From NCBI GenBank assembly GCA_018241225.1, contig JAFEEG010000042.1:82497-146496 (forward strand): a DNA stretch of 64,000 bases, given 5' to 3'. Made by a program: the position numbers and the translations under genes. The stretch comes from Pseudomonadota bacterium (GTDB lineage Bacteria; Pseudomonadota; Gammaproteobacteria; Burkholderiales; Burkholderiaceae_C). Below the pieces are notes generated by a model. That model worked only from the letters and a program-made list of their open reading frames with translations. It was not told the origin of the DNA and did no database searches. Of this stretch, positions 1-64,000 are shown piece after piece (the first letter of the stretch is position 1; the number at the start of each line of letters is the position of its first letter).

Positions 1-2002
1 CAGGCTTGCCCTTGTGCATGACCTGCACGGCCGGGCCGAACTCCAGCGTCAACTTTGCCAGCGCACCGGTCTGTCCGCTTTTCAGGTCGATCACGGAGGT
101 GGAAGCCGGCACGCGCGAGAGCCATTGCACTTCCTGCAGTTGCTCCATCAACTCCGCGCCGGGCAGGCGCGGCAGCACGTGCACCAGGGTCTTGTCGCCA
201 AGGTCCTGTTCGCGCAGCCACTGCAGCTGCCGCAGGCCCGGCTTACGGCCGGCTGCCGTCGACAGCCACTGGCGCGGCGCGGCCACGGGCTGGCCATGGC
301 GGTCGGACAGCAGCAGGCTGGCCTGGCAGGTGTAGCGGTCGCCGCTGTCGCTGGCCTGCAGGCCCAGTTGCCCGCTCATGGCGAGCACGTAGCGGTCGCA
401 GCTGGCGGCTGCCTCGCCGCGCGCCAGCGTCATCAGCGACTCCAGCACGCTGCGCTGGTCGGCCGCGCCGTCGCCGGCCTGGCGCCACAGATCGCGTGCG
501 GACTCGAAGCCCACCGACGCGGCCCCCAGTGCGCCGGCTGCATCGGCCACGGCCTCGGCATCGTGCGCCATCGCGTGGATCAGTCGCTGGTACTGCGCGC
601 GCAGACGGTCGGACTCGGCCTGGGCCTGGGCGATCTCGGCCTCTGCGCTGCGGTCCTTCTCGGTCTCGGTCGCGGTGAACAGCGCCGCATGGCGACGCGG
701 CTGGAACACGCCGTCGACAAGCTGGGCCCTGTCGGCCAGCATCAGATTCTCGGGCACCTTCTGGCCGCTGGAAACGTAGTGCACCGTCAGCCGGTGGCGG
801 ATCACGGTGTCGATCAGCGCGCCGGTGTGCGTGGCCTCGTCCATCTTGGTGAAGATGCAGCCGGCCAGCTCGCCACCACCCGCCCCGTTGCGGTAGGCAT
901 GCACCACTTCGTTGAGGGTGTCGCCATGGCTGGTGGCGTTGAGCAGCAGCAGCCGCTTCACCGGGCGCTCGCCGCTGCACAGCATGGCGATCTGGTTGGA
1001 GACGGCGCGGTCGCGCTGGCTCATGCCTACGGTGTCGATGAGCACCAGGTGCTTCTCGCGCAGGTCCTTGAGCACCAGGTGCAGGTCGGCCGCGTCCTTC
1101 ACGGCGTACACCGGCACGTCCAGCAGCTGCCCGTAGATGCGCAGCTGCTCGTAGGCGCCGATCCGGTAGCTGTCGGTGGTCACGAGGGCGATCTTGTCGG
1201 CGCCGAAGCGCATCACGCAGCGCGCGGCGAGCTTGGCGGTGGTGGTGGTCTTGCCCACGCCGGTGGGCCCCATGAGCGCGTACACGCCGCCTTCGGCCAG
1301 CAGCGCTTCTTCGTCTTCGCGCACCGACATCACGCGCATCAGCTCGCTGCGCACATAGGCCATGCCCTGGGCGTAGCTCTGGCCGGTGGGCAGGCGCTCG
1401 AGCATGGCGCGCGACAGTTGCGCGCTGAAGCCGGCCCCCAGCAGGCTGCGCAGCAGGCGACCGCGCACCGGGTCCTTGCGCTGCTGCTCGTTCCAGGCCA
1501 TGCTGGCCATCTGCTCTTCGAGCATGCCGCGCATCGAGTGCAGCTCGCTCAGCACGGGGTCTTGCGCGGCAGCGGTGGCGGGTGCGGGTGCGGCAGCTTC
1601 GGCAACCGCTGGCGCAACCGGTGGCAACGCAGCCACTGGCTTGGCGAGCGGCGTGGCAGGCGCCATGGGTGCCACCACGGGCACCGGAGCGACGGAAACG
1701 GCGGTGGCAGCCAATGCGGCCAACGGCATGTCGGGCGGCATGGGCGCCGTCGGTGCCGGAACAGGGGCCGGTGGATCGGCGGGCGCGCGCGCCACGATGG
1801 GCGCGGCGGCCTGCGCCTGCTCCACGGCCTCGGCCACGTCCTCGGTGGCCATGGCCACGATCTCCACGCCGTCGGGCAGCACGCGGTTCGTGAGCACCAT
1901 GGCTTCGGCGCCAAGCGCCTCGCGTACCAGGCGAAGGGCCTCGCGGCTCGTCGCGGCGAAAAACTTGCGAGCAGCAGTGCTCGCGTCAAAGGCTCGGGTC
2001 AA
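1..2002 (-). CDS. flhF: Flagellar SRP-type GTPase FlhF, partial, with long C-terminal extension
   Basis: FlhF is an SRP54-like GTPase that sets flagellar number and pole placement. The frame is open from a TTG at 2002 (4-base overlap with the flhA stop) to the left edge, giving 667 residues with no stop. Residues 14-50 are the usual FlhF N-terminus (TSREALRLVREALGAEA). About 60-150 is an Ala/Pro-rich linker. The GTPase domain runs from about 180 to 435, with P-loop GPTGVGKTTTTAK (245-257), a DSYRIGAYEQL-type motif, DTVGMSQRD and TKMDEAT. Some 230 further residues follow the GTPase domain and continue beyond the window. Typical FlhF proteins end soon after this domain, so the tail is unusual. 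The TTG start is inferred from the overlap and the N-terminal match. Last gene of flhB-flhA-flhF here. Confidence 0.93.
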   Translation of the reverse strand, partial: MTRAFDASTAARKFFAATSREALRLVREALGAEAMVLTNRVLPDGVEIVAMATEDVAEAVEQAQAAAPIVARAPADPPAPVPAPTAPMPPDMPLAALAATAVSVAPVPVVAPMAPATPLAKPVAALPPVAPAVAEAAAPAPATAAAQDPVLSELHSMRGMLEEQMASMAWNEQQRKDPVRGRLLRSLLGAGFSAQLSRAMLERLPTGQSYAQGMAYVRSELMRVMSVREDEEALLAEGGVYALMGPTGVGKTTTTAKLAARCVMRFGADKIALVTTDSYRIGAYEQLRIYGQLLDVPVYAVKDAADLHLVLKDLREKHLVLIDTVGMSQRDRAVSNQIAMLCSGERPVKRLLLLNATSHGDTLNEVVHAYRNGAGGGELAGCIFTKMDEATHTGALIDTVIRHRLTVHYVSSGQKVPENLMLADRAQLVDGVFQPRRHAALFTATETEKDRSAEAEIAQAQAESDRLRAQYQRLIHAMAHDAEAVADAAGALGAASVGFESARDLWRQAGDGAADQRSVLESLMTLARGEAAASCDRYVLAMSGQLGLQASDSGDRYTCQASLLLSDRHGQPVAAPRQWLSTAAGRKPGLRQLQWLREQDLGDKTLVHVLPRLPGAELMEQLQEVQWLSRVPASTSVIDLKSGQTGALAKLTLEFGPAVQVMHKGKP

Positions 2003-4092
2003 ACTCTTCCTCCAATGATCGCTGTGACCTTGATGGTGTGAACGTCAGAAATCTCGGCGTGCGACAGCACCTTCAGCTGCGGCAGGCTGCGCCGCAGGAA
2101 GCGCGACAGCAGCACGCGCAGCGGGTGCTGCACCAGCAGCACGGGCGGCAGGCCCAGCGCCTCTTGCCGTTGCATGGCGGACTGGGTCTGGCGCAGCAGG
2201 TTGTCGGCCAGGCCGGGCTCGATGCCGCTGTTGTTGCTCATGGCCTGCTGCAGCACGCCTTCGAGCGAGCTGTCCAGGCCGATGACCTGCAACTGCACAT
2301 CGCCCGGGAACAGCTGCTGCGTGATGGCGCGCCCAAGCTCCACGCGGGTGAGCGATGTGAGCTCGGTCGCGTCCTTGACCGTGGGCGCGTGCTCGGCCAT
2401 CACGTCGAGGATGGTGCGCATGTCACGAATGGGCACCTCTTCGGCCAGCAGGCTCTGCAGCACCTTGTGCAGCGTGCTCAGCGTCAGCACCTTGGGCACC
2501 AGGTCTTCGGTCAGCTTGGGCTCGGTCTTGGCAATCTGGTCGAGCAGTTGCTGCACTTCCTGGCGGCCCAGCAGGTCGGCGGCGTGCGATTGAATGAGGT
2601 GGTTCAGGTGCGTGGCCATCACGGTGCAGGCGTCGACCACCGTGTAGCCATAGATCTGCGCCTGCTGGCGCTGGCCGCCGTCGATCCACACCGCCGGCAG
2701 GCCGAAGGCCGGGTCTTGCGTGGCCGTGCCTTGCAGGCTGCCGCTGACCTGGCCGGGGTTGATGGCCATCCAGCGGTCGGGGTACGACTCGCCCCGCCCG
2801 ATCTCCACGCCCTTGAGCCGAATGATGTAGGTGTTGGGCGCGATCTCGAGGTTGTCGCGGATGTGCACCACCGGCACCAGGAAGCCCAGCTCCTGCGCGA
2901 TCTTCTTGCGGATGCTCTTGATGCGGCCCAGCAGCTCGCCGTTTTGCGACTGGTCCACCAGCGGGATCAGGCGGTAGCCCACTTCCATGCCCAGCGGGTC
3001 GACAAGCTGCACGTCGTCCCAGCTGGCCTCGGCCTGCTCGGGTGCGGGGGCCACGGCGATGCGCTCTGCCTCGGCCTTCTGTGCGGCCTCCTGTGGTGCG
3101 CGCTGGATCTTCTTGTGCGCAATCCAGAACAGGCCGCCGGCAATGGCCAGGAAGGCGAAGCTGGGCATGCCCGGAATCAGGCCCATCAGGCCGATGATGC
3201 CGCCCGTGAGCAGCATGACCTGCGGGTTGGAAAACAGCTGTCCGGTCAGTTGCCGGCCCACGTCTTCATCGGTGCTCACGCGAGAGACGATGACACCGGC
3301 CGCAGTGGAGATGACCAGCGCCGGAATCTGCGCCACCAGGCCGTCGCCGATGGCCAGCAGCGTGTAGGCCGTGCCGGCCGCGGCAAAGCCCATGTCGTGC
3401 TGGATCATGCCCACGAACAGGCCGCCGATGATGTTGATCACCATGATCAGCAGGCCCGCCACCGCATCGCCGCGCACGAACTTGCTGGCACCGTCCATGG
3501 AGCCGTAGAAGTCCGATTCCTGCGCGACTTCCTTGCGGCGCTGGCGCGCGGCCTTCTCGTCGATGAGGCCGGCGTTCAGGTCGGCGTCGATGGCCATCTG
3601 CTTGCCCGGCATGGCGTCGAGCATGAACCGCGCGCCCACTTCGGCAATGCGGCCCGCGCCCTTGGTGATGACCATGAAGTTGATGATCACCAGGATGACG
3701 AACACCATCACGCCCACGGCAAAGTTGCCGCCTACCAAAAAGTGGCCGAAGGATTCGATCACCTTGCCGGCCGCGTCGGGGCCGGAGTGGCCGTGCATCA
3801 GCACCACCCGGGTGGATGCCACGTTCAGCGACAGGCGCAGCAGCGTGGAGAACAGCAGCACAGCCGGAAAGGCGGCGAAGTCCAGCGGCTTCATGGTGTA
3901 CATGCTGACCAGCAGCACCATGACCGACAGCGCGATGTTGAAGGTGAACAGCAGATCCAGCAGCAATGGCGGCAGCGGCAGCACCATCATGCTCAGGATC
4001 ATCACGATCAGGATGGGGCCGGCCAGGCCCTTGAACTGGCCGTTGGCGAAGATCTGCGCAGGGTTGCGCAGCATTTGGGTCATGGCGTTCAT
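1999..4092 (-). CDS. flhA: Flagellar export gate protein FlhA
   Basis: This is the major inner-membrane component of the flagellar type III export gate. Its cytoplasmic ring docks chaperone-substrate complexes and takes part in proton-driven export. It has 697 residues, normal for FlhA. The N-terminal half has about eight hydrophobic segments (for example residues 24-44, 46-65 and 115-140). The FHIPEP signature RIAEVGARFMLDAMPGKQMA follows, then a cytoplasmic loop with DFYGSMDGASKFVRGD. The soluble C-terminal domain starts near residue 350. It lies 14 bp after flhB and overlaps flhF by 4 bp, indicating translational coupling. Nothing in it looks damaged. Confidence 0.98.
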   Translation of the reverse strand: MNAMTQMLRNPAQIFANGQFKGLAGPILIVMILSMMVLPLPPLLLDLLFTFNIALSVMVLLVSMYTMKPLDFAAFPAVLLFSTLLRLSLNVASTRVVLMHGHSGPDAAGKVIESFGHFLVGGNFAVGVMVFVILVIINFMVITKGAGRIAEVGARFMLDAMPGKQMAIDADLNAGLIDEKAARQRRKEVAQESDFYGSMDGASKFVRGDAVAGLLIMVINIIGGLFVGMIQHDMGFAAAGTAYTLLAIGDGLVAQIPALVISTAAGVIVSRVSTDEDVGRQLTGQLFSNPQVMLLTGGIIGLMGLIPGMPSFAFLAIAGGLFWIAHKKIQRAPQEAAQKAEAERIAVAPAPEQAEASWDDVQLVDPLGMEVGYRLIPLVDQSQNGELLGRIKSIRKKIAQELGFLVPVVHIRDNLEIAPNTYIIRLKGVEIGRGESYPDRWMAINPGQVSGSLQGTATQDPAFGLPAVWIDGGQRQQAQIYGYTVVDACTVMATHLNHLIQSHAADLLGRQEVQQLLDQIAKTEPKLTEDLVPKVLTLSTLHKVLQSLLAEEVPIRDMRTILDVMAEHAPTVKDATELTSLTRVELGRAITQQLFPGDVQLQVIGLDSSLEGVLQQAMSNNSGIEPGLADNLLRQTQSAMQRQEALGLPPVLLVQHPLRVLLSRFLRRSLPQLKVLSHAEISDVHTIKVTAIIGGRV

Positions 4093-4106
4093 GGCGTGCG
4101 TGCTCT

Positions 4107-5252
4107 TCAGTCGGCTGCCGGCGCGGCGTATTCAAGTTCGGGGGGGATGGGCAGGTCGGCGGGTTCGCGCGGCGCATCGCCGCCTTCGCTCTGCCAGCGC
4201 TTGAGCCGGTAGACCCAGGCCAGCACCTCGGCCACGGCGGTGTACAGGCCTGCCGGAATCTCCTGGCCCAGCTTGGTGTTCTTGTAGAGCGCACGCGTGA
4301 GCGGCGGCGCCTCGAGCACCGCCACCTTGTGTTCCTTGGCGATCTCGCGGATGCGCAGCGCCACCAGGTCCACGCCCTTGGCCACCACGCGCGGGGCGCG
4401 CATGTCGCCGTCGACGTACTTCAGCGCCACGGCGAAGTGCGTCGGGTTGGTCACCACGATGTCGGCCTTGGGCACCTCGGCCATCATCCGGCGGCGCGAC
4501 ATCTGCTGCTGCTGGCTGCGGATGCGCGCCTTGATGTGCGGATCGCCTTCGCTTTCCTTGTGTTCCTGGCGCAGGTCTTCCTTGGACATGCGCAGCTTGC
4601 GGTAATGGCTCCACAACTGGTAGGGCACGTCGATGAGCGCGATGAGCAGCAGCGAGGCGACGATGAGCACGCTGTCTTGCGCGACCAGCTTGGCCATCTG
4701 CGGCAAGGCGGCGCTTGCTGGCTGGGCCATGAGCGCCATCACGCGGTCCATGTTGCCCATGATCACGACCCAGGCCACGCCACCGATGAGCAGCGACTTG
4801 GCCAGCGCCTTGGTCAGCTCGGCCAGCGACTGGGTGGAGAACATGCGACCGATGCCGGCCAGCGGGTCGAGCTTGCCGAAGTTGGGCGCCAGCGACTTGG
4901 TCGAAAGCAGCCAGCCGCCCAGCATCATCGGGCCGACCAGGGCGGCCACCGTCATGACGCTGAGGATGGGCAGCACCGCCAGCAACCCGTCCAGCAGCAT
5001 GGCACCCACGTGGGCCAGCATGAACGAGGTGTCAAAGCCCGAAGCGCGCTCGAAGCGCAAGCCCTGGTGCAGCGCCTTTTGCATGCTGGTGCCCAGCGAA
5101 TCGGCGCTGGACCAGATGCCTGCTACCGCCGCCCCGAGCAGCACGAGCGTGCTGAGTTCGCGCGAGCGCGCAACCTGGCCTTCCTCACGCGCCTTTTCCA
5201 GGCGCCTTTGGGAGGCTGGTTCCGTTTTCTCGAGATCGCTTTCCTCAGACAT
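4107..5252 (-). CDS. flhB: Flagellar export switch protein FlhB
   Basis: FlhB is the export-gate subunit whose autocleavage lets the apparatus switch from rod/hook to filament substrates, in partnership with FliK. The 381-residue protein has a charged N-terminus (EKTEPASQRRLEKAREEGQV), four hydrophobic segments between about residues 32 and 210, and a cytoplasmic domain. That domain carries the NPTH cleavage site at residues 269-272 (Asn269/Pro270). The ATG at 5252 follows a GGAG-type ribosome site. A 468-bp gap upstream, containing a hairpin and a long inverted repeat, suggests flhB may start its own transcript instead of only being read from the che genes. A free homologue of its C-terminal domain is encoded at 15768-16067. 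Confidence 0.98.
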   Translation of the reverse strand: MSEESDLEKTEPASQRRLEKAREEGQVARSRELSTLVLLGAAVAGIWSSADSLGTSMQKALHQGLRFERASGFDTSFMLAHVGAMLLDGLLAVLPILSVMTVAALVGPMMLGGWLLSTKSLAPNFGKLDPLAGIGRMFSTQSLAELTKALAKSLLIGGVAWVVIMGNMDRVMALMAQPASAALPQMAKLVAQDSVLIVASLLLIALIDVPYQLWSHYRKLRMSKEDLRQEHKESEGDPHIKARIRSQQQQMSRRRMMAEVPKADIVVTNPTHFAVALKYVDGDMRAPRVVAKGVDLVALRIREIAKEHKVAVLEAPPLTRALYKNTKLGQEIPAGLYTAVAEVLAWVYRLKRWQSEGGDAPREPADLPIPPELEYAAPAAD

Positions 5253-5268
5253 TCATGCTCCGAATGCA

Positions 5269-5285
5269 TGCCGCACGATGCGGCA
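5269..5285 (-). other. Hairpin in the flhB leader
   Basis: A perfect 7-bp stem (TGCCGCA / TGCGGCA) with a 3-base loop lies 16 bp upstream of the flhB start, just before its ribosome site. It could tune flhB translation or be a remnant end of the larger repeat further upstream. Only the sequence supports it. Confidence 0.4.
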
Positions 5286-5457
5286 GCCTCGAAGCAAATT
5301 ATTCGAGCCGGGGCGCCAATCCAATCTGTCGATCAAGCTCGGCAAAGCAGTGTTTCTCGTCCGATGGACCGCCCGGTCTGCGCTGCCCGCCGCCAGCCAC
5401 CACTGGGCCGATCGGGGGCCGCCCGTCCGGCCGCCAGAAACCGGCACGACCTGTCCA

Positions 5458-5699
5458 CTGCGTCGGCGGGTGGTGCGTGTCGGGGGCCGCCTCGATGTCG
5501 CCGAGGAGCGCAGTGGGAGTGGCCTGCACGCAAGGGCACCTTGCGTGCTTCAACTTCTAGCTCACCGTGGCTGTCTGAGCGCAGCTGCGCAGCAGCGTAG
5601 CGAGTTCCACGGTGCAGGCCGCACCCGCGAGCACCGCAGGGCAGCCCCGAAGGGGCCGACATCGTGAAGGCCCCCGGCACGCACCGCCCGCCGACGCAG
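5458..5699. repeat. Long imperfect inverted repeat between cheZ and flhB
   Basis: The bases from 5458 (CTGCGTCGGCGGGTGGTGCG) match the reverse complement of the segment ending at 5699 (CTGCGTCGGCGGGCGGTGCG). The match extends about 45 bases per arm with few mismatches: both arms continue with a GGGGGCC run and a CGATGTCG core. Nested inside are CACCGTGG (from 5563) / CCACGGTG (to 5614) and a perfect palindrome GCGCAGCTGCGC at 5579-5590. The 242-bp unit has no coding frame of its own and fills most of the 468-bp gap 5253-5720. It resembles an intergenic palindromic or MITE-like element. The rest of the gap (5286-5457) shows nothing recognisable. Confidence 0.7.
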
Positions 5700-5720
5700 C
5701 GCCCCCGTACACGCAAATAG

Positions 5721-6368
5721 TCAGAACCCGAGACTCTCCAACAGATCGTCCACCTGCGACTGATCCGCCACCGCATCCGGCGCACCAGGATTGATCTGCG
5801 GCCCATTGAGCATGTTGTTCGTGTTCAGCTCCTGCCGTTTCTCCGGCGGCGAGTTGTCGATCAGCACCTGCAGCAGCTGCGTCTCGACGTCGTTCACCAC
5901 TTCCATCATCTTCTTGATGACCTGCCCCGTCAGGTCCTGGAAGTCCTGCGCCATCAGGATCTCCATGAGCTGCGCGTTGATGGCCTCGGCCGTCTTGGGC
6001 ACCTCGCGCAGGTAGGTGCGCGTGTCCAGCACCAGCTCGCGCGCATCGTTGAGCTCGATGGGGTTGGCAAACCACTCGTCCCAGCGGGCGTTGAGTGCGC
6101 CGGCGCCGGTGGCCAGCTTCTCCTGCAGCGGCTGCGCCAGGTCGATGGCGTTGAGCGCACGATGCGCCGCCCGCTCGGTGGTGGCCGCCACGTAGCTCAG
6201 GCGGTCGCGCGCATCCGGAATGGCCTGCGCCGCACGCTCGACCTGCTTGTCCAGGCCCAGCTCGCGCAGGCCCTCGCGCAACTGGCGCGTCAGCTGGCCG
6301 ATGCGGCCCAGCAATGCCTCGGTAGAGTTGCCCTGCTCCGCGGCCTCGGGCATTGGCTGCGCCGTCAT
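5721..6368 (-). CDS. cheZ: Chemotaxis phosphatase CheZ
   Basis: CheZ dephosphorylates CheY-P and so ends the tumble signal. The product has 215 residues. The long helical hairpin core carries the active-site motif DFQDLTGQVIKKM, which includes the catalytic Gln. The C-terminal tail SQVDDLLESLGF is the amphipathic CheY-binding helix. The ATG at 6368 lies one base after the cheY stop, so I prefer it to a longer in-frame start inside cheY. Last che gene before the gap preceding flhB. Confidence 0.96.
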   Translation of the reverse strand: MTAQPMPEAAEQGNSTEALLGRIGQLTRQLREGLRELGLDKQVERAAQAIPDARDRLSYVAATTERAAHRALNAIDLAQPLQEKLATGAGALNARWDEWFANPIELNDARELVLDTRTYLREVPKTAEAINAQLMEILMAQDFQDLTGQVIKKMMEVVNDVETQLLQVLIDNSPPEKRQELNTNNMLNGPQINPGAPDAVADQSQVDDLLESLGF

Positions 6369-6369
6369 C

Positions 6370-6765
6370 TCAGGCGCCCTCTTTCGCCAGCTTCTCGAAG
6401 ATCTTGGTGATCTTCTCTTCCAGCGTGGCGGCGGTGAAGGGCTTGACCACATAGCCGTTGGCGCCGGCCTGCGCCGCGGCAATGATGTTCTCCTTCTTGG
6501 CCTCGGCCGTGACCATCAGCACCGGCAGCTTGGCCAGCGCCGGGTCGGCGCGAATGGTCTTGAGCATGGTCAGCCCGTCCATGTTGGGCATGTTCCAGTC
6601 CGACACCACGAAGCCGAAATCGCCGCCGCGCAGCTTTTCGTAGCCGGCGGCGCCGTCCTCGGCCTCGTCGACATTGTGGAAGTCCAGTTCCTTCAACAGG
6701 TTGCGCACGATGCGCCGCATGGTCGGGAAATCATCCACGACCAGGATCTTGATGCTCTTGTCCAT
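6370..6765 (-). CDS. cheY: Chemotaxis response regulator CheY
   Basis: A single-domain receiver that, once phosphorylated by CheA, binds FliM at the flagellar switch. It has 131 residues, with acidic pocket Asp11/Asp12, phospho-acceptor Asp56 in [12 protein letters not shown], the conserved Thr in MVTAEA and Lys in VVKPF. It is 36 bp downstream of cheB and 1 bp upstream of cheZ, so it is co-transcribed with its phosphatase. It is the only stand-alone CheY in the window. Confidence 0.98.
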
Positions 6766-6801
6766 CCGGGTTGCTCCAAAAATTCAGTTCACTTCACTGC
6801 T

Positions 6802-7905
6802 TCAAACTCGATTCACCCGCTCGCCGAAGCTGCTTCGCAGGTGAGCCAGAACACGGCGGCTCATTTCATGCAGCGGCGCCACCTCGTGCGCCGCGCCCAA
6901 GGCAATGGCTTCGCGCGGCATGCCGAACACCACGCAGCTGGCCTCGTCCTGCGCCAGCGTGTAGGCACCGGCCTGCTTCATGCGAAGCAAGCCTTCGGCG
7001 CCGTCCTTGCCCATGCCGGTCAGGATCACGCCGATGGCGTTGCGCCCCGCATGCCGGGCCACCGAATCGAACAGAACGTCGATCGAAGGGCGATGCCGGT
7101 TGACCGGCGGCTCCTGGTCCAGGTGGGCCACGTAGTTGGCGCCGCTGCGCGCCAGCGACAGATGAAAGCCGCCGGGCGCGATGTAGGCATGGCCGGGCAG
7201 TACGCGCTCGCCGTGCTCGGCCTCCTTCACCGTGATGCGACACAGGCCATCGAGGCGCTGCGCGAAAGACTTGGTGAAGCCCGGCGGCATGTGCTGGGCG
7301 ATCATGACGGCGGGGCTGTCCGATGGCAGCGGCTGCAGCACGTCGCGAATGGCCTCGGTACCGCCGGTGGAGGCGCCGATGATGATGAGCTTCTCGGTGC
7401 TCAGCAGCGGGCTGCGCAGCGGCGCCTCGGTGGGCGCGCCGCCCGCCGGCCTGGCCGCGGCGCTGCGCCGCGAAGGCAGCAGGCGGGCCGCGGCGGCCGC
7501 GCGGATCTTGGTGGCGATCAGCTCGGTGTAGTTCAGCAGCCCGTCGCGCACGCCCAGCTTGGGCTTGGTCACGAAGTCGACCGCGCCCAGTTCCAGCGCG
7601 GTGAACGCGATCTCCGAGCCGCGCTCGGTCAGCGAAGACACCATCAGCACCGGCATGGGCCGCAGGCGCATGAGCTTTTCCAGGAACTCCAGGCCGTCCA
7701 TGCGCGGCATTTCCACGTCCAGCGTGAGCACGTCGGGGTTGGTGGCCTTGATCATCTCGCGCGCCACCAGCGGGTCGGCCGCGGTGCCCACCACCGTCAT
7801 GTCCGGCTGGCTGTTGATGATCTCGGTCATCACGCTGCGAATGAGCGCCGAGTCGTCGACGCACAGGACCTTGATCTTCTGTGTGTTGTTGTTGGTGTTG
7901 TTCAT
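6802..7905 (-). CDS. cheB: Protein-glutamate methylesterase/glutaminase CheB
   Basis: CheB removes methyl groups from chemoreceptors and deamidates glutamines, working against CheR in adaptation. The 367-residue protein has an N-terminal receiver domain (acidic DD in [10 protein letters not shown], phospho-Asp63 in [11 protein letters not shown]), a linker near 135-170, and a C-terminal esterase domain. The catalytic triad is Ser179 (GASTGG), His205 (AQHMPPGF) and Asp301 (GMGKDGAEG). The start is the ATG at 7905, where an ATGA overlap with the cheD stop indicates coupling. A longer in-frame start inside cheD was rejected because the receiver domain begins right after this ATG. Confidence 0.97.
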
Positions 7906-8531
7906 GCCGGCCTGCCGGTTGTGGGGCGCGCCTGGGACGAAGCGCCGTCGTCTGCGAGCTGGCGCATCAGCGCCTGCTCTTCGCGTTGAACCATCTGCAC
8001 GCCCGCCTGGGTGCGCAGCTTGCGCACCACCGCCTTGCCGGTGGCAGGCATGAAGCACACCCGCCGCGCGTGCGGGCCGCGCAAGTCCTGCGCTGCCACG
8101 GCAATGCCCTGCTCTTGCAGATAGCGCAGCACGAAGTCGGCATTGCGGTCACCGATGTTGAGGGTGGTCATGTTCGAGAGCACCGCCCCGCCGCCAAATA
8201 CCTTGGCACGCAGGCGATCACGCCTGGCCCCCAGCCGCATCAGCTCGCGCAGCAGCACATCCATCGCGTATTCGCCGTAGCGCATGGCGTCCGCATGCTG
8301 GCGCGGCGCATCGTCGGCATCGGCGGGCAGCATGAAATGGTTCATGCCGGCCACGCCGGCCTCGGGGTCGTGCAGGCAGGCGGCCACGCACGAGCCCAGC
8401 ACGGTGGTCAGTGCGGTGTCGTCCTGCGTCACGTAGTACTCCGAAGGCAGCAGCTTCACCGCCTTGCAGCCGATGTCGCGGTCGAAGTAGTGGTGGCTGG
8501 CCATCTGGCCTGGCGCTGCGTAGGCACTCAT
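7902..8531 (-). CDS. cheD: Chemoreceptor glutamine deamidase CheD
   Basis: CheD deamidates specific glutamines on methyl-accepting chemotaxis proteins. The 209-residue product contains the catalytic Cys in [14 protein letters not shown] and the downstream His in GMNHFMLP, followed by the [12 protein letters not shown] block typical of the family. The start at 8531 (MSAYAAPG) overlaps the cheR stop by ATGA, and the stop overlaps the cheB start by ATGA. The three adaptation enzymes are therefore translationally coupled. The C-terminal 35 residues are less conserved. Confidence 0.95.
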
Positions 8532-9373
8532 GCCGCAACCGCCTGCGGCCGCGGCACGGCTTGCGCGCCCAGCGAATAGATGGTCTGGCCCAGCGGCCGG
8601 AAGGCCTGGTTCACCAGCGACGCGTTCTCCGAATGGCCGGCGAACAACAAGCCGCCCGGCTTGAGCAGCGGCGCAAAGCGATCGAGCACCGCCTTCTGCG
8701 TGGGCTTGTCGAAATAGATCATGACGTTGCGGCAGAAGATGGCGTCCACCGGCTCCCGTACGGACCACGCCCGGTCCAGCAGGTTTAGCTGCGAGAACTT
8801 CACCATGGCCGCCACCTCGGGCCGGATGCGCGCCTTGCCGGCATTGCTGCCGGTGCCCTTGCTGAAGAAGCGCCGCAGGCGCTCCGGCCCGAGCCGGCTG
8901 GCCTGCTCCAGGTTGAACACCCCGGCCGAGGCACGCGCCAGCACGGCCGTGTCGATGTCGGTGGCAATCACCCGGGCACTGCTGGCCTGCGAGCCCAGCG
9001 CCTCGATGAGCGTCATGGCAATGGAGTAAGGCTCCTCGCCCGTCGAAGCCGCCGCGCACCAGATCTCGACCGGCTGCTTGCGGCGCCGGGCGAAATCGGC
9101 CAGTGCCGGAAAGTGATGCGCCTCGCGAAAGAAGGACGTGAGGTTGGTGGTGAGCGAGTTGATGAAGGACTGCCACTCGTCGCCGTCAGGCCTGGATTCG
9201 AGCAGAGCCAGGTAGGTGGAGAACTCGGGCATGCCCAGTTCGCGCAACCGCCGCGACAGGCGGCTGTAGACCATCTGGCGCTTCTGCTCGCCAAGGGCGA
9301 TGCCGGCGCGCCGGTGGATGAGTGTCCGCACGCGCGCGAAATCGTTGTCGGTAAATAGAAATTCTGAGTTCAC
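8528..9373 (-). CDS. cheR: Chemotaxis protein methyltransferase CheR
   Basis: CheR transfers methyl groups from S-adenosylmethionine to chemoreceptor glutamates. The product has 281 residues. An N-terminal helical domain (to about residue 85) is followed by the methyltransferase fold with the SAM-binding motif IWCAAASTGEEPYSIAM and the late motif DAIFCRNVMIYFDKPTQ. It is the first gene of cheR-cheD-cheB-cheY-cheZ. A sigma-28-like promoter lies about 70-100 bp upstream, immediately beyond the terminator of the preceding operon. Confidence 0.97.
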   Translation of the reverse strand: MNSEFLFTDNDFARVRTLIHRRAGIALGEQKRQMVYSRLSRRLRELGMPEFSTYLALLESRPDGDEWQSFINSLTTNLTSFFREAHHFPALADFARRRKQPVEIWCAAASTGEEPYSIAMTLIEALGSQASSARVIATDIDTAVLARASAGVFNLEQASRLGPERLRRFFSKGTGSNAGKARIRPEVAAMVKFSQLNLLDRAWSVREPVDAIFCRNVMIYFDKPTQKAVLDRFAPLLKPGGLLFAGHSENASLVNQAFRPLGQTIYSLGAQAVPRPQAVAA

Positions 9374-9444
9374 GTTCGCCCTGGGTACGAGGCTTTCAAG
9401 GTACTGAGCGGACTTGCTGGGCAGTGGCCCGATCAGTACTGGAT

Positions 9445-9472
9445 ATATCGGCCTCTTCGCACCATTTCTTTA
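9445..9472 (-). promoter_or_regulatory. Sigma-28-like promoter for cheR operon
   Basis: On the minus strand the sequence reads TAAAGAAA, then 12 bases, then GCCGATAT. The flagellar sigma-28 consensus is TAAAGTTT-N11-GCCGATAA, so the -10 differs only in its last base and spacing is one base long. It sits about 70 bp before the cheR ATG and just after the upstream operon's terminator, the expected place for a late-class promoter. Confidence 0.6.
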
Positions 9473-9486
9473 GGGCCCGTGCACAC

Positions 9487-9510
9487 AAAAAAAACGCCTC
9501 AGAACGGCGT
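9487..9510 (-). terminator. Intrinsic terminator after the EAL/HDOD gene
   Basis: On the minus strand ACGCC-GTTCTGA-GGCGT is followed by a run of T (eight A on the plus strand, 9487-9494). The loop contains the TGA stop codon of the upstream gene, so terminator and coding end are merged. It separates flhDC-motAB-cheA from the cheR operon. Confidence 0.8.
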
Positions 9511-10677
9511 CTCCGCGGCACCCACTTCCTGCGACCACACCAGCGCGGACAGTTGCGCCGCATTGACCTGCCCGGCGCTCATGAACAGGTCTTCGGACAG
9601 CCGCGCCGCGTTGCCCGCATCGCCCTCGCAGCTTTCAGCAAGCGCCAGGAAGGGGCCGTACACGCCGCCGCGCGTCAAGATCGCCTGCTGCACCGACTCG
9701 GCCAGCTGCACGCGCCCCAGCACCTGTTCCATGGGCACGCCCAGCAACTGGTCGATGAGCGAGAACATGCCCACCACGAACAGGTTGTCCGAATCGGTGG
9801 GCGTGAGCATGCTCTTGCCCAGCAGCTCGACAGCGCGGCCGCGCATGATGGCCTTGCGCGTCATGTAGGGCGCGCTGCTGGCCGAGTTGCTGGTGGCCAG
9901 CAGGAGTGCCAGCCAGCGGAACAGGTGCGAGTAGCCCAGCATGGTCACCGCATGGCGCAGCGACTGGATCTCTACCCCGGGGCCGATGGCCGGTGAGTTG
10001 ATGTGCCGCAGCAGCCGGTAGGTGAGCACCGCATCGTGCTTGAGCGCCGTCTCGATCTGGCGCACGTCCTCGTTGCGCTGGAGCATCTGCATCAGCCGCA
10101 TGATGAGCGTGGACTCGGGCTGCAGGGCTGCGTCGTCCGCCATCACCGCCTGCCTGGGCTGCTCGACGGCCTCGGTCATGATCAGCCTCAACGGAAGGCC
10201 GCCCTCCTCCTGCTCCTGCGCCAGGCGCTCCAGCAGTTCGGACTCGCCCGCGCCGACGTCGAAGTGCGTGATCAGCTCTCGCAGCGGCTCGGCCTGCGGC
10301 AGGTAGTCGGCCCGGCGCAGCATCAGGCCGTAGCCATGCTCGCGCATGAACTGAAGCGCCGGCATGGCCTCCAGCACCATGTCTTCGGGCCCCACGCACA
10401 GCACCACGTTCTGGGGCGGCAGGGCCTGCAGGCTGGGCAGCAGCGAAGGATCGGCCGCCACGTCGAAGAACAGCGGCGTGCGGCCCAGGCGCCAGCCGCG
10501 CCCGCCCGGGTTGAGGTGCTCGGCCAGGCAGTCGACCATGGCCTTGAGGCCCGTCGACGGCTTGCCGCCGGCACCGGCTTCGCGCCAGGCCATGTGATAG
10601 CCCACCACGCGCCGACGCAGGTCGAGCATGGGTGCATGCGTCAGGTAGCCTGCCGCGTTCAGGTGTTCGCCGAACAT
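9499..10677 (-). CDS. Degenerate EAL-HDOD signalling protein
   Basis: A 392-residue two-domain protein of the YuxH/CdgJ type. The N-terminal part resembles an EAL domain (PMLDLRRRVVGYHMAWREAG, LFFDV, YGLMLRRADYLP). However, the signature Glu-Ala-Leu is replaced by His-Met-Ala and metal-binding acids are missing, so it should not hydrolyse cyclic di-GMP. The C-terminal HDOD domain (about 195-385) contains ALKHDAVLTYRLLRHINS and SLRHAVTMLGY. The start at 10677 is one base after the cheA stop, mirroring cheY-cheZ. Related proteins affect motility in other bacteria. The place immediately after cheA, where cheW often lies, suggests a role in motility output, which is inference. Confidence 0.85.
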   Translation of the reverse strand: MFGEHLNAAGYLTHAPMLDLRRRVVGYHMAWREAGAGGKPSTGLKAMVDCLAEHLNPGGRGWRLGRTPLFFDVAADPSLLPSLQALPPQNVVLCVGPEDMVLEAMPALQFMREHGYGLMLRRADYLPQAEPLRELITHFDVGAGESELLERLAQEQEEGGLPLRLIMTEAVEQPRQAVMADDAALQPESTLIMRLMQMLQRNEDVRQIETALKHDAVLTYRLLRHINSPAIGPGVEIQSLRHAVTMLGYSHLFRWLALLLATSNSASSAPYMTRKAIMRGRAVELLGKSMLTPTDSDNLFVVGMFSLIDQLLGVPMEQVLGRVQLAESVQQAILTRGGVYGPFLALAESCEGDAGNAARLSEDLFMSAGQVNAAQLSALVWSQEVGAAETPF

Positions 10678-10678
10678 C

Positions 10679-12733
10679 TCAGGCAGCCACCGAATCGGTA
10701 CGGGCTGCATCAGCCAGCGCCTGCGCACTGGCCGCCTGGGCGCGGCGAATGCGCGGCATGGCGCCCACGTCGATGATGAAGGCCACGCTGCCGTCGCCAA
10801 GAATGGTGGCGGCCGAGATGCCGGGCACCTTGCGGTAGTTGGTCTCCAGGTTCTTCACCACCACCTGGTGCTGGCCCAGCAGCTCGTCCACCAGCAGCGC
10901 GAAGCGCCCGCTTTCGGCCTGCACGATCACCAGGATGCCCCGGGTGGCATCGTCCAGCGCGCCGCTCACGTCGAACACGCGGTGCAGCTCGATCAGCGGC
11001 AGGTACTCGCCCCGCACCTTGATCACGCGGCCTTCGCCGGTGATCGAATGCAGGTGTTCGGCAGAAGGCTGCAGCGATTCGATGACATACGACAGCGGCA
11101 GGATGTAGGCTTCGTCACCCACCTTCACCGACATGCCGTTGAGAATGGCCAGCGTCAGCGGCAGCACGATGCGCGTCGTGGTGCCCTGCCCCTGGCGCGA
11201 AATGATCTCCACGTGCCCGCCCATTTCCTGGATGTTGCGCTTGACCACGTCCATGCCCACGCCGCGCCCCGAGATGTCGGTGACCTGCTCGGCGGTGGAA
11301 AAGCCCGGCGCGAAAATGAGCTGCCACACCTCTTCGTCTGGCATGGTCTCGCTCACCGGCAGGCCCTGCTGCATGGCCTTGGCCAGGATCCTGTCGCGGT
11401 TCAGGCCCGCGCCGTCGTCGCTCACCTCGATCACGATATTGCCGCCGTGGTGCTGCGCCGACAGCAGCAGCTGGCCGGTGGCGTCCTTGCCCTTGGCGGT
11501 GCGCTGCTCGGGCGTCTCGATGCCGTGGTCCAGGCTATTGCGCACCAGGTGCGTCAGCGGATCGACGATGCGCTCGATCAGGCCCTTGTCCAGCTCGGTT
11601 TCCTTGCCGAAGGTGTCCAGGCGCACCTGCTTGCCCAGCTTGGCGCTCACGTCGCGGATCACGCGCGGGAAGCGGCTGAACACGTAGTCCATGGGCATCA
11701 TGCGAATGGACATGACCGACTCCTGCAGGTCGCGCGCATTGCGCTCCAGGTGCCCCAGGCCGCTGAGGAAGCGCTCGTAGGCCACCGGGTCCAGCTTGGT
11801 GGCGGCCTGCGTCAGCATCGACTGCGTGATGACCAGTTCGCCCACCAGGTTGATGAGCTGGTCGACCTTCTCCACGTCCACGCGGATGGAGCTCGACTCC
11901 TTCGATGCATTGGCCGTGTTGGCCTGGGCTGCGGCCGCAGGCGCCGTGCCGGCCTTGGCGCGAGTCGCATCGGCGGCAGGCGCCACCGGCGCTGCTTCGG
12001 CCGCTGGCACTGCTTCGGCTTGCGCCGGCGCAAGCACTTCGCGTTCGATCCGGATCTGCGATTCGTCGATCAGGAAGCAGCACACGGCAACGATGTCGTC
12101 GCTCGAGCATGCGGTGCGCAGCCGCACCTGCAGCGTGCCTTGGCCCGGCGTGCTCGACAGCACCTGGCCCAGGTTGGCCAGCTCCTCGGCCAGCAGGCCG
12201 GTTTCGCTGTCGGACAGGCCCGTGAAGGCCACGTTCAGCACGCCCTCGTCCTGCGCTGCTGCTTCGTGCACCGGCGCAGCCGCCGCGGGTGCCGGCGCGG
12301 GGGCTGCGGCAACGGCCGGTGCGGGCGCAGCCGCCTCGCCGCCGTTGCCATGCTCCAGCGCCAGTTGCTGCAACACGGCGCAGATGTGCGCCACCATTTC
12401 AGGCTCGGGTTCGTTGCCCGCCTGGTAGGCCGTCAGTTGTTCTTGCAAGGCGTCCTTCGTTTCCAGAAATGCGTCGATCATGGGCAGGCTGAGCCTGAGC
12501 TGGCCATGGCGGGCGCGGTCCAACAGGGTTTCGAGCAGGTGCGTGGTGTCGGTCAACGCCACGAAGCCGAAGGTGGCGGCACCACCCTTGATCGAATGCG
12601 CCGCACGGAAGATGGCATTGAGCTGCTCGGCATCGGGGGCGTCCACGTCGAGTTCGAGCAGCAGGTGCTCCATCTCGCCCAGCAGCTCGACGGCCTCCAC
12701 GAAAAAGGCTTGGGTGAATTGGCTGAGATCCAT
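10679..12733 (-). CDS. cheA: Chemotaxis histidine kinase CheA
   Basis: CheA is the receptor-coupled kinase that phosphorylates CheY and CheB. It has 684 residues. The HPt domain carries His46 in RAAHSIKGGAATFGF. A first Ala/Pro-rich linker (about 130-165) precedes a P2-like domain (165-240). A second linker leads to the dimerisation helices (about 285-345), the ATP-binding domain (LVRNSLDHGIETP, DDGAGLNRDR, GRGVGMDVV) and the C-terminal CheW-like domain (about 530-665). It follows motB by 30 bp. No cheW lies next to it or elsewhere in the window. Confidence 0.97.
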   Translation of the reverse strand: MDLSQFTQAFFVEAVELLGEMEHLLLELDVDAPDAEQLNAIFRAAHSIKGGAATFGFVALTDTTHLLETLLDRARHGQLRLSLPMIDAFLETKDALQEQLTAYQAGNEPEPEMVAHICAVLQQLALEHGNGGEAAAPAPAVAAAPAPAPAAAAPVHEAAAQDEGVLNVAFTGLSDSETGLLAEELANLGQVLSSTPGQGTLQVRLRTACSSDDIVAVCCFLIDESQIRIEREVLAPAQAEAVPAAEAAPVAPAADATRAKAGTAPAAAAQANTANASKESSSIRVDVEKVDQLINLVGELVITQSMLTQAATKLDPVAYERFLSGLGHLERNARDLQESVMSIRMMPMDYVFSRFPRVIRDVSAKLGKQVRLDTFGKETELDKGLIERIVDPLTHLVRNSLDHGIETPEQRTAKGKDATGQLLLSAQHHGGNIVIEVSDDGAGLNRDRILAKAMQQGLPVSETMPDEEVWQLIFAPGFSTAEQVTDISGRGVGMDVVKRNIQEMGGHVEIISRQGQGTTTRIVLPLTLAILNGMSVKVGDEAYILPLSYVIESLQPSAEHLHSITGEGRVIKVRGEYLPLIELHRVFDVSGALDDATRGILVIVQAESGRFALLVDELLGQHQVVVKNLETNYRKVPGISAATILGDGSVAFIIDVGAMPRIRRAQAASAQALADAARTDSVAA

Positions 12734-12763
12734 CTTGTCTCTTGTTGAATTGGCTACGACTAC

Positions 12764-13636
12764 TTAGGAAGAAGGCTGCCCGGGCGGCTGCTTGCCCGGC
12801 AGGGTCATGGTGGCTTCGCCGGTGTTCTCGCGCTCGAAGCGCTCCTGCGTCTGGTGGTTGAGCACGATGATGCTGATGCGCCGGTTGACCGGATTGCGCG
12901 GGTTCTCGCGGTCCAGGTGGGCGCTGTCGGCCAGGCCCACCACGCGCAGCACCTTGGCGCTGGCCATGCCGCCGCCCACCAGCTCGCGGCGCGAGGCATT
13001 GGCACGGTCGGCAGACAGCTCCCAGTTGCTGTAGGAACCGTCGTTGGTGTAGACGATGGCGTCGGTGTGACCCGACACGGTGATCTTGTTGGGCAGCTCG
13101 TTGAGCATGGGGCCCAGCTCGCGCAGGATGGTGCGCATGTAGGGCAGCACGCGGGCGCTGGCCAGGTCGAACATGGGACGCTTGTCGCTGTCCACGATCT
13201 GCAGGCGCAGGCCCTCGGTGGTGATGTCGATCAGGATCTGCGAGCGCAGCTGCTTGATGCTGGGGCTGTTGTCGATCATCGCCTCCAGCTTGGTCTTCAT
13301 CGCGTCCAGGCGCGTGGCGTCGGCGTCGTCCTCGTCGGCGGCGCGCTTCACGTCGCCGTCGGAATGGGCCATGTCGGTGCCGCCACCGGGCACCACGCTG
13401 GCGCTCATGGCCACCTTGTCGCCGCCTTGCAGCGCCACCTTCAGCGGCATGCGGAAGTGCTCGGCAATGCCTTCACGCTGCTTGGGGCTGGAGATGGACA
13501 GCAGCCACATCACCAGGAAGAAGGCCATCATGGCCGTCATGAAGTCGGCGTAGGCGATCTTCCAGCCGCCGCCATGGTGGCCGCCGCCGTGGTCGCCGCC
13601 CTTGCGCTTGACGACAACTTTCTTTTCTTCGCTCAT
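12764..13636 (-). CDS. motB: Flagellar stator protein MotB
   Basis: MotB anchors the proton-driven stator to peptidoglycan. The 290-residue protein has a His/Gly-rich N-terminus, one membrane helix (about 28-48, IAYADFMTAMMAFFLVMWLL) with the proton-accepting Asp at residue 31, and a periplasmic OmpA-like domain (about 145-265: VSGHTDAIVY, NWELSADRANASRREL). It lies 23 bp after motA, and the pair is read from the flhDC side. The His/Gly stretch at residues 15-24 is unusual but short. Confidence 0.97.
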   Translation of the reverse strand: MSEEKKVVVKRKGGDHGGGHHGGGWKIAYADFMTAMMAFFLVMWLLSISSPKQREGIAEHFRMPLKVALQGGDKVAMSASVVPGGGTDMAHSDGDVKRAADEDDADATRLDAMKTKLEAMIDNSPSIKQLRSQILIDITTEGLRLQIVDSDKRPMFDLASARVLPYMRTILRELGPMLNELPNKITVSGHTDAIVYTNDGSYSNWELSADRANASRRELVGGGMASAKVLRVVGLADSAHLDRENPRNPVNRRISIIVLNHQTQERFERENTGEATMTLPGKQPPGQPSS

Positions 13637-13659
13637 GGTCAGGCCAGGCCTTCAGCAGA

Positions 13660-14523
13660 TTACTTGGCGGCCTTGACTTCGCGAACGTGCGCGTCGAGCT
13701 CGGTGAAAGACGGGCGTTCGGTCGAGAACAGCACCTTGCGGCCGAACTCCACCGCCAGCTGCGGTGCGTAGCCGTTCAGGCTGGCCAGCAGCGTGACCTT
13801 GGCGCACTGGTAGACCTTCATGCCCTCGGCCACGCGTTGCTCGATCAGCGAGGCCAGCGGCGTGACAAAGCCATAGGCCAGCAGCACGCCCAGGAAGGTG
13901 CCCACCATGGCGTGCGCAATGAGCGCACCCATTTCAGAGGGCGGCAGGTCGGCCGAGCCCAGCGCGTGCACCACGCCCAGCACCGCCGCCACGATGCCCA
14001 GCGCCGGCAGCGCATCGGCCACGCGGGCAATGCTGTGCGAAGGCACCAGCGCCTCGTGGGCGATGGTCTCGATGTCGTGGTCCATCAGGGCCTCGATCTC
14101 GAAGGCATCGGTGTTGCCGCTGATGACCAGGCGCAGGTAGTCGCACAGGAACTCCATCACGCCCTTGTCGGCCAGGATGCTGGGGTAGCGGTTGAAGATC
14201 TCGCTCTGCTCGGGCGCGTCCACGTCCGACTCGAGCTTCATCATTCCTTCCTTGCGCGCCTTGGCCAGCAGCTCGTACAGCAGGGCCAGCAGGTCCATGT
14301 AGAGCTGGCGGTCGCGCTTGGTGCTGCGCAACAGGCGCGGCAGCTCCTTCATCGTGGCCTTGATGGTCTTGCCCTTGTTGCCCGCGATGAAGGCACCCAG
14401 TGCCGCGCCGCCGATCATCAGCAACTCAACCGGCTGGAAGAGCACGCCAAAGTGCCCGCCCATCAGGCCGTAGCCACCGAACACGGTGGCCAGCACCACC
14501 AAATACCCCACCAGAACGAGCAC
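13660..14523 (-). CDS. motA: Flagellar stator protein MotA
   Basis: MotA forms the proton channel with MotB and pushes on FliG. The 287-residue protein has four membrane segments, with the first starting at the N-terminus (LVLVGYLVVLATVFGGYGLM). A large cytoplasmic loop carries the charged torque region around residues 85-125, and conserved prolines appear in SADLPPSEMG and GFVTPLAS. The start is a GTG at 14523, chosen because the family begins exactly here. It is 45 bp from the flhC stop, so it is probably co-transcribed with flhDC. Confidence 0.96.
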   Translation of the reverse strand: MLVLVGYLVVLATVFGGYGLMGGHFGVLFQPVELLMIGGAALGAFIAGNKGKTIKATMKELPRLLRSTKRDRQLYMDLLALLYELLAKARKEGMMKLESDVDAPEQSEIFNRYPSILADKGVMEFLCDYLRLVISGNTDAFEIEALMDHDIETIAHEALVPSHSIARVADALPALGIVAAVLGVVHALGSADLPPSEMGALIAHAMVGTFLGVLLAYGFVTPLASLIEQRVAEGMKVYQCAKVTLLASLNGYAPQLAVEFGRKVLFSTERPSFTELDAHVREVKAAK

Positions 14524-14568
14524 GTAGTTCCCCTCGGGCCCGCAGGCCTAGTTCAAGAAATCAAAGAA

Positions 14569-15186
14569 TCAAGTGACAGCCACGCGAGCCATGCTGATGC
14601 CGGCCAGGCCGGCGGTCAGGCCGGGTCGGCCCAGTGCACTGCGCGGCGCACGCCGCTCGTGTGCAGGCTTGGCGGCGCGCACCTTGCCGGCGCGCGATGG
14701 CGGGCGGCACAGCACGCACACGTAGTCGTGCTTGTCGTCGTAGGCGTGCGCCACGAACTCGCCGGCGCAGCGCGTGCAGCTGCTCAGTTGCAGCATGCCG
14801 CTGTCGAAGAAGCGGACCATGGTGTAGGCCCGCGTGAAGTCCAGCACCGTGCTGCCTTCGGGCAGGTCGGCCTGCTCCAGGTAGATGCGGTAGCTCTTGA
14901 TGAGCGCCTGCAGGTCGCTGCCGTCGTCGTGGCTGCGCATGAAGCGGTAGATGTTGTAGAACATCGACGAGTGGATATTGGCCAGCCAGGTCATGTACCA
15001 GTCGGTCGAAAAAGGCAGCAGCCCCTTGGGCGGCGACGCACCCTTGATTTCCTTGTAGAGGCGAATCAGCCGCTCGCGGCTCAGGCCGACTTCCGCTTCC
15101 AGGAATTGCAGGCGGGCACCCAGGCCGATGAGTTCCACGGCCAATTGAACCTGCTTGACTTCTGCCAATACGCTTTTCTGGCTCAT
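14569..15186 (-). CDS. flhC: Flagellar master activator subunit FlhC
   Basis: With FlhD it forms the heterohexameric activator of class II flagellar genes. The product has 205 residues, close to other FlhC proteins. Residues 1-130 match the helical family core (LAVELIGLGARLQFLEAEVGL, PFSTDWYMTWL). The zinc-binding cysteines appear in SSCTRCAGEF and VCVLCRPP. The last 45 residues are basic and Ala/Gly-rich. It begins 10 bp after flhD and returns to the GC-rich codon use of the neighbourhood, unlike flhD. Confidence 0.95.
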   Translation of the reverse strand: MSQKSVLAEVKQVQLAVELIGLGARLQFLEAEVGLSRERLIRLYKEIKGASPPKGLLPFSTDWYMTWLANIHSSMFYNIYRFMRSHDDGSDLQALIKSYRIYLEQADLPEGSTVLDFTRAYTMVRFFDSGMLQLSSCTRCAGEFVAHAYDDKHDYVCVLCRPPSRAGKVRAAKPAHERRAPRSALGRPGLTAGLAGISMARVAVT

Positions 15187-15196
15187 TTCCCGAACC

Positions 15197-15538
15197 TCAG
15201 TTCTTGGCAGCCAGATGATTTCCGGCCATCAAAATTGACATATGGGCACGCTGCAATGCCGAATCTTTTTCGTCATTGCCGACCGCGTGAGCCGATTCCT
15301 CGTCATTCAGTCGCGGACTGAAGATGAGGAATTTGGAATTGGACAACTTGATGATCTGGGTAATTGTCATATTGGCGAGCATGTCGGCCAATTTGCTGCC
15401 AATTCCAAGGCGAATCATCGAAGCTGCCTTGTCTTGTTTAACCATCTTCTGGGCCAACAGGATATAGGCGAGATTGATATCACTGATTTCTCGCGCAATT
15501 TCCTCATTCAAGGCAACCGAATCACTGTACGAATTCAC
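15197..15538 (-). CDS. flhD: Flagellar master activator subunit FlhD
   Basis: FlhD dimerises and partners FlhC to switch on the flagellar hierarchy. The product has 113 residues from a GTG at 15538, preceded by GGAG six bases upstream. A TTG four codons earlier is the alternative. The hallmark region is EEIAREISDINLAYILLAQKMVKQDKA, followed by the TITQIIKLSNS region. Codon use is strikingly AT-richer than every neighbour, and the AT-rich stretch continues through the promoter to about 15780. This is the regulatory apex of the flagellar cluster. Confidence 0.93.
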   Translation of the reverse strand: MNSYSDSVALNEEIAREISDINLAYILLAQKMVKQDKAASMIRLGIGSKLADMLANMTITQIIKLSNSKFLIFSPRLNDEESAHAVGNDEKDSALQRAHMSILMAGNHLAAKN

Positions 15539-15767
15539 TTCCCGCTCCAATTACTAATCGAACTTTTTAGCACGAAATAAATGTATCACAGTGTTTCAAT
15601 TTTCTGTACGTCACTTCGGTGACGAATATCACGATTCACGACGCAGCGCCCGAATGTGCGGAAAAATTCCACTTGCGTTTCGTCTATGAAAAGTAATATG
15701 AACACGTTCGGGTTAACTATTAAAAATGTTTCTTTTGCCCATTTACGAGCGGTGTAATTAATATGGG
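15539..15767 (-). promoter_or_regulatory. AT-rich control region of flhDC
   Basis: This 229-bp stretch between flhD and the upstream gene is much AT-richer than its surroundings and presumably holds the flhDC promoter. It contains a perfect inverted repeat CGTCAC-TTCG-GTGACG at 15609-15624, about 70 bp before the flhD start, which could be an operator. Several AT-rich -10-like strings are present, but I could not single out one promoter with confidence. Confidence 0.5.
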
Positions 15768-16067
15768 TTACTTTTCAATTTCAACCACATCCGCCGGCGA
15801 ATTTCCTTCGTCGATTTCCCAAAGCCAGGCCAGCACCTGTGCCACGGCCTCGTAGAGCGGCGGCGGAATCTGCCTGTCCAGCTGCACCTGCATCAGCAGG
15901 CGGATGAGCTGCGGCGAGGCATGCACGTACAAGCCGTGCGCTCGCGCCGTGCACATGATCGATTCCGCGGTTGCGCCGTAGCCCTTGGCCACCACCACCG
16001 GCGCACCGCCCTCGTCCCGGTAGGACAAGGCAACGGCGCTGGACCGCGCGCTGGCTGCTTCGCTCAT
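15768..16067 (-). CDS. Free FlhB C-terminal domain homologue (FhlB/YlqH type)
   Basis: A 99-residue soluble protein that aligns with the part of FlhB after the cleavage site. SAVALSYRDEGGAPVVVAKG here matches FAVALKYVDGDMRAPRVVAKG in FlhB (4107-5252), and the ends match as PPPLYEAVAQVLAWLW versus PAGLYTAVAEVLAWVY. The NPTH cleavage motif is absent, with SARS at that place. It therefore mimics the already cleaved FlhB C-terminal fragment. The ATG at 16067 overlaps the stop of the FliK-like gene (ATGA), so the two are coupled. Similar free domains are known beside FliK-like genes in other bacteria, such as Bacillus ylqG-ylqH. Its role in export switching is inferred. Confidence 0.85.
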   Translation of the reverse strand: MSEAASARSSAVALSYRDEGGAPVVVAKGYGATAESIMCTARAHGLYVHASPQLIRLLMQVQLDRQIPPPLYEAVAQVLAWLWEIDEGNSPADVVEIEK

Positions 16068-17359
16068 GCCGGCTGCACCTGCGAATCGAACTGCATGCCT
16101 TGCAGGTCGAGGCCCGCACCGGACATGCGCCGCGTCAACATCGCTTCGCGCGTGCGCAGTTGCTCCAGCGCATCGGATCGCGTGGCAAGCACTTGCGCAT
16201 GTACGCTCATGCCGGCAAGCCGCAGGTTCACCTTCAACGAACCAAGTTGTGGCAGGTCGAGCGACAGCGTTGTTGCCCACTGCGATGGCAGTTCGTCTTC
16301 GCGCTCGTGGGCATGCTGCCTCGCGCGCTCGTCCTGCACGGTCCATTCCATCGGCACGCCGGGCCAGGCCTGGCCGCTCCAGCGAAACATCGAACTGGCC
16401 AGCAAGTCCAGCTGCTGGTGAACCAGCGTTGCAGCCTGCGGATGAATCACCGCAGCGGCTGCCGGAGCTGCGTCGGCGGCAACATCGGCCGCCGCTTGCC
16501 TTGGCGAATCTGCCAGCACGCACGACCGAGGCTGCGCATCGGCCGCAGCCTGCGCGAATCGCGACAGCGCATGTTCAACCGATGCAAGCGGCATGCGCTG
16601 TGCGCGCGCCGGATCGGATTCGGCCGCCTGGCCAGGTTCGACCAGTTCGGGGCCGGCCGCCTGCGCCCCACCCTCTTGTCGCACCTGCTCTTGCAACGGC
16701 AACGCAGGCATCAGTGCAGCCAGGGCCGGTGCGTCCGCGGGCATGGCAAGGGCCGCCGCCTGCGCCGCCGCCGTGGGCAACATACCGGACGGCAGGCGCT
16801 GCTGCTGCTGCTGTTGCGCAAGTGCTGCCGGCTCCGTCTGCTGGTGCGACGCGTGGAGATTTGCTGCAAGGCCCGCTTGTGGCTCGCGCTGCATTTGCGC
16901 AAGGCTGCGCGCTCCAACGGCGAGCTGCGCCAGGTGCGACTCGTAGAAAAGCCCCGACTCCGATACTTGCTGAGACAAGGCCAGCGCAAGTGCACCAGCT
17001 GCGGGCGCCCGCCCGGCCGCCGGCCACAGGGCGACGCTGCCGCGCACCGGGCCGGCCTGCGCTGCATGCAGGTCGGGCACCAGCTCAAGAAGGGCGCGCG
17101 CTGCGCTGGACAGCGACGCCGCGCCGCCCGCGCCGGCCTGCGGCCCCGCGCCCGGCAATGCAGCCTGCGACTGCGTGGCTCCTGCCTGCGGTTGCAGGCC
17201 TGGGCGGGAGGGCAGCAATACTTCATTGTCGACACGGGGTGCGCTCGAAACCGGCAGCGCCTCTTGCCCGCTTGCGGGTGCCTTGGGCGCGGTCAGCGCC
17301 AACCATGGCGCCAGCCGCGCCGCCAGCAGCGCATCGGCCTTGGCAAGCGGCCCGGTCAC
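16064..17359 (-). CDS. Second FliK-like hook-length control protein
   Basis: A 431-residue Ala/Gln-rich protein with a C-terminal domain (about 330-425) like the FliK substrate-switch domain, containing TTLSLDLPQLGSLKVNLRLA. The middle is low in complexity, with a run of six glutamines. The canonical FliK is encoded separately at 28173-29510, so this is a divergent paralogue. The start is taken as the GTG at 17359, 14 bp after the fliT stop; a start at 17428 would overlap fliT heavily. Its stop overlaps the start of the FlhB-tail gene. A role in export or length control is inferred from the domain and location. Confidence 0.8.
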   Translation of the reverse strand: MTGPLAKADALLAARLAPWLALTAPKAPASGQEALPVSSAPRVDNEVLLPSRPGLQPQAGATQSQAALPGAGPQAGAGGAASLSSAARALLELVPDLHAAQAGPVRGSVALWPAAGRAPAAGALALALSQQVSESGLFYESHLAQLAVGARSLAQMQREPQAGLAANLHASHQQTEPAALAQQQQQQRLPSGMLPTAAAQAAALAMPADAPALAALMPALPLQEQVRQEGGAQAAGPELVEPGQAAESDPARAQRMPLASVEHALSRFAQAAADAQPRSCVLADSPRQAAADVAADAAPAAAAVIHPQAATLVHQQLDLLASSMFRWSGQAWPGVPMEWTVQDERARQHAHEREDELPSQWATTLSLDLPQLGSLKVNLRLAGMSVHAQVLATRSDALEQLRTREAMLTRRMSGAGLDLQGMQFDSQVQPA

Positions 17360-17372
17360 GACAGCAGCAGGC

Positions 17373-17705
17373 TCAATGCGAGCCTCCGTAGGCCTTGCCC
17401 AGGCTGGCTTGCGCCTGCAGGCTGGCAATGCCGGTGAGTAGCTGGCGCAGTTGCGGCTTGACCAGGCGAATCACCTCTTCCTGGTCGCGGCGCACGTTGA
17501 TGAGCGAATGCCGCACCACTTCGCGCTGCTCGCTGCTCAGCTCGGTGTCGTTCTCGATTTCCTTGAGGCGCTGCACCAGTGCCGAGCACAGGGTTTCGAG
17601 CGCGGGCAATTCGCCCCACTCTTCCTGGCGCGACAGCTCCAGCATGCGCGCGGTAATGATGGCGAGCCGCTCGTAGCAGTACACGACTTCGCTGTTGACG
17701 GACAT
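17373..17705 (-). CDS. fliT: Flagellar export chaperone FliT
   Basis: A 110-residue all-helical protein in the fliD-fliS-fliT position, whose family members act as chaperone for the cap protein FliD. In enteric bacteria FliT also inhibits FlhDC. The sequence shows helical stretches (VVYCYERLAIITARMLELSR; LVQRLKEIENDT; VRRDQEEVIRLVKPQLRQLL) and no membrane segment. FliT sequences diverge strongly, so the call rests on size, helicity and position 17 bp after fliS. Confidence 0.85.
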   Translation of the reverse strand: MSVNSEVVYCYERLAIITARMLELSRQEEWGELPALETLCSALVQRLKEIENDTELSSEQREVVRHSLINVRRDQEEVIRLVKPQLRQLLTGIASLQAQASLGKAYGGSH

Positions 17706-17722
17706 GAGGTTTCTTCCTTGCT

Positions 17723-18154
17723 CTACAGATTGATGTTCGGCGCGCGTTCGTCGCCGATCTCTCGCCAGGCCGACGCGATGTTCTCGAGCAGGCCGTCGGC
17801 CTCGTCCAGCGCAGCAACGTCGTTGCGCAGGTTGGCCTGCAGCAGGCGCTGCACGATGTAGACATACAGCGCGCCCAGGTTGGCCACCAGGCTGGCGCCC
17901 TGCGCACCCGCCGCCTGTGCATCCAGGCTGGCACGCAAGCCGTTGTCCACGATGTTGATGGCCTTGGCGATGGCATTGCCCTTGGCCTGCACCTCGCCGC
18001 TGGCCATGTGGTGGCGCGCCATGCCGATGGCGGTCTTGGCGCCATCGAAAAGCATCACGATCAACTGGTGCGGCGAGGCGCTTGCGGCCTGCGACTCGAT
18101 GCCGACACGCGCATAGGCGCCGGCGCCGGTTCGATAGGTGTGGTGCGTGTACAT
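17723..18154 (-). CDS. fliS: Flagellin export chaperone FliS
   Basis: FliS binds the C-terminus of newly made flagellin and prevents premature assembly. The product has 143 residues. Its N-terminal part is diagnostic: YRTGAGAYARVGIESQAASA, then SPHQLIVMLFDGAKTAIGMARHHM, the family helix. AIAKAINIVDNGLRASLD is also typical. It lies 40 bp after fliD and 17 bp before fliT, all on the minus strand. Confidence 0.97.
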   Translation of the reverse strand: MYTHHTYRTGAGAYARVGIESQAASASPHQLIVMLFDGAKTAIGMARHHMASGEVQAKGNAIAKAINIVDNGLRASLDAQAAGAQGASLVANLGALYVYIVQRLLQANLRNDVAALDEADGLLENIASAWREIGDERAPNINL

Positions 18155-18194
18155 CGCGTATGAACCTTCGGGGTTGTTGTTGCTGCGGCGGCTG

Positions 18195-19649
18195 CTACTT
18201 GCTGCTGGAGGTGCCGTTCATCGCCTCGAACTGCTGCTTCAGGTAGCTCAAGGTGCTGTTCATGCTGCTCATCGTCACGTCCAGCTGCGTGAACTGCGCG
18301 CGGTAGCGGGCCACCGTGGCGTCCACGCGGGTCTGCATGGCGTCGTACTGCTCGTCCAGCTTCTTGATGGTCTTGGTCACACCGTCGGATGCCGCCTGCA
18401 GGCTGCCGCCGGTCTTGGTGAGCGAATCGACCAGCGAGTCCAGCTGCTTGCCGTAGCCCGAGGTGCTGTCGCCGTTGCCGGCGAACAGCCTGCTCACGCC
18501 GGCCAGGTTGCTCTCCATCGCCTTGTCCAGCTTGGTGCTGTCCACCAGCAGCGTGCCGTCCTTCTGGAAGGCCACGCCGATTTCGTTGAGCACCTTCACG
18601 TCGTTGGTGCCGCCCGCCTGCGGCGAAGCCAGCACCTGGCGCACCCGGTTCATCAGGTTGCGCGTGGTCGAGTCGCCCATCAGCGCGGCACCGGTCTTGG
18701 TGTCGGCGTCGTAGGCGGTCAGGCTCTTGGCGGTGCTTTGCAGCGCGTTGTAGGCCTTGACGAAATCGTTGATGGCCGTCTTCATCGAGGCCGTGTTGGC
18801 CTTCATCGACAAGCCCGTGGTGCCGGTCTGCACCAGCGTGAGCGTGGTGCCCTGGATGGCTTCCTTGACGGTGTTGGTGCCGCTGGTGATGGCAATGCCG
18901 TTCACGTTGAGCTTGGCGTTCTGCGCCGCCAGCGTCTGCTGCAGGTTCTGCGTGCCGGCCGGGTCGTTGCCCAGCATGTTCTGCAAGGCCGCATCGCCGT
19001 CGACCGAGATGCGCATGCTCGAGGCTTCGCCCGTTTCCTTGGAAACAAGCACCAGGCGAAAGGGCGTGCCGCTGCCGTCGTTGACGATGCTGGCGGTCAC
19101 GCCCGCATCGGCGGCGTTGATCGCATCGCGAATACCCGTGAGCGTGTTGTTGCTCGAGTCGATGGTGATCGACTTGGCCGCCCGCGACGCATCCGCCGAA
19201 AAGCTGGCGCCGCCGTAGGTGCCGGTGACCGGGTCCAGCGTGCCACCGCTGATGGTGCCGAAGTCGATCGTGACCTTGCCACTACCGATGGCCGTCGTCG
19301 ACGAGGCCTGGCCCTTGGCAATCATCGATTGCGACTGCGCCAGTTGCGACACGGTGATGTTGTAGTTGCCGGCCGAGCTCGGGTCGGTGGACGAAGCAGC
19401 CAGGATGCCGCTGACTGTGGGCGTGCCGGTCACGGCCTGGAACAGCGCCGGGTCGCCCAGCTTCTTGGCCGCGGACTGCAGCGATTCGAGCGCGCTTTGC
19501 ACCTGGCCGTAGGCCGACAGCTTGCTCGTGTAGCTCTTGGCCTTGGCCTCCAGCGCCACCAGCGGCTGGCTTTCGGCCGTCTGCAACTGCGTGAGCAGGC
19601 TGCTCAGGTCGAGGTTGGCGCCAACGCCCAGGCTGCTGATGGTCGACAT
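18195..19649 (-). CDS. fliD: Flagellar filament cap protein FliD
   Basis: FliD forms the pentameric cap that guides flagellin insertion at the filament tip. The product has 484 residues, usual for the family. The N-terminal D0 region is SLGVGANLDLSSLLTQLQ. The variable middle is rich in Thr/Ser/Ala, and the C-terminal coiled region includes SSMNSTLSYLKQQFEAMN. It is the head of fliD-fliS-fliT-(FliK-like)-(FlhB tail), 43 bp downstream of flaG. Confidence 0.97.
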   Translation of the reverse strand: MSTISSLGVGANLDLSSLLTQLQTAESQPLVALEAKAKSYTSKLSAYGQVQSALESLQSAAKKLGDPALFQAVTGTPTVSGILAASSTDPSSAGNYNITVSQLAQSQSMIAKGQASSTTAIGSGKVTIDFGTISGGTLDPVTGTYGGASFSADASRAAKSITIDSSNNTLTGIRDAINAADAGVTASIVNDGSGTPFRLVLVSKETGEASSMRISVDGDAALQNMLGNDPAGTQNLQQTLAAQNAKLNVNGIAITSGTNTVKEAIQGTTLTLVQTGTTGLSMKANTASMKTAINDFVKAYNALQSTAKSLTAYDADTKTGAALMGDSTTRNLMNRVRQVLASPQAGGTNDVKVLNEIGVAFQKDGTLLVDSTKLDKAMESNLAGVSRLFAGNGDSTSGYGKQLDSLVDSLTKTGGSLQAASDGVTKTIKKLDEQYDAMQTRVDATVARYRAQFTQLDVTMSSMNSTLSYLKQQFEAMNGTSSSK

Positions 19650-19692
19650 GTTCTTGTGTGTCCTTCTTTGGGTTTGTATGGAAGTGCGGCGT

Positions 19693-20043
19693 TCAGGCCT
19701 GTTCGCGCACCAGCAGGCCGGGCGCCTTGCCCATGACCTTGGCGATGCGCACCACTTCCTCGTTCGGAATCTGGCGAATCACCTCGCCGTTGGCCGCGTC
19801 GACCACCTTCACGATCAGCTTGTCGGTGTCCTTGTCCACCTCGAAGCGCAGGCTGATGGAGCGGCTTTGCAGCGAGGTGTTGATCTCGCGCACGGCCGTC
19901 TCGATCTGCGCGGGCGAGGCCTGCTCCACCTGCTGCGCCGGCGCGTCGATGCCGGTGGATGCAGCCGTGCCCGCGGCCTGGCCGGCACCGGCGTGCACCG
20001 GGGGGCTTTCTTTCGCGGCAATGGCTGGCAGGTTGTTGGACAT
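19693..20043 (-). CDS. flaG: Flagellar protein FlaG
   Basis: A 116-residue protein of the FlaG family, encoded next to flagellin in many polar flagellates and linked to filament length. The first 50 residues are a disordered Ala/Pro-rich tail. The conserved domain (about 55-116) contains LRFEVDKDTDKLIVKVVDAANGEVIRQIP, the family signature. The ATG at 20043 has AAGG eight bases upstream, favouring it over a GTG three codons earlier. It sits between fliC and fliD in the same direction. Confidence 0.92.
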   Translation of the reverse strand: MSNNLPAIAAKESPPVHAGAGQAAGTAASTGIDAPAQQVEQASPAQIETAVREINTSLQSRSISLRFEVDKDTDKLIVKVVDAANGEVIRQIPNEEVVRIAKVMGKAPGLLVREQA

Positions 20044-20113
20044 GGCTTGCACCTTGAGTGGAGGGTTCGCTGTGCTCTGGGGCCTCGGCCACTGCCGTGG
20101 CCCCAGGGGACAA

Positions 20114-20136
20114 CGCAGGCGGTATTGCCGCCTGCG
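20114..20136. terminator. Strong stem-loop after fliC
   Basis: CGCAGGCGG-TATTG-CCGCCTGCG is a perfect 9-bp stem with a 5-base loop, about 70 bp beyond the fliC stop. A second imperfect stem (GCCGGG...CCCGGC) lies between it and fliC. There is no T run, so it may act as transcript-end protection or a weak terminator limiting flaG read-through from the highly expressed fliC. Confidence 0.5.
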
Positions 20137-20208
20137 GCCGCCGGGACCATCCCTTTCGGGAGGCGCCCGGCAGTTCCTTTTTCCTTCTTGGGTTGGTTCG
20201 TCGAACGA

Positions 20209-21855
20209 TTAACGCAGGAGGGACAGCACGCCTTGCGTGGTCTGGTTGGCCTGGGCCAGCACCGAGGTACCGGCTTGCTGCAGGATCTGGGCGCGCGACA
20301 TGTTCGACACTTCGGTCGCGTAGTCGGCGTCTTCGATGCGCGAGCGCGAGGACGACAGGTTGTTGATCGTGGTGCCCAGGTTGGCGATCACCGAGTCGAA
20401 GCGGTTTTGCACCGCACCGAGGGAGCCGCGCAGGCTGTCGACCTTGGCCAGGGCCGCGTCGATGGCCTTGAGGGGGTCTTCGGTCTTGGCGCCCTTGCTG
20501 GTGGTGTCGGTCGTGAGCTTGCCGGCAGACACGTAGGCAGTGGCGCCCACTGCCGGGGCGTACTTGCCAGTTCCGGTGCCGCTAGCCACAGTCACCAAAC
20601 CGGTGTCAGCGTTGACCTGGTAGTTGGTGTCGTAGGTAGCAACGGTCGTGAAGTCACCCTTGTCATCAACAAACGTGTCGGTCGAAACGCCGGACGCGTT
20701 GAAGGTCATCGATGCGCTCAGCAGGCCGCTGTTCATCGTGATGCTACCGGCGGCCGTCTTGAAGTTGGCCTTCAGCGCGTCAGCGGCGATCGTGTCGGTG
20801 AAGGTCAGCTTGGTGCCGTCGCCGGAGTACTTCGTGCCACCGATCGTGACCGAGCTGCCAGCAGCGGTCGTGGCCTTATCCATCACATCCTTCAGCGTCG
20901 CCTGTGTTGCCGAGCCCGACGGATCGTTGGTGGACAGTTGGCCGGCGGCCGACATGTAAGCAGCCTGGCCGCCGATCGTCAGGTTGCCGCTCGCGTCAAC
21001 CTCGAACGAAGCCGCAGCGCCTCCCTTGTTGTCGTAGCTACCCGAGACAGTGCCCGAGGTCGGCTTGTACTTTGCGGCTTCCGTTGTCGTGCTGGCCACG
21101 GTCTGCGTGAAGCTGAAGCTCTTCGAGGCCGCGTCGTACGTGTAGGTCTTGGCGGCCGAGGTGACGGTATCGCCGCTCTTGAGCGCTGCGAACGCCTGGT
21201 CGGCGGTCACAGCGGCGTTGTTCGTGGTGACCTTGTAGACGCCCGAACCTGCAGCGGTTTCCGTGCCGCCTGCAGCAACCAGATTCGTAACAGTGGCGGT
21301 CTTGTTCTGCGACACGCCAGCGCCGTTCACGTTGAAGCCATCCAGACCCAGGGTCTTGGCGCTGATTTCCTTCAGGTCGATGTCGATGGTCTGGCCATCG
21401 TTCGCACCGACTTGCACCGTCAGCTTGCCAGCGTCAGCCGACAGAACCTTCACGCCGTTGAACTGCGTCTGCTCCGACACGCGGTTGATTTCGTCCAGGC
21501 GCTGGCCGATTTCAGCCTGGATCGAATCCAGGTCGCTTTGCGAGTTCGTGCCGTTGGCCGACTGCACCGACAGTTCGCGGATGCGCTGCAGGTTGTTGTT
21601 GACTTCGGTCAGCGCGCCTTCGGTCGTCTGGGCGATCGAGATGCCGTCGTTGGCGTTGCGGGAAGCTTGCGTCAGGCCCTTGATGTTGGCGGTGAAGCGG
21701 TTGGCGATGGCCTGGCCGGCGGCGTCATCCTTGGCGCTGTTGATGCGCATGCCGGACGACAGACGCTCGATAGCCGTGTTCAAGGCCGACTGCGACTTGT
21801 TCAGGTTGTTCTGCGTGAGCAGAGAGAGACTGTTGGTGTTGATGACTTGCGCCAT
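20209..21855 (-). CDS. fliC: Flagellin FliC
   Basis: The filament subunit, 548 residues. The conserved N-terminal D0/D1 part ([61 protein letters not shown]) covers about residues 1-170. The conserved C-terminal part ([57 protein letters not shown]) covers about 470-548. The middle is a Thr/Ser/Ala-rich variable region exposed on the filament surface. It is preceded by AGGAG and a near-perfect sigma-28 promoter. It is the only flagellin gene in the window. Confidence 0.98.
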
Positions 21856-21953
21856 GCTCGACTCCTGTTGACTACTAAGGTTGGTTACTCCGGCCTGGGG
21901 CCGTAACGCTGGACCTTCCTCCCACCGTGGGACTCAAGCCATCGTTGATTGGG

Positions 21954-21980
21954 TTATCGGCAAGGGCCTTCAAAGCTTTA
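21954..21980 (-). promoter_or_regulatory. Sigma-28 promoter of fliC
   Basis: On the minus strand: TAAAGCTT, 11 bases, GCCGATAA. This matches the flagellar sigma-28 consensus (TAAAGTTT-N11-GCCGATAA) at all but one position with exact spacing. It lies about 100 bp upstream of the fliC ATG, giving a long 5' leader. Confidence 0.92.
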
Positions 21981-22048
21981 GGCCCTTCCTTCAAAATTTC
22001 TGCGCATGCCGAAGAACCCGGAGCAAGCAACACAAGCCATCACTCCAA

Positions 22049-22378
22049 TCAGGCGGGCAGGCTCATCACTTCCTGATATGCGGCCACCAGGCGATTGCGC
22101 ACCTGCAGCCCGGTCTGGAAGGCCACGTTGGCCTTCTGCAGGTCGACCATCACGTCGTTCAGCGCGACACCAGCCTTGCCCAGTTCAAACGACTCGGCCT
22201 TGCCGTAGGCCTCCTGCTGCATGCCGTTGATGCGGCTGATGGTGCGCTGCAGTTCGCCGGCAAAACCACCGGCCTGAGTACTTTCTGCCGCATCGCTAGC
22301 GCGCGAGGTGGCAAAGCCGGTCTGGAGTGCGGTCGTGCGCATCTGCTGCAGCACGGACTCGATGGCCGCAATGGACAT
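22049..22378 (-). CDS. fliE: Basal-body protein FliE
   Basis: FliE joins the MS ring to the proximal rod and is the first rod-type export substrate. The 109-residue protein ends in the conserved segment GVALNDVMVDLQKANVAFQTGLQVRNRLV and YQEVMSLPA. It is transcribed away from fliF, with 327 bp between the two starts, the usual divergent arrangement. A 7-bp stem-loop (22403-22420, GAAG loop) lies in its leader, 24 bp before the ATG. Confidence 0.96.
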   Translation of the reverse strand: MSIAAIESVLQQMRTTALQTGFATSRASDAAESTQAGGFAGELQRTISRINGMQQEAYGKAESFELGKAGVALNDVMVDLQKANVAFQTGLQVRNRLVAAYQEVMSLPA

Positions 22379-22705
22379 GTGGAAAGCCTTTCTTGTGTGG
22401 ATCGCTCGGGAAGCCGAGCGCAGCTACTGACTGGTAATGCAAAAGCGCACGCATGCACGCCCGCGTCCTTGAAGCGTAGTGGCGCACCTGCATTTCGCAT
22501 GGGGCCAACTGAGGGGAAAAGCCGGGGCTGTTCAGGCAATGGATTGACCCGGGTGCTGCCGAGAATCCATCGCACACAGCAAGCCGCCTGGTGACAGCAC
22601 CCGGCTCATTGGACTTGGCATGAACTCTCATCCAGAACGACGATTTCCCAACATCCGCGCGGCAGCCGCCTGCGTGGAAGCCATTCACGTCATGAGCTTC
22701 GCCGA
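22379..22705. other. Divergent control region fliE/fliF
   Basis: A 327-bp non-coding region between the oppositely transcribed fliE and fliF. It holds a perfect stem-loop CGCTCGG-GAAG-CCGAGCG (22403-22420) in the fliE leader. I see no sigma-28 or sigma-54 match, which fits class II genes activated by FlhDC. The FlhDC site itself is too loosely defined to mark by eye. Confidence 0.5.
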
Positions 22706-24481
22706 ATGAGCGCCGCCACCACCGCCGCGCCGGTGCCCGCGATGCCCACGGGCGGCATGCCCGCCGCCGCCATGCAGACCGCCCTGCCCTTCGTCGAGCG
22801 CCTGCGCACCCAGCCCAAGCTGCCGTTCATCCTCGGCGGTGCCGCGCTGGTGGCCGCTGCGGCTGCCTTCGTGCTGTGGAGCCGCGCGCCCGACTACAAG
22901 GTGCTGTATGCCAACGTGACCGAACGCGACGGCGGCGCCATCATCGCGTCGCTCTCGCAGATGAACGTGCCCTACAAGTTTGCCGAGGGCAGCGGCGCCA
23001 TCCTCGTGCCCGGCGAGAAGGTGCCCGAGCTTCGCCTCAAGCTTGCCCAGCAAGGCCTGCCCAAGGGCGGCGGCGTGGGCTTCGAGCTGATGGACAACCA
23101 GAAGTTCGGCACCAGCCAGTTCACCGAGCAGGTCAATTACCAGCGCGCGCTCGAAGGCGAGTTGGTGCGCTCCATCGAATCCATCGGCACGGTGGAAGCG
23201 GCGCGCGTGCACCTGGCGCTTCCCAAGCCGTCGCTGTTCGTGCGCGACCAGAAGAAGCCCTCGGCCTCGGTGGTGCTCACGCTGCAGCGCGGGCGCAGCA
23301 TCGACGAAGGCCAGGTGAGCGCCATCGTGCACATGATCTCCAGCAGCGTGCCCGACCTGGACCCCAAGAGCGTGACCGTGGTGGACCAGCGCGGCAACCT
23401 GCTGTCGGCCGCCAACAGCGGCGCGCGCGGGCTGGACGTGAGCCAGCTGAAGTTCACGCAGGAGATCGAGCAGACCTACGTGCGCCGCATCGAATCGATC
23501 CTGCAGCCCATCCTGGGTGCGGGCAACGTGCATGCGCAGGTGGCGGCCGACATTGACTTCGCGGTGGTGGAACACACCGACGAGAAGTTCCGCCCCAACA
23601 GCGACCCCAACAACAAGGCGGTGCGAAGCCAGCAGTCCAGCGAGTCGGCCCAGCAAGGTGGCACGCCGCCCGGTGGCGTGCCCGGCGCGTTGTCGAACCA
23701 GCCGCCGACCAACCCCAGCGCCCCCATCACCACGCCCGGCGCAGCGCCCAACGGCGCGCCCGCCAATGGGCAGCAGGCTCGCCCCGGTGCGCCCGGCGCC
23801 GCCCCTGCCGCGCCGGCCGCGGCCACGGCCACCGCATCCAGCGGCCCGAGCAACTCGCGCAAGGACGTCACCACCAACTACGAGCTGGACCGCAGCATCC
23901 GCCACGTGCAGCAAGGCGCAGGCGGCGTCAAGCGCCTGTCGGTGGCGGTGGTGGTGAACAACCGCGACACCGCGCCCGCGGGTGGCAAGCCGGCATCGCA
24001 GGCGCTCACCGCCGCCGAGCTGGACCAGATCCGCAACCTGGTGAAGGAGGCCATGGGCTTCAGCCAGGAGCGCGGCGACTCGCTCAACGTGGTCAACAGC
24101 CCGTTTGCGCAGGAGCGCGAGCCGGTACCGGTCGAGCTGCCGCTGTGGAAGGACCCGCAAGCGATCGAGCTGGGCAAGAGCATCGGCCTGTACGCGGCGA
24201 TGGCGATTGCAGCGCTGGTGATCTGGCTGTCCGTGCTGCGCCCCCGCGCACGCCGCCAAAAGCAGCAGCAACTCGCCCTGCAGCAGCAGTCAGCGGTTGC
24301 AGGCCTGCCGCCGGCCGACCCGAGCGCGCTGGAGGAAGAACAGGCGACTGCCCGCGAGAACCTTCGCCTGCGCGAAGCCGAACGCCAGCGCGCCGACCTC
24401 GAATACGCGCAGCAACTGGCCACGAACGACCCGCGCCTGGTGGCCGCACTGGTCAAGCATTGGATGAACGCGAATGAATGA
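22706..24481 (+). CDS. fliF: MS-ring protein FliF
   Basis: FliF builds the membrane-embedded MS ring on which the flagellum assembles. The product has 591 residues with two membrane segments: near 35-55 (KLPFILGGAALVAAAAAFVL) and near 490-512 (IGLYAAMAIAALVIWLSVL). Between them lies the periplasmic ring-building region (YKVLYANVTERDGGAIIASL, EQVNYQRALEGEL). A Pro/Ala/Gly-rich insert lies at about 310-385. The C-terminal tail binds FliG. It is the first gene of fliFGHIJKLMNOPQR and overlaps fliG by 8 bp. Confidence 0.98.
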   Translation: MSAATTAAPVPAMPTGGMPAAAMQTALPFVERLRTQPKLPFILGGAALVAAAAAFVLWSRAPDYKVLYANVTERDGGAIIASLSQMNVPYKFAEGSGAILVPGEKVPELRLKLAQQGLPKGGGVGFELMDNQKFGTSQFTEQVNYQRALEGELVRSIESIGTVEAARVHLALPKPSLFVRDQKKPSASVVLTLQRGRSIDEGQVSAIVHMISSSVPDLDPKSVTVVDQRGNLLSAANSGARGLDVSQLKFTQEIEQTYVRRIESILQPILGAGNVHAQVAADIDFAVVEHTDEKFRPNSDPNNKAVRSQQSSESAQQGGTPPGGVPGALSNQPPTNPSAPITTPGAAPNGAPANGQQARPGAPGAAPAAPAAATATASSGPSNSRKDVTTNYELDRSIRHVQQGAGGVKRLSVAVVVNNRDTAPAGGKPASQALTAAELDQIRNLVKEAMGFSQERGDSLNVVNSPFAQEREPVPVELPLWKDPQAIELGKSIGLYAAMAIAALVIWLSVLRPRARRQKQQQLALQQQSAVAGLPPADPSALEEEQATARENLRLREAERQRADLEYAQQLATNDPRLVAALVKHWMNANE

Positions 24482-25469
24482 TTCCGGAAACCGCAAGGCC
24501 GCCATCCTGTTGATGGCGCTGGGCGAAGACCTCGCCGCCTCCACGCTGTCGAAGATGTCGACGCAGCAGGTGCAAGCCGTGGGCGTGGCCATGTCCAAGC
24601 TCAGCCATGTGTCCAACGACGAGCTGGCCGAGGTGCTGGCCGAGTTCCGCGCCGAGACCGAACAGCTGTCTGCCCTGCACCTGGGCTCGGGCAACTACAT
24701 CCGCGCGGTGCTGCAGAAGGCACTGGGCGACGAGCGCGCCAGCAACCTGCTGGAGGACATCCTGCAGCCCGAGGCGCCGCGCGGCGGCATCGAGCGCCTG
24801 AACGAACTGGAAGCCGGCGAAGTGGCCGAGCTCATCCGCGACGAGCATCCGCAGATCCTGGCCACGCTGCTGGTGCACCTGGACCGCAGCAAGGCCTCCG
24901 AAGTGCTGGAGAAACTGCCGGCGCGCCTGCGCCACGACGTGATCGTGCGCGTGGCCACCTTCGGCGGCGTGCAGCCGGCCGCGTTGGCCGAGCTGACGGA
25001 CGTGCTCAGCGACATGCTCTCGGGCGAAGGCCTCAAGCGCAGCCGCCTGGGCGGCGTGCGCACCGCGGCCGAGATCGTCAACCTGATGGGCACCACGCAG
25101 GAACAGGAAGCCATTGCCCATGTGCGGGCCCAGGACGAAGCCCTGGCGCAGCGCATCGTGGACGAGATGTTCGTCTTCGAGAACCTGCTGGGCCTGGACG
25201 ACCGCGGCATCCAGCGCGTGCTCAAGGACATCGAGGCCGAGTCCCTCATCATCGCGCTCAAGGGCGCGCCGCAGGAGCTGCGCGACAAGTTCCTCAACAA
25301 CATGTCGCAGCGCGCGGCCGAGACCCTGCGCGAAGACATGGAAATGCGCGGACCTGTGCGCGTGTCGCAGGTCGAGGCCGAGCAGAAGTCCATCCTGCAG
25401 GTGGTGCGCCGCCTGGCAGACACGGGCGAAGTCGTGATTGCGGCTCCGGGCACCGATGACTTCATCTAA
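24474..25469 (+). CDS. fliG: Flagellar switch protein FliG
   Basis: FliG is the rotor protein that contacts the stator and reverses rotation. It has 331 residues. The N-terminal domain ([20 protein letters not shown]) binds FliF. The middle domain carries the conserved [14 protein letters not shown]. The C-terminal domain contains the torque helix with charged residues ([20 protein letters not shown]). The start overlaps the fliF end by 8 bp. The end overlaps fliH by 14 bp, so the operon is tightly coupled. Confidence 0.98.
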
Positions 25470-26259
25470 GCGCTCCTTCGCCGCCTCGTACGCGCCGCTC
25501 GGGCAGCGCGCCGCTGCCGCCACCGTGGCCGCTTCGCACGACGAGCGGCCCGCACCCGTCGAGTCCGCCTGGCAGCGCTGGGAAATGCAGTCGCTGGGCG
25601 CGCCCAGCCGCCGCCCCAGCCCCACTGCTCGCACACCGCACGATGCCAAGACCGCCGCGCCGCCGCGCACGCCGCCCGGCCCGACGCTGGAAGACAAGCT
25701 GCTGGCTCGCCTGCGCGTCGACGCGCGTGCCATGGGCGAGGCCGAGGGCCGCCGCCAGGGCTGGACCCAGGGCCACGCCGAAGGCCTGGAAGCCGGCCGC
25801 ACCGAGGGCCGCGCCGAAGGCATGGCGCTGGCCACCGCCCATGCCGAGCAGCTTCGTACCCTCGCCCAGAGCCTGCCGGCCGCGTTGGCGAGTGCCGAGC
25901 GCGAGCTGTCTTCCTCTCTCATTTCGCTGGCGCTGGATGTGGCGCGCCAGGTCATCCACCACAGCCTGGAGGCAGAGCCCGCCTGGATCGTGCCGCTGGT
26001 GCAGCAGATGCTCAACACCAAGCCCGCGCTGCAGGGCGAACCGCGCCTGCTGCTGCACACCGACGACGTGGCGCTGGTGCGCAGCAGCCTGGGCAGTGCG
26101 CTGCAGGAAGCGGGCTGGCAGGTGCGCGTGGACGACAGCATCTCGCGCGGCGGCTGCCGCGTGCAGTGCGCCGGCAGCGAGATCGATGCCACGCTGGAAA
26201 CGCGCTGGGAGCGCGTCACCGCCGCCCTGGGCGGCGACACCGGAGCCATCCATGGTTGA
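25456..26259 (+). CDS. fliH: Flagellar export stator protein FliH
   Basis: FliH regulates the export ATPase FliI and links it to the C ring. The product has 267 residues. The first 85 are basic and disordered. Glycine-repeat helices follow ([20 protein letters not shown]), the GxxxG-type pattern typical of FliH. The C-terminal domain (about 150-267) resembles the V-type ATPase peripheral stalk. I chose the ATG at 25456 inside the end of fliG. The 3' end overlaps fliI by 8 bp. Confidence 0.94.
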
Positions 26260-27688
26260 AGACACGGTGCAGCCCGCCCCTGCCAACGTGCACCTGCAAT
26301 CCTGGCAAAGGGCGCTGTCGCAAGCGGGCCAGGAGGCCGGCCGGCGCGTGCCGACCAGCATCTCGGGCCGCCTCACCCGCGCCGTGGGCCTGGTGCTGGA
26401 AGCGGTGGGCCTACAGCTGCCCGTGGGTAGCGACTGCCTCATCGAGCTGCCGCCCGGCTACCCGCAGCGGCATGCCGAAGCCGAGGTGGTGGGCTTTGCC
26501 GGCGACCGGCTCTTCCTGATGCCGCAGACCGAGGTGGCGGGCCTGTTGCCCGGCGCCCGCGTGTTCGCCCGGCCCGGCGCTGCTTGCGCCTCCAGCGGGC
26601 GCGAAGGTGGCGTGCACACCAAGCGCCTGCCGGTGGGCCAGGCCATGCTCGGCCGCGTGGTCGACGCGGCAGGCCGCCCGCTGGACGGCCACGGCCCCAT
26701 CGTGGCCGACAAGCAGGTGACCCTGTCCGCCGCCCCCATCAACCCCTTGCAGCGCGCCCCCATCGATTCGGTGCTGGACGTGGGCGTGCGTGCCATCAAC
26801 GGCATGCTTACCGTGGGCCGCGGCCAGCGCATGGGCCTGTTCGCGGGCTCCGGCGTGGGCAAGAGCGTGCTGCTGGGCATGATGGCCCGCTACACCAGCG
26901 CCGAGATCATCGTGGTGGGCCTGATCGGCGAGCGCGGCCGCGAGGTGAAGGAGTTCATCGACCACACGCTGGGCGAGGAAGGCCTGGCGCGCTCGGTGGT
27001 GGTGGCCGCCCCGGCAGACAACTCGCCCCTGATGCGCCTGCAGGGCGCAGCCTATGCCACCTGCCTGGCCGAGTACTTTCGCGACCTGGGCAAGGACGTG
27101 CTGCTCATCATGGATTCGCTCACGCGCTATGCCATGGCGCAGCGCGAGATCGCGCTGGCCGTGGGCGAGCCGCCGGCCACCAAGGGCTATCCGCCTTCGG
27201 TGTTCGCCAAGCTGCCCGCGCTGGTGGAGCGCGCCGGCAACGGCGCGCGCGACGAGAACGGGCGCGGCGGCTCCATCACCGCCTTCTACACCGTGCTGTC
27301 GGAAGGCGACGACCAGCAGGACCCGATCGCCGATTCGGCGCGCGCCATCCTGGACGGCCACGTGGTGCTCTCGCGCAGCCTGGCCGAGGCCGGGCACTAC
27401 CCCGCCATCGACATCGAGGCCTCGATCAGCCGCGCCATGACGTCGCTCATCACGCCCGGGCAGTTCGACTCGGTGCGCAAGTTCAAGCAGATGCTCTCGC
27501 GCTACCAGCGCAACCGCGACCTGATCAGCGTGGGCGCCTATGCCGCCGGCCACGACCTGCAGCTGGACCAGGCCATTGCCCTGTATCCGCGCATGGAAGC
27601 CTACCTGCAGCAGGCCATGCACGAGCGCAGCGACTACGGGGACTCGGTGACCAACATGCAACGCATCTTCGAACCTCAAGGAGCCTGA
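26252..27688 (+). CDS. fliI: Flagellar export ATPase FliI
   Basis: FliI is the hexameric ATPase that helps unfold and release export substrates. The product has 478 residues. It has the Walker A motif [15 protein letters not shown], Walker B in [20 protein letters not shown], the conserved [12 protein letters not shown] and [20 protein letters not shown]. The ATG at 26252 overlaps fliH by 8 bp. A much longer upstream frame read through fliH is a frame shadow. Confidence 0.98.
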
Positions 27689-27693
27689 CAGCC

Positions 27694-28149
27694 ATGCCCC
27701 AGAAACTACCGCTGGACACGCTCATCGAGCTGGCGCGCGACAAGACCGACAACGCCGCGCGCCGCCTGGGCGCCCTGCAGAACGCGCAGCTGGACGCCAG
27801 GCAGAAGCTCGCACTGCTCACCCAGTACCGCCACGACTACCACGCGCAACTGCAGAAGCTGATGCAGCAGGGCGTGTCCAACTCGCAGTGGCTCAACTAC
27901 CAGGACTTCCTGGCCACGCTGGACGGCGCCATCTCGCAGCAGCGCTCCCTGGCGCAGCAGGCCGACTTGCGCCTGGAGCACGGGCGCAGCGAATGGCGGC
28001 AAAGCAAGCGCCGCCTCAACTCCTTCGACACCCTGGCCGAGCGCGCACAGCGCCAGGCCCAGCAGGCCCAAGCCAAGCGCGAGCAGCGCGACAGCGACGA
28101 GCGCGCGGCGCGCCAGTTCTTCGTGCGGCGCAGCGCGGCGGCTTCCTGA
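27694..28149 (+). CDS. fliJ: Flagellar export coiled-coil protein FliJ
   Basis: FliJ is the central stalk of the export ATPase complex and helps couple it to FlhA. It has 151 residues and is predicted to be almost entirely helical, with long charged coiled-coil stretches (RRLGALQNAQLDARQKLALL; AERAQRQAQQAQAKREQRDS). An AAGGAG ribosome site lies ahead of the ATG at 27694, 5 bp after fliI. Gln/Ala-rich composition is normal for the family. Confidence 0.94.
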   Translation: MPQKLPLDTLIELARDKTDNAARRLGALQNAQLDARQKLALLTQYRHDYHAQLQKLMQQGVSNSQWLNYQDFLATLDGAISQQRSLAQQADLRLEHGRSEWRQSKRRLNSFDTLAERAQRQAQQAQAKREQRDSDERAARQFFVRRSAAAS

Positions 28150-28172
28150 AACAAGGCACTTCCTTCGACACC

Positions 28173-29510
28173 ATGAGCTCTCTGGTCCTCTCGATTCCCA
28201 CCGCGCCTGCCCCGGCCCATGCGGCCTCGGGCGCCTCGTCGTCGGCGCCACGCGCGCGCGACGCGCAGTCCCCCACCGATACCGAAGCCTTCGGTGCCGC
28301 CCTGGCCCGCACGCGCGAGAACCGTTCTCGCCAGGCTCAGGACAAGGCAGAACCTGCAGCCGATGCACCGCCGGCACGCCGGCGCGGACTGACCGGCTCT
28401 TCGCAGCGCGAGGAGACGTCGCCCGCGGACCTGCTGGCCATGGCCATGCTCACCCCCGTCTTCCAGACCCAGGCCACCGCACTGCAGCAGCAGAACGCCT
28501 CGGCATCGCCAGGCAGCGATGCGGCGGTTCGCACCGCGCTGGAAGGCATGGCCACGGCCAACGAACTTCCTGCCGCAACCGATGCCGCACAAGGCGACGC
28601 ACAGCCGCACGCCCAGCCAGGTGCCGCTGCCGACAAGACCGCCGCCACGCAGGCCGCGCAAGCGAGCGCGGCAGAACTGCAGGACAAGGACGAGAAGAGC
28701 GCCAAGGTCAAGTCAGACGCACAACAGGCCTTGCCCGATGCCAAGGCAGCCGCGCAAGCCCTGCCGGCCTCGACCGCCACCGCCGCCCAGGTGCCAACGC
28801 AAGCGGCAGGCGCGGCTGCATCCAGCACGGCCAGTGCTTCGCCCACTGCGGCGGCCGCCTCGTCGAAGCCCAGCACCGACGCCGCCGCCCTGCCCCTGCA
28901 GGCCGCGCGCGATGCCGCACCGGAGCACGACAACATCGACACGGCATCCGACACGCCCGCGCAACTGCCAGGCGCCTTCAGCTTCAAGGCGGCGCTGGCC
29001 GAAGCGGCCAATGCGCAGGCGCCCGCGCCGGCGCAGCCAGTGCCCCGCTTCAGCGTGCCCACGCCCGTGGGCAGCGATGGCTGGGGCGCCGACGTGGGCA
29101 CGCAGATGATCCGCATGGGCACCGACGGCCACCACGTTGCCGAGCTGAGCCTCAACCCGGCCGGCCTCGGCCCGCTGAAGGTGACGCTGACCCTGGGCGA
29201 CAACCTGGCCCAGGCCCAGTTCGTCTCGGCCCACGAAAGCGTTCGCCGCGCGCTCGAAGCCGCGCTGCCGCAACTGCGCGACACGCTGGCCAGCCAGGGC
29301 ATCCAGCTCGGCCAGGCCTCGGTCGACGCGGGTGCGCGGCAGCAGCAACAGCAGGCCTTTGCCGACCAGGACCAGCGCAACTTCGAGGCGTCCGCGCGCG
29401 CCGCACAGCGCGACCTGCGGCAGGCCGCAGGCGGCCAAGCCGTCGACGCACAACCGATGCGCGCAGCCACCCGTGGCCGCGCCGCAAGCGGCATCGACAC
29501 CTTCGCCTGA
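28173..29510 (+). CDS. fliK: Hook-length control protein FliK
   Basis: FliK measures the hook and triggers the FlhB export switch. The product has 445 residues. Residues 1-300 are a disordered Ala/Gln/Thr-rich ruler region. The C-terminal domain (about 310-430) has the characteristic AELSLNPAGLGPLKVTLTLG and QLRDTLASQGIQLGQASVD. A Gln-rich tail follows. It lies in the canonical place between fliJ and fliL. Compare the second FliK-like gene at 16064-17359, which is only distantly similar. Confidence 0.95.
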   Translation: MSSLVLSIPTAPAPAHAASGASSSAPRARDAQSPTDTEAFGAALARTRENRSRQAQDKAEPAADAPPARRRGLTGSSQREETSPADLLAMAMLTPVFQTQATALQQQNASASPGSDAAVRTALEGMATANELPAATDAAQGDAQPHAQPGAAADKTAATQAAQASAAELQDKDEKSAKVKSDAQQALPDAKAAAQALPASTATAAQVPTQAAGAAASSTASASPTAAAASSKPSTDAAALPLQAARDAAPEHDNIDTASDTPAQLPGAFSFKAALAEAANAQAPAPAQPVPRFSVPTPVGSDGWGADVGTQMIRMGTDGHHVAELSLNPAGLGPLKVTLTLGDNLAQAQFVSAHESVRRALEAALPQLRDTLASQGIQLGQASVDAGARQQQQQAFADQDQRNFEASARAAQRDLRQAAGGQAVDAQPMRAATRGRAASGIDTFA

Positions 29511-29546
29511 CGCCGGCTCCCCAGCGGCCCTGGCCGCCTGCCGGCG
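29511..29546 (+). terminator. Compound hairpin after fliK
   Basis: Immediately after the fliK stop: CGCCGGC ... GCGGCC-CT-GGCCGC ... GCCGGCG, an inner 6-bp and an outer 7-bp stem. No T run follows at once; a T/C run occurs only some 60 bp later (around 29600). It may partly terminate or protect transcripts inside the operon, where the 164-bp gap before fliL is the largest. Confidence 0.5.
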
Positions 29547-29674
29547 CAACCCGCGCGGTCCGACCTGGGCCGGAGATGCCAATGGGGGGATATGAGCCCT
29601 TTTTTCCCCCTTCATCGGTCCTTCGCAACACGCACCTCGCGCAAAAAATAGACCAACTCTGAACCGACCCCAAC

Positions 29675-30151
29675 ATGGCCACCAGCCCCAACACCGCGAC
29701 TCCCCCTGCCCGACCGTCGAAGCTGCTGATTGCGGCGCTGCTATCCCTGAGCCTGGGCGCGCTGGGCGTGGCGGCCTATGCGCTTACGCGCACCAGCAGC
29801 AGCGAAGCCGAACCCGCGCGGCATGTGGCTGTCGAAAAGCCCATCTTCGTGGCGCTGGAGCCGATCACCGTCAACGTCCAGGGCGAGGGCCGCAACCGCT
29901 TTTTGCACGTGGGCATGTCGCTGAAGGTGCGCGACGAGAAGGCCAAGGCCCAGGTGATGGAATTCATGCCCGAGCTGCGCAGCCGCGCGCTGCTGATGCT
30001 GTCCAACCGCCAGGCCGACACGCTGCAGACCACCGAGGACAAGTCGCGCCTGGCGGCCGAGATCCTCGGTGAGCTGACCCGTCCGCTGAACGACTCGCTG
30101 CCGCCGCAAGGCATCTCCGGCGTGTCGTTCACCGCCTTCGTGGTGCAGTAA
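29675..30151 (+). CDS. fliL: Basal-body-associated protein FliL
   Basis: FliL surrounds the stator and supports torque. The product has 158 residues with one membrane helix (about 12-33, LLIAALLSLSLGALGVAAYAL) and a periplasmic domain containing PIFVALEPITVNVQGEGRNR and HVGMSLKVRDEKA. It precedes fliM by 25 bp, the standard order. A 164-bp gap separates it from fliK, so it may have an extra promoter. Confidence 0.95.
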   Translation: MATSPNTATPPARPSKLLIAALLSLSLGALGVAAYALTRTSSSEAEPARHVAVEKPIFVALEPITVNVQGEGRNRFLHVGMSLKVRDEKAKAQVMEFMPELRSRALLMLSNRQADTLQTTEDKSRLAAEILGELTRPLNDSLPPQGISGVSFTAFVVQ

Positions 30152-30176
30152 CAAGCGCGGCGGAGACACCCAATCC

Positions 30177-31178
30177 ATGGCCTATGAACAGGTCCTTTCG
30201 CAGGACGAGGTCGATGCGCTGCTGCGCGGCGTTACCGACGGCGCGGTCGACCAGTCGAGCCTGCCCGCGGCCAAGCAGGACGGGCTGCCCGCCTACGACC
30301 TGGGCGCGCCCGACCGCGTGGTGCGCAGCCGCATGCACACGCTGGAGGTCATCAACGAGCGATTTGCCCGCCACCTGCGCGGCGGCTTGTTGAACTTCAT
30401 GCGCCGCAGCCCCGACATCTCGGTGGGGCCGGTGCAGATCCAGCAGTTCGGCGAGTTCGTGCGGCACCTGCCGGTGCCGGCCAACATCAACATGCTGCAC
30501 TTCAAGCCACTGCGCGGCACCGCCCTCTTCGTGTTCGACCCGAAGCTGGTGTTCCTGGTGGTGGACAACCTCTTCGGCAGCGACGGCCGCTACCACGTCC
30601 GCGTGGAAGGCCGCGACTTCACCCGCACCGAGCAGCGAATCATTCGCCGCCTGCTGGACCTGGCCCTGGGCTGCTACGGCGAGGCCTGGCAGCCGGTGTA
30701 CCCGCTGGAGTTCGACTACGTGCGCGCCGAGATGCACGGCAAGCTGGCCAACATCGTGGCGCCCAACGAAGTGGTGGTGAACACCACGCTGCAGATCGAG
30801 TTCGGCCCGGTGGGCGGCTTCCTGCACGTGTGCATTCCGTATTCGATGATCGAGCCGATCCGCGACCTGCTCTCCAACCCGATGCAGGGCCAGGTGGAAG
30901 TGGACAAGCGCTGGATCAAGACCATGTCGCAGCAGATGCAAAGCGCCGACGTGGAGCTGGTGGCCGACTTCCTGCAGCTCTCCTCCACCGTGGGCGAAGT
31001 GCTGCGCCTGCAGGTGGGCGACGTGCTGCCCATCGAACTACCCGCCACGGTGCTGGCCAAGGTGGACGGCATTCCGGTCATGGAATGCGGCTACGGCGTG
31101 AGCAACGAGCACTACGCCCTGCGCGTGGAACAGATGATCTCCCATCAAGACAGCGATTCTTCAAAGAACCATGACTGA
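30177..31178 (+). CDS. fliM: Flagellar switch protein FliM
   Basis: FliM forms the C-ring wall and binds CheY-P through its N-terminal peptide. The product has 333 residues. The CheY-binding segment is LSQDEVDALLRGV (residues 6-18). The middle domain contains FARHLRGGLLNFMRRSPDIS. The C-terminal SpoA domain covers about 255-325. A CGGAG site precedes the ATG, and the 3' end overlaps fliN by 8 bp. Confidence 0.98.
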   Translation: MAYEQVLSQDEVDALLRGVTDGAVDQSSLPAAKQDGLPAYDLGAPDRVVRSRMHTLEVINERFARHLRGGLLNFMRRSPDISVGPVQIQQFGEFVRHLPVPANINMLHFKPLRGTALFVFDPKLVFLVVDNLFGSDGRYHVRVEGRDFTRTEQRIIRRLLDLALGCYGEAWQPVYPLEFDYVRAEMHGKLANIVAPNEVVVNTTLQIEFGPVGGFLHVCIPYSMIEPIRDLLSNPMQGQVEVDKRWIKTMSQQMQSADVELVADFLQLSSTVGEVLRLQVGDVLPIELPATVLAKVDGIPVMECGYGVSNEHYALRVEQMISHQDSDSSKNHD

Positions 31179-31632
31179 CAACACCTCCTCCTCCACCGCC
31201 TTGGCCGAGGACGATTGGGCCGCCGCCCTGGCCGAGCAGACGACCGCCGAGCAGGCCGCGCAGCCGGCCGCAGCCCCTGCCGCCGTGCCCGTTGCAGCCG
31301 CCCCGGCGGGCACCCAGGTCTTCCAGCCGCTGGAAGAGCACCGTGCGCCGCCCTCGGCCGCCAGCGCGCTGGACATCTCGCGCGTGCTGGACGTGCCGGT
31401 GCAGCTCACCGCGGAAATCGGCCGCACCCGCATCACCATCAAGAACCTGCTGCAACTGTCGCAGGGCTCGGTGGTGGAACTGGACGGCCTGGCCGGCCAG
31501 CCGCTGGACGTGCTCATCAACGGCTACCTCATCGCCCAGGGCGAAGTGGTGGTGGTCAACGACAAGTACGGCATTCGCCTGACGGACATCATCACGCCGT
31601 CCGAGCGCATGCAGAAGCTGGCCCGCGCATGA
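31171..31632 (+). CDS. fliN: Flagellar switch protein FliN
   Basis: FliN completes the C ring and helps dock export complexes. The product has 153 residues, with an acidic Ala-rich N-terminus to about residue 70. The SpoA domain (about 72-148) follows: [53 protein letters not shown]. It overlaps fliM by 8 bp and fliO by 4 bp. Confidence 0.98.
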
Positions 31633-32168
31633 TTCGCCGCCTGGCCATGGCCTCGCGCCACGCGTCGGTGGCGGCGCTGTGGCTTTGCACCGCATTGGTG
31701 GCGCATGCCAACCTGCCCACCGTGCCGTCCGCGTCGTCCGCCACGCCAGCGGCCGCGCCGGCCGCCAGCGCCGTTGGCGCGGCAAGCCTGCTGCAGGCGG
31801 TGCTGGGCATGGCCTGCGTGCTGGGGCTGATCCTGGCCTGCGCCTGGGTGGCACGCCGCTTCGGGCTGCAGCGCCTGGGTGGCGGCCACGTGGTCAAGGT
31901 GGTGTCGAGCACCTCGGTGGGCCAGCGCGAGCGCGTGGTGGTGGTCGATGTGGCCGGCCAATGGCTGGTGCTGGGCGTGACGCCGCACAACATCAACACC
32001 CTGCATACCCTGCCCGCCCAGGCCGGCAGCACGGCGCCCGTGGTGGCTGCCGGCGCACCGGGCCAGGCCGACACGCCGCTGGGCCAGTTCAAGCAAGTGT
32101 TCTCGCAGCAGCTGCGCCAGTCGCTGGGCGTGAAGCCACGCCTGGGCCCTTCCTCTTCCTCGTCATGA
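31629..32168 (+). CDS. fliO: Flagellar biosynthesis protein FliO
   Basis: FliO helps assemble the FliP core of the export gate. The 179-residue product has an N-terminal hydrophobic segment (about 9-28), a second membrane helix (about 53-75, [20 protein letters not shown]) and a cytoplasmic domain with [20 protein letters not shown] and [10 protein letters not shown]. It ends in a run of five serines. ATGA overlaps join it to fliN and fliP. Confidence 0.93.
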
Positions 32169-32929
32169 CGCAACGCCAACATTCCCGGCGCCGCCTGTAT
32201 GCCGGCGCCTTGCTGCTGGGCGCGCTGCTGCTGCCCGCCGGGCTGTCGGCGCAGGGCCTGCCCGGGCTGACCAGCACGCCGGGCCCCGGCGGCAGCCAGA
32301 CCTGGTCGCTGAGCGTGCAGACGGTGCTGCTGCTGACCTCGCTGTCGTTCCTGCCGGCGCTGCTGCTGAGCATGACCAGCTTCACCCGCATCCTGATCGT
32401 GCTGGGGTTGCTGCGCACCGCCATCGGCACCCAGTCGTCGCCGCCCAACCAGATCCTGGTGGGCTTGTCGCTGTTCCTGACCTTCTTCGTGATGGCCCCG
32501 GTGTTCGACAAGGTCTACACCGAGGCCTACCAGCCGTTCTCTGCCAACAAGATCAGTGCCGAGAAGGCGCTGGAGCGCGGCGTGGAGCCCTTCAAGACCT
32601 TCATGCTCAAGCAGACCCGCGAGACCGACCTGGCGCTGTTCGCCCGGCTGGCCAAGGCGCCGGAGATGCAGGGCCCCGAGGACGTGCCGCTGCGCATATT
32701 GCTGCCCTCCTTCGTCATCAGCGAGCTGAAGACGGCCTTCCAGATCGGCTTCACCATCTTCATTCCCTTTCTCATCATCGACCTGGTGGTGGCCAGCGTG
32801 CTCATGTCCATGGGCATGATGATGGTGCCGCCCGCCAGCATCGCCCTGCCCTTCAAGCTGATGCTCTTCGTGCTGGCCGATGGCTGGCAGCTGATCATCG
32901 GCGCCCTTGCCGGGAGCTTCTATCCATGA
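32165..32929 (+). CDS. fliP: Flagellar export gate protein FliP
   Basis: FliP is the main pore-forming subunit of the FliPQR export gate. The product has 254 residues with a cleavable-type signal sequence (residues 1-30), then hydrophobic segments. Family motifs are [38 protein letters not shown] and [20 protein letters not shown]. The start overlaps the fliO stop (ATGA). Confidence 0.98.
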
Positions 32930-32987
32930 GCGCCGCCCGGCCGCACGAAGGCGCTCGCACCCAAGCGCGAAGCGCGGAGGTTTTCCG

Positions 32988-33257
32988 ATGACCCCCGAAT
33001 CAGTCATGACCGTTGGCAGCCAGGCCATGCAGGTCACCCTGCTGCTGGCCGCGCCGCTGCTGCTGGTGGCGCTGCTGGTGGGTCTGGTGATCAGCATCTT
33101 CCAGGCGGCCACGCAGATCAACGAAGCCACGCTGTCCTTCATTCCCAAGCTGCTGGCGGTGTTCGCCACCCTGGTGGTGGCCGGCCCCTGGATGCTCGAG
33201 CAGATGCTCGACTACATGCGCCAGCTGTTCGGCAGCATTCCGCAGATCGTGGGCTGA
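32988..33257 (+). CDS. fliQ: Flagellar export gate protein FliQ
   Basis: A small two-helix gate subunit of 89 residues: MQVTLLLAAPLLLVALLVGL (about 14-33) and KLLAVFATLVVAGPWMLEQM (about 54-73), with the conserved SIFQAATQINEATL between. The ATG at 32988 has GCGGAGG nine bases upstream. An in-frame start at 32907 inside fliP was rejected. Confidence 0.97.
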   Translation: MTPESVMTVGSQAMQVTLLLAAPLLLVALLVGLVISIFQAATQINEATLSFIPKLLAVFATLVVAGPWMLEQMLDYMRQLFGSIPQIVG

Positions 33258-33279
33258 AGGCAGCGCCGCTCGGACTGAA

Positions 33280-34077
33280 ATGCAGCCGGTCTTTACCGTC
33301 ACCTCGGCGCAGTGGGCGGCCTGGATGGCGGCCTTTCTCTGGCCCTTCGTGCGCATGCTGGCGCTGGTGAGCACCGCGCCCATTTTCGGCGAGCCCACCG
33401 TGCCGCGCCGCGTGAAGGTGGCCATTGCGGTACTGCTGGCGGTGGTGCTGGGCCCCACGCTCGGGCCCATGCCCAGCACGCCGGTGGTGTCGGCCGGCGG
33501 ACTGTGGATACTGGTTCAGCAGGTGCTCATCGGCGGTGCCATGGGCTTTTGCATGCGCATGGTGTTTGCCGCGGTGCAGGCCGCGGGCGAATACATCAGC
33601 CTGCAGATGGGCCTGTCGTTTGCGAGCTTCTTCGACCCCATGGGCGGCGGCGGCAGCACCATGGTGGTGTCGCGCTTCCTGCACATGCTGGCCATGCTGC
33701 TGTTCCTGGCCGCGGACGGTCACCTGATGCTGGTGGCTGCGCTGGCCGACAGCTTCCAGACGCTGCCGGTGGCAGATGCGCCGCTGTCGGCGCAGGGGTG
33801 GCTGTTCCTGGCGCAGGCGGGCGCGCAGGTGTTCAACACGGGCCTCATGCTGGCCCTGCCGCTGGTCACTGCCCTGCTCACGCTCAACCTGGCCATGGGC
33901 ATTCTCAACCGGGCATCGCCGCAGTTCAGCATCTTCGCCGTGGGCTTTCCGCTGACGCTGCTGGCGGGCATCGTGATGCTGGAGTTGCTCATGCCCAGGC
34001 TCGGCGCGTTCCTGGAGCCGCGCTTCGCAGCGGGGCTGGCGGGGGTGGCGGATCTCGTGGGGGCGTTGCGCAGGTAG
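33280..34077 (+). CDS. fliR: Flagellar export gate protein FliR
   Basis: FliR caps the FliPQR gate. The product has 265 residues and about six hydrophobic segments. Typical segments are RMLALVSTAPIFGEPTVPRR near residue 25 and QAAGEYISLQMGLSFASFFD-type sequence near 105. It is the last gene of the fliF-R operon. A perfect palindrome 12 bp later may end transcription before unrelated genes begin. Confidence 0.97.
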   Translation: MQPVFTVTSAQWAAWMAAFLWPFVRMLALVSTAPIFGEPTVPRRVKVAIAVLLAVVLGPTLGPMPSTPVVSAGGLWILVQQVLIGGAMGFCMRMVFAAVQAAGEYISLQMGLSFASFFDPMGGGGSTMVVSRFLHMLAMLLFLAADGHLMLVAALADSFQTLPVADAPLSAQGWLFLAQAGAQVFNTGLMLALPLVTALLTLNLAMGILNRASPQFSIFAVGFPLTLLAGIVMLELLMPRLGAFLEPRFAAGLAGVADLVGALRR

Positions 34078-34088
34078 CGGCACGAGGC

Positions 34089-34104
34089 CAAGGGCGCGCC
34101 CTTG
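34089..34104. terminator. Palindrome after fliR
   Basis: CAAGGGCGCGCCCTTG is a perfect 16-bp palindrome between fliR and the ArsR-type gene. As RNA it could form a stem without much loop, so it is equally plausible as a protein site. Its position at the end of the long fli operon favours a terminator role. Confidence 0.4.
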
Positions 34105-34111
34105 CCCTCAA

Positions 34112-34165
34112 ATAGTTTGCCAACCGGAGAACCATTGAGATATAGTTTGCCGCATGGAAAACTAT
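34112..34165 (+). promoter_or_regulatory. Promoter-operator of arsR-type operon, predicted leaderless
   Basis: TTGCCA (34117-34122), 18 bases, TATAGT (34141-34146) is a good sigma-70 promoter. Transcription would start about at 34153, directly at the ATG (34154), so no leader or ribosome site is expected. ATAGTTTGCC occurs at 34112-34121 and again at 34142-34151, exactly 30 bp apart. ATAGTTT (34142) also pairs as an inverted repeat with AAACTAT (34159-34165) inside the first codons. These are likely autoregulatory sites. Confidence 0.65.
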
Positions 34166-34498
34166 TCTCCAGTGCTCGACAACGTGTTCCATGCACTGGC
34201 CGACCCGACCAGACGGTCAGTGATTGCCAGGCTCGGCAGCGGCTCGGCATCGATCAAGGACCTTGCGCAACCCTTCGGATTGGGGCTGCCTTCTTTCCTG
34301 AAGCACATCAAGGTTCTTGAAGGCAGCGGCCTCATCGCCTCGGAGAAAGTGGGCCGGGTGCGAACCTGCAGGTTGAGACGTGAAAACCTGGCCGCTGCCG
34401 AAAAGTGGTTCGAACAACAGCGCGCAAGCTGGCAAAGCCGTTTCGAAAATCTCGACAACTTGTTAACTACGCTGAAAGGTGAAGAAGGTGAAAGCTGA
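34154..34498 (+). CDS. ArsR/SdpR-family transcriptional regulator
   Basis: A 114-residue winged-helix regulator. The fold shows in VFHALADPTRRSVIARLGSG, the recognition helix region GLGLPSFLKHIKVLEGSGLI and the wing KVGRVRTCRL. No metal-binding cysteine motif is seen, so it belongs with the SdpR-like regulators that pair with AHSA1 proteins rather than metal sensors. It overlaps the AHSA1 gene by 20 bp and heads a three-gene operon. The ATG is fixed by the promoter and the family start. Confidence 0.92.
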   Translation: MENYSPVLDNVFHALADPTRRSVIARLGSGSASIKDLAQPFGLGLPSFLKHIKVLEGSGLIASEKVGRVRTCRLRRENLAAAEKWFEQQRASWQSRFENLDNLLTTLKGEEGES

Positions 34499-34988
34499 CG
34501 CTCAATTTGACTTCCTTGTCGACAAGGAAAAAAGCACCATCACGATCAAGAGAGAATTTGCCGCCAAGCGGCAACTGGTCTGGGACTGCTACACAAGGAG
34601 TGAGCTGCTCGACCGGTGGTTTGCGCCAAAGCCACTCACCACGAAAACCAAGTTCATGGATTTCAGCGAAGGCGGGCATTGGCACTACGCGATGGTCGAG
34701 CCCAACGGCCAGGAATACTGGGGCCGCATGGACTACCAGACGATCCATCCGATCGACAGCTACACCTCGCTCGACGGCTTCTGCGATGACACCGGCGAAC
34801 TGAACCCCGCCCTTCCCCGCTCCAAGTGGCACGTCACCTTCTCGGACGTCGCCGCGCACACCCTGGTAGAGACGGTGGTTTTCTACGCTTCGCCCGAAGC
34901 GCTGCAGCAAGTCATGCAGATGGGATTGAAGGAAGGCCTGACCTCGACCCTGGAGCGTCTTGACGAACTTCTGCAGGACCTGCGCTGA
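34479..34988 (+). CDS. SRPBCC/AHSA1-domain protein
   Basis: A 169-residue protein with the START-like AHSA1 fold: TITIKREFAAKRQLVWDCYT, ELLDRWFAPKPL, FSEGGHWHYAMVEPNGQEYW. Such proteins bind hydrophobic ligands or act as stress co-chaperones. The ligand here is unknown. The GTG start at 34479 lies inside the ArsR gene; a second GTG at 34488 with AAAGG upstream is equally possible. The ArsR-AHSA1 pairing is common and suggests co-regulation. Confidence 0.88.
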   Translation: MKKVKADAQFDFLVDKEKSTITIKREFAAKRQLVWDCYTRSELLDRWFAPKPLTTKTKFMDFSEGGHWHYAMVEPNGQEYWGRMDYQTIHPIDSYTSLDGFCDDTGELNPALPRSKWHVTFSDVAAHTLVETVVFYASPEALQQVMQMGLKEGLTSTLERLDELLQDLR

Positions 34989-35009
34989 GCATCGAAAGGC
35001 CGAATTCCG

Positions 35010-35627
35010 ATGCCCACGCCAAAACACAATCCCAAGGTGGATGCGTATGCCCAAAAGATCGAGGACTTTGCCAAGCCCATCTTCGCTCGCCTGCGCACGC
35101 TCATCCACGCAAGCTGCCTGGAGGTCGTCGAGGAAGTGAAATGGGGGAATCCTCATTTCGACTACAAGGGCGACATGATGTGCATCTTTGCGGCTTACAA
35201 GGCGCACTGCTCCTTCACCTTCTACAAGGATGCACTGATGCGCGATGCGCGTCTCAAGGCGAACGACAGTGTCCCGGCCGCCAAGCGCTTCATGGGAAAG
35301 CTGACCAGCGCGGCTGATCTGCCGGCGGACCAGGAGCTGCAATCCTGGATCAAGGAGGCCATGGCGCTCAACGAGCAAGGCCTGAAACTTCCGGCGCGGG
35401 AATCCAGCACGCCCAAGGAAGTCGCCATGCCTGCTGCATTTGATGAAAAGCTCCAGGTCAATCCGGAAGTCAAGAAGATCTTCGACAGCAAGTCGGCGTC
35501 TTTTCAGAAGGAATACAAGCTCTGGATTGGCGAAGCGAAGACCGAGGCAACACGCGACAAGCGCATTGCGGAAGCGCTGTCCTGGATTGCCCAGGGAAAG
35601 GGGCGCTTCTGGAAATATGCCAAGTAG
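35010..35627 (+). CDS. DUF1801 / YdeI-OmdA domain protein
   Basis: A 205-residue protein. The N-terminal half (1-115) is a DUF1801 domain (VEEVKWGNPHFDYKGDMMCI, AHCSFTFYKDALM). The C-terminal tail (about 138-205) is the YdeI/OmdA region (LQVNPEVKKIFDSKSASFQK, IAEALSWIAQGKGRFWKYAK). The function is not known. It lies 21 bp after the AHSA1 gene in the same direction, completing a small stress-type operon. It converges with the cyclase gene, 11 bp away. Confidence 0.88.
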   Translation: MPTPKHNPKVDAYAQKIEDFAKPIFARLRTLIHASCLEVVEEVKWGNPHFDYKGDMMCIFAAYKAHCSFTFYKDALMRDARLKANDSVPAAKRFMGKLTSAADLPADQELQSWIKEAMALNEQGLKLPARESSTPKEVAMPAAFDEKLQVNPEVKKIFDSKSASFQKEYKLWIGEAKTEATRDKRIAEALSWIAQGKGRFWKYAK

Positions 35628-35638
35628 CAACCACGCGG

Positions 35639-36976
35639 TCACACCCCGACCGCACAAACCTCCCACCGCCCCGGCACTCCCTTGAGCTCGTACGCGCCTC
35701 GCTCATCGAAGCGCAGGCGCGAGCCCAGCAAGACATCGCGCACGGTACGCGACACCAGCACTTCGCCGCTCTTGGCCAGCGCCAGCACCCGCGCGCCGAT
35801 GTGCACGGTCATGCCGCCCACCTGGCCATCGGCGCGAAGTTCGACGTCGCCGAAATGAATGCCGGCGCGAATCGGCAGCCCCAGGCGTGCCAACGCCTCG
35901 TGCAGCGACTGCGCACACTCGATCGCGCGGTCCGGGCGCTCGAAGATGGCGAAGACGCCATCGCCGGCCGTGTCCACCAGCCTGCCCCGGAACAGCCCGA
36001 GTTGCTCGCGCAGGACTTCTTCATGCCGGTCCAGCAGTGCGCGCCACGCCGCGTCGCCAAGTTCTGCCGCACGCCGAGTCGAATCGACGATGTCGGTGAA
36101 AAGCACGGCGGCCAGTGCACGGTCGGACTCGCCGCCCCGGCGCGTGCCGGTCAGGAACTGCTCGACACGGTCCAGGATCAGGTCGGGCGCTTCCCAGTAC
36201 GGAAGATAGTCGGCGCCCGGCAACTCCTCGAAGCGCGCACCGGCAACGTGTTGGGCGATGTAGCGCCCCTGCGGCACCGAGGCCCAGGCGCAGCTGCGGC
36301 GCGTCATCACCAGTGTCGGCGCCTGCACCGCAGGCAGCACCGAGCGCACGTCCCGCTGCGACTGGCTCACGAAATTCTCGGCCACGGACTTGGGCGAGCC
36401 GATGGCTCGCGCAAACTTGGACTGCCAGCGCAGGGCGCGCTCGTCCTGTGCCAGGCTGGGGTTCTGCGTGCGGGCAAACCGCTCGGTCCCGAAGTGCTTC
36501 TGCGCAAACGCGGAAAAGCCGGCCAGGCCTTCGAGCGGGTAACCGTCGGGGTAGTCGTGCGCCACCACCCAACGTGCCGTGGCGTTGAGCAGGAGCAGCG
36601 CCGAGACCTGCCCGGGTTGCGCCGCGGCAAACTGCAGGGCCATGGACCCGCCATCGTTCATGCCCACAATGGCGACGCTGTGCGAACCGGCGGCATGCAT
36701 GACCGCCAGCAGGTCTTGCGTCCAATGCTGCTGGGCATCGCCCCCATCCTGGGGCCGCTGGTCCGACAGGCCCGAGCCGCGCGGGCTGAACCGGATGACG
36801 CGGCTGAACGACGCCAGGCGCCGCAGGAAGCGCGCAATGGCCGGCTCTTCCCACTCCAGATCGAGGGCGGCCCACCAGCCCGTGGTGATCACCAGGTCGC
36901 GCGGCCCTTCGCCCAGCACCTGGTAGGCAACGCGGTCGTCGCCGACCTGGGCGTAGCGGGTTTCCGGTGCGGTCAT
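35639..36976 (-). CDS. Alpha/beta-hydrolase-adenylyl cyclase fusion
   Basis: A 445-residue protein. Residues 1-280 form an alpha/beta-hydrolase fold (RFSPRGSGLSD, VGMNDGGSMAL). The nucleophile elbow reads Gly-Met-Asn-Asp-Gly, so Asn107 sits where Ser is expected and hydrolysis is doubtful. Residues 285-440 are a class III nucleotide cyclase with metal Asp295 (VLFTDIVDST) and Asp339 (DTAGDGVFAIF). The position usually held by the substrate-selecting Lys is Asp335 (LVDTAGDG). The C-terminus has the family's YELKGVPGRWEVCAV. Fusions of this type are common in soil bacteria. This one departs from the pattern in both domains, so activity and nucleotide preference are open. Confidence 0.85.
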   Translation of the reverse strand: MTAPETRYAQVGDDRVAYQVLGEGPRDLVITTGWWAALDLEWEEPAIARFLRRLASFSRVIRFSPRGSGLSDQRPQDGGDAQQHWTQDLLAVMHAAGSHSVAIVGMNDGGSMALQFAAAQPGQVSALLLLNATARWVVAHDYPDGYPLEGLAGFSAFAQKHFGTERFARTQNPSLAQDERALRWQSKFARAIGSPKSVAENFVSQSQRDVRSVLPAVQAPTLVMTRRSCAWASVPQGRYIAQHVAGARFEELPGADYLPYWEAPDLILDRVEQFLTGTRRGGESDRALAAVLFTDIVDSTRRAAELGDAAWRALLDRHEEVLREQLGLFRGRLVDTAGDGVFAIFERPDRAIECAQSLHEALARLGLPIRAGIHFGDVELRADGQVGGMTVHIGARVLALAKSGEVLVSRTVRDVLLGSRLRFDERGAYELKGVPGRWEVCAVGV

Positions 36977-37011
36977 TGGATGACTGCCGCGTACCCTGCA
37001 GGCGGCAGCGG

Positions 37012-37569
37012 CTACGCGTCGAAGGCCTGGATGGCCGGGTGGAAGGTGGCCCAGGCGTGGGGCGTGCAGGCGCAGTGCCGGGCGAGCAGTTCGTTGGGGT
37101 CTTCCATGACCGAGAAAGACCGCCCTTCGTTCTCGCGGCACCAGGCGCATTCTTCGCCGGTATTGGCCAGCGTGAGCGACATCTGCGCGCAGAACTCGCG
37201 CATGGTGGCCACCGCGTCGAACCGCGCCTTTTGAAGCAGCGCGCTCCTGTGCAGCTCGCCGGCAAAGGTGGCAAGGGGGCGGCGCGGCGACAAGGGCGCG
37301 CGCAGCAGTTCTGCCGCGCGAATGTTCAGCGCAAGATCGGCCGCGTCCTTGGCGCGCGCCTGGGCCTCGCCCAGCGGCACGCCGGGCGCCTGCGCAAACT
37401 GCTGCAGGTAGTCGGCAAGCACAGCCTCGCCTCGGGGCGTGAGCGCGCCCGACTGCCGGATGGCCAGCGCCAGGTAGTGCTCCAGCGCAGGCAGCTGCAT
37501 CTTGGGGCTCGTCTGTTTCGGTGCCGTTGGGGTCGAAGCATTCCCGAACAAGGAACTGAACAGTTTCAT
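37012..37569 (-). CDS. Cys/His-motif protein of unknown function
   Basis: A 185-residue soluble protein with no secretion signal. Residues 25-110 look helical (LEHYLALAIRQSGALTPRGE; QARAKDAADLALNIRAAELL). The C-terminal part has CAWCRENEGRSF and, about 17 residues on, ARHCACTPHAW, suggesting a metal site. This arrangement is reminiscent of the C-terminus of Mu F / SPP1 gp7-type phage head proteins, but no other phage gene is nearby and the match is by eye only. It lies 35 bp upstream of the cyclase gene in the same direction. Confidence 0.65.
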   Translation of the reverse strand: MKLFSSLFGNASTPTAPKQTSPKMQLPALEHYLALAIRQSGALTPRGEAVLADYLQQFAQAPGVPLGEAQARAKDAADLALNIRAAELLRAPLSPRRPLATFAGELHRSALLQKARFDAVATMREFCAQMSLTLANTGEECAWCRENEGRSFSVMEDPNELLARHCACTPHAWATFHPAIQAFDA

Positions 37570-37700
37570 GATGAGCCGCGCAAGGCGTTTAGTTACTTCG
37601 TGCTACATGATGCCAGAGAGCTTCGATTCCCACAGCACCAGCGTGAACGTCACCGCCGTCCAGCCGATGCTGTAGCGACCGCGTGCTACCTTCGCGGCCG

Positions 37701-38333
37701 ATGAACAGACGACAACTGCTCCTGCTCGCGCCGGCCCTGGCGCTCGTGGCCTGCGGCAAGCGCACGCCTTCTGCGACCACCTCCGCATTGAAGTCCGGCG
37801 CACGCGTGCTGGCCCTGGGCGACAGCCTGACCGTGGGCTACGGCGCCGCGCCCGAACAAGCCTGGCCCTCCGTGCTGGGACAGCTCACCGGCTGGCAGGT
37901 CGACAACGAGGGCGTCAACGGCGACACCTCGGCCGGCGCACTGCAACGCCTTGAGCCCCTGCTCGCAGCCAACAGCTACGACGCGGTGCTGGTGGGCATC
38001 GGCGGCAACGACATGCTGCGCGGCGTGTCGCAAAAATCCACCCGGGACAACGTGGCCGCCATCGTGCGGGCAGCGCTGGCCCACACACCCTACGTGGGGC
38101 TGATTGCCACGCCTGCGCCCGAGCCACTGCGTGCCTCGGTCGGCTCGCTCAGCGACGCGGGGTTCTACGAAGAAGTCGCAAAGGCAGAGAAGGCCTTGCT
38201 CATTGCGCAGGTGTATTCCAGCGTGCTGTCCGACGCAACGCTGCGATCGGACCGCATTCACGCCAATGCGCAGGGCTATGCGGCCGTGGCGCAGCAGTTG
38301 GCCGACAAGCTCAAGGCGGCTGGCTGGCGCTGA
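37701..38333 (+). CDS. GDSL arylesterase/lysophospholipase lipoprotein (TesA type)
   Basis: A 210-residue SGNH-fold esterase. The N-terminus MNRRQLLLLAPALALVACGK has a lipobox (LVAC), so the mature enzyme should be a lipoprotein. The four conserved blocks are visible: ALGDSLTVGYGA (Ser), GVNGDTSAG (Gly), GIGGNDML (Asn) and DRIHANAQGY (Asp/His). Substrates are probably short acyl esters or lysophospholipids. I start at the ATG at 37701 that gives the signal; an ATG six codons earlier is possible. Confidence 0.92.
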   Translation: MNRRQLLLLAPALALVACGKRTPSATTSALKSGARVLALGDSLTVGYGAAPEQAWPSVLGQLTGWQVDNEGVNGDTSAGALQRLEPLLAANSYDAVLVGIGGNDMLRGVSQKSTRDNVAAIVRAALAHTPYVGLIATPAPEPLRASVGSLSDAGFYEEVAKAEKALLIAQVYSSVLSDATLRSDRIHANAQGYAAVAQQLADKLKAAGWR

Positions 38334-38354
38334 AGGTTCCGCACGCGCGCCAGT

Positions 38355-38879
38355 TCATTGCGGTTCGCCGCGCCTGGGGCGAGGTGGACACACGGGCTCG
38401 ATGGGACCCGTGGGAAACCGGTCCAGGACGGCAAAGGAATCTGCCGGACTGTCGGCCAGTTCGGTGATGACGAGCCGCACGCCGGCGCGAAGCCAACCCC
38501 AGTTCGTGACGCTGTTGCGCCCGTCCATTGCATCGGGCGCGCCGAATTCTTCCGTGGCTGCCTTTGCCGCCTGGACTGCATCGATTCCGGAAGCCAGCAC
38601 GGATTCGATCCTTCCCGAAGGGTCGGTGCCAAATCCGACGCGCTCGGCCGGCGTGCCGAAGACCAGGACGGATTGCTTCGGGAACCGGCACGCGATGCCC
38701 ACGTCGCAATCGTTGTTCCGTGCAGGCAAGGAAGGCGCCGGGCAAGACGCGACTTCCTGCCCGACGGCGAAGCCCGCGATGGCGAGCTCGGCGTGGGCAA
38801 TCTCGCACAGGTCCAGTACCGCGGCGGCGACGATCGCTCCGGATGCAATACGAACTCGCCATCGAATCAAGTCCTTCAT
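38355..38879 (-). CDS. Secreted protein of unknown function
   Basis: A 174-residue protein with a signal peptide (about 1-30, ending in ...CEIAHA). I do not recognise a family. The mature part has cysteine pairs (ASCPAPSLPARNNDCDVGIAC) that could form disulfides, and a middle part (FPKQSVLVFGTPAERVGFG) that may be a small beta fold. The ATG at 38879 has an excellent AGGAGG site, and a hairpin precedes it. It follows the phospholipase C gene in the same direction, 131 bp away. Confidence 0.7.
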   Translation of the reverse strand: MKDLIRWRVRIASGAIVAAAVLDLCEIAHAELAIAGFAVGQEVASCPAPSLPARNNDCDVGIACRFPKQSVLVFGTPAERVGFGTDPSGRIESVLASGIDAVQAAKAATEEFGAPDAMDGRNSVTNWGWLRAGVRLVITELADSPADSFAVLDRFPTGPIEPVCPPRPRRGEPQ

Positions 38880-38896
38880 GGTCAAGCCCTCCTGGA

Positions 38897-38918
38897 TGCC
38901 AGCCGTAGATGGCTGGCA
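38897..38918 (-). other. Hairpin before the 38355-38879 gene
   Basis: TGCCAGCC-GTAGAT-GGCTGGCA is a perfect 8-bp stem with a 6-base loop, just upstream of the AGGAGG site of the secreted-protein gene and about 90 bp after the phospholipase gene. It could be the phospholipase terminator (no T run) or a leader structure. Confidence 0.45.
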
Positions 38919-39010
38919 ATCGTGAAGGAGCGCTTGACCGAAGGCTTGGTGAGATCTGCGCGGTATCCGATCGCGATGCCGGGGGAATCCCGACATGCAC
39001 TCCGATCGCG

Positions 39011-41350
39011 TCAGAACCGGTCGGCCATCCCCATGGCCGGGTCGCTCACTGCGTGGCGGCCGGTCTCGACCCGCCCTGCCAGGCGCCGGTAGAAGGCCGC
39101 ACTGGCATCGCAGCGCACCTCGAAGTCGTACCACTGGCCGGTCGACTCCAGGCTCCAGCGCATGGTGGACTCTTCGCCGGCACCCACGCGCACCGACCAG
39201 TTGCCGTCACGCCCGTGCCCCTGCCCCGCGTTGTTGCCATCGTGGGCGTTGCTGTGGCCCGCCGAGCCCAGGAGCTTCGGCAGCGCATAGGCGCCGTTCG
39301 ATTGCACGGTGAAGCGGCAGTCGTTGCGACCTTCATTGCGCAGTTGCAGCAGCAGCTCGCCGCGCTTGACGTCGTAGCCCACGCGGATCTCGGGCATGGC
39401 CACGCCGCCGGCGCGCAGCGCGTTCAGGTCGCCCTTGAACTGCCGGTGGTAGCCGTTGGGGCCCAGCACCCACAGGTCGTACAGGCCGGCGTCGTCGGCC
39501 ATCGCATTCCAGTAGTCGTTCAACTGCTTGCCGGGCTCGACCATGAAGCGGCGCGGCAGGCGGTCGGCCAGGTGCAGCTTGTCGTAGACGTGGAACACCG
39601 CGGCCGCCTTGCCGCTGTTGGCAAACAGCAGCTGCACCCGGCCGCTCGCCGAATCGCTGCGCGCGCTGGTGTGCAGTTCATACGGCAAGGCACGCGAGGG
39701 CCGCACGCCGGTGGCCTGCTGGGGCAAGGCAGCGTCGGTGGTGGGCGTGATCTTGGGCATGACCTGCTGCGCAGCGGTGCGCGCATCGACCTCGGCCTTG
39801 GTGCTTCGGCCGGCCAGCGTGGGCAGCGGCTCGTCGTTGGGGCGCTCGAAGTTGAAGGCGCTGGTGAGGTCGCTGCACACCGCGCGGCGGTAGTTGCTGA
39901 TCTGCGGCTCCTTCACGCCGAAGACCTGCTCCAGGAACATCAGCGTGGACGTGTGGTCGCACACCTGCGAATTGACCCAGCCGCCGCGGCTCCAGGGCGA
40001 GACCACCCACATCGGCACGCGCGGGCCGGGGCCGTAGGGGCGGCCGTCCTTGGCCGGCTGGCTCGTGGTGGCCGGGGTGTAGTCGTGGTATTCCACCGCC
40101 ACGTCGGCCGCGGCCATGGTGGTGCCGCCCGCCAGCGAGCCGTCGGCATTGCGCGAGGGCGCCGAGGGCGAAGGCAGGTGGTCGAAGAAGCCGTCGTTCT
40201 CGTCGTAGTTGATGAGCAGCACGGTCTTGCTCCACACCTCGGGGTTGGCGGTGAGCGCATCCAGCACTTCCTGCACGTACCAGCCGCCCTTGGCAGGGCT
40301 CGACGGCCCGGGGTGCTCGCTGTACACCGAGGGCGCGATGATCCACGACACTGCCGGCAGCTTGCCGGCCTGGATGTCCTCGCGGAAGGTCTCGAGAAAG
40401 CCGTAGGGCATGGTGTTGTGAAAGCCCTTGGCCAGCGGGCTGAGCGCATCGTCCACGGCCGCGTCGTAGAACGGCCCGGCGGCAGTCACCGGCTGCGTGA
40501 TGTCGGTGGCCGGCACGTACAGCGGCCGGCGCGCGGCCGGCATCTGCTCGATAGCGGCGCGCCAGTGCCGAAAGCTCATCATCTCGTTGCAGCCGTAGTT
40601 GTCGATCAGGCTCTGGTAGACCTTCCACTTCACGCCGGCCTGCTCCAGGCGGTCTGCGTAGGTGGTCCAGGTCCAGCCCGCGGTGGACGCGCCGATGTCG
40701 TTGCCGCCGTTGAACTGGTTGTTCAGCGCCGCCACTTCCACGCGGCTGCCGTCGGCGGGGCTCGTGCCGTTGGGGCCGTTGGTGCCGCTCCAGTAGAACA
40801 GCCGGTTGGCGATGGTGCCGGTGTGCATGCCGCAGTGGTAGTGGTCGCACAGCGTGAAGGCCTCGGCCAGCGAGCGCTGGAAGCTCACTTCGGCTTCTTC
40901 GTAGTAGCCCAGCGACAGCAGGTTCTTCGCGTCGGGCCACTTGTACATGCGGCCATGGTCCCAGGCGGCCTGCGAGTCGTTCCAGGTGTGCGGCGTGCTG
41001 CCGGCGCGCTGCGCGTTGCCCTTGCTCTCGTCCAGGTGGTAGGGCACGTAGGTGCCGGGCGGCGTGGTCTTGGTGTAGGTCTGGTGGAAGACGGTCTTGC
41101 CGTTGGGCGCGGGCACGGCAAAGCGGTCGCCGAAGCCGCGCACGCCCTTGTAGGTGCCGAAGTAGCTGTCGAAGGAGCGGTTCTCCATCATCAGCAGAAC
41201 GACGTGCTTCACGTCCTTGATGGTGCCCGTCTCGCGGTGGGCCGGAATGGCCAGCGCACGGCGGATGCTGGGCGGGAATGCGGTAAGCGTGGCAGCGGCG
41301 ATGCCTGTGCCGGTGGCGCTTTGGAGAAAACTGCGACGAGTCGTGGTCAT
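39011..41350 (-). CDS. Tat-exported phosphocholine-type phospholipase C
   Basis: A 779-residue enzyme of the bacterial phospholipase C family that hydrolyses phosphatidylcholine or related lipids outside the inner membrane. The N-terminus has a twin-arginine signal (TTTRRSFLQSATGTGIAAAT). The catalytic core starts with HVVLLMMENRSFDSYFGTYKG and includes LINYDENDGFFDHLPSP and PMWVVSPWSRGGWVN. Two C-terminal beta domains (about 600-770) are typical of the PlcN/PlcH group. A small lipoprotein gene lies 42 bp upstream. The adjoining long open frames on the plus strand are shadows. Confidence 0.94.
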   Translation of the reverse strand: MTTTRRSFLQSATGTGIAAATLTAFPPSIRRALAIPAHRETGTIKDVKHVVLLMMENRSFDSYFGTYKGVRGFGDRFAVPAPNGKTVFHQTYTKTTPPGTYVPYHLDESKGNAQRAGSTPHTWNDSQAAWDHGRMYKWPDAKNLLSLGYYEEAEVSFQRSLAEAFTLCDHYHCGMHTGTIANRLFYWSGTNGPNGTSPADGSRVEVAALNNQFNGGNDIGASTAGWTWTTYADRLEQAGVKWKVYQSLIDNYGCNEMMSFRHWRAAIEQMPAARRPLYVPATDITQPVTAAGPFYDAAVDDALSPLAKGFHNTMPYGFLETFREDIQAGKLPAVSWIIAPSVYSEHPGPSSPAKGGWYVQEVLDALTANPEVWSKTVLLINYDENDGFFDHLPSPSAPSRNADGSLAGGTTMAAADVAVEYHDYTPATTSQPAKDGRPYGPGPRVPMWVVSPWSRGGWVNSQVCDHTSTLMFLEQVFGVKEPQISNYRRAVCSDLTSAFNFERPNDEPLPTLAGRSTKAEVDARTAAQQVMPKITPTTDAALPQQATGVRPSRALPYELHTSARSDSASGRVQLLFANSGKAAAVFHVYDKLHLADRLPRRFMVEPGKQLNDYWNAMADDAGLYDLWVLGPNGYHRQFKGDLNALRAGGVAMPEIRVGYDVKRGELLLQLRNEGRNDCRFTVQSNGAYALPKLLGSAGHSNAHDGNNAGQGHGRDGNWSVRVGAGEESTMRWSLESTGQWYDFEVRCDASAAFYRRLAGRVETGRHAVSDPAMGMADRF

Positions 41351-41392
41351 GGAGTGATGAATCCTCTTCTTCGATTGTTGTTCAAGGAATGT

Positions 41393-41593
41393 TCAAGGGG
41401 CGAAGCGCACGTCGGAGTCGCCGCCGGACCGTGCAGGCGACGACGAGGACGCGTCTTCGGGTTTGCTGAGCGAAGCGCTGCTGCTGTTGCTGCTGCTTGC
41501 GCCGCTGGCATCGCCGCCGCTGCCGCCACAGGCCGCGAGCGCGGCCAGCAGGCAAGCCGCGGCGCAGGCGCGCCACGAGATCAACTTGGACAT
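41393..41593 (-). CDS. Small Ser-rich lipoprotein
   Basis: A 66-residue protein starting MSKLISWRACAAACLLAALA and then ACGG. The lipobox LAAC predicts a lipoprotein with a Ser/Gly/Asp-rich disordered remainder. It lies 42 bp upstream of the phospholipase C gene on the same strand, so they may be co-transcribed. The function is unknown. The call rests on signal, lipobox and position. A longer in-frame start exists but would bury the signal peptide. Confidence 0.6.
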   Translation of the reverse strand: MSKLISWRACAAACLLAALAACGGSGGDASGASSSNSSSASLSKPEDASSSSPARSGGDSDVRFAP

Positions 41594-41882
41594 GTAGGCA
41601 AGACTCCTTCTTCCTGGATCGGAGGCGGCAATGCAGACGCGCGAGCGCATCCGCCCTTGTGCTGCTTGCGCAGTCACAAGGGACAAGGCCTCCTGGTGGT
41701 TCTTGGTTAGAGCGTGGCCCTGGCTACTTGCAGGGCATGAGCGAGGCTAAGCATTCGCCATGACAGGTCAACGAACTTGCGATGACTTTGGCGAAGCTGA
41801 TGCGTGCACGGAACGAACTGTTGCAGCATGCAACGCCCGGCGAGAACTTAGGAATTCAGAACTTGGGGCCCGGGCGAAGGCC

Positions 41883-42824
41883 TCAGGGCACGGCCACCTT
41901 CACGCTGCCCTGCGCAAAGAAGCAGCGAAGGTTCTCGACGACCAGGTCGGCCATGGCCTGGCGCGTCTCGCGGGTGGCGCTGGCCACGTGGGGCAGCAGC
42001 ACCACGTTGTCGAGCTTGAAGAAGGCTTCGGGTACCTGCGGCTCCTTCTCGAACACATCCAGGCCCGCACCGGCGATGCGGCCTTGCTGCAGCGCGTCGA
42101 GCAAGGCGGCCTCGTCGATGACGGAGCCGCGCGAGATGTTGACGAGAAAGCCCTCGGGGCCCAGCGCCTGGAGCACGCCGGCATCGACCAGCTTGCGCGT
42201 CTCGGGCCCGCCTGCGCTGGCCACCACCAGGAAGTCCGCCCAGCTCGCCAGGCCCTTGAGCGTGGCCTCGTAGCCGAACGGGCTGTCCGGCAGTTCGCGG
42301 CGGTTGTGATAGCGAACCTGCATGTCGAAGCCGCTGGCACGCCGCGCGATCACGCGGCCGATGCGCCCCATGCCCAGAATGCCCAGCTTCTTGCCAGAGA
42401 CCTGCGTGGCCAGCGGGTACTGGCCCTTGAGCCAGTCGCCGCGGCGCGTGAAGCGGTCAGCCGCCGAAAAGCGCCGCGCCACGTCGATCACCAGACCGAA
42501 GGCGGTGTCGGCCACGCAGTCGTTGAGCACGTCGGGCGTGTAGCCCACCGGAATGCCGCGCTCGCGCGCCCGCGCCACGTCGATGGCTTCGTAGCCCACG
42601 CCGAAGCTGGAGATCACTCGCAGGTTGGGCAAGGCGTCGATCAGCGCGCGGTCGGCGCCGTAGCGGGCCGAGGCGGTCAGGCCGACGAATTCGTGGCCGT
42701 GCTCGGCAAGCCAGGCGCTGTTGTCCTGCTCGGGGTCGAGCACGTGCACGTCGTAGGCCTGGGCCAGCGCGCTTTCGAGTTGCGGCAGCAGGCGGCCCTT
42801 CTGGAGGATTCGGTGTCGGGTCAT
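41883..42824 (-). CDS. D-2-hydroxyacid dehydrogenase (hydroxypyruvate/glyoxylate reductase type)
   Basis: A 313-residue NAD(P)-dependent dehydrogenase. The nucleotide-binding motif is KKLGILGMGRIGRVIARRAS. The catalytic Arg, Glu and His lie in LVNISRGSVIDEAALLDAL, GAGLDVFEKEP and NVVLLPHVASATRETR. Enzymes of this group reduce glyoxylate, hydroxypyruvate or other 2-oxoacids. It is the last gene of a six-gene operon (48371 down to 41883) with a sugar-acid dehydratase and three binding proteins. It probably handles the 2-oxoacid end of that pathway; the substrate is inferred. Confidence 0.92.
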   Translation of the reverse strand: MTRHRILQKGRLLPQLESALAQAYDVHVLDPEQDNSAWLAEHGHEFVGLTASARYGADRALIDALPNLRVISSFGVGYEAIDVARARERGIPVGYTPDVLNDCVADTAFGLVIDVARRFSAADRFTRRGDWLKGQYPLATQVSGKKLGILGMGRIGRVIARRASGFDMQVRYHNRRELPDSPFGYEATLKGLASWADFLVVASAGGPETRKLVDAGVLQALGPEGFLVNISRGSVIDEAALLDALQQGRIAGAGLDVFEKEPQVPEAFFKLDNVVLLPHVASATRETRQAMADLVVENLRCFFAQGSVKVAVP

Positions 42825-42855
42825 GCGTTGCGGGTCGTCAGGGGTTCAAGTCAAA

Positions 42856-43830
42856 TCAATCGGGCTGGATGCCGGCGTCCTTGGCAACCTTGGCCCACTT
42901 GCCCATTTCCTGCGCGATGAAGGCAGAGAACTGCTCGGGGGTGCCGCCCACGGGCTCCACGCCCGCGTCCATCAGCCGCTGCTTCACATCGGGCAGCGCG
43001 AGGATGCGCGTGGTCTCGGCGGCAATCCTGGCCACCACCGGCTTGGGCGTGCCGGCCGGGGCCAGCAGGCCGCCCCAGGTGCTGGTCTCGTAGCCCGGCA
43101 GGCCGGCTTCGGCCATGGTGGGCACATCGGGCAGCATGGCCACGCGCCGGGTCGTGGTGACGGCCAGCGCGCGCATGCCGCCGGACTTCACCTGCGGGCC
43201 CACGGCCGCCAGCGTATCGAACATCAGCGAGACGCGCCCGCTCATCAGGTCGGGGTGGGCGAGCGTGCTGCCCTTGTATGGCACATGGACCATGTCGATG
43301 CCGGTCATGCTCTTGAACAGCTCGCCCGAGAAATGCGGCGCGCCGCCCGAGCCGCTGGACGCGAAGGACAGCTTGCCGGGGTTGGCTTTTCCGTAGGCGA
43401 TCAGCTCCTTGAGATTCTTCGCCGGAAACGACGGCGCCACCACCAAGACCAGCGGCACGGCATGCGTCTGCACCACCGGCTCGAAGCTCTTGAGCGTGTC
43501 GAAGGGCAGCTTCCTGACCATCACCGGATTGATGGCGTGGCTGCTGGCCACCAGCGCCAGGGTGTGGCCATCGGGCGCGGCCTTGGCGACGAAGTCGGTG
43601 CCGATGATGCCGGTTGCACCGGTGCGGTTGTCGATGACCACCGGCTGGCCCCAGCTTTCGGACATCTTCTGCCCGATGAGCCGGGCCGCCAGGTCGATGG
43701 CCCCGCCGGGGGAAGCGGGCACGACGATGGTCATGGGCTTGCTCGGAAAGGACTGCGCGTGCAGCGGGCCGGCCAGGCCGAGCGCACCCAGGGCGATGGG
43801 CGCTAGTGCGAATGTTCTGCGGCGAATCAT
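42856..43830 (-). CDS. Bug-type (TctC) solute-binding protein 1
   Basis: A 324-residue periplasmic binding protein of the tripartite tricarboxylate transporter family. A signal peptide ends near residue 26 (...LAGPLHAQ). Family motifs are SKPMTIVVPASPGGAIDLAA, VVIDNRTGATGIIGTDFVA and APDGHTLALV. Bug proteins bind carboxylates or similar small acids. There is no TctA/TctB membrane gene here, which is common for this family. It lies 13 bp after the second binding protein. Confidence 0.94.
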   Translation of the reverse strand: MIRRRTFALAPIALGALGLAGPLHAQSFPSKPMTIVVPASPGGAIDLAARLIGQKMSESWGQPVVIDNRTGATGIIGTDFVAKAAPDGHTLALVASSHAINPVMVRKLPFDTLKSFEPVVQTHAVPLVLVVAPSFPAKNLKELIAYGKANPGKLSFASSGSGGAPHFSGELFKSMTGIDMVHVPYKGSTLAHPDLMSGRVSLMFDTLAAVGPQVKSGGMRALAVTTTRRVAMLPDVPTMAEAGLPGYETSTWGGLLAPAGTPKPVVARIAAETTRILALPDVKQRLMDAGVEPVGGTPEQFSAFIAQEMGKWAKVAKDAGIQPD

Positions 43831-43843
43831 CGAAGGCTCCCTG

Positions 43844-44839
43844 TCACTCGACGCGCACGTTGCGGGCCTTGATCACCCGCGCATAGCGGGCCTTCTCGGC
43901 ATCGATGGTGGCCTGCAGCTCGGCCGGCGTGGTGCCGCGCGGCGTGGCGCCCTGCGCAATGAGCTTGTCGCGCACGTCGGGCAATGCAACCACCTCCTTC
44001 ACCGCGGCAGAGAGCTTGTCGATGATCGGCTGCGGCGTGCCGGCCGGCGCAAGCAGCGCCACCCACGAGCCCGACTCCGCATTGGCAATGCCCTGCTCCG
44101 CCAGCGTCGGCACGTCAGGCATGCCGGGCGATCGCGTGGCGCTGGTCACGGCCAGCGCGCGCAGCTTGCCCGACTTCACATAGGCGGACGTTTCCAGGAT
44201 CGAGGCAAAGAGCATGTCCACGTGGCCGGCCATGAGGTCCGCCATGGCCGGGCCACCGCCCTTGTAGGGCACGTGCCGCAGCTGCACGCCGGTGGCCTGC
44301 TGGAAGATCTCGGCCGTCAGGTGCGGCGAGCCGCCGCTGCCGGAACTGGCGAAGGTGTACTTGTCGGGCTCGGCCTTTGCGAGTGCAACCAGTTCCTTCG
44401 GTGTCTTGGCCGGCACCTTCGGATTGATCACCAGCGCAAAGGGCAGATCCGCAAACAGCGAGATCGGCGCGAATGCCTTGTCCGGGTCATAGGGCATCTT
44501 GGGGTACAGCGACTGGTTGATGGCCTGCGTGCGCACGTTGCCCACCAGCAGCGTGTAGCCGTCGGGCTTGGCCCGCGCCACCACGTCGGCGCCCACGATG
44601 CCGCCGGCACCGGTGCGGTTGTCCACCACGAAGGACTGCTTGAACTTCTCGCCCAGCTTGGTGGCCAGCTCCCGTGCGGCAATGTCGGTGCCGCCGCCCG
44701 GTGCAAAAGGCACGACGATGGTGACCACCCGTTCGGGGTAGCTGCCCTGGGCCTGGGCCAGTGGCGCCAAGGTGGCGCCCATCGCGCCGAGCGCCAGCGC
44801 CACGAACGACCGGCGCGCGAAAGATCCGCGTGTCTGCAT
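43844..44839 (-). CDS. Bug-type (TctC) solute-binding protein 2
   Basis: A 331-residue periplasmic binding protein with a signal peptide (ending near ...APLAQAQG). Motifs are VVTIVVPFAPGGGTDIAARE, FVVDNRTGAGGIVGADVVA and KPDGYTLLVGN. It is clearly homologous to its two neighbours but well diverged, so this is not a recent duplication. Middle member of a tandem triplet inside the sugar-acid-type operon; the ligand is unknown. Confidence 0.94.
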   Translation of the reverse strand: MQTRGSFARRSFVALALGAMGATLAPLAQAQGSYPERVVTIVVPFAPGGGTDIAARELATKLGEKFKQSFVVDNRTGAGGIVGADVVARAKPDGYTLLVGNVRTQAINQSLYPKMPYDPDKAFAPISLFADLPFALVINPKVPAKTPKELVALAKAEPDKYTFASSGSGGSPHLTAEIFQQATGVQLRHVPYKGGGPAMADLMAGHVDMLFASILETSAYVKSGKLRALAVTSATRSPGMPDVPTLAEQGIANAESGSWVALLAPAGTPQPIIDKLSAAVKEVVALPDVRDKLIAQGATPRGTTPAELQATIDAEKARYARVIKARNVRVE

Positions 44840-44885
44840 GCTTGCCTTTTTTAGGAAGTGAGAAGAGGAGGAAGGCGGCTCGGCT

Positions 44886-45869
44886 TCAGTCGGCGGTGGC
44901 GCCCGACTTCTTGACCAGCTCGGCCCAGCGGGGAATCTCGCGTGCCATGAAGTCGCGCAGCTCTTCGGGCGAGCTGCCCACCAGCTCCATGGCCAGCTGG
45001 TCCTGCAGCTTGGCCTGCACGTCGGGCTGCTTGAGCGCGCTGACGATCTCGGCGTTCAGGCGATTGACGATGGCGCGCGGCGTGCCCTTGGGCACATACA
45101 CCGCCTGCCATGACGACATCTCGAAGTTGGGCACGCCCGACTCGATCATGGTCGGCAAATCGGGCACCAGGGCAATGCGCTTGCCGGTGGTCACGGCCAG
45201 CAGCTTGAGCTTGCCGCTCTTGACCAGCGGCATCGCGGCCGTCACCTGGTCGAACATGAATGGCACCAGGCCCGCCGCCACGTCGGTCATGGCCGGTGGC
45301 GTGCCCTTGTATGGCACGTGGGTCAGCTTGACGCCGATCAACTCTGCAAACAGCTCGCCCGCCAGGTGCGTGGAAGTGCCCGCGCCCGACGAGGCGAATG
45401 TGCGCTTGGTCTCGTCCTTTTTCAGCAGCGCGATCAGCTCGGCCACCGAGTTCACGCCCAACTGAGAATTGACGATGAGCACGTTGGGCAGCCGTGCCAC
45501 CAGCGAGACCGGCTCGAAGTCCTTCACCGGGTCGTACGGCAGCTTCTTGTAGAGGCTGGCGTTGATCGCATGCGTGCTGATGGTGCCGCCGAAGAGCGTG
45601 TAGCCGTCGGGTGCCGCCTTGGCCACATAGGCCGCGCCCACGCCGCCCGCCTGGCCGGGGCGGTTGTCGATGACGACCGACTGCTTCAGGTTCTCCGACA
45701 TCTTGTTGGCCAGCGTGCGGCCCACGATATCGGTCGAGCCGCCCGCGGTGAACGGCACCACGTAGCTGATCGGCTTGCCGGCCGGCCAGTCGGCTGCATG
45801 AGCGAGCGAGGCGGCGAAGGCTGGCAGTGCGCAGGCTGCGGCAAGCAGCGCGCGGCGGAGGATGGTCAT
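44886..45869 (-). CDS. Bug-type (TctC) solute-binding protein 3
   Basis: A 327-residue periplasmic binding protein with a signal peptide (ending near ...SLAHA). Motifs are ISYVVPFTAGGSTDIVGRTL, SVVIDNRPGQAGGVGAAYVA and APDGYTLFGG. It is the first of the three tandem Bug genes, 43 bp after the RraA-like gene. Its closeness to the dehydratase suggests the substrate is a sugar acid or related carboxylate, which is inferred. Confidence 0.94.
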   Translation of the reverse strand: MTILRRALLAAACALPAFAASLAHAADWPAGKPISYVVPFTAGGSTDIVGRTLANKMSENLKQSVVIDNRPGQAGGVGAAYVAKAAPDGYTLFGGTISTHAINASLYKKLPYDPVKDFEPVSLVARLPNVLIVNSQLGVNSVAELIALLKKDETKRTFASSGAGTSTHLAGELFAELIGVKLTHVPYKGTPPAMTDVAAGLVPFMFDQVTAAMPLVKSGKLKLLAVTTGKRIALVPDLPTMIESGVPNFEMSSWQAVYVPKGTPRAIVNRLNAEIVSALKQPDVQAKLQDQLAMELVGSSPEELRDFMAREIPRWAELVKKSGATAD

Positions 45870-45912
45870 GCTGGTTTGTCTCTGTTGTGGTTCTGCGGAA
45901 ATAAGCCGGCGC

Positions 45913-46623
45913 CTAGCGGCCCTTGGCCTGGCGCCACGCGGCGAAGTCGTTGCGCGACTGCTCCTCGGTGGGCGGATACAGGCCCAGGATGGAGCGGCCT
46001 TCCATCACCTGCTCCTGCACGAAATCCTCGAAGGCGGTCATTTCGGTGGCTTCGGCTGCGATCTCGTCGGCAATGCCGGCCGGTATGACCACCACGCCTT
46101 CGGCGTCGCCCACGATCACGTCACCGGGCCACACTGGCGAATCGCCGCAGCCGATGGGCACGTTGATGTCGATGGCCTGGTGCAGCGTGAGGTTGGTCGG
46201 CGCGCTGGGCCGGTGGTGATACGCCGGAAAAGGCAGCTTGGAGATGTCGGGGCTGTCGCGAAAGCCGCCGTCCGTCACCACGCCGGCGGCGCCGCGCTTC
46301 ATCAGGCGGCTGACCAGAATGCCGCCAGCCGAGGCGGCGCGCGCGTTCTTGCGGCTGTCGATGACCAGCACCGCGCCCTCTGGGCACTGCTCGACGGCCT
46401 GCCGCTGCGGATGCTGGCGATCGGTGAACACGCCGATCGGGTTGAGGTCTTCTCGCGCCGGCATGTAGCGCAGCGTGAAGGCCTCGCCCACCATGTTGGG
46501 CAGGCCGGCATTCAGCGGATGCACGTCCTGGATGAACTGGTTGCGCAGGCCGCGCTTGAACAGGGCGGTGCACAGGGTGGCGGTGCTGACCTTCATCAGC
46601 AGCTCGCGGGTCTCGGGTTTCAT
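45913..46623 (-). CDS. RraA-like aldolase/dehydratase family protein
   Basis: A 236-residue protein of the RraA/HMG-aldolase-like fold. Typical segments are KVSTATLCTALFKRGLRNQF near residue 11, GILVSRLMKRGAAGVVTDGGFRD-type sequence (about 99-121) and VWPGDVIVGDAEGVVVIPAG (about 166-185). Family members with these residues are metal-dependent 4-hydroxy-2-oxoacid aldolases or decarboxylases; others regulate RNase E. Lying between a sugar-acid dehydratase and binding proteins, a catabolic aldolase-type role is more likely than RNA control. The ATG at 46623 is 20 bp after the dehydratase stop. Confidence 0.85.
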   Translation of the reverse strand: MKPETRELLMKVSTATLCTALFKRGLRNQFIQDVHPLNAGLPNMVGEAFTLRYMPAREDLNPIGVFTDRQHPQRQAVEQCPEGAVLVIDSRKNARAASAGGILVSRLMKRGAAGVVTDGGFRDSPDISKLPFPAYHHRPSAPTNLTLHQAIDINVPIGCGDSPVWPGDVIVGDAEGVVVIPAGIADEIAAEATEMTAFEDFVQEQVMEGRSILGLYPPTEEQSRNDFAAWRQAKGR

Positions 46624-46643
46624 GGGCGGGTCTCCGTTTCGGT

Positions 46644-48371
46644 TCAGAAGATGTCGGGCTCGGGCACCGGCTTGCCAAAGCTGGTCTCGAGGAAGTCGAA
46701 GTCGCAGCCGGCATCGGCCTGCAGGATGTGGCGCCCGAACATCCAGCCGTAGCCGCGCTCGTAGCGCGCCGGCCCCGGCACCCAGGCGGCTTTGCGAACG
46801 GCCATCTCGGCGTCGCTGATCTCCAGGTGGATGCGCCGCGCCGGCACGTCGACGCTGATGCGGTCGCCGGTTTTCACCAGCGCCAGCGGCCCGCCGATGG
46901 CCGCCTCGGGCGAGCAGTGCAGCAGGCAGCCGCCGTAGCTGGTGCCGCTCATGCGGGCGTCGCTCAGGCGCAACATGTCCTTCACGCCCTGCTTGAGCAG
47001 CTTGGTGGGGATGGGCAGCATGCCCCACTCGGGCATGCCGGCGCCGCGCGGGCCGGCATTGCGCAGCACCAGGATGTCGTCGCCGCTCACGTCCAGGTCG
47101 GGGTCGTCCACCGCCTTCTTCAGGCTGGGGTAGTCATCGAAGACGATGGCGCGGCCGGTGTGCTGCAGCAGGTGCGGCGCGCAGGCACTGGGCTTGATGA
47201 CCACGCCGCCGGGCGCCAGGTTGCCGTGCAGCACCGCCAGCGCGCCTTCGGCGTAGATGGGGTTGTCCAGCGGGCGGATCACGTCGTCGTTGTAGACCTG
47301 CGCACCGGCGATGTTCTCGCCCAGCGTGCGGCCGTTGACCGTCATCGCGTCGGTCTTCAAGTGGCCGCGGATGCGCTCGAGCATGGCCGGCAGGCCGCCT
47401 GCGTAGAAGAAGTCTTCCATCAGGTAGGTGTCGCCGCTGGGCCGGATGTTGGCAATGACCGGCACGCCGCGGCTCGCGGTGTCGAAGTCGGCCAGGGCCA
47501 CCGGATGGCCGGCGCGGCGCGACATGGCGATGAGGTGGATGATGGCGTTGGTCGAGCAGCCCATGGCCATGGCACAGGCAATGCCGTTCTCGAAGTTGGC
47601 CCGCGTGAGCATCTTCTCGGGCGAGAAGTCCTGCCACACCATCTCGACGATGCGACGGCCGCACTCGGCACTCATGCGGATGTGGTTCGCATCGGCCGCC
47701 GGAATGCTCGACGAGCCCGGCAGCGCGAAGCCCACCGCCTCGGCAATGCCCATCATGGTGGCGGCGGTGCCCATGGTCATGCAGGTGCCGTGGCTGCGCG
47801 CAATGCCCGCTTCCATTTCTTGCCAGGCCTGGTCGGACAGGCGCCCTGCCCTGCGCTCGTCCCAGTACTTGAAGGCATCGGAGCCCGAGCCCAGCACCTG
47901 GCCGCGCCAGTTGCCGCGCAGCATCGGGCCCGCGGGCAGGTAGATGAAGGGAAGGCCCATGCTGAGCGCACCCATGGTCAGCCCCGGGGTGGTCTTGTCG
48001 CAGCCGCCCATGAGCACCGCGCCATCGACCGGGTGGCTGCGCAGCAGCTCTTCGGTTTCCATCGCCAGGAAGTTGCGATAGAGCATGGTGGTGGGCTTGA
48101 CCATGCTCTCCGACAGCGAGATGGCCGGCAGCTCCAGCGGAAAGCCGCCGGCTTGCAGGATGCCGCGCTTGACGTCGTCCACCCGCTGCTTGAAGTGCGC
48201 GTGGCACTGGTTGGCATCGCTCCAGGTATTGACGATGGCGATCACCGGCTTGCCGGCCCAGTCGATGGGCGCATAGCCCATCTGCATCACGCGCGAGCGG
48301 TGGCCAAAGGAGCGGAAGTCGTCCGGTGCAAACCACCGGGCGCTGCGCAGGGATTCGTAGGTGCGCTTCAT
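46644..48371 (-). CDS. IlvD/Edd-family sugar-acid dehydratase
   Basis: A 575-residue Fe-S dehydratase. Cluster ligands Cys56 (SDANQCHAH), Cys124 (MGGCDKTTPG) and Cys197 (SHGTCMTMGTAATM) have the spacing seen in pentonate dehydratases (L-arabinonate/D-xylonate type), which hold a [2Fe-2S] cluster. DARMSGTSYGGCLLHCSPEA is typical of that subgroup. It would convert a sugar acid to a 2-keto-3-deoxy acid; the exact sugar is unknown. First gene of the operon, divergent from a GntR regulator with a palindromic operator between them. Confidence 0.93.
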   Translation of the reverse strand: MKRTYESLRSARWFAPDDFRSFGHRSRVMQMGYAPIDWAGKPVIAIVNTWSDANQCHAHFKQRVDDVKRGILQAGGFPLELPAISLSESMVKPTTMLYRNFLAMETEELLRSHPVDGAVLMGGCDKTTPGLTMGALSMGLPFIYLPAGPMLRGNWRGQVLGSGSDAFKYWDERRAGRLSDQAWQEMEAGIARSHGTCMTMGTAATMMGIAEAVGFALPGSSSIPAADANHIRMSAECGRRIVEMVWQDFSPEKMLTRANFENGIACAMAMGCSTNAIIHLIAMSRRAGHPVALADFDTASRGVPVIANIRPSGDTYLMEDFFYAGGLPAMLERIRGHLKTDAMTVNGRTLGENIAGAQVYNDDVIRPLDNPIYAEGALAVLHGNLAPGGVVIKPSACAPHLLQHTGRAIVFDDYPSLKKAVDDPDLDVSGDDILVLRNAGPRGAGMPEWGMLPIPTKLLKQGVKDMLRLSDARMSGTSYGGCLLHCSPEAAIGGPLALVKTGDRISVDVPARRIHLEISDAEMAVRKAAWVPGPARYERGYGWMFGRHILQADAGCDFDFLETSFGKPVPEPDIF

Positions 48372-48428
48372 TGCGTGAAAAAGCCGCGCTGGGCGGCCGT
48401 GTCTCGATCAGATTCGGCGGATTAAAAC

Positions 48429-48442
48429 ACTAATATATTAGT
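48429..48442. promoter_or_regulatory. Palindromic operator, dehydratase operon/gntR
   Basis: ACTAATATATTAGT is a perfect 14-bp palindrome in an AT-rich patch between the divergent dehydratase and GntR genes. FadR-type GntR proteins bind short AT-rich palindromes of this size, and TAATAT doubles as a -10-like element. Likely the autoregulatory and operon-control site. Confidence 0.7.
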
Positions 48443-48465
48443 ACGTCAATGCGAGAATGGCACCG

Positions 48466-49194
48466 ATGAGCACGCTCCAGAAAGTCCGACTCGACCGATC
48501 CCGCCATGCCGCGCCGCAGGTGCTTGAAAGGCTGCGCGAAGCCATCCTTTCGCTCGAGCTGGAACCGGGTACGGTGCTGGCCCGGCAGGAGCTGGCCGAG
48601 CATTTCGGCGTCAGCCAGACGCCCGTGCGCGAAGCGCTCTTGCGCCTGAGCGAAGAGGGCCTGGTCGACGTCTTTCCGCAGCATGCGACGCTGGTCAGCC
48701 GCATCGACCTGGCGGCGGCGCGGCAAGCGCATTTCCTGCGCCGCTCGATCGAGCTGGAAATCGTCCACCAGCTCGCGCAGGCCGCCCTACCCGGCCTGGT
48801 GCAGGACCTGGAGGCGCAGATTGCCCGCCAGGCGGCCCTGGCCGCCGCGCAGCAGTACGGCGACTTCGTGGAAGCCGACCGCAGGTTTCATCAGCTGATG
48901 TACGAGGCCGCAGGCGTCGACGGGCTATGGGAAACGGTCACGCGCATGTCGGGCCACGTGGACCGCCTGCGCCGCCTGCACCTGCCCACCGCGGGCAAGA
49001 CCGAGGCCATCCTGCGCGACCACCGCGCCATTGCGAAAGCCATCAAGAACGGCGATGCAACCGGCGCGCAGAACGCGCTGCGCAAGCACCTGTCGGGCAC
49101 GCTCAGCGCCGTGGCGGAAATCTGCGCGCGCTACCCGGATTACGTCGAGGTCGAGCCGCAACCCGCTGAGGCCCGCGCCCGAGCATCCGGCTAG
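48466..49194 (+). CDS. GntR-family (FadR/FCD) transcriptional regulator
   Basis: A 242-residue regulator. The N-terminal winged helix (about 10-80) has PQVLERLREAILSLELEPGT and ELAEHFGVSQTPVREALLRL. The C-terminal FCD ligand domain (about 90-220) contains EADRRFHQLMYEAAG and HRAIAKAIKNGDATGAQNAL, with the metal-binding Asp/His pattern. Such regulators sense organic acids or sugar acids. The ATG at 48466 with GAGA upstream is preferred to one three codons earlier. It probably represses the divergent operon. Its stop overlaps the convergent DUF3237 stop (CTAG). Confidence 0.93.
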   Translation: MSTLQKVRLDRSRHAAPQVLERLREAILSLELEPGTVLARQELAEHFGVSQTPVREALLRLSEEGLVDVFPQHATLVSRIDLAAARQAHFLRRSIELEIVHQLAQAALPGLVQDLEAQIARQAALAAAQQYGDFVEADRRFHQLMYEAAGVDGLWETVTRMSGHVDRLRRLHLPTAGKTEAILRDHRAIAKAIKNGDATGAQNALRKHLSGTLSAVAEICARYPDYVEVEPQPAEARARASG

Positions 49195-49784
49195 AGAACG
49201 CGGAACGCCCGGATCACCACCGCGGCGCGCTGGGGCCGCAGGCTGTTGAGCGTGCCGACGTACACGAAGTCGTTGAGCCAGCCGTAGCGGCCTTCGGGTG
49301 CGGTCAGCTCTATGTTCGAGAACACATAGGCCGGCGCATCCTTGGGGCGGCGTGAGAGGACACGGTTGCGCACCGAGATGATCACGCCGTCGTCGGTCTG
49401 CAGCTCGTAGATCGCATCCAGGTCGACGGTGCCGTCGCGGCGCACCAGTTGCCGGTCTGCGCCGCCCGGCATCACGATGCCGCGCAGGCCCGGGCCCTCG
49501 AAGGTGCCACCAGTGATCGGCACCATGCGGCGCTCGCCCCTGGGCGACATGCCCAGCTGCAGGGTCGGCGCCAAGTCGACCACCGACTCGTAGACGAACT
49601 CGGTCCTGGGCACCGTCACGGGGATGGTCGCGCTGGTCGATGTTGCGGGCGGTGCAGGCAATGCAGGCTGCGCCGCACATGCGGCCTCGGTGCCTGCCAC
49701 GGTTGCCACGGTGGCCAGGAGCATGCGGCGGCGCGTGGGAATCCAGTGGGGTCGGTTCTGGTCTTGATCTTGGTCGAGCGGCAT
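49191..49784 (-). CDS. DUF3237 family exported protein
   Basis: A 197-residue protein. A basic N-terminus with RRRMLLATVATVAGTEAACA looks like a Tat-like or Sec signal. The rest matches the DUF3237 beta-barrel type (GTFEGPGLRGIVMPGGADRQ, DLDAIYELQTDDGVIISVRN, GTLNSLRPQRAAVVIRAFRV). Its function is unknown, though members often lie with aromatic-ester or tannin genes. It begins 17 bp after the tannase-family gene, so it is co-transcribed. An ATG three codons earlier is possible. Confidence 0.85.
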   Translation of the reverse strand: MPLDQDQDQNRPHWIPTRRRMLLATVATVAGTEAACAAQPALPAPPATSTSATIPVTVPRTEFVYESVVDLAPTLQLGMSPRGERRMVPITGGTFEGPGLRGIVMPGGADRQLVRRDGTVDLDAIYELQTDDGVIISVRNRVLSRRPKDAPAYVFSNIELTAPEGRYGWLNDFVYVGTLNSLRPQRAAVVIRAFRVL

Positions 49785-49801
49785 GGACGTCATTCCGGGT
49801 G

Positions 49802-51493
49802 TCAGGGCTTGCAGCTGAAGTTCTGGGCGCGTTCGCTGTCGCCACTGCCGTTGTAGCGGGCGACCAGGGGATACGGGCACAGCGGACGTGTCCGGTCGCT
49901 GGCCCAGCTGGCCGGCACTTCGTTGTTCGCGCCGCCTGCATTGCCGGCGCCACGTGCACTAGCGACGATCCGGTCGGGCGCAACGCCCTTCTCCACCCAG
50001 TTGACCAGCGCGTCGAGCGCGTCGTACTGGTCGGTGGCAATGCCGCCGCTGCTGTGGTTCATGCCGGGCACGCGGAAGAAGCGCACGAAGTCCGCGGCGC
50101 GCCCATTGTTCAGGGCATTGACTTCGTCGTACCAGCGCTTGGTGTCGTCGATCGAGAACACGCCATCGGACATGCCTTGCACCACGATCATCTTCGCGCC
50201 GCGCTCTCGCAGCGCATCCAGCCGGGTCTGGTTCGGGGGCGTCATGAACGACCAGGCGCTTTCGGCGTAAGTGGCGTTCGACTGGAACAGCTTCGGATAG
50301 TCGGTGTCGAAGTTGTAGTTGAACGCGAAGGCTCGCGTATTGCCCATGACCGCCGGGTCCGGCGGCACCTGGAAGATGATGCCCACCGCCACCGGATCAC
50401 GCGCCGCACCCACCGAGCTGGTGAACTTCCAGCTGGCCCAGCCCGAACCTGCCAGGCCGGGGTCGTAGGGCTGGGTGGCATACAGGCGTTCTCCGCGGCT
50501 GTTGACCGGCCCGGCATACATCAGGTCGATGGCGCTCTTTTGCGCCGTGCTCAGGCAGGTGCCGTCTCGCGCGCCGCTGCAGGTCGGAACGTCCCTGGCG
50601 AGGCTGAAGGCCGTACGGCACGCTTCCACGTCCTGCACCAGGCCGTCCACCACGCCGTCGAGTCCATCGCAGCGCGCGAGGATGCTCCTGGCCACCAGCT
50701 GGCGTTCCGCCACGGTGAATGCGCTCGACAGGTCTGCTTCGTCGGTGGCCACCTTGCGAAACTGCTGCGCGGTGTAGAGCTGCGCGGCCGCGGCCTTGGG
50801 AAGGTCGAAGCCGGGCGAGTTGGCCAGCACGCCGTCGTATTCCTGCGGAATGCGCGCGGCGGCCACCATGGCATGCCGCCCGCCGTTCGAGGTGCCGCCA
50901 ATGTATGAACGATCCGGCCCCTTGCCATAGGCCGTCTTGATCAGCGCCTTGGCCATCGGCGTGAGCTTCTGCACTGCGCCGTAGCCGTAGTCGATGCGTG
51001 CCTGCGGGTCCATGCCGAACAACGGGTTCTGCGACGCGTTGTGGCCGGCGTCGGATGAGATCACGGCAAAGCCGCGGTACAGGGCGTTGGTCAGCGGGCC
51101 GCCGCCTCCGACCGAGCCGATTGCACTGGCAACGGCACCGTCGGTTCCGCCATTGCCCTGGTAGAGAAATCGGCCGTTCCAGTCCATGGGCAGGCGCATC
51201 TCGAACCCCACGGCATAGGTCTTGCCGTCCACCGGGCTGACCCGCTCGTTCATCTTGCCGGTCACCACGCAGTGCGCGGCGATGTCCTTGCCGCCGACCT
51301 TGAGCGCGCCTGCTGCTTGCGTGGTGACAGAGCTGATTGCCGTGCCCGGAAAGCTGAACTGCGTCAGCGCATTGCAGCCGCCCTGCAGCGGCGCGCCCGT
51401 GGCCGCCGCAAGCTGCAGGCGGCCTGCGGTGGGCTGCTGCGCGCATGCGACGAGCAGCAGCGGGGCCGCAGCCAATGACCAGAAGAATCTCAT
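49802..51493 (-). CDS. Tannase/feruloyl esterase family lipoprotein
   Basis: A 563-residue esterase. The N-terminus FFWSLAAAPLLLVACAQQ has a lipobox (LVAC), predicting surface or periplasmic anchoring. The catalytic Ser is in YIGGTSNGGRHAM, the Asp region in GMSDGVFSIDDTKRW and the His in GMNHSSGG. CDGLDGVVDGL is the family's calcium site flanked by disulfide cysteines. It would cleave gallate- or hydroxycinnamate-type esters. It is divergent from a MarR regulator and followed by the DUF3237 gene. I chose the ATG at 51493 that exposes the signal. Confidence 0.92.
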   Translation of the reverse strand: MRFFWSLAAAPLLLVACAQQPTAGRLQLAAATGAPLQGGCNALTQFSFPGTAISSVTTQAAGALKVGGKDIAAHCVVTGKMNERVSPVDGKTYAVGFEMRLPMDWNGRFLYQGNGGTDGAVASAIGSVGGGGPLTNALYRGFAVISSDAGHNASQNPLFGMDPQARIDYGYGAVQKLTPMAKALIKTAYGKGPDRSYIGGTSNGGRHAMVAAARIPQEYDGVLANSPGFDLPKAAAAQLYTAQQFRKVATDEADLSSAFTVAERQLVARSILARCDGLDGVVDGLVQDVEACRTAFSLARDVPTCSGARDGTCLSTAQKSAIDLMYAGPVNSRGERLYATQPYDPGLAGSGWASWKFTSSVGAARDPVAVGIIFQVPPDPAVMGNTRAFAFNYNFDTDYPKLFQSNATYAESAWSFMTPPNQTRLDALRERGAKMIVVQGMSDGVFSIDDTKRWYDEVNALNNGRAADFVRFFRVPGMNHSSGGIATDQYDALDALVNWVEKGVAPDRIVASARGAGNAGGANNEVPASWASDRTRPLCPYPLVARYNGSGDSERAQNFSCKP

Positions 51494-51598
51494 GTCGTCT
51501 CCGATGCGCGGACTCGAAAAACAAGTTTCAACAGAAACTATGCAAATGCACTTTTCACTCACAGCCAGTAGGCAAATGAACGATCGCGTGCACAAATA

Positions 51599-51617
51599 TA
51601 GTTAATCTAATTAACTA
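51599..51617. promoter_or_regulatory. Operator palindrome, marR/tannase
   Basis: TAGTTAAT-CTA-ATTAACTA is a perfect inverted repeat (8-bp arms, 3-base centre) between the divergent tannase and MarR genes. Its size and AT-richness are those of MarR-family operators. It lies about 85 bp from the marR ATG and 105 bp from the tannase ATG, so one site could control both. Confidence 0.78.
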
Positions 51618-51703
51618 CTATAGAGTCTTCCCTGTTGGTGTTTTCCTGGTGTAAACCCCAGCGCCAACAAGAGCGGGAACCCTGCTGCCGTAGACTCGCC
51701 CGC

Positions 51704-52186
51704 ATGACGGAACCGCACATCGAACACGAGCTTCCAGGTGGCCTGGACCATTCGAAGTTGCTGGCTCTTCTTGGCTACAACCTGGCGCAGGCCTCGGTTC
51801 CGACACTGCGCATCTTCGACTCGCACATCGGCAAGTCGCTGGGCGTGACGCAGGTCGAGTTCTCGATCCTGGTGCTGGTGCACAGCAACCCCGGCGCCAC
51901 GGGCAAGCAGCTTTGCCAGGCGCTGGCCACGGCGCCGGCCCGGATGTCGTTGCTGCTGGACCGCCTGGGCGCACGTGGATTGATTGCCCGCGTGCAGAGC
52001 GACGTGGACAAGCGCATGCAGCACCTGCGGCTGTCCAAGTCTGGCGAGGCCCTGGTTCACAAGGCCCTGGCGATCGCCTCCACCATGGAGACCGACCTGT
52101 TGCACACCTTGAGCAAGGGCGAGAGAACGGTCTTGATGGAACTGCTTTTCAAGATCGCGACATCTGGCAGGTCGCGCAGCGCCTAG
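51704..52186 (+). CDS. MarR-family transcriptional regulator
   Basis: A 160-residue winged-helix regulator. Recognisable parts are LGVTQVEFSILVLVHSNPGA, the recognition helix LATAPARMSLLLDRLGARGL and the wing IARVQSDVDKRMQHLRLSKSG. MarR proteins near esterase genes often sense phenolic acids. Here the ligand would be an aromatic acid released by the divergent tannase-type enzyme, which is inferred. The ATG at 51704 is chosen over longer in-frame starts because the conserved region begins right after it. Confidence 0.93.
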   Translation: MTEPHIEHELPGGLDHSKLLALLGYNLAQASVPTLRIFDSHIGKSLGVTQVEFSILVLVHSNPGATGKQLCQALATAPARMSLLLDRLGARGLIARVQSDVDKRMQHLRLSKSGEALVHKALAIASTMETDLLHTLSKGERTVLMELLFKIATSGRSRSA

Positions 52187-52204
52187 GCCAGCAGCTGCTG
52201 GCCT
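52185..52204. terminator. Bidirectional hairpin between marR and dehydratase
   Basis: AGGCCAGCAGCTGCTGGCCT is a perfect 20-bp palindrome filling the short gap between the convergent marR and IlvD/Edd genes, and touching the marR stop codon. It could terminate both transcripts, though T runs are lacking on each side. Confidence 0.6.
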
Positions 52205-52206
52205 GG

Positions 52207-53928
52207 TTATTCCGGCGCCTTGCCCACCGACCGGGGCGCGCGCAGAAAGTCGAAGTCCACGCCCTTGTCGGCCTGCGTCACGGCCTGAAGGAACAGCTTT
52301 CTGTAGCCGCGTTCAGCCGTCGGCTCGGTCACCGGGTTTTCCTTGGCGCGCCTGGCCAGTTCTTCATCGGACACGAGCAGCGCAATCTCCCGGTTCTTCA
52401 CGCTCAGGCGGATCCGGTCGCCGCTGCGCACATGTGCCAGCGGCCCGCCCACCGCGGCTTCGGGCGTGACGTGCAGCACGATGGTGCCGAAGGCGGTGCC
52501 GCTCATGCGCCCGTCGGACACGCGAACGATGTCCTTCACGCCAGCCTTGGCCAGCTTTCGCGGAATGGGGATGTAGCCTGCCTCGGGCATGCCGGGCGCG
52601 CCCTTGGGGCCGATGTTCTTGAGCACCAGGATGTCGTCGGCCGCCACGTCCAGCGCGTCGCTGTCGATGCGGTTGGCCAGGTCTTCGCTGTTCTCGAACA
52701 CCACGGCACGCCCCTCGTGTTCCATCAACGCCGGGTCGGCAGCGGACTGCTTGATGACGGCGCCGCCGGGCGCGAGGTTTCCGCGCAGCACCGCCAGTCC
52801 ACCCTGCGGATAGATGGGGTGGCCCAGCGGCCGCACCACATCCTGCGCAAAGCCCGGCCCGAAGCGCTCGATCTCTTCGCCCAGGGTGCGGCCGGTGACC
52901 GTCAAGGCCTGCAGACGCAGCAGGGGCTTGAGTTCGCGCAGCAAGGTGGCCATGCCGCCCGCCTTGTGGAAGTCTTCCATGTAGTGCTGGCCCGATGGCT
53001 TGAGATCGACCAGCACCGGTGTCTGCGTGCCCATGCGGTCCAGCCCCGCCAGGTCGATGTCGATGCCCATGCGCCCCGCGATGGCCGTCAGGTGCACGAT
53101 GCCGTTGGTGGAGCCGCCAATGGCCAGCAGCACCCGCAGCGCGTTCTCGAAGGCGGCCGGCGTCAGGATCTTGTCGATGGTCAGGCCCTGGCGCGCCAGC
53201 TGCACCGCCTGGGCGCCGGTCTGCTCGGCAATGCGGATGCGGTCCGCCGTCACTGCCGGCGGCGACGCGCCGCCCGGCACGGTCATGCCCAGCGCCTCGG
53301 CAACGCAGGCCATGGTGCTGGCCGTGCCCATGACCGAGCAGGTGCCCACGCTGGCCACCAGCTGGTTGTTCACGTCGGCAATCTCCTCGTCGCCGATTTC
53401 TTCCGCACGAAACTTGCCCCAGTAGCGGCGGCAGTCGGTACACGCGCCCACCCGCTCGCTGCGGTGGCTGCCGGTGAGCATCGAGCCGGTGATGAGCTGG
53501 ATGGCCGGAATGCCCGCCGAGGCCGCGCCCATCAGCTGTGCAGGCACGGTCTTGTCGCAGCCGCCGATGAGCACCACCGCGTCCATGGGCTGGGCGCGCA
53601 CCATCTCCTCGGTGTCCATCGACATCAGGTTGCGAAGGTACATGCTGGTGGGAGCCGAGAAGCTCTCGTGCACCGAGATGGTCGGGAAGTCCATGGGCAG
53701 CCCGCCGGCCAGCATGATGCCGCGCCGCACCGCCTCGATGAGCTGCGGCATGTTCCCGTGGCAGGGGTTGAAGCTGCTGCCTGTGTTGGTGATGCCGATC
53801 ACCGGGCGGTCCAGCGCGTCGTCGGTGTAGCCCGCGCCCTTGATGAACGCCTTGCGCAGGAAGAGCGAGAAGCCCTGGTCGCCGTAGTTCGTCAAGCCCT
53901 TCTTCAAACCCTTGGGTGCTTCACTCAT
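52207..53928 (-). CDS. IlvD/Edd-family dehydratase 2
   Basis: A 573-residue Fe-S dehydratase, a paralogue of the enzyme at 46644-48371. Ligands are Cys56 (SFNPCHGNM), Cys124 (IGGCDKTVPA) and Cys197 (VGTCSVMGTAS), at identical positions. RRYWGKFRAEEIGDEEIADV and SDGRMSGTAFGTIVLHVTPE are typical of sugar-acid rather than branched-chain dehydratases. The substrate is unknown. It follows the ClcB-type gene by 6 bp, so the two are one transcript, an odd pairing of an ion channel and a metabolic enzyme. Confidence 0.92.
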   Translation of the reverse strand: MSEAPKGLKKGLTNYGDQGFSLFLRKAFIKGAGYTDDALDRPVIGITNTGSSFNPCHGNMPQLIEAVRRGIMLAGGLPMDFPTISVHESFSAPTSMYLRNLMSMDTEEMVRAQPMDAVVLIGGCDKTVPAQLMGAASAGIPAIQLITGSMLTGSHRSERVGACTDCRRYWGKFRAEEIGDEEIADVNNQLVASVGTCSVMGTASTMACVAEALGMTVPGGASPPAVTADRIRIAEQTGAQAVQLARQGLTIDKILTPAAFENALRVLLAIGGSTNGIVHLTAIAGRMGIDIDLAGLDRMGTQTPVLVDLKPSGQHYMEDFHKAGGMATLLRELKPLLRLQALTVTGRTLGEEIERFGPGFAQDVVRPLGHPIYPQGGLAVLRGNLAPGGAVIKQSAADPALMEHEGRAVVFENSEDLANRIDSDALDVAADDILVLKNIGPKGAPGMPEAGYIPIPRKLAKAGVKDIVRVSDGRMSGTAFGTIVLHVTPEAAVGGPLAHVRSGDRIRLSVKNREIALLVSDEELARRAKENPVTEPTAERGYRKLFLQAVTQADKGVDFDFLRAPRSVGKAPE

Positions 53929-53934
53929 GATGGT

Positions 53935-55215
53935 TCACTTTCGCCCCTCGATGGGATTGCCGTAGATCGGCTTGGCGCCAAACTGCGTGCTCGTTGCGTG
54001 CGCCACGCCGCAAGCCAGCATGATCGGCACGGTGAGCTGGAACTGGTCCGTCATCTCCAGCACCATGACGATGGACATCAACGGCGCGTGCGTCACCGCG
54101 GCCAGCACCGCCGCCATGCCCACCACCGCCAGCGTACGCGGATCGCCGCTGCCGGCCATCGGCATCCACATGGCGGCAAGCTGCGCCAGCATGCTGCCCG
54201 CCGCGGCACCGACAAACAGCGAAGGCGTGAACACGCCGCCAATGGCACCGCTGCCCGAACTCAGCGCGGTGGCCACCACCTTGGCCGCCAGGATCACCGC
54301 CAGCCACTGCCACACATGCTGCCCCTGCAGCACCTGCGATGCAACGCTGTAGCCGTTGCCCCAGACCTCGGGCACGGCCGCCGAGATCAGGCCCACCAGC
54401 ACGCCGCCCAGCCCCAGGCGCAGCGGCATCGACGACACGCGGGAAAACAGCTCGCGCGACTTGTCCAGAAGGCGCAGCCACAGCCATCCGATGCCGCCGA
54501 ACACGATGCCCGACAGCAATGCAACACCCAGGCCCGCCGGGGCGATGGCCTTGCCCGAGATGACGTAAAGGGGCGCGGGATCGATCAGCCAGTAGATCAA
54601 GGCCGCGGCCGTCGAGCAGGCAATGAGCACCGGCGCAACGGTGTTGGTGGCCAGGAAGCCCAGTGCCAGTTCGAGCACGAACACCACGCCGGCAATCGGC
54701 GCGTGGTAGGCCGACCCGATGCCCGAGGCAATGCCGCAGACCATGATGATGTTGCGCTGCTCGGGCGACACAGCCACCCAGCGCGCCAGCCATGAGCCGA
54801 CCCAGGCCGCCAGCTGCACCATGGGCCCTTCGCGCCCGATGGACGCGCCCGTTCCGATGGAAAAGAGCGCCGACACGGTGCGCGTGAGGGTCGTGCGGTC
54901 GTTCAGGTCGACCCGGCCGGCGCGGGTCGCCTCGATGTAGTCGAGGTTGCGATCGCCCCGCTTGCCCTTGGCGGCCCATCGGCTTCCCAGTGCAAGCACG
55001 GTACCGGCCAGCAGCCCGCCCACGGCGCAGACCAGGGCCCGGTGCCAGGCCGGCAGCGCCATGGCTGCCTCGACCAGGCCGCCCTTGTGCCCGGTTGCCA
55101 CCCACTCGACCTGCTGGGTGAGCCAGCGAAAGCCGATGGTCGATACGGCGCCGAGTGCGCCGGCCACGGCCGCCCAGAGCCACAGCCTGACGGTTTGGAA
55201 TGCGGGCTTGAACAC
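53935..55215 (-). CDS. clcB: ClC-family chloride channel/transporter (ClcB type)
   Basis: A 426-residue membrane protein with about ten hydrophobic segments. GTGASIGREGPMVQLAAWVG contains the GREGP motif with the gating Glu. GSAYHAPIAGVVFVLELALG and SGAIGGVFTPSLFVGAAAG are further ClC motifs. The first selectivity motif GSGIP is not present, as in the ClcB branch. The GTG at 55215 is my choice; a TTG at 55260 would add 15 residues. It starts 94 bp from the divergent DUF3422 gene and is coupled to the dehydratase downstream. Confidence 0.9.
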   Translation of the reverse strand: MFKPAFQTVRLWLWAAVAGALGAVSTIGFRWLTQQVEWVATGHKGGLVEAAMALPAWHRALVCAVGGLLAGTVLALGSRWAAKGKRGDRNLDYIEATRAGRVDLNDRTTLTRTVSALFSIGTGASIGREGPMVQLAAWVGSWLARWVAVSPEQRNIIMVCGIASGIGSAYHAPIAGVVFVLELALGFLATNTVAPVLIACSTAAALIYWLIDPAPLYVISGKAIAPAGLGVALLSGIVFGGIGWLWLRLLDKSRELFSRVSSMPLRLGLGGVLVGLISAAVPEVWGNGYSVASQVLQGQHVWQWLAVILAAKVVATALSSGSGAIGGVFTPSLFVGAAAGSMLAQLAAMWMPMAGSGDPRTLAVVGMAAVLAAVTHAPLMSIVMVLEMTDQFQLTVPIMLACGVAHATSTQFGAKPIYGNPIEGRK

Positions 55216-55309
55216 GCGCGAAGTATGCCTTCGGGCATCGCGGGACAGACACGGCCGCAAGCTACGATCTCGAAAAAGCCGACGCCCCGCCCGTCACAAT
55301 CGCAGCCAC

Positions 55310-56599
55310 ATGATCCACCTGACACAGCACCCCGAGCGCGTGCCACTGCACAACGAGGTCCACGCCCGGCCGCCCGAGCCCATGGCGGCGCCGCTGGCCA
55401 TTTCGCACCTGGTCATGTTCGCCGACGCACAGGGGCGCGCGGCCAGCAGGCAGCACCTGGCGGCCTTGCTGCGCGACCACCACATCGCACCGCCCGACGA
55501 GCACACCACGCACCTGCGGGCTGAACTGGGCGCATTTCGCGTGCGCTGGGAGCTGCACACCGAATTCGTCACCTGGACCTTCGCCGTGCAGTTGCGCAAC
55601 GGCGACGCCACGGCGGGCGCGCCGCTGGCCAGCGCGGTCGACCAGGTTCCGCAGGAGTGGCTGGCGGCCCTGCCCGGCCAGTGCCTGAGCAGCCTCGACC
55701 TGTGGGCCCTGCCCGGCCAGCTCGAAGGCGGTGCGGATCGTGCCGAGCACCACATGCTGCGCGCCGATGCGCTCGTGGGCTCGACGGTGGCCGGCGGCAA
55801 GGCGCAGGTCCTGACCGACTTCGCCATCCACTCCAACGGCTTCTCGCGCTTCGTGCTGCATGCGGGCGACCTGCCGCCAAGAAGGCTTGGGCGGCTGGTG
55901 CAGCGCCTGCTGGAAATCGAGACCTACCGCATGGCGGCCATGCTCGGGCTGCCTGCCGCACGCCACGCGGGAGCCGCGCTGGCCAGCGCGGAGAGCGAAC
56001 TCGCGGCACTCGCGCAGGCCATTCAAAGCGCCGAGCAGCATGAAGAGGCGGCGCTGCTGGACCGCCTCACCCGCCTGGCCGCGCAGGTGGAGAGCGAATA
56101 CGCCGCAACGCATTCGAGGTTTTCCGCGAGCAGCGCCTACTTCGAACTCGTCGACCAGCGAATCGCCCAGATCAACGAATCGCAGTTGGGCGGCCTGCAG
56201 ACCATCGGCGAATTCATCGAGCGGCGCGTGACGCCTGCGCGCAAGACGCTGGAATGGGCGGCACGCCGGCAAGACGCACTGTCGCGCCGCGTCTCGCGCA
56301 TCAGCAACCTGCTGCGCACGCGCGTGGAAATCGAACAGCAGCACGGCAGCCGCGCCTTGCTCGAAGCGCTCAATACGCGACAGGACATCCAGCTTCGGCT
56401 GCAGGCCACGGTCGAAGGGCTTTCGGTGGCGGCCATCACCTACTACGTGGTCGGCCTCATCAGCTACCTGGCCAAGGCTGCCCACGGCGTGGGCTGGCCC
56501 CTGTCGGGCGAAACCACGGCGGCGCTGGCGATTCCCATCGTTGCGGCATCGGTGTGGTGGTCGTTGCGGCGGCTGCACCGCAAGCTGTTCACGCACTGA
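55310..56599 (+). CDS. DUF3422 family membrane-anchored protein
   Basis: A 429-residue protein of the proteobacterial DUF3422 family, function unknown. The N-terminal part is diagnostic (PERVPLHNEVHARPPEPMAA, LGAFRVRWELHTEFVTWTFA). The C-terminal half has coiled-coil helices (ESELAALAQAIQSAEQHEEA; RRVSRISNLLRTRVEIEQQH) and two hydrophobic segments near the end (VAAITYYVVGLISYLAKAA; AALAIPIVAASVWWSL). Its 3' end overlaps the convergent PepSY gene by 11 bp. Confidence 0.9.
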   Translation: MIHLTQHPERVPLHNEVHARPPEPMAAPLAISHLVMFADAQGRAASRQHLAALLRDHHIAPPDEHTTHLRAELGAFRVRWELHTEFVTWTFAVQLRNGDATAGAPLASAVDQVPQEWLAALPGQCLSSLDLWALPGQLEGGADRAEHHMLRADALVGSTVAGGKAQVLTDFAIHSNGFSRFVLHAGDLPPRRLGRLVQRLLEIETYRMAAMLGLPAARHAGAALASAESELAALAQAIQSAEQHEEAALLDRLTRLAAQVESEYAATHSRFSASSAYFELVDQRIAQINESQLGGLQTIGEFIERRVTPARKTLEWAARRQDALSRRVSRISNLLRTRVEIEQQHGSRALLEALNTRQDIQLRLQATVEGLSVAAITYYVVGLISYLAKAAHGVGWPLSGETTAALAIPIVAASVWWSLRRLHRKLFTH

Positions 56600-57809
56600 G
56601 CGAGGCTTGCTGACGGGCGCCTGATCGCCGGCGGCTCCACCACACCAGGAGGCCGGTTGCGCACAGCAGCGCGGTCATGAGCCCCAGCGCGCAGACCAGC
56701 AAGCGTCCGCCAAGTCCCAGGACCTTGCCCGAATGCAGCGGGTATTGCCACATGAGAAAGCGGTCCGCGCCAGTGCCGCTGTCGTAGCCGTTCATGCCCT
56801 TGGCCTCGCCGCTCTGGTCATCGATGAACACCTGTTCGTAGCGCAGCCGCAGCGCGCGCTCGCGCATGCCCTCCTCCTTGAAGGCGATGCGATAGACGCC
56901 TTGGCGCGGCAGGTGCATGGCGTACCACGGCACGAAGCCCTGCGCCGACGGCGGCAGGTGCGTGCGCGCTTGCGCCACGGCTTCCTCGATACCCAGGACC
57001 GGTGTCCGCTGCTCCCCGTTGGCAAGGCGCGGCAAGGTCTGCGCCGGGTTCGGCGTGATCGCCCCGAAAAGCGAGACCACCGGCTTGAACACCTCATGGC
57101 CCAGGTTGAAATAGACGCCCGAAAGCGCCGCCACCAGCGCCACCGGCAAGCTCCACAACGCGACGGCGCGGTGCATGTCGAAGGTGGTGCGCTGCCACCT
57201 GGCCCCCGACTTGATCTTCCAGGCCGGCTTCCAGCGCTGCCAGAACTCGCCGGGCCGCGCACGGCGCCGCGGCAAGGTCAAGCACGCGCCGACCAGCGAA
57301 GTGATCAGCCAGCTCAGCGCCACGCCACCCGTGACCCACATGCCCCACGGATCGGGCAACTGCAGCTTGCGGTGCAGCAGGTAGAGCATGCTGACGACGT
57401 GCGCGCGGTCGAATATCAACGCACCCCAGCGGCGCTGGCCCAGTACCTTGGCGCTGGACGGATCCACCAGCAGCCGGTCGAAGGACAGCTCGTAGGGCTG
57501 GCCGTTGGCTGCGTCCACACGCGGCGCAACGCGCAGCTCCAGCGCTTCGCCGGGCCGGCCATCCAGCGGCACGAAGCTCACCCGCAGCCGCGCGTCGGCC
57601 CGCTCCACCCTTGCCACCAATTCGTCGGTCGGCAAGGGAGCCAGCGTGTGGCCGGTGCGCAGCAGCTCGGGATTGAGCCAGGCATCGATCTCGTGCTCGA
57701 AGGCCATCACGCTGCCGGTCAGTGCGATGACGAACAGCAGCGCGAGCATGGCCAGACCGAGATAGCGGTGCAGCTTCGCCCAGAAGCTTCGCCGCACAAG
57801 AGCAATCAC
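56589..57809 (-). CDS. PepSY-associated membrane protein (siderophore-linked)
   Basis: A 406-residue inner-membrane protein with four hydrophobic segments: near 13-36 (HRYLGLAMLALLFVIALTGS), 155-178 (WVTGGVALSWLITSLVGACL), 212-235 and 365-392. The conserved start AKLHRYLGLAM and FDMHRAVALWSLPVALVAAL are typical of PepSY-TM proteins, thought to reduce ferric siderophores. The GTG at 57809 lies 2 bp after the TonB receptor stop, so the two form an iron-uptake operon. Confidence 0.9.
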   Translation of the reverse strand: MIALVRRSFWAKLHRYLGLAMLALLFVIALTGSVMAFEHEIDAWLNPELLRTGHTLAPLPTDELVARVERADARLRVSFVPLDGRPGEALELRVAPRVDAANGQPYELSFDRLLVDPSSAKVLGQRRWGALIFDRAHVVSMLYLLHRKLQLPDPWGMWVTGGVALSWLITSLVGACLTLPRRRARPGEFWQRWKPAWKIKSGARWQRTTFDMHRAVALWSLPVALVAALSGVYFNLGHEVFKPVVSLFGAITPNPAQTLPRLANGEQRTPVLGIEEAVAQARTHLPPSAQGFVPWYAMHLPRQGVYRIAFKEEGMRERALRLRYEQVFIDDQSGEAKGMNGYDSGTGADRFLMWQYPLHSGKVLGLGGRLLVCALGLMTALLCATGLLVWWSRRRSGARQQASLSA

Positions 57810-57811
57810 GG

Positions 57812-59980
57812 CTAGAACCTGGCTCTGAGCGTGAGTTGCAGCTCGCGTCCCGGGCCAGGCAGGATCAGGTTGTCCACCGACCCGTGGCCCGAGATGTAGT
57901 ACTTGGTGTCGGCCACGTTCTTCAGGTTGAGCTGGATCTCGTAGCGCTCTGCCTTGTAGCTGGCCGCCAGGTCCGCCGTCAGGTAGGACGGCAGCGTCAC
58001 CCGGTTGGTGAGCGAGGCGTAGCGCTCGCCCACGTAGTTCAAGCCACCACCGGCTGAAAAGCCGTGGCCCAGGTCCTTCATCGCCCACAGGAAGGCCGAG
58101 TTGCGCGGCGTGAGCGCGGCCGTCTGGCCCTGCACCGGAATGGGCGCGCCCACGGGCAATTGCAGCTGGCTCACCGTGGCCAGCGACTCGGTCATCTTCG
58201 CGTCCAGGAAGGCGTAGCCGGCGCTGACGTCCCAGCGCCCCGGCAGGCGGCCGTTCAGCGCCAGCTCCAGGCCGTTGGTGCGCTGCGTGCCCACGTTGAT
58301 CTGGCGGCGCGGGTTGTTGGGGTCGGTGTTCTTCATGCCCGAACGTTCGAGGTTGAACAGCGCGGTGGTGAAGTTCAGCTGGCCGTCCAGCAAGTCGAAC
58401 TTGGCGCCGATTTCCTGGTTGACCGTGATCTCGGGGTCGGCATCCACCGTGCTGGTGGAAAGCGCGAAGTTCTCGCCCGAGGGCTGGAACGAGCGGCTGT
58501 ACGAGACGTAGTAGGACTGCGCCGCCGTGGGCTGCCACACCAGGCCGGCGCGGGGGCTGAACTGGCGGTCGGTGCGCTGCAGCGTGTCCAGCTTGCGCTC
58601 GAAGCTGGTCTCTTGCCGGTAGTCGTCGTAGCGCAGGCCCACCAGCGCCTTCCACTGCTGCGACAGCGTGATCTGGTCCTGGAAATACACGGCCGCCGTC
58701 TGGAATTCGCTGTTGCTCGGAATGGCGCTGTCGGCGGTGAAGGCCGAGGCGGGAATCGGCAACGGGTCTTGCACGGGGTTGAAGATGTTCACCCGCTCGT
58801 AGCCCGTGGCCGACGAGACCGTGTAGGCCCGCTTGCGCTGCACGCCCAGCTCCGCACCCATGAGCCATTCCTGCGCCAGGCCGCCCAGCTGGTTGCGCCA
58901 GGTGAAGTCGGTCTGGTTGAACCAGCCGCTCTCGTCGCGGTCGACCAGGCCGCGCGTGCGGCCGACAGTCAGGGCCACCGGGTCGGTGGTGCCGCTGGGC
59001 AACGTGTTGTTGCGGTCCAGCTGGTAGTCCGACCAGCGCGTGGTGTTGCGCACCGCCAGGGTGTCGCTGAAGCGGTGGTTGAGCGTGGCGGTGAAGCTCT
59101 GCACCTTGCTGGTCACGGTGTCGTCGCGACGGGCATGGGCCGAGCCGTAGTAGGTGCCGATGGGCACGTCCACCGGGCGTCCGTTCAGGGCCGGCACGCC
59201 GAAGTCGGTCAGGCGCTCGTCGCGCAGGTTGGTGTATTGCAGCAGCAGGTCGGTCTGCGGGCTGAACTTGATGGCCAGCGAGGGCGCGATGTTGTAGCGC
59301 TGGGTGAACTGCTGGTCGCGCCAGCTGTCCGAATCCTCGCCCGCCACGTTCAGCCTGAAGGCCATCGAATCACCAATGGCCGTGTTCAGGTCGGCCGTGG
59401 CGCGACGGTAGCCGTAGCTGCCCACGCCCAGCGACACCTCGCCGCCGAAGGGGCTGCCGAAGATCGGCTTCTTGGTCACGCGGTTGATGATGCCGCCGGA
59501 GGAGCCGCGTCCGTAGAGCACCGCGGCGGGGCCCTTGAGCACCTCGACACGCTCGGTGTCCGACAGGTCGCGGAAATACAGCGCGTCGTCGCGCACGCCG
59601 TCCACGAACCAGTCGGAGATCGCGCTGAAGCCGCGGATCAGCACCTGGTCGCGCTGGCCGTCGCCGTGGTTGAAGCTCACGCCCGGCACGTTGCGAAGCG
59701 CCGCTTCCATGCTGGTGGCGTTCTGGTCCTCCATGAGCTTTTCGGTGACCACGTTCACGCTTTGCGGCACGTCGCGCAGCGGCGCGCTGGTCTTGGTGGC
59801 ACTTCGGGCGGTGGCGGGGGCATAGCCCTGGTCTTCCTCCCCGCTCACCGTTACTTCGGGCAGGCTGGTGCTGGCGGCGGCCTGCGCCCCGGCAGCCATG
59901 GGCAAGGAAGCCAGCGCGGCACTGGCAAGAATGGAAAGTCGAAGGCGCGAGCGCCCGGTGCGAGAACAGGTTTTCTTCAT
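57812..59980 (-). CDS. TonB-dependent siderophore receptor
   Basis: A 722-residue outer-membrane receptor. A signal peptide ends near residue 33 (...MAAGAQA). The TonB box region is SLPEVTVSGEED. The plug domain has SVNVVTEKLMEDQNATSMEA, VLIRGFSAISDWFVDGVRDD and VEVLKGPAAVLYGRGSSGGI. The beta barrel follows and ends with the terminal Phe (LTLRARF) needed for assembly. It should import a ferric siderophore. The ATG at 59980 is chosen because it exposes the signal. No Fur box was identified by eye. Confidence 0.95.
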   Translation of the reverse strand: MKKTCSRTGRSRLRLSILASAALASLPMAAGAQAAASTSLPEVTVSGEEDQGYAPATARSATKTSAPLRDVPQSVNVVTEKLMEDQNATSMEAALRNVPGVSFNHGDGQRDQVLIRGFSAISDWFVDGVRDDALYFRDLSDTERVEVLKGPAAVLYGRGSSGGIINRVTKKPIFGSPFGGEVSLGVGSYGYRRATADLNTAIGDSMAFRLNVAGEDSDSWRDQQFTQRYNIAPSLAIKFSPQTDLLLQYTNLRDERLTDFGVPALNGRPVDVPIGTYYGSAHARRDDTVTSKVQSFTATLNHRFSDTLAVRNTTRWSDYQLDRNNTLPSGTTDPVALTVGRTRGLVDRDESGWFNQTDFTWRNQLGGLAQEWLMGAELGVQRKRAYTVSSATGYERVNIFNPVQDPLPIPASAFTADSAIPSNSEFQTAAVYFQDQITLSQQWKALVGLRYDDYRQETSFERKLDTLQRTDRQFSPRAGLVWQPTAAQSYYVSYSRSFQPSGENFALSTSTVDADPEITVNQEIGAKFDLLDGQLNFTTALFNLERSGMKNTDPNNPRRQINVGTQRTNGLELALNGRLPGRWDVSAGYAFLDAKMTESLATVSQLQLPVGAPIPVQGQTAALTPRNSAFLWAMKDLGHGFSAGGGLNYVGERYASLTNRVTLPSYLTADLAASYKAERYEIQLNLKNVADTKYYISGHGSVDNLILPGPGRELQLTLRARF

Positions 59981-60194
59981 TGGTGTGTGCGTTTCGTCTG
60001 CGACGATGAGTCGGAGTTGATTGCACGCACCTGCACGGCCGCGCATGCCGATGCAGACGCGCCGATGTGGCGCGACCAATGGCATGCCCTGCCTGGAGTG
60101 AAAAGCTATCTGGGTGGGCTCAGCGGGTCGACTGCGCGGTCAGGCCGGCAGTCGCCACGTTGGACGGCCGCACGGGAGTGCGGCGGCGCGGATT

Positions 60195-60214
60195 GTAAAG
60201 CGTTCGTAAAGCGT
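60195..60214. promoter_or_regulatory. 11-bp-spaced direct repeat upstream of the receptor
   Basis: GTAAAGCGT occurs at 60195-60203 and 60206-60214. Read on the minus strand this is GCTTTAC-N4-GCTTTAC, the 11-bp periodic tandem typical of OmpR/PhoB-family response regulators. It lies about 215 bp upstream of the TonB receptor in a 242-bp non-coding gap where I see nothing else. The link to the receptor is tentative. Confidence 0.35.
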
Positions 60215-60222
60215 GCGCAGGC

Positions 60223-60486
60223 TCAAGCGCCGATTCCGCGGGGCGGCAGATGGTCAAGGGTGCCCACCTGCTCGGGCAGCGGCGCGCCGGGCGGCTCACG
60301 CACGGGCACGGGCTGGTCCGGCGGCGGGTCCTCGATGTCGGGACCGACAGGCGAGCCGGGCGGCAACGTAGGGCTCGGCGGCAGCTCGATGCCGGGCACA
60401 TCCGGGCCGGGCATGGGTGGCACGGGTTGCGGCGGCGGCACGCTGCCGCCGCCAGCATGGCCGGGGGGTGGATCGACAACTGACAT
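60223..60486 (-). CDS. Small proline-rich protein
   Basis: An 87-residue protein in which about a third of residues are proline, with blocks such as VDPPPGHAGGGSVPPPQP and DIEDPPPDQPVPVREPPGAP. There is no signal peptide or membrane segment. Acidic residues alternate with Pro, suggesting an extended disordered chain. The frame has normal third-position GC bias, and similar small proteins exist in Burkholderiales, so I consider it a gene. Function unknown. It lies between flgL and the TonB receptor. Confidence 0.55.
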   Translation of the reverse strand: MSVVDPPPGHAGGGSVPPPQPVPPMPGPDVPGIELPPSPTLPPGSPVGPDIEDPPPDQPVPVREPPGAPLPEQVGTLDHLPPRGIGA

Positions 60487-60595
60487 GGGGCACTCTCAGC
60501 CCCGAGCGTAGAGCCAGCGCCCTGCCCCACCTGTCGGACGCGGCCCCATGTCGGGGTCGACCAATCGCCCTCGGCCCGTCGCGGGCCGCGGCGCC

Positions 60596-61807
60596 TTAGA
60601 GGTACTTGAACAGGGCCAGGCCGCTGAGCTGGACAAAGGTCTGCTGCGCCGCCTGCAGCGCGGTCTGGCGCTGGGTGAACTCGGAGATCGCGTCGTAGTA
60701 GTCCAGGTCCTCGATCTCCGAGAGGTAGCTCTTGTCCAGCAGCTTGCGTGCCTCGCCGCCGCTGTCGAGCTGCTCCAGCTCGCTCATGCGCGAGCCCACC
60801 GAGGCGCGGATGGTCAGCACGTTGTCGTGCGCGTTGGTGATCTTCACGTTGGCCGTGCTCAGGGCGTTGAGCAGTTGCGCCTGCGCCTGTGCGCCGCCGC
60901 CCGTCAGCGGCTTCTTCAGCGCGGTGACCAGCTCGCCCAGCGTGGCGAAGATGTCGGTGCCGGCGTTGCGCGCGGTGGACACGTCGAAGCTGTCGCCATC
61001 GGCCGGCTTGCCGCTGATGTTCATCGACAGGCCGCCGAAGGTGATGGGCGTGCCTTCGGTGTAGGCGCCCGCGGCCACCACGGTGGGGGGCGTGTCCTTG
61101 GTCTGCACGCTGTAGTTGCCGCCGGCAAAGCTGATGGTGAAGTCCTTGCCGTAGTCGGCGACGGTGGCGTCGGTCACGCTCACCGCGCCGAACACGCCGG
61201 TGCCGGCGTTGGCTGCCGAGCCGGATGCCACGTAGCCGGCCCCGCCCTGCACCTGCTGGAACACGCTGCGCCCGTCGTCGGTGGTGGGCATCTGGCGAGC
61301 CACGTCGACCTGCATCAGCCGCTGGCCCTGGTCGCCCAGGTACTGGTAGCCGCCGCCGGCCTGCGCTGCAAAGGGCGCGGTGGCGCTCTTGAAGCCGGCA
61401 AAGATGAACTGGCCGTTGCCGTCGTCCGAATTGGCCAGGCCCACGAGCTGGTCCAGGTTGCTCTGGATGGTGGTGGCCAGCGATGCGCGGTCGGCATCGC
61501 TGAGGGTGCCGTTGCCCGCCTGCACGGTCAGCGTCTTGAGGTTCTGCAGGACCGACACCACGCTTTGCAGCGCCTCGTCCTCGCGCGAGAGCATGCCGGT
61601 GGCCTGCGAGCGGCTGGCCGCGTACTGGGCACCTTCCGACAGCGACTGGCTCACGCCCAGCGCGCGTGCGGCGCCCACCGGGTCGTCCGACGGCGTGAGG
61701 ATGTTGCGGCCGGTGGCCACCTTCTGCTGGATGCGGAACAGGTTGAGTTGCTGCGAGCCCATGGCCGACTGGCTCTGGTCGTAGAAGGTCTGGGTGCTGA
61801 TGCGCAT
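60596..61807 (-). CDS. flgL: Hook-filament junction protein FlgL (HAP3)
   Basis: FlgL joins the hook-associated protein FlgK to the filament. The product has 403 residues. The N-terminal D0/D1 region (RISTQTFYDQSQSAMGSQQL; FRIQQKVATGRNILTPSDDP) and C-terminal helices (YLSEIEDLDYYDAISEFTQR; ALQAAQQTFVQLSGLALFKY) are flagellin-like. AAGGAG upstream favours the second of two adjacent ATGs (61807) over 61810. It follows flgK by 41 bp. Confidence 0.96.
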   Translation of the reverse strand: MRISTQTFYDQSQSAMGSQQLNLFRIQQKVATGRNILTPSDDPVGAARALGVSQSLSEGAQYAASRSQATGMLSREDEALQSVVSVLQNLKTLTVQAGNGTLSDADRASLATTIQSNLDQLVGLANSDDGNGQFIFAGFKSATAPFAAQAGGGYQYLGDQGQRLMQVDVARQMPTTDDGRSVFQQVQGGAGYVASGSAANAGTGVFGAVSVTDATVADYGKDFTISFAGGNYSVQTKDTPPTVVAAGAYTEGTPITFGGLSMNISGKPADGDSFDVSTARNAGTDIFATLGELVTALKKPLTGGGAQAQAQLLNALSTANVKITNAHDNVLTIRASVGSRMSELEQLDSGGEARKLLDKSYLSEIEDLDYYDAISEFTQRQTALQAAQQTFVQLSGLALFKYL

Positions 61808-61848
61808 CATGACTCCTTGAATGTTGTGTGCGGGATGGCGGCGCCCGC

Positions 61849-63810
61849 TCAGCTGATGCCGAGGATGGCGTCGAACATGGCCTGCGCGGTCTGGATGACC
61901 TTGGCGTTGGCCTGGTACATCTGCTGGTACATCAGCAGGTTGCCGGTTTCCTCGTCCTGGTTCACGCCGGATATGGATTGCTGGCTGGCACGGATCTGCG
62001 TGGCCAGGCTGTCCTGCGTCTTGCTGGCCACCTGCACCTCCATGGCGCGGTTGCCCACTTCGCTCACCAGTTGCGCGTAGGCGCCGTTGAAGGTGCTGGT
62101 GCCGCCGGCCATGGTGCTCTGGCGCTGCAGCGCACCCAGCAGCAGTGCGTTGCTGCCGTCGGACACGCCCGCGACGTTCTTCGAGATGGTGAAGCTGTCG
62201 CCCTGTGCCGGCGTGCCCTTGAGCGTGACGCTGATGCCGTCGAAGCTGATGGATGCGCCTTCGCTGTAGGGCACCGGGGTGCCGGCCGCATAGTTCTTCA
62301 CGGTGCCGTCGGTGGCGGTCACGGTCACGGCGGAGCCCGCCGGAAAGCCCGACAGCGTGCCGGTGGCCGCATCGTAGCTCAGCTTGACGTTGGCCGCCAG
62401 CGGTGTGCCGGCATAGCCGGCGCCGATGGTGGCGCTGCTGATCGAGCCGGTGCCCATGTTGCCGGCGGTGGAGCCGGTGATGACTGGCGAGGCCGCGGCC
62501 ACCTTGGCCGGGTCGCGCACCAGCACGTCCACGTCGCGCGCGCCGGTGCGCGTGGGCTGCACCAGGAAGGAATCGCCCACCGTGGCCGTGCCGCTGGCTG
62601 CGTCCAGCTGCACGCCATCGAACTTGATGGGAAAGCCGGTGGAATTGGCCACCACCTGGTTGTCCGACATGCGCGTGACCACGTAGGTGGGCGTACCCGA
62701 CACGTCCTTGAGCTGCACCTTGTAGTCACTGGTGGTCAGGCTGCCGGCATCGGTGATGCTGGCGCCCAGCTTCAGGTCGCCCGCGTTGTGGGTGTTGGTG
62801 AACACGCCGGGCTGGGCCACGCTGAAGAAGTCCTGCCCCAGCATGCCGCCCAGGTCCACGCCCAGCTTGTGCTGCGCATTGAAGGTGTCGCCCAGGGCGA
62901 TGGCCAGGCGGCCGACGGCGTTCTGCGTGGGGGTGAGCGTCTCGGCACGGAAGGCCATGAGGCCGCCCAGCGACCCACCGGTGAACACGCTGTCGGCCAC
63001 TTCCACCTGGTTGCCCGCCGGGCCCGTGATGGCGATGGACTTGCGCGTCGGATCGGCGGCCGAGGTCACCGCCGCCACTTCGGCGGCGCGGTCGCCCAGC
63101 ACCAGCGACTGGCCGTTGCCGATGAACACGTTGTACTTGCCCGAGTCGGTCTCCAGCACCTTCACGTCGACGATCTTGCTCAAGTCGCTGACCAGCTGGT
63201 CGCGCTGGTCCATCAGGTCGTTGGGCGGCTGGCCGCCGGCCATGGCGCTGAGCTGGCTGATCTGCTGGTTGAGGTTGGCGATCTGCGTGGCGTAGGTGTT
63301 GATCTGGCCTGCGCTGCCGGTGATCTGGTCGTTCACCGACGAGTTCATGTCCGTCAGGTACTGGTCGGTGGTGCGGAACTTGTTGGCCAGCGACTGCGCC
63401 GAACTGATGAGCTGCTGGCGCGCCGCCGGGTCGGCCGGCGTGTTGGCCAGGCCTTGCACGCTGTCGAAGAAGCCTTGCAGCAGCGGCTGCAGGCCCGAGG
63501 TACGGTCGGCCAACAGCGAGTCGATGCGGTTGATCTGCGAGGCGTAGGTGGACAGCGCCGAGGCGGAGGAATCGGCCGCTGCCAGTTGCGCCGTCAGGTA
63601 GCGGTCGTAGCTGCGGGTGACGGTGGTCACCACCGCGCCGGTGCCGAAGAAGCCCGCGCCGGTGGCGTTGGGGGTGGAGGTTCTGACCTGCGCCACCTGG
63701 CGGCTGTAGCCTGGCGTGTAGACGTTGGCCGTGTTGTGGGCCGTGGTCACCAGCGCGGCACGCGCCACGTTGAGACCGCTCAGGCCGGTGAGGAACAAGT
63801 TTCCGGACAT
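61849..63810 (-). CDS. flgK: Hook-filament junction protein FlgK (HAP1)
   Basis: FlgK sits directly on the hook. The product has 653 residues. Its N-terminus contains the rod/hook-type motif SGLNVARAALVTTAHNTANV followed by TPGYSRQ. Coiled helices cover about 80-200 (QINTYATQIANLNQQISQLS). The C-terminus ends with ETGNLLMYQQMYQANAKVIQ and AQAMFDAILGIS. A sigma-28-like element lies about 75-100 bp upstream. No flgA-J genes are in the window; they may lie beyond the right edge. Confidence 0.97.
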   Translation of the reverse strand: MSGNLFLTGLSGLNVARAALVTTAHNTANVYTPGYSRQVAQVRTSTPNATGAGFFGTGAVVTTVTRSYDRYLTAQLAAADSSASALSTYASQINRIDSLLADRTSGLQPLLQGFFDSVQGLANTPADPAARQQLISSAQSLANKFRTTDQYLTDMNSSVNDQITGSAGQINTYATQIANLNQQISQLSAMAGGQPPNDLMDQRDQLVSDLSKIVDVKVLETDSGKYNVFIGNGQSLVLGDRAAEVAAVTSAADPTRKSIAITGPAGNQVEVADSVFTGGSLGGLMAFRAETLTPTQNAVGRLAIALGDTFNAQHKLGVDLGGMLGQDFFSVAQPGVFTNTHNAGDLKLGASITDAGSLTTSDYKVQLKDVSGTPTYVVTRMSDNQVVANSTGFPIKFDGVQLDAASGTATVGDSFLVQPTRTGARDVDVLVRDPAKVAAASPVITGSTAGNMGTGSISSATIGAGYAGTPLAANVKLSYDAATGTLSGFPAGSAVTVTATDGTVKNYAAGTPVPYSEGASISFDGISVTLKGTPAQGDSFTISKNVAGVSDGSNALLLGALQRQSTMAGGTSTFNGAYAQLVSEVGNRAMEVQVASKTQDSLATQIRASQQSISGVNQDEETGNLLMYQQMYQANAKVIQTAQAMFDAILGIS

Positions 63811-63883
63811 GGTGCTTCAGAGGTGTTGGGTTTGACTCGGGGCGGGGGCTGCTTCTTTCGGCAACGCCCCGGCTTCAAGTGGA

Positions 63884-63910
63884 ATATCGGCAGGCCGGCG
63901 CGAATCTGAA
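63884..63910 (-). promoter_or_regulatory. Weak sigma-28-like promoter before flgK
   Basis: On the minus strand TTCAGATT, 11 bases, GCCGATAT. The -10 matches the flagellar consensus at 7 of 8 positions and the -35 at 5 of 8, with exact 11-base spacing. Late flagellar genes such as flgK often have a second sigma-28 promoter. Confidence 0.45.
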
Positions 63911-63942
63911 GGGCTGCGCCGGCCCGGTTGCGCGCCTGGCCC

Positions 63943-64000
63943 TCAGGCCGCCTGCAGGCGGAACACGCTCACCGATTGCACCAGGCCACCGGCCTGCTCC
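63943..64000 (-). CDS. Methyl-accepting chemotaxis protein, C-terminal tail only
   Basis: The last 58 bases read, on the minus strand, EQAGGLVQSVSVFRLQAA and then a stop. This is the usual end of a methyl-accepting chemotaxis protein (…LVxxVSVFRL). The gene starts beyond the right edge. It would supply a receptor for the chemotaxis system encoded at the left of the window. Confidence 0.7.
   Translation of the reverse strand, partial: EQAGGLVQSVSVFRLQAA

Follow-up and report, generated by a model that had tools for sequence, protein, structure and literature searches.

A FliK-like gene overlapping a gene for a free FlhB tail: a possible accessory module for flagellar export switching in Burkholderiales

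The window, as the whole analysed stretch of 64,000 nucleotides is called here, carries on its minus strand (15768-17359) a gene pair formed by a FliK-like gene, K2, and a gene for a free FlhB tail, T. The pair is read, tentatively and ahead of the alternatives weighed below, as a conserved module accessory to the flagellar export switch and not as a second switch, a module in which T would reset or stabilise the switched machine. K2 and T probably tune the switch rather than duplicate it. The one-time switch from hook to filament export is a long-standing question that has largely been worked out in Salmonella. The features of the locus and the two canonical genes used for comparison are as follows.

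15768..16067, minus strand: T (FlhX-like), free FlhB CC domain, 99 residues, ATG start (PF01312)
16064..17359, minus strand: K2, FliK-like, 431 residues, GTG start, T3S4 domain at residues 356-430 (PF02120)
16064..16067, minus strand: ATGA stop/start overlap of K2 and T (read in the sequence)
17373..17705, minus strand: fliT, 13 nt upstream of K2 (PF05400)
17723..18154, minus strand: fliS (PF02561)
18195..19649, minus strand: fliD (PF07195/PF02465)
20209..21855, minus strand: flagellin gene, upstream of fliD (PF00669/PF00700)
15197..15550, minus strand: flhD, about 217 nt downstream of T, exact start uncertain (PF05247)
4107..5252, minus strand: canonical flhB, NPTH present, for comparison (Pfam and sequence)
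28173..29510, plus strand: canonical fliK, ending in GIDTFA, for comparison (Pfam and sequence)

The first-pass annotation had described a FliK-like gene followed by a 99-residue FlhB-tail protein, and profile searches found both. K2 matches Pfam Flg_hook (PF02120, E 6.7e-13) over residues 356-430 of 431, so the 431-residue protein does carry a FliK-type C-terminal domain, and T matches Bac_export_2 (PF01312, E 3.1e-18) over model positions 262-335 of 335 only. The ATGA overlap of the K2 stop with the T start was read at bases 16067-16064, and the canonical fliK and the canonical flhB with its NPTH motif are both real, as that annotation had stated. The minus-strand order is flagellin, fliD, fliS, fliT, K2, T, flhD, flhC, motA and motB, and K2-T stands after fliD-fliS-fliT in many Burkholderiales loci. 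A search of the whole genome with PF01312 returned two matches, flhB and T. With no other FlhB-family protein in the genome, the pair has no injectisome that it could serve here, and an injectisome partner was thus ruled out for this genome. This lack of an injectisome and the position behind fliD-fliS-fliT argue for an accessory role in the flagellum.

T has no transmembrane part, no NPTH/NPxH motif and no proline-rich end. Judged by alignment, it is the counterpart of the already-cleaved FlhB-CC half, starting at about H272 of Salmonella FlhB. The earlier claim that NPTH is replaced in T is right about the absence of the motif and wrong about a replacement, since the motif falls outside the protein. 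Among the fetched relatives, T frames were told from FlhB by the missing NPx[HY] near the start; the motif occurred in six frames, all full-length (362-389 residues), and in none of the short proteins. When 163 unique T sequences were aligned to Salmonella FlhB as reference, the proline-rich end, defined by our own pattern P[IV]P..L, was found in 0/163. A proline-rich C-terminal region is described as typical of beta/gamma FlhB (PMC7771051). The early-substrate pocket of FlhB, reported as A286, P287, A341 and L344 (PMC9307174), is conserved in T: P287 and A341 are present in 163/163 sequences, position 286 is A in 149/163 (9 S, 4 T, 1 P) and position 344 is L in 145/163 (10 M, 8 I). The retention of this pocket is one reason to read the pair as an accessory module. 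The structure model of T has low confidence (pLDDT 60.9, pTM 0.40); FlhB/YscU CC chains occupy the top of its fold-match list throughout, a match that is supportive only, the model being of low confidence. The best NCBIfam model for T is TIGR00789 (flhB_rel, E 3.7e-21), at 75.1 bits and thus below the curated cut-off of 117.35, for which reason T is named FlhX-like and is not placed in that family. The same model has matches in 4 of 14 control genomes, 2 of them above the cut-off.

K2 shares with canonical FliK the PF02120 T3S4 domain in its C-terminal part, which was found in 28/28 aligned K2 proteins, and differs from it in having motifs of its own and, in Burkholderiales, no VDTFA-type end and mostly no tail after the domain. 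Two stretches are conserved in K2 specifically (28 rows): G[LM]FYE.H with EPQ after it, and a motif resembling W.G..WPGQ..W. The T3S4 region was modelled with pLDDT of about 90-96; the best PDB match of the model is the PscP switch domain 5cuk (E 4.3e-3, prob 1.00), and the FliK structure 2rrl comes fourth and is weak (E 0.15). K2 is in this respect like the injectisome T3S4 proteins PscP and HpaC-HpaP, and 4/28 K2 proteins match HpaP. The PscP/HpaC systems, however, work with an injectisome FlhB homologue, of which the window's genome has none.

The largest difference from FliK lies at the C-terminus. FliK has 36-58 residues after the T3S4 domain (21/21 proteins), whereas Burkholderiales K2 proteins stop close to the edge of the domain or right at it, with a median of -2 residues among 31 proteins; 29 of these 31 lengths are usable, with a range of -7 to 23, and the values for G047 and G082 are wrong, their stops lying inside the profile match. 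Over all 146 K2 of the fetched loci the median is 2 residues past the domain, with a few at 25-45 (e.g. L121). A terminal pentapeptide with F/Y/L and an A/V end is present in 23/23 FliK proteins, including GVDIFA of E. coli and GIDTFA of the window, and in 0/32 Burkholderiales K2. An extension of 13-24 residues is nevertheless found in 22 of the 27 K2 listed for L051-L072 and L156-L175, some ending in LVDTRA or FETLA, which somewhat resemble VDTFA of FliK. These extended K2 led us to drop the notion that K2 is switch-dead everywhere, which is also countered by the PscP-type T3S4 proteins; these end near their domain yet switch. Judged by eye over alignment columns 60-140, many K2 have an N-terminal stretch GQ...LPNG.F.V...LP...PGD, which is absent from the K2 of the window and of Variovorax.

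The two genes occur together far beyond the window. In 120 genomes of the window's order, Burkholderiales, T was called at a threshold of at least 114 bits (FlhB itself scores at most 88) and K2 at a threshold of at least 62 bits. An FlhB-family match was found in 88/120 genomes and T in 77 of these 88. K2 was found in 74/77 T-bearing genomes and in 0/11 FlhB-family-bearing genomes without T (Fisher p 1e-11, uncorrected for relatedness). Of the three T-bearing genomes in which K2 was not called, G017 has a weak K2 match (27.8 bits) directly upstream of T. In a second sample of 60 genomes of the window's own family, 44 have FlhB-family matches and 7 have T, with K2 in 6/7 T-bearing genomes and in 0/37 FlhB-bearing genomes without T. 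The co-occurrence of K2 and T, given these counts, is not chance, and the fact that they come and go together (74/77 vs 0/11; 6/7 vs 0/37) supports an accessory module. The pair is patchy within the window's family. Another FlhB-family protein accompanies T in 75 of the 77 T-bearing genomes of the order sample, the exceptions being G084 and G108. In G084, a 97% complete genome with T on contig C6, no full-length FlhB was found, and K2 is represented only by two open frames (219 and 132 residues), as if decaying. The standard model of the switch may miss two components in the 74/88 FlhB-family-bearing genomes that have both the T3S4 protein and the free FlhB-CC.

The adjacency of the genes is conserved in related genomes, a point on which the first-pass annotation had let its reading depend. 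K2 lies directly upstream of T in 145 of 163 distinct fetched T loci, the window included, and at these loci the K2 profile always outscores the FliK profile. The 163 loci are what remains of 165 after two exact repeats were removed (L026=L123, L058=L172; 146/165 before removal), and 10 further loci repeating other loci were left out of the set. A subset of the same fetched loci served to build the K2 and T profiles, and the alignments A1, A2 and A3 include the proteins of the window itself, whose match is therefore built in. Among the loci scored as lacking K2 are L077, which is cut by a contig end, L004, which has a K2 match in another search, and L174, in which a FliK-like upstream frame was seen by eye only. 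Among the 52 tail matches listed, a FliK match stands just upstream in 45. In seven T loci from one family of another class (L055, L058-L063), no K2 was found next to T; here T lies directly behind a CorA-like frame, and Pfam CorA was confirmed in L172 (= L058). These seven loci count against an accessory module. The survey covered one phylum plus Geomonas, a genus of Thermodesulfobacteriota in which the pair is present in 5/5 loci. The proposed linkage across phyla gains support from these loci and from the published flhX-fliK pair of Nitratiruptor (PMC9321776).

In the window (12764-17359), in Variovorax, in Salinisphaera and in some genomes of other orders, K2-T is followed by flhDC and, where the locus extends, by motAB (L051-L054, L073-L082, L112). 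T of the window and of Variovorax groups with Salinisphaera (96/77) and not with other Burkholderiales, hinting at a transfer of the block or at an old arrangement.

The first-pass annotation had called K2 and T a linked duplicate of fliK and flhB, a description that the trees do not support. K2 and FliK separate at 100/100 (32 + 23 rows), and T and FlhB-CC are split by one branch at 91/96 (35 + 26 rows, 88 columns), a value below the star threshold of the tool. A recent duplication is ruled out because both pairs of families fall apart in this way. Eight Variovorax loci, with synonymous sites near saturation, gave dN/dS values of 0.22 (T) and 0.46 (K2); the comparison genes had 0.30 (fliS), 0.42 (fliT), 0.14 (motA) and 0.16 (flhC). 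Judged from these ratios, both T and K2 are under purifying selection, which again favours an accessory module.

Distance co-variation (mirror-tree) was computed in 20 genomes as partial r, with the N-part of FlhB as control. The distances of T gave a partial r of 0.45 with FlhB-CC, 0.32 with FliK and 0.16 with K2 (p 0.056); FlhB-CC/FliK gave 0.32, FlhB-CC/K2 0.21 and FliK/K2 0.22. Every tested pair is positive, so that shared history was probably not fully removed. The contact of FlhB-CC with FliK comes from Salmonella work. By co-variation, contact of T with K2 is no better favoured than its contact with the canonical parts. The high value for FlhB-CC supports an accessory role at the switch, while the ranking of T-K2 (0.16) below T-FlhB-CC (0.45) and T-FliK (0.32) counts against it, in that a K2-T complex is not favoured; the mirror-tree support for such a complex is weak.

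An exact sigma28 consensus, TAAA-N15-GCCGATAA, lies at 21954-21980 on the minus strand, some 100 nt ahead of the flagellin gene; by chance the window should hold 0.42 matches with at most two mismatches. The consensus was not found just upstream of fliD, the exact match standing before flagellin only, and this also weighs against the proposed role. A sigma70 scan gave no match. In Pseudomonas putida, pp4328-4329 is reported as a predicted operon that is partly FliA-dependent, with a 1.8-fold and indirect effect of FleQ and an influence of RpoN as well (PMC5026340). With such regulation, the pair would belong to the flagellar switch and be expressed together with late genes.

Published work on Salmonella suggests how such a pair might act. 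FlhB-CC and Fluke are reported to keep the export machine in its early mode, FliK is reported to eject FlhB-CC at hook completion, and FliK is proposed to act on FlhB-CC through its five C-terminal residues (PMC13344023, 2026). The reported ejection opens the concrete question of whether T is the replacement. T would be a soluble, ready-made FlhB-CC working in trans at the very site that the CC half of FlhB itself occupies, and K2 would be a dedicated T3S4 protein, co-made with T, that holds or delivers it. When FliK ejects FlhB-CC at hook completion, the FlhB-CN seat would be left empty; T, made with the late genes, could then fill the vacated seat and so reset or stabilise the switched machine. 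Four elements of this scheme are inferred: that T binds FlhB-CN, that K2 binds T, that expression in this genome is late, and that the machine is reset. The partial FliA dependence of the P. putida operon (PMC5026340), the report that HP1575 of Helicobacter pylori serves as a "spare part" when FlhB-CC is deleted and the FliK-driven loss of FlhB-CC (PMC13344023) are consistent with this accessory role. Against it, FlhB-CC holds Salmonella in the early state, so that refilling the seat would oppose the switch unless T differs. T is also missing from 37/44 FlhB bearers in the sample of the window's family and from 7/7 Fluke-bearing genomes. Fluke (E. coli flk) was found in 7/299 Pseudomonadota genomes, all of one family; a functional swap between Fluke and T is suggestive at most, the overlap of 0/7 coming from a single lineage.

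The kept pocket and the late-type regulation reported for P. putida (PMC5026340) would also fit a decoy or antagonist, in which T competes with the FlhB CC half for canonical FliK or early substrates under regulation by K2, and which would delay switching or shut off early export after the late genes are on. Such an antagonist would account for a pocket present in nearly all 163 T sequences that yet lack the parts for a working FlhB, and for the co-variation of T, which is stronger with FliK (0.32, as for FlhB-CC with FliK) and FlhB-CC (0.45) than it is with K2 (0.16). The pocket residues may, however, be kept for the fold alone, and what is reported for HP1575 is functional substitution and not inhibition. 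We consider this reading somewhat unlikely, ranking it close behind the action of T in trans at the FlhB seat.

A backup or separate switching module, as the first-pass annotation had suggested, would have K2 and T perform the early-to-late switch alone or in place of FliK and FlhB-CC. The predicted T3S4 fold of K2, its best match to PscP, an injectisome switch protein, the HpaP matches (4/28) and the extended K2 (22/27), some with LVDTRA/FETLA ends, are what such a module would lead one to expect. The FliK-type pentapeptide is nevertheless missing from Burkholderiales K2 (0/32 vs 23/23 FliK), the cleavage site and proline-rich end are missing from T (163/163), and the two families separate from FliK and FlhB-CC in the trees. 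Since K2 lacks the pentapeptide and T lacks NPTH and the proline-rich end, a backup switch is improbable, and the absence of the pair from 37/44 FlhB-bearing genomes of the family sample also speaks against that suggestion. Still less probable, and very unlikely overall, is that the pair is a relic or that T and K2 serve some process other than the flagellum. Two loci from other orders of the class (L161, L163) do have the pair beside ccm genes, with ccmB near, instead of flagellar genes (10 neighbour proteins tested, 3 of them without any Pfam match), and T is missing from most FlhB-bearing genomes of the window's family. A leftover is opposed by the purifying selection on both genes, by the second FlhB-family protein in all T-bearing genomes of the order sample except G084 and G108, and by the influence of FleQ, RpoN and FliA on the P. 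putida operon (PMC5026340).

A stronger form of the accessory module is unlikely: a late-made FlhB-CC replacement cassette in many flagellated bacteria, with K2 delivering T after ejection and the machine gaining a second, reversible life. Renewed early export or repair, for example, would then be possible, and the irreversible switch of Salmonella would be an exception of lineages without the pair.

Free FlhB-CC proteins and linkage of the K2-T type are already known, the latter having been mentioned briefly in at least two publications. The P. putida operon pp4328-4329 combines a FliK homolog with an FlhB domain protein, the same gene types as here; it is given as apart from the flagellar cluster, with no function reported in the available part of that source (PMC5026340), and it is likened to K2-T by description, not by sequence. 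The window pair has the same arrangement, with K2 directly upstream of T on the same strand and the ATGA overlap. The flhX-fliK pair of Nitratiruptor, which belongs to a different phylum, lies outside the main flagellar cluster and is likewise compared by its published description and not by sequence (PMC9321776). H. pylori HP1575 and Campylobacter FlhX (Cj0848c), of the TIGR00789 family, are stand-alone FlhB CC homologues like T, which differs from that family in scoring under the curated cut-off; flhX is also described in Actinobacteria and Campylobacter. In the literature searched, neither a function for the K2-T pair nor a prior report of the K2/T co-occurrence and of the missing switch ends was recognisable from titles and abstracts. 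Both FliK types share one cluster in locus L014, where canonical fliK follows K2-T in the same orientation after about 840 nt.
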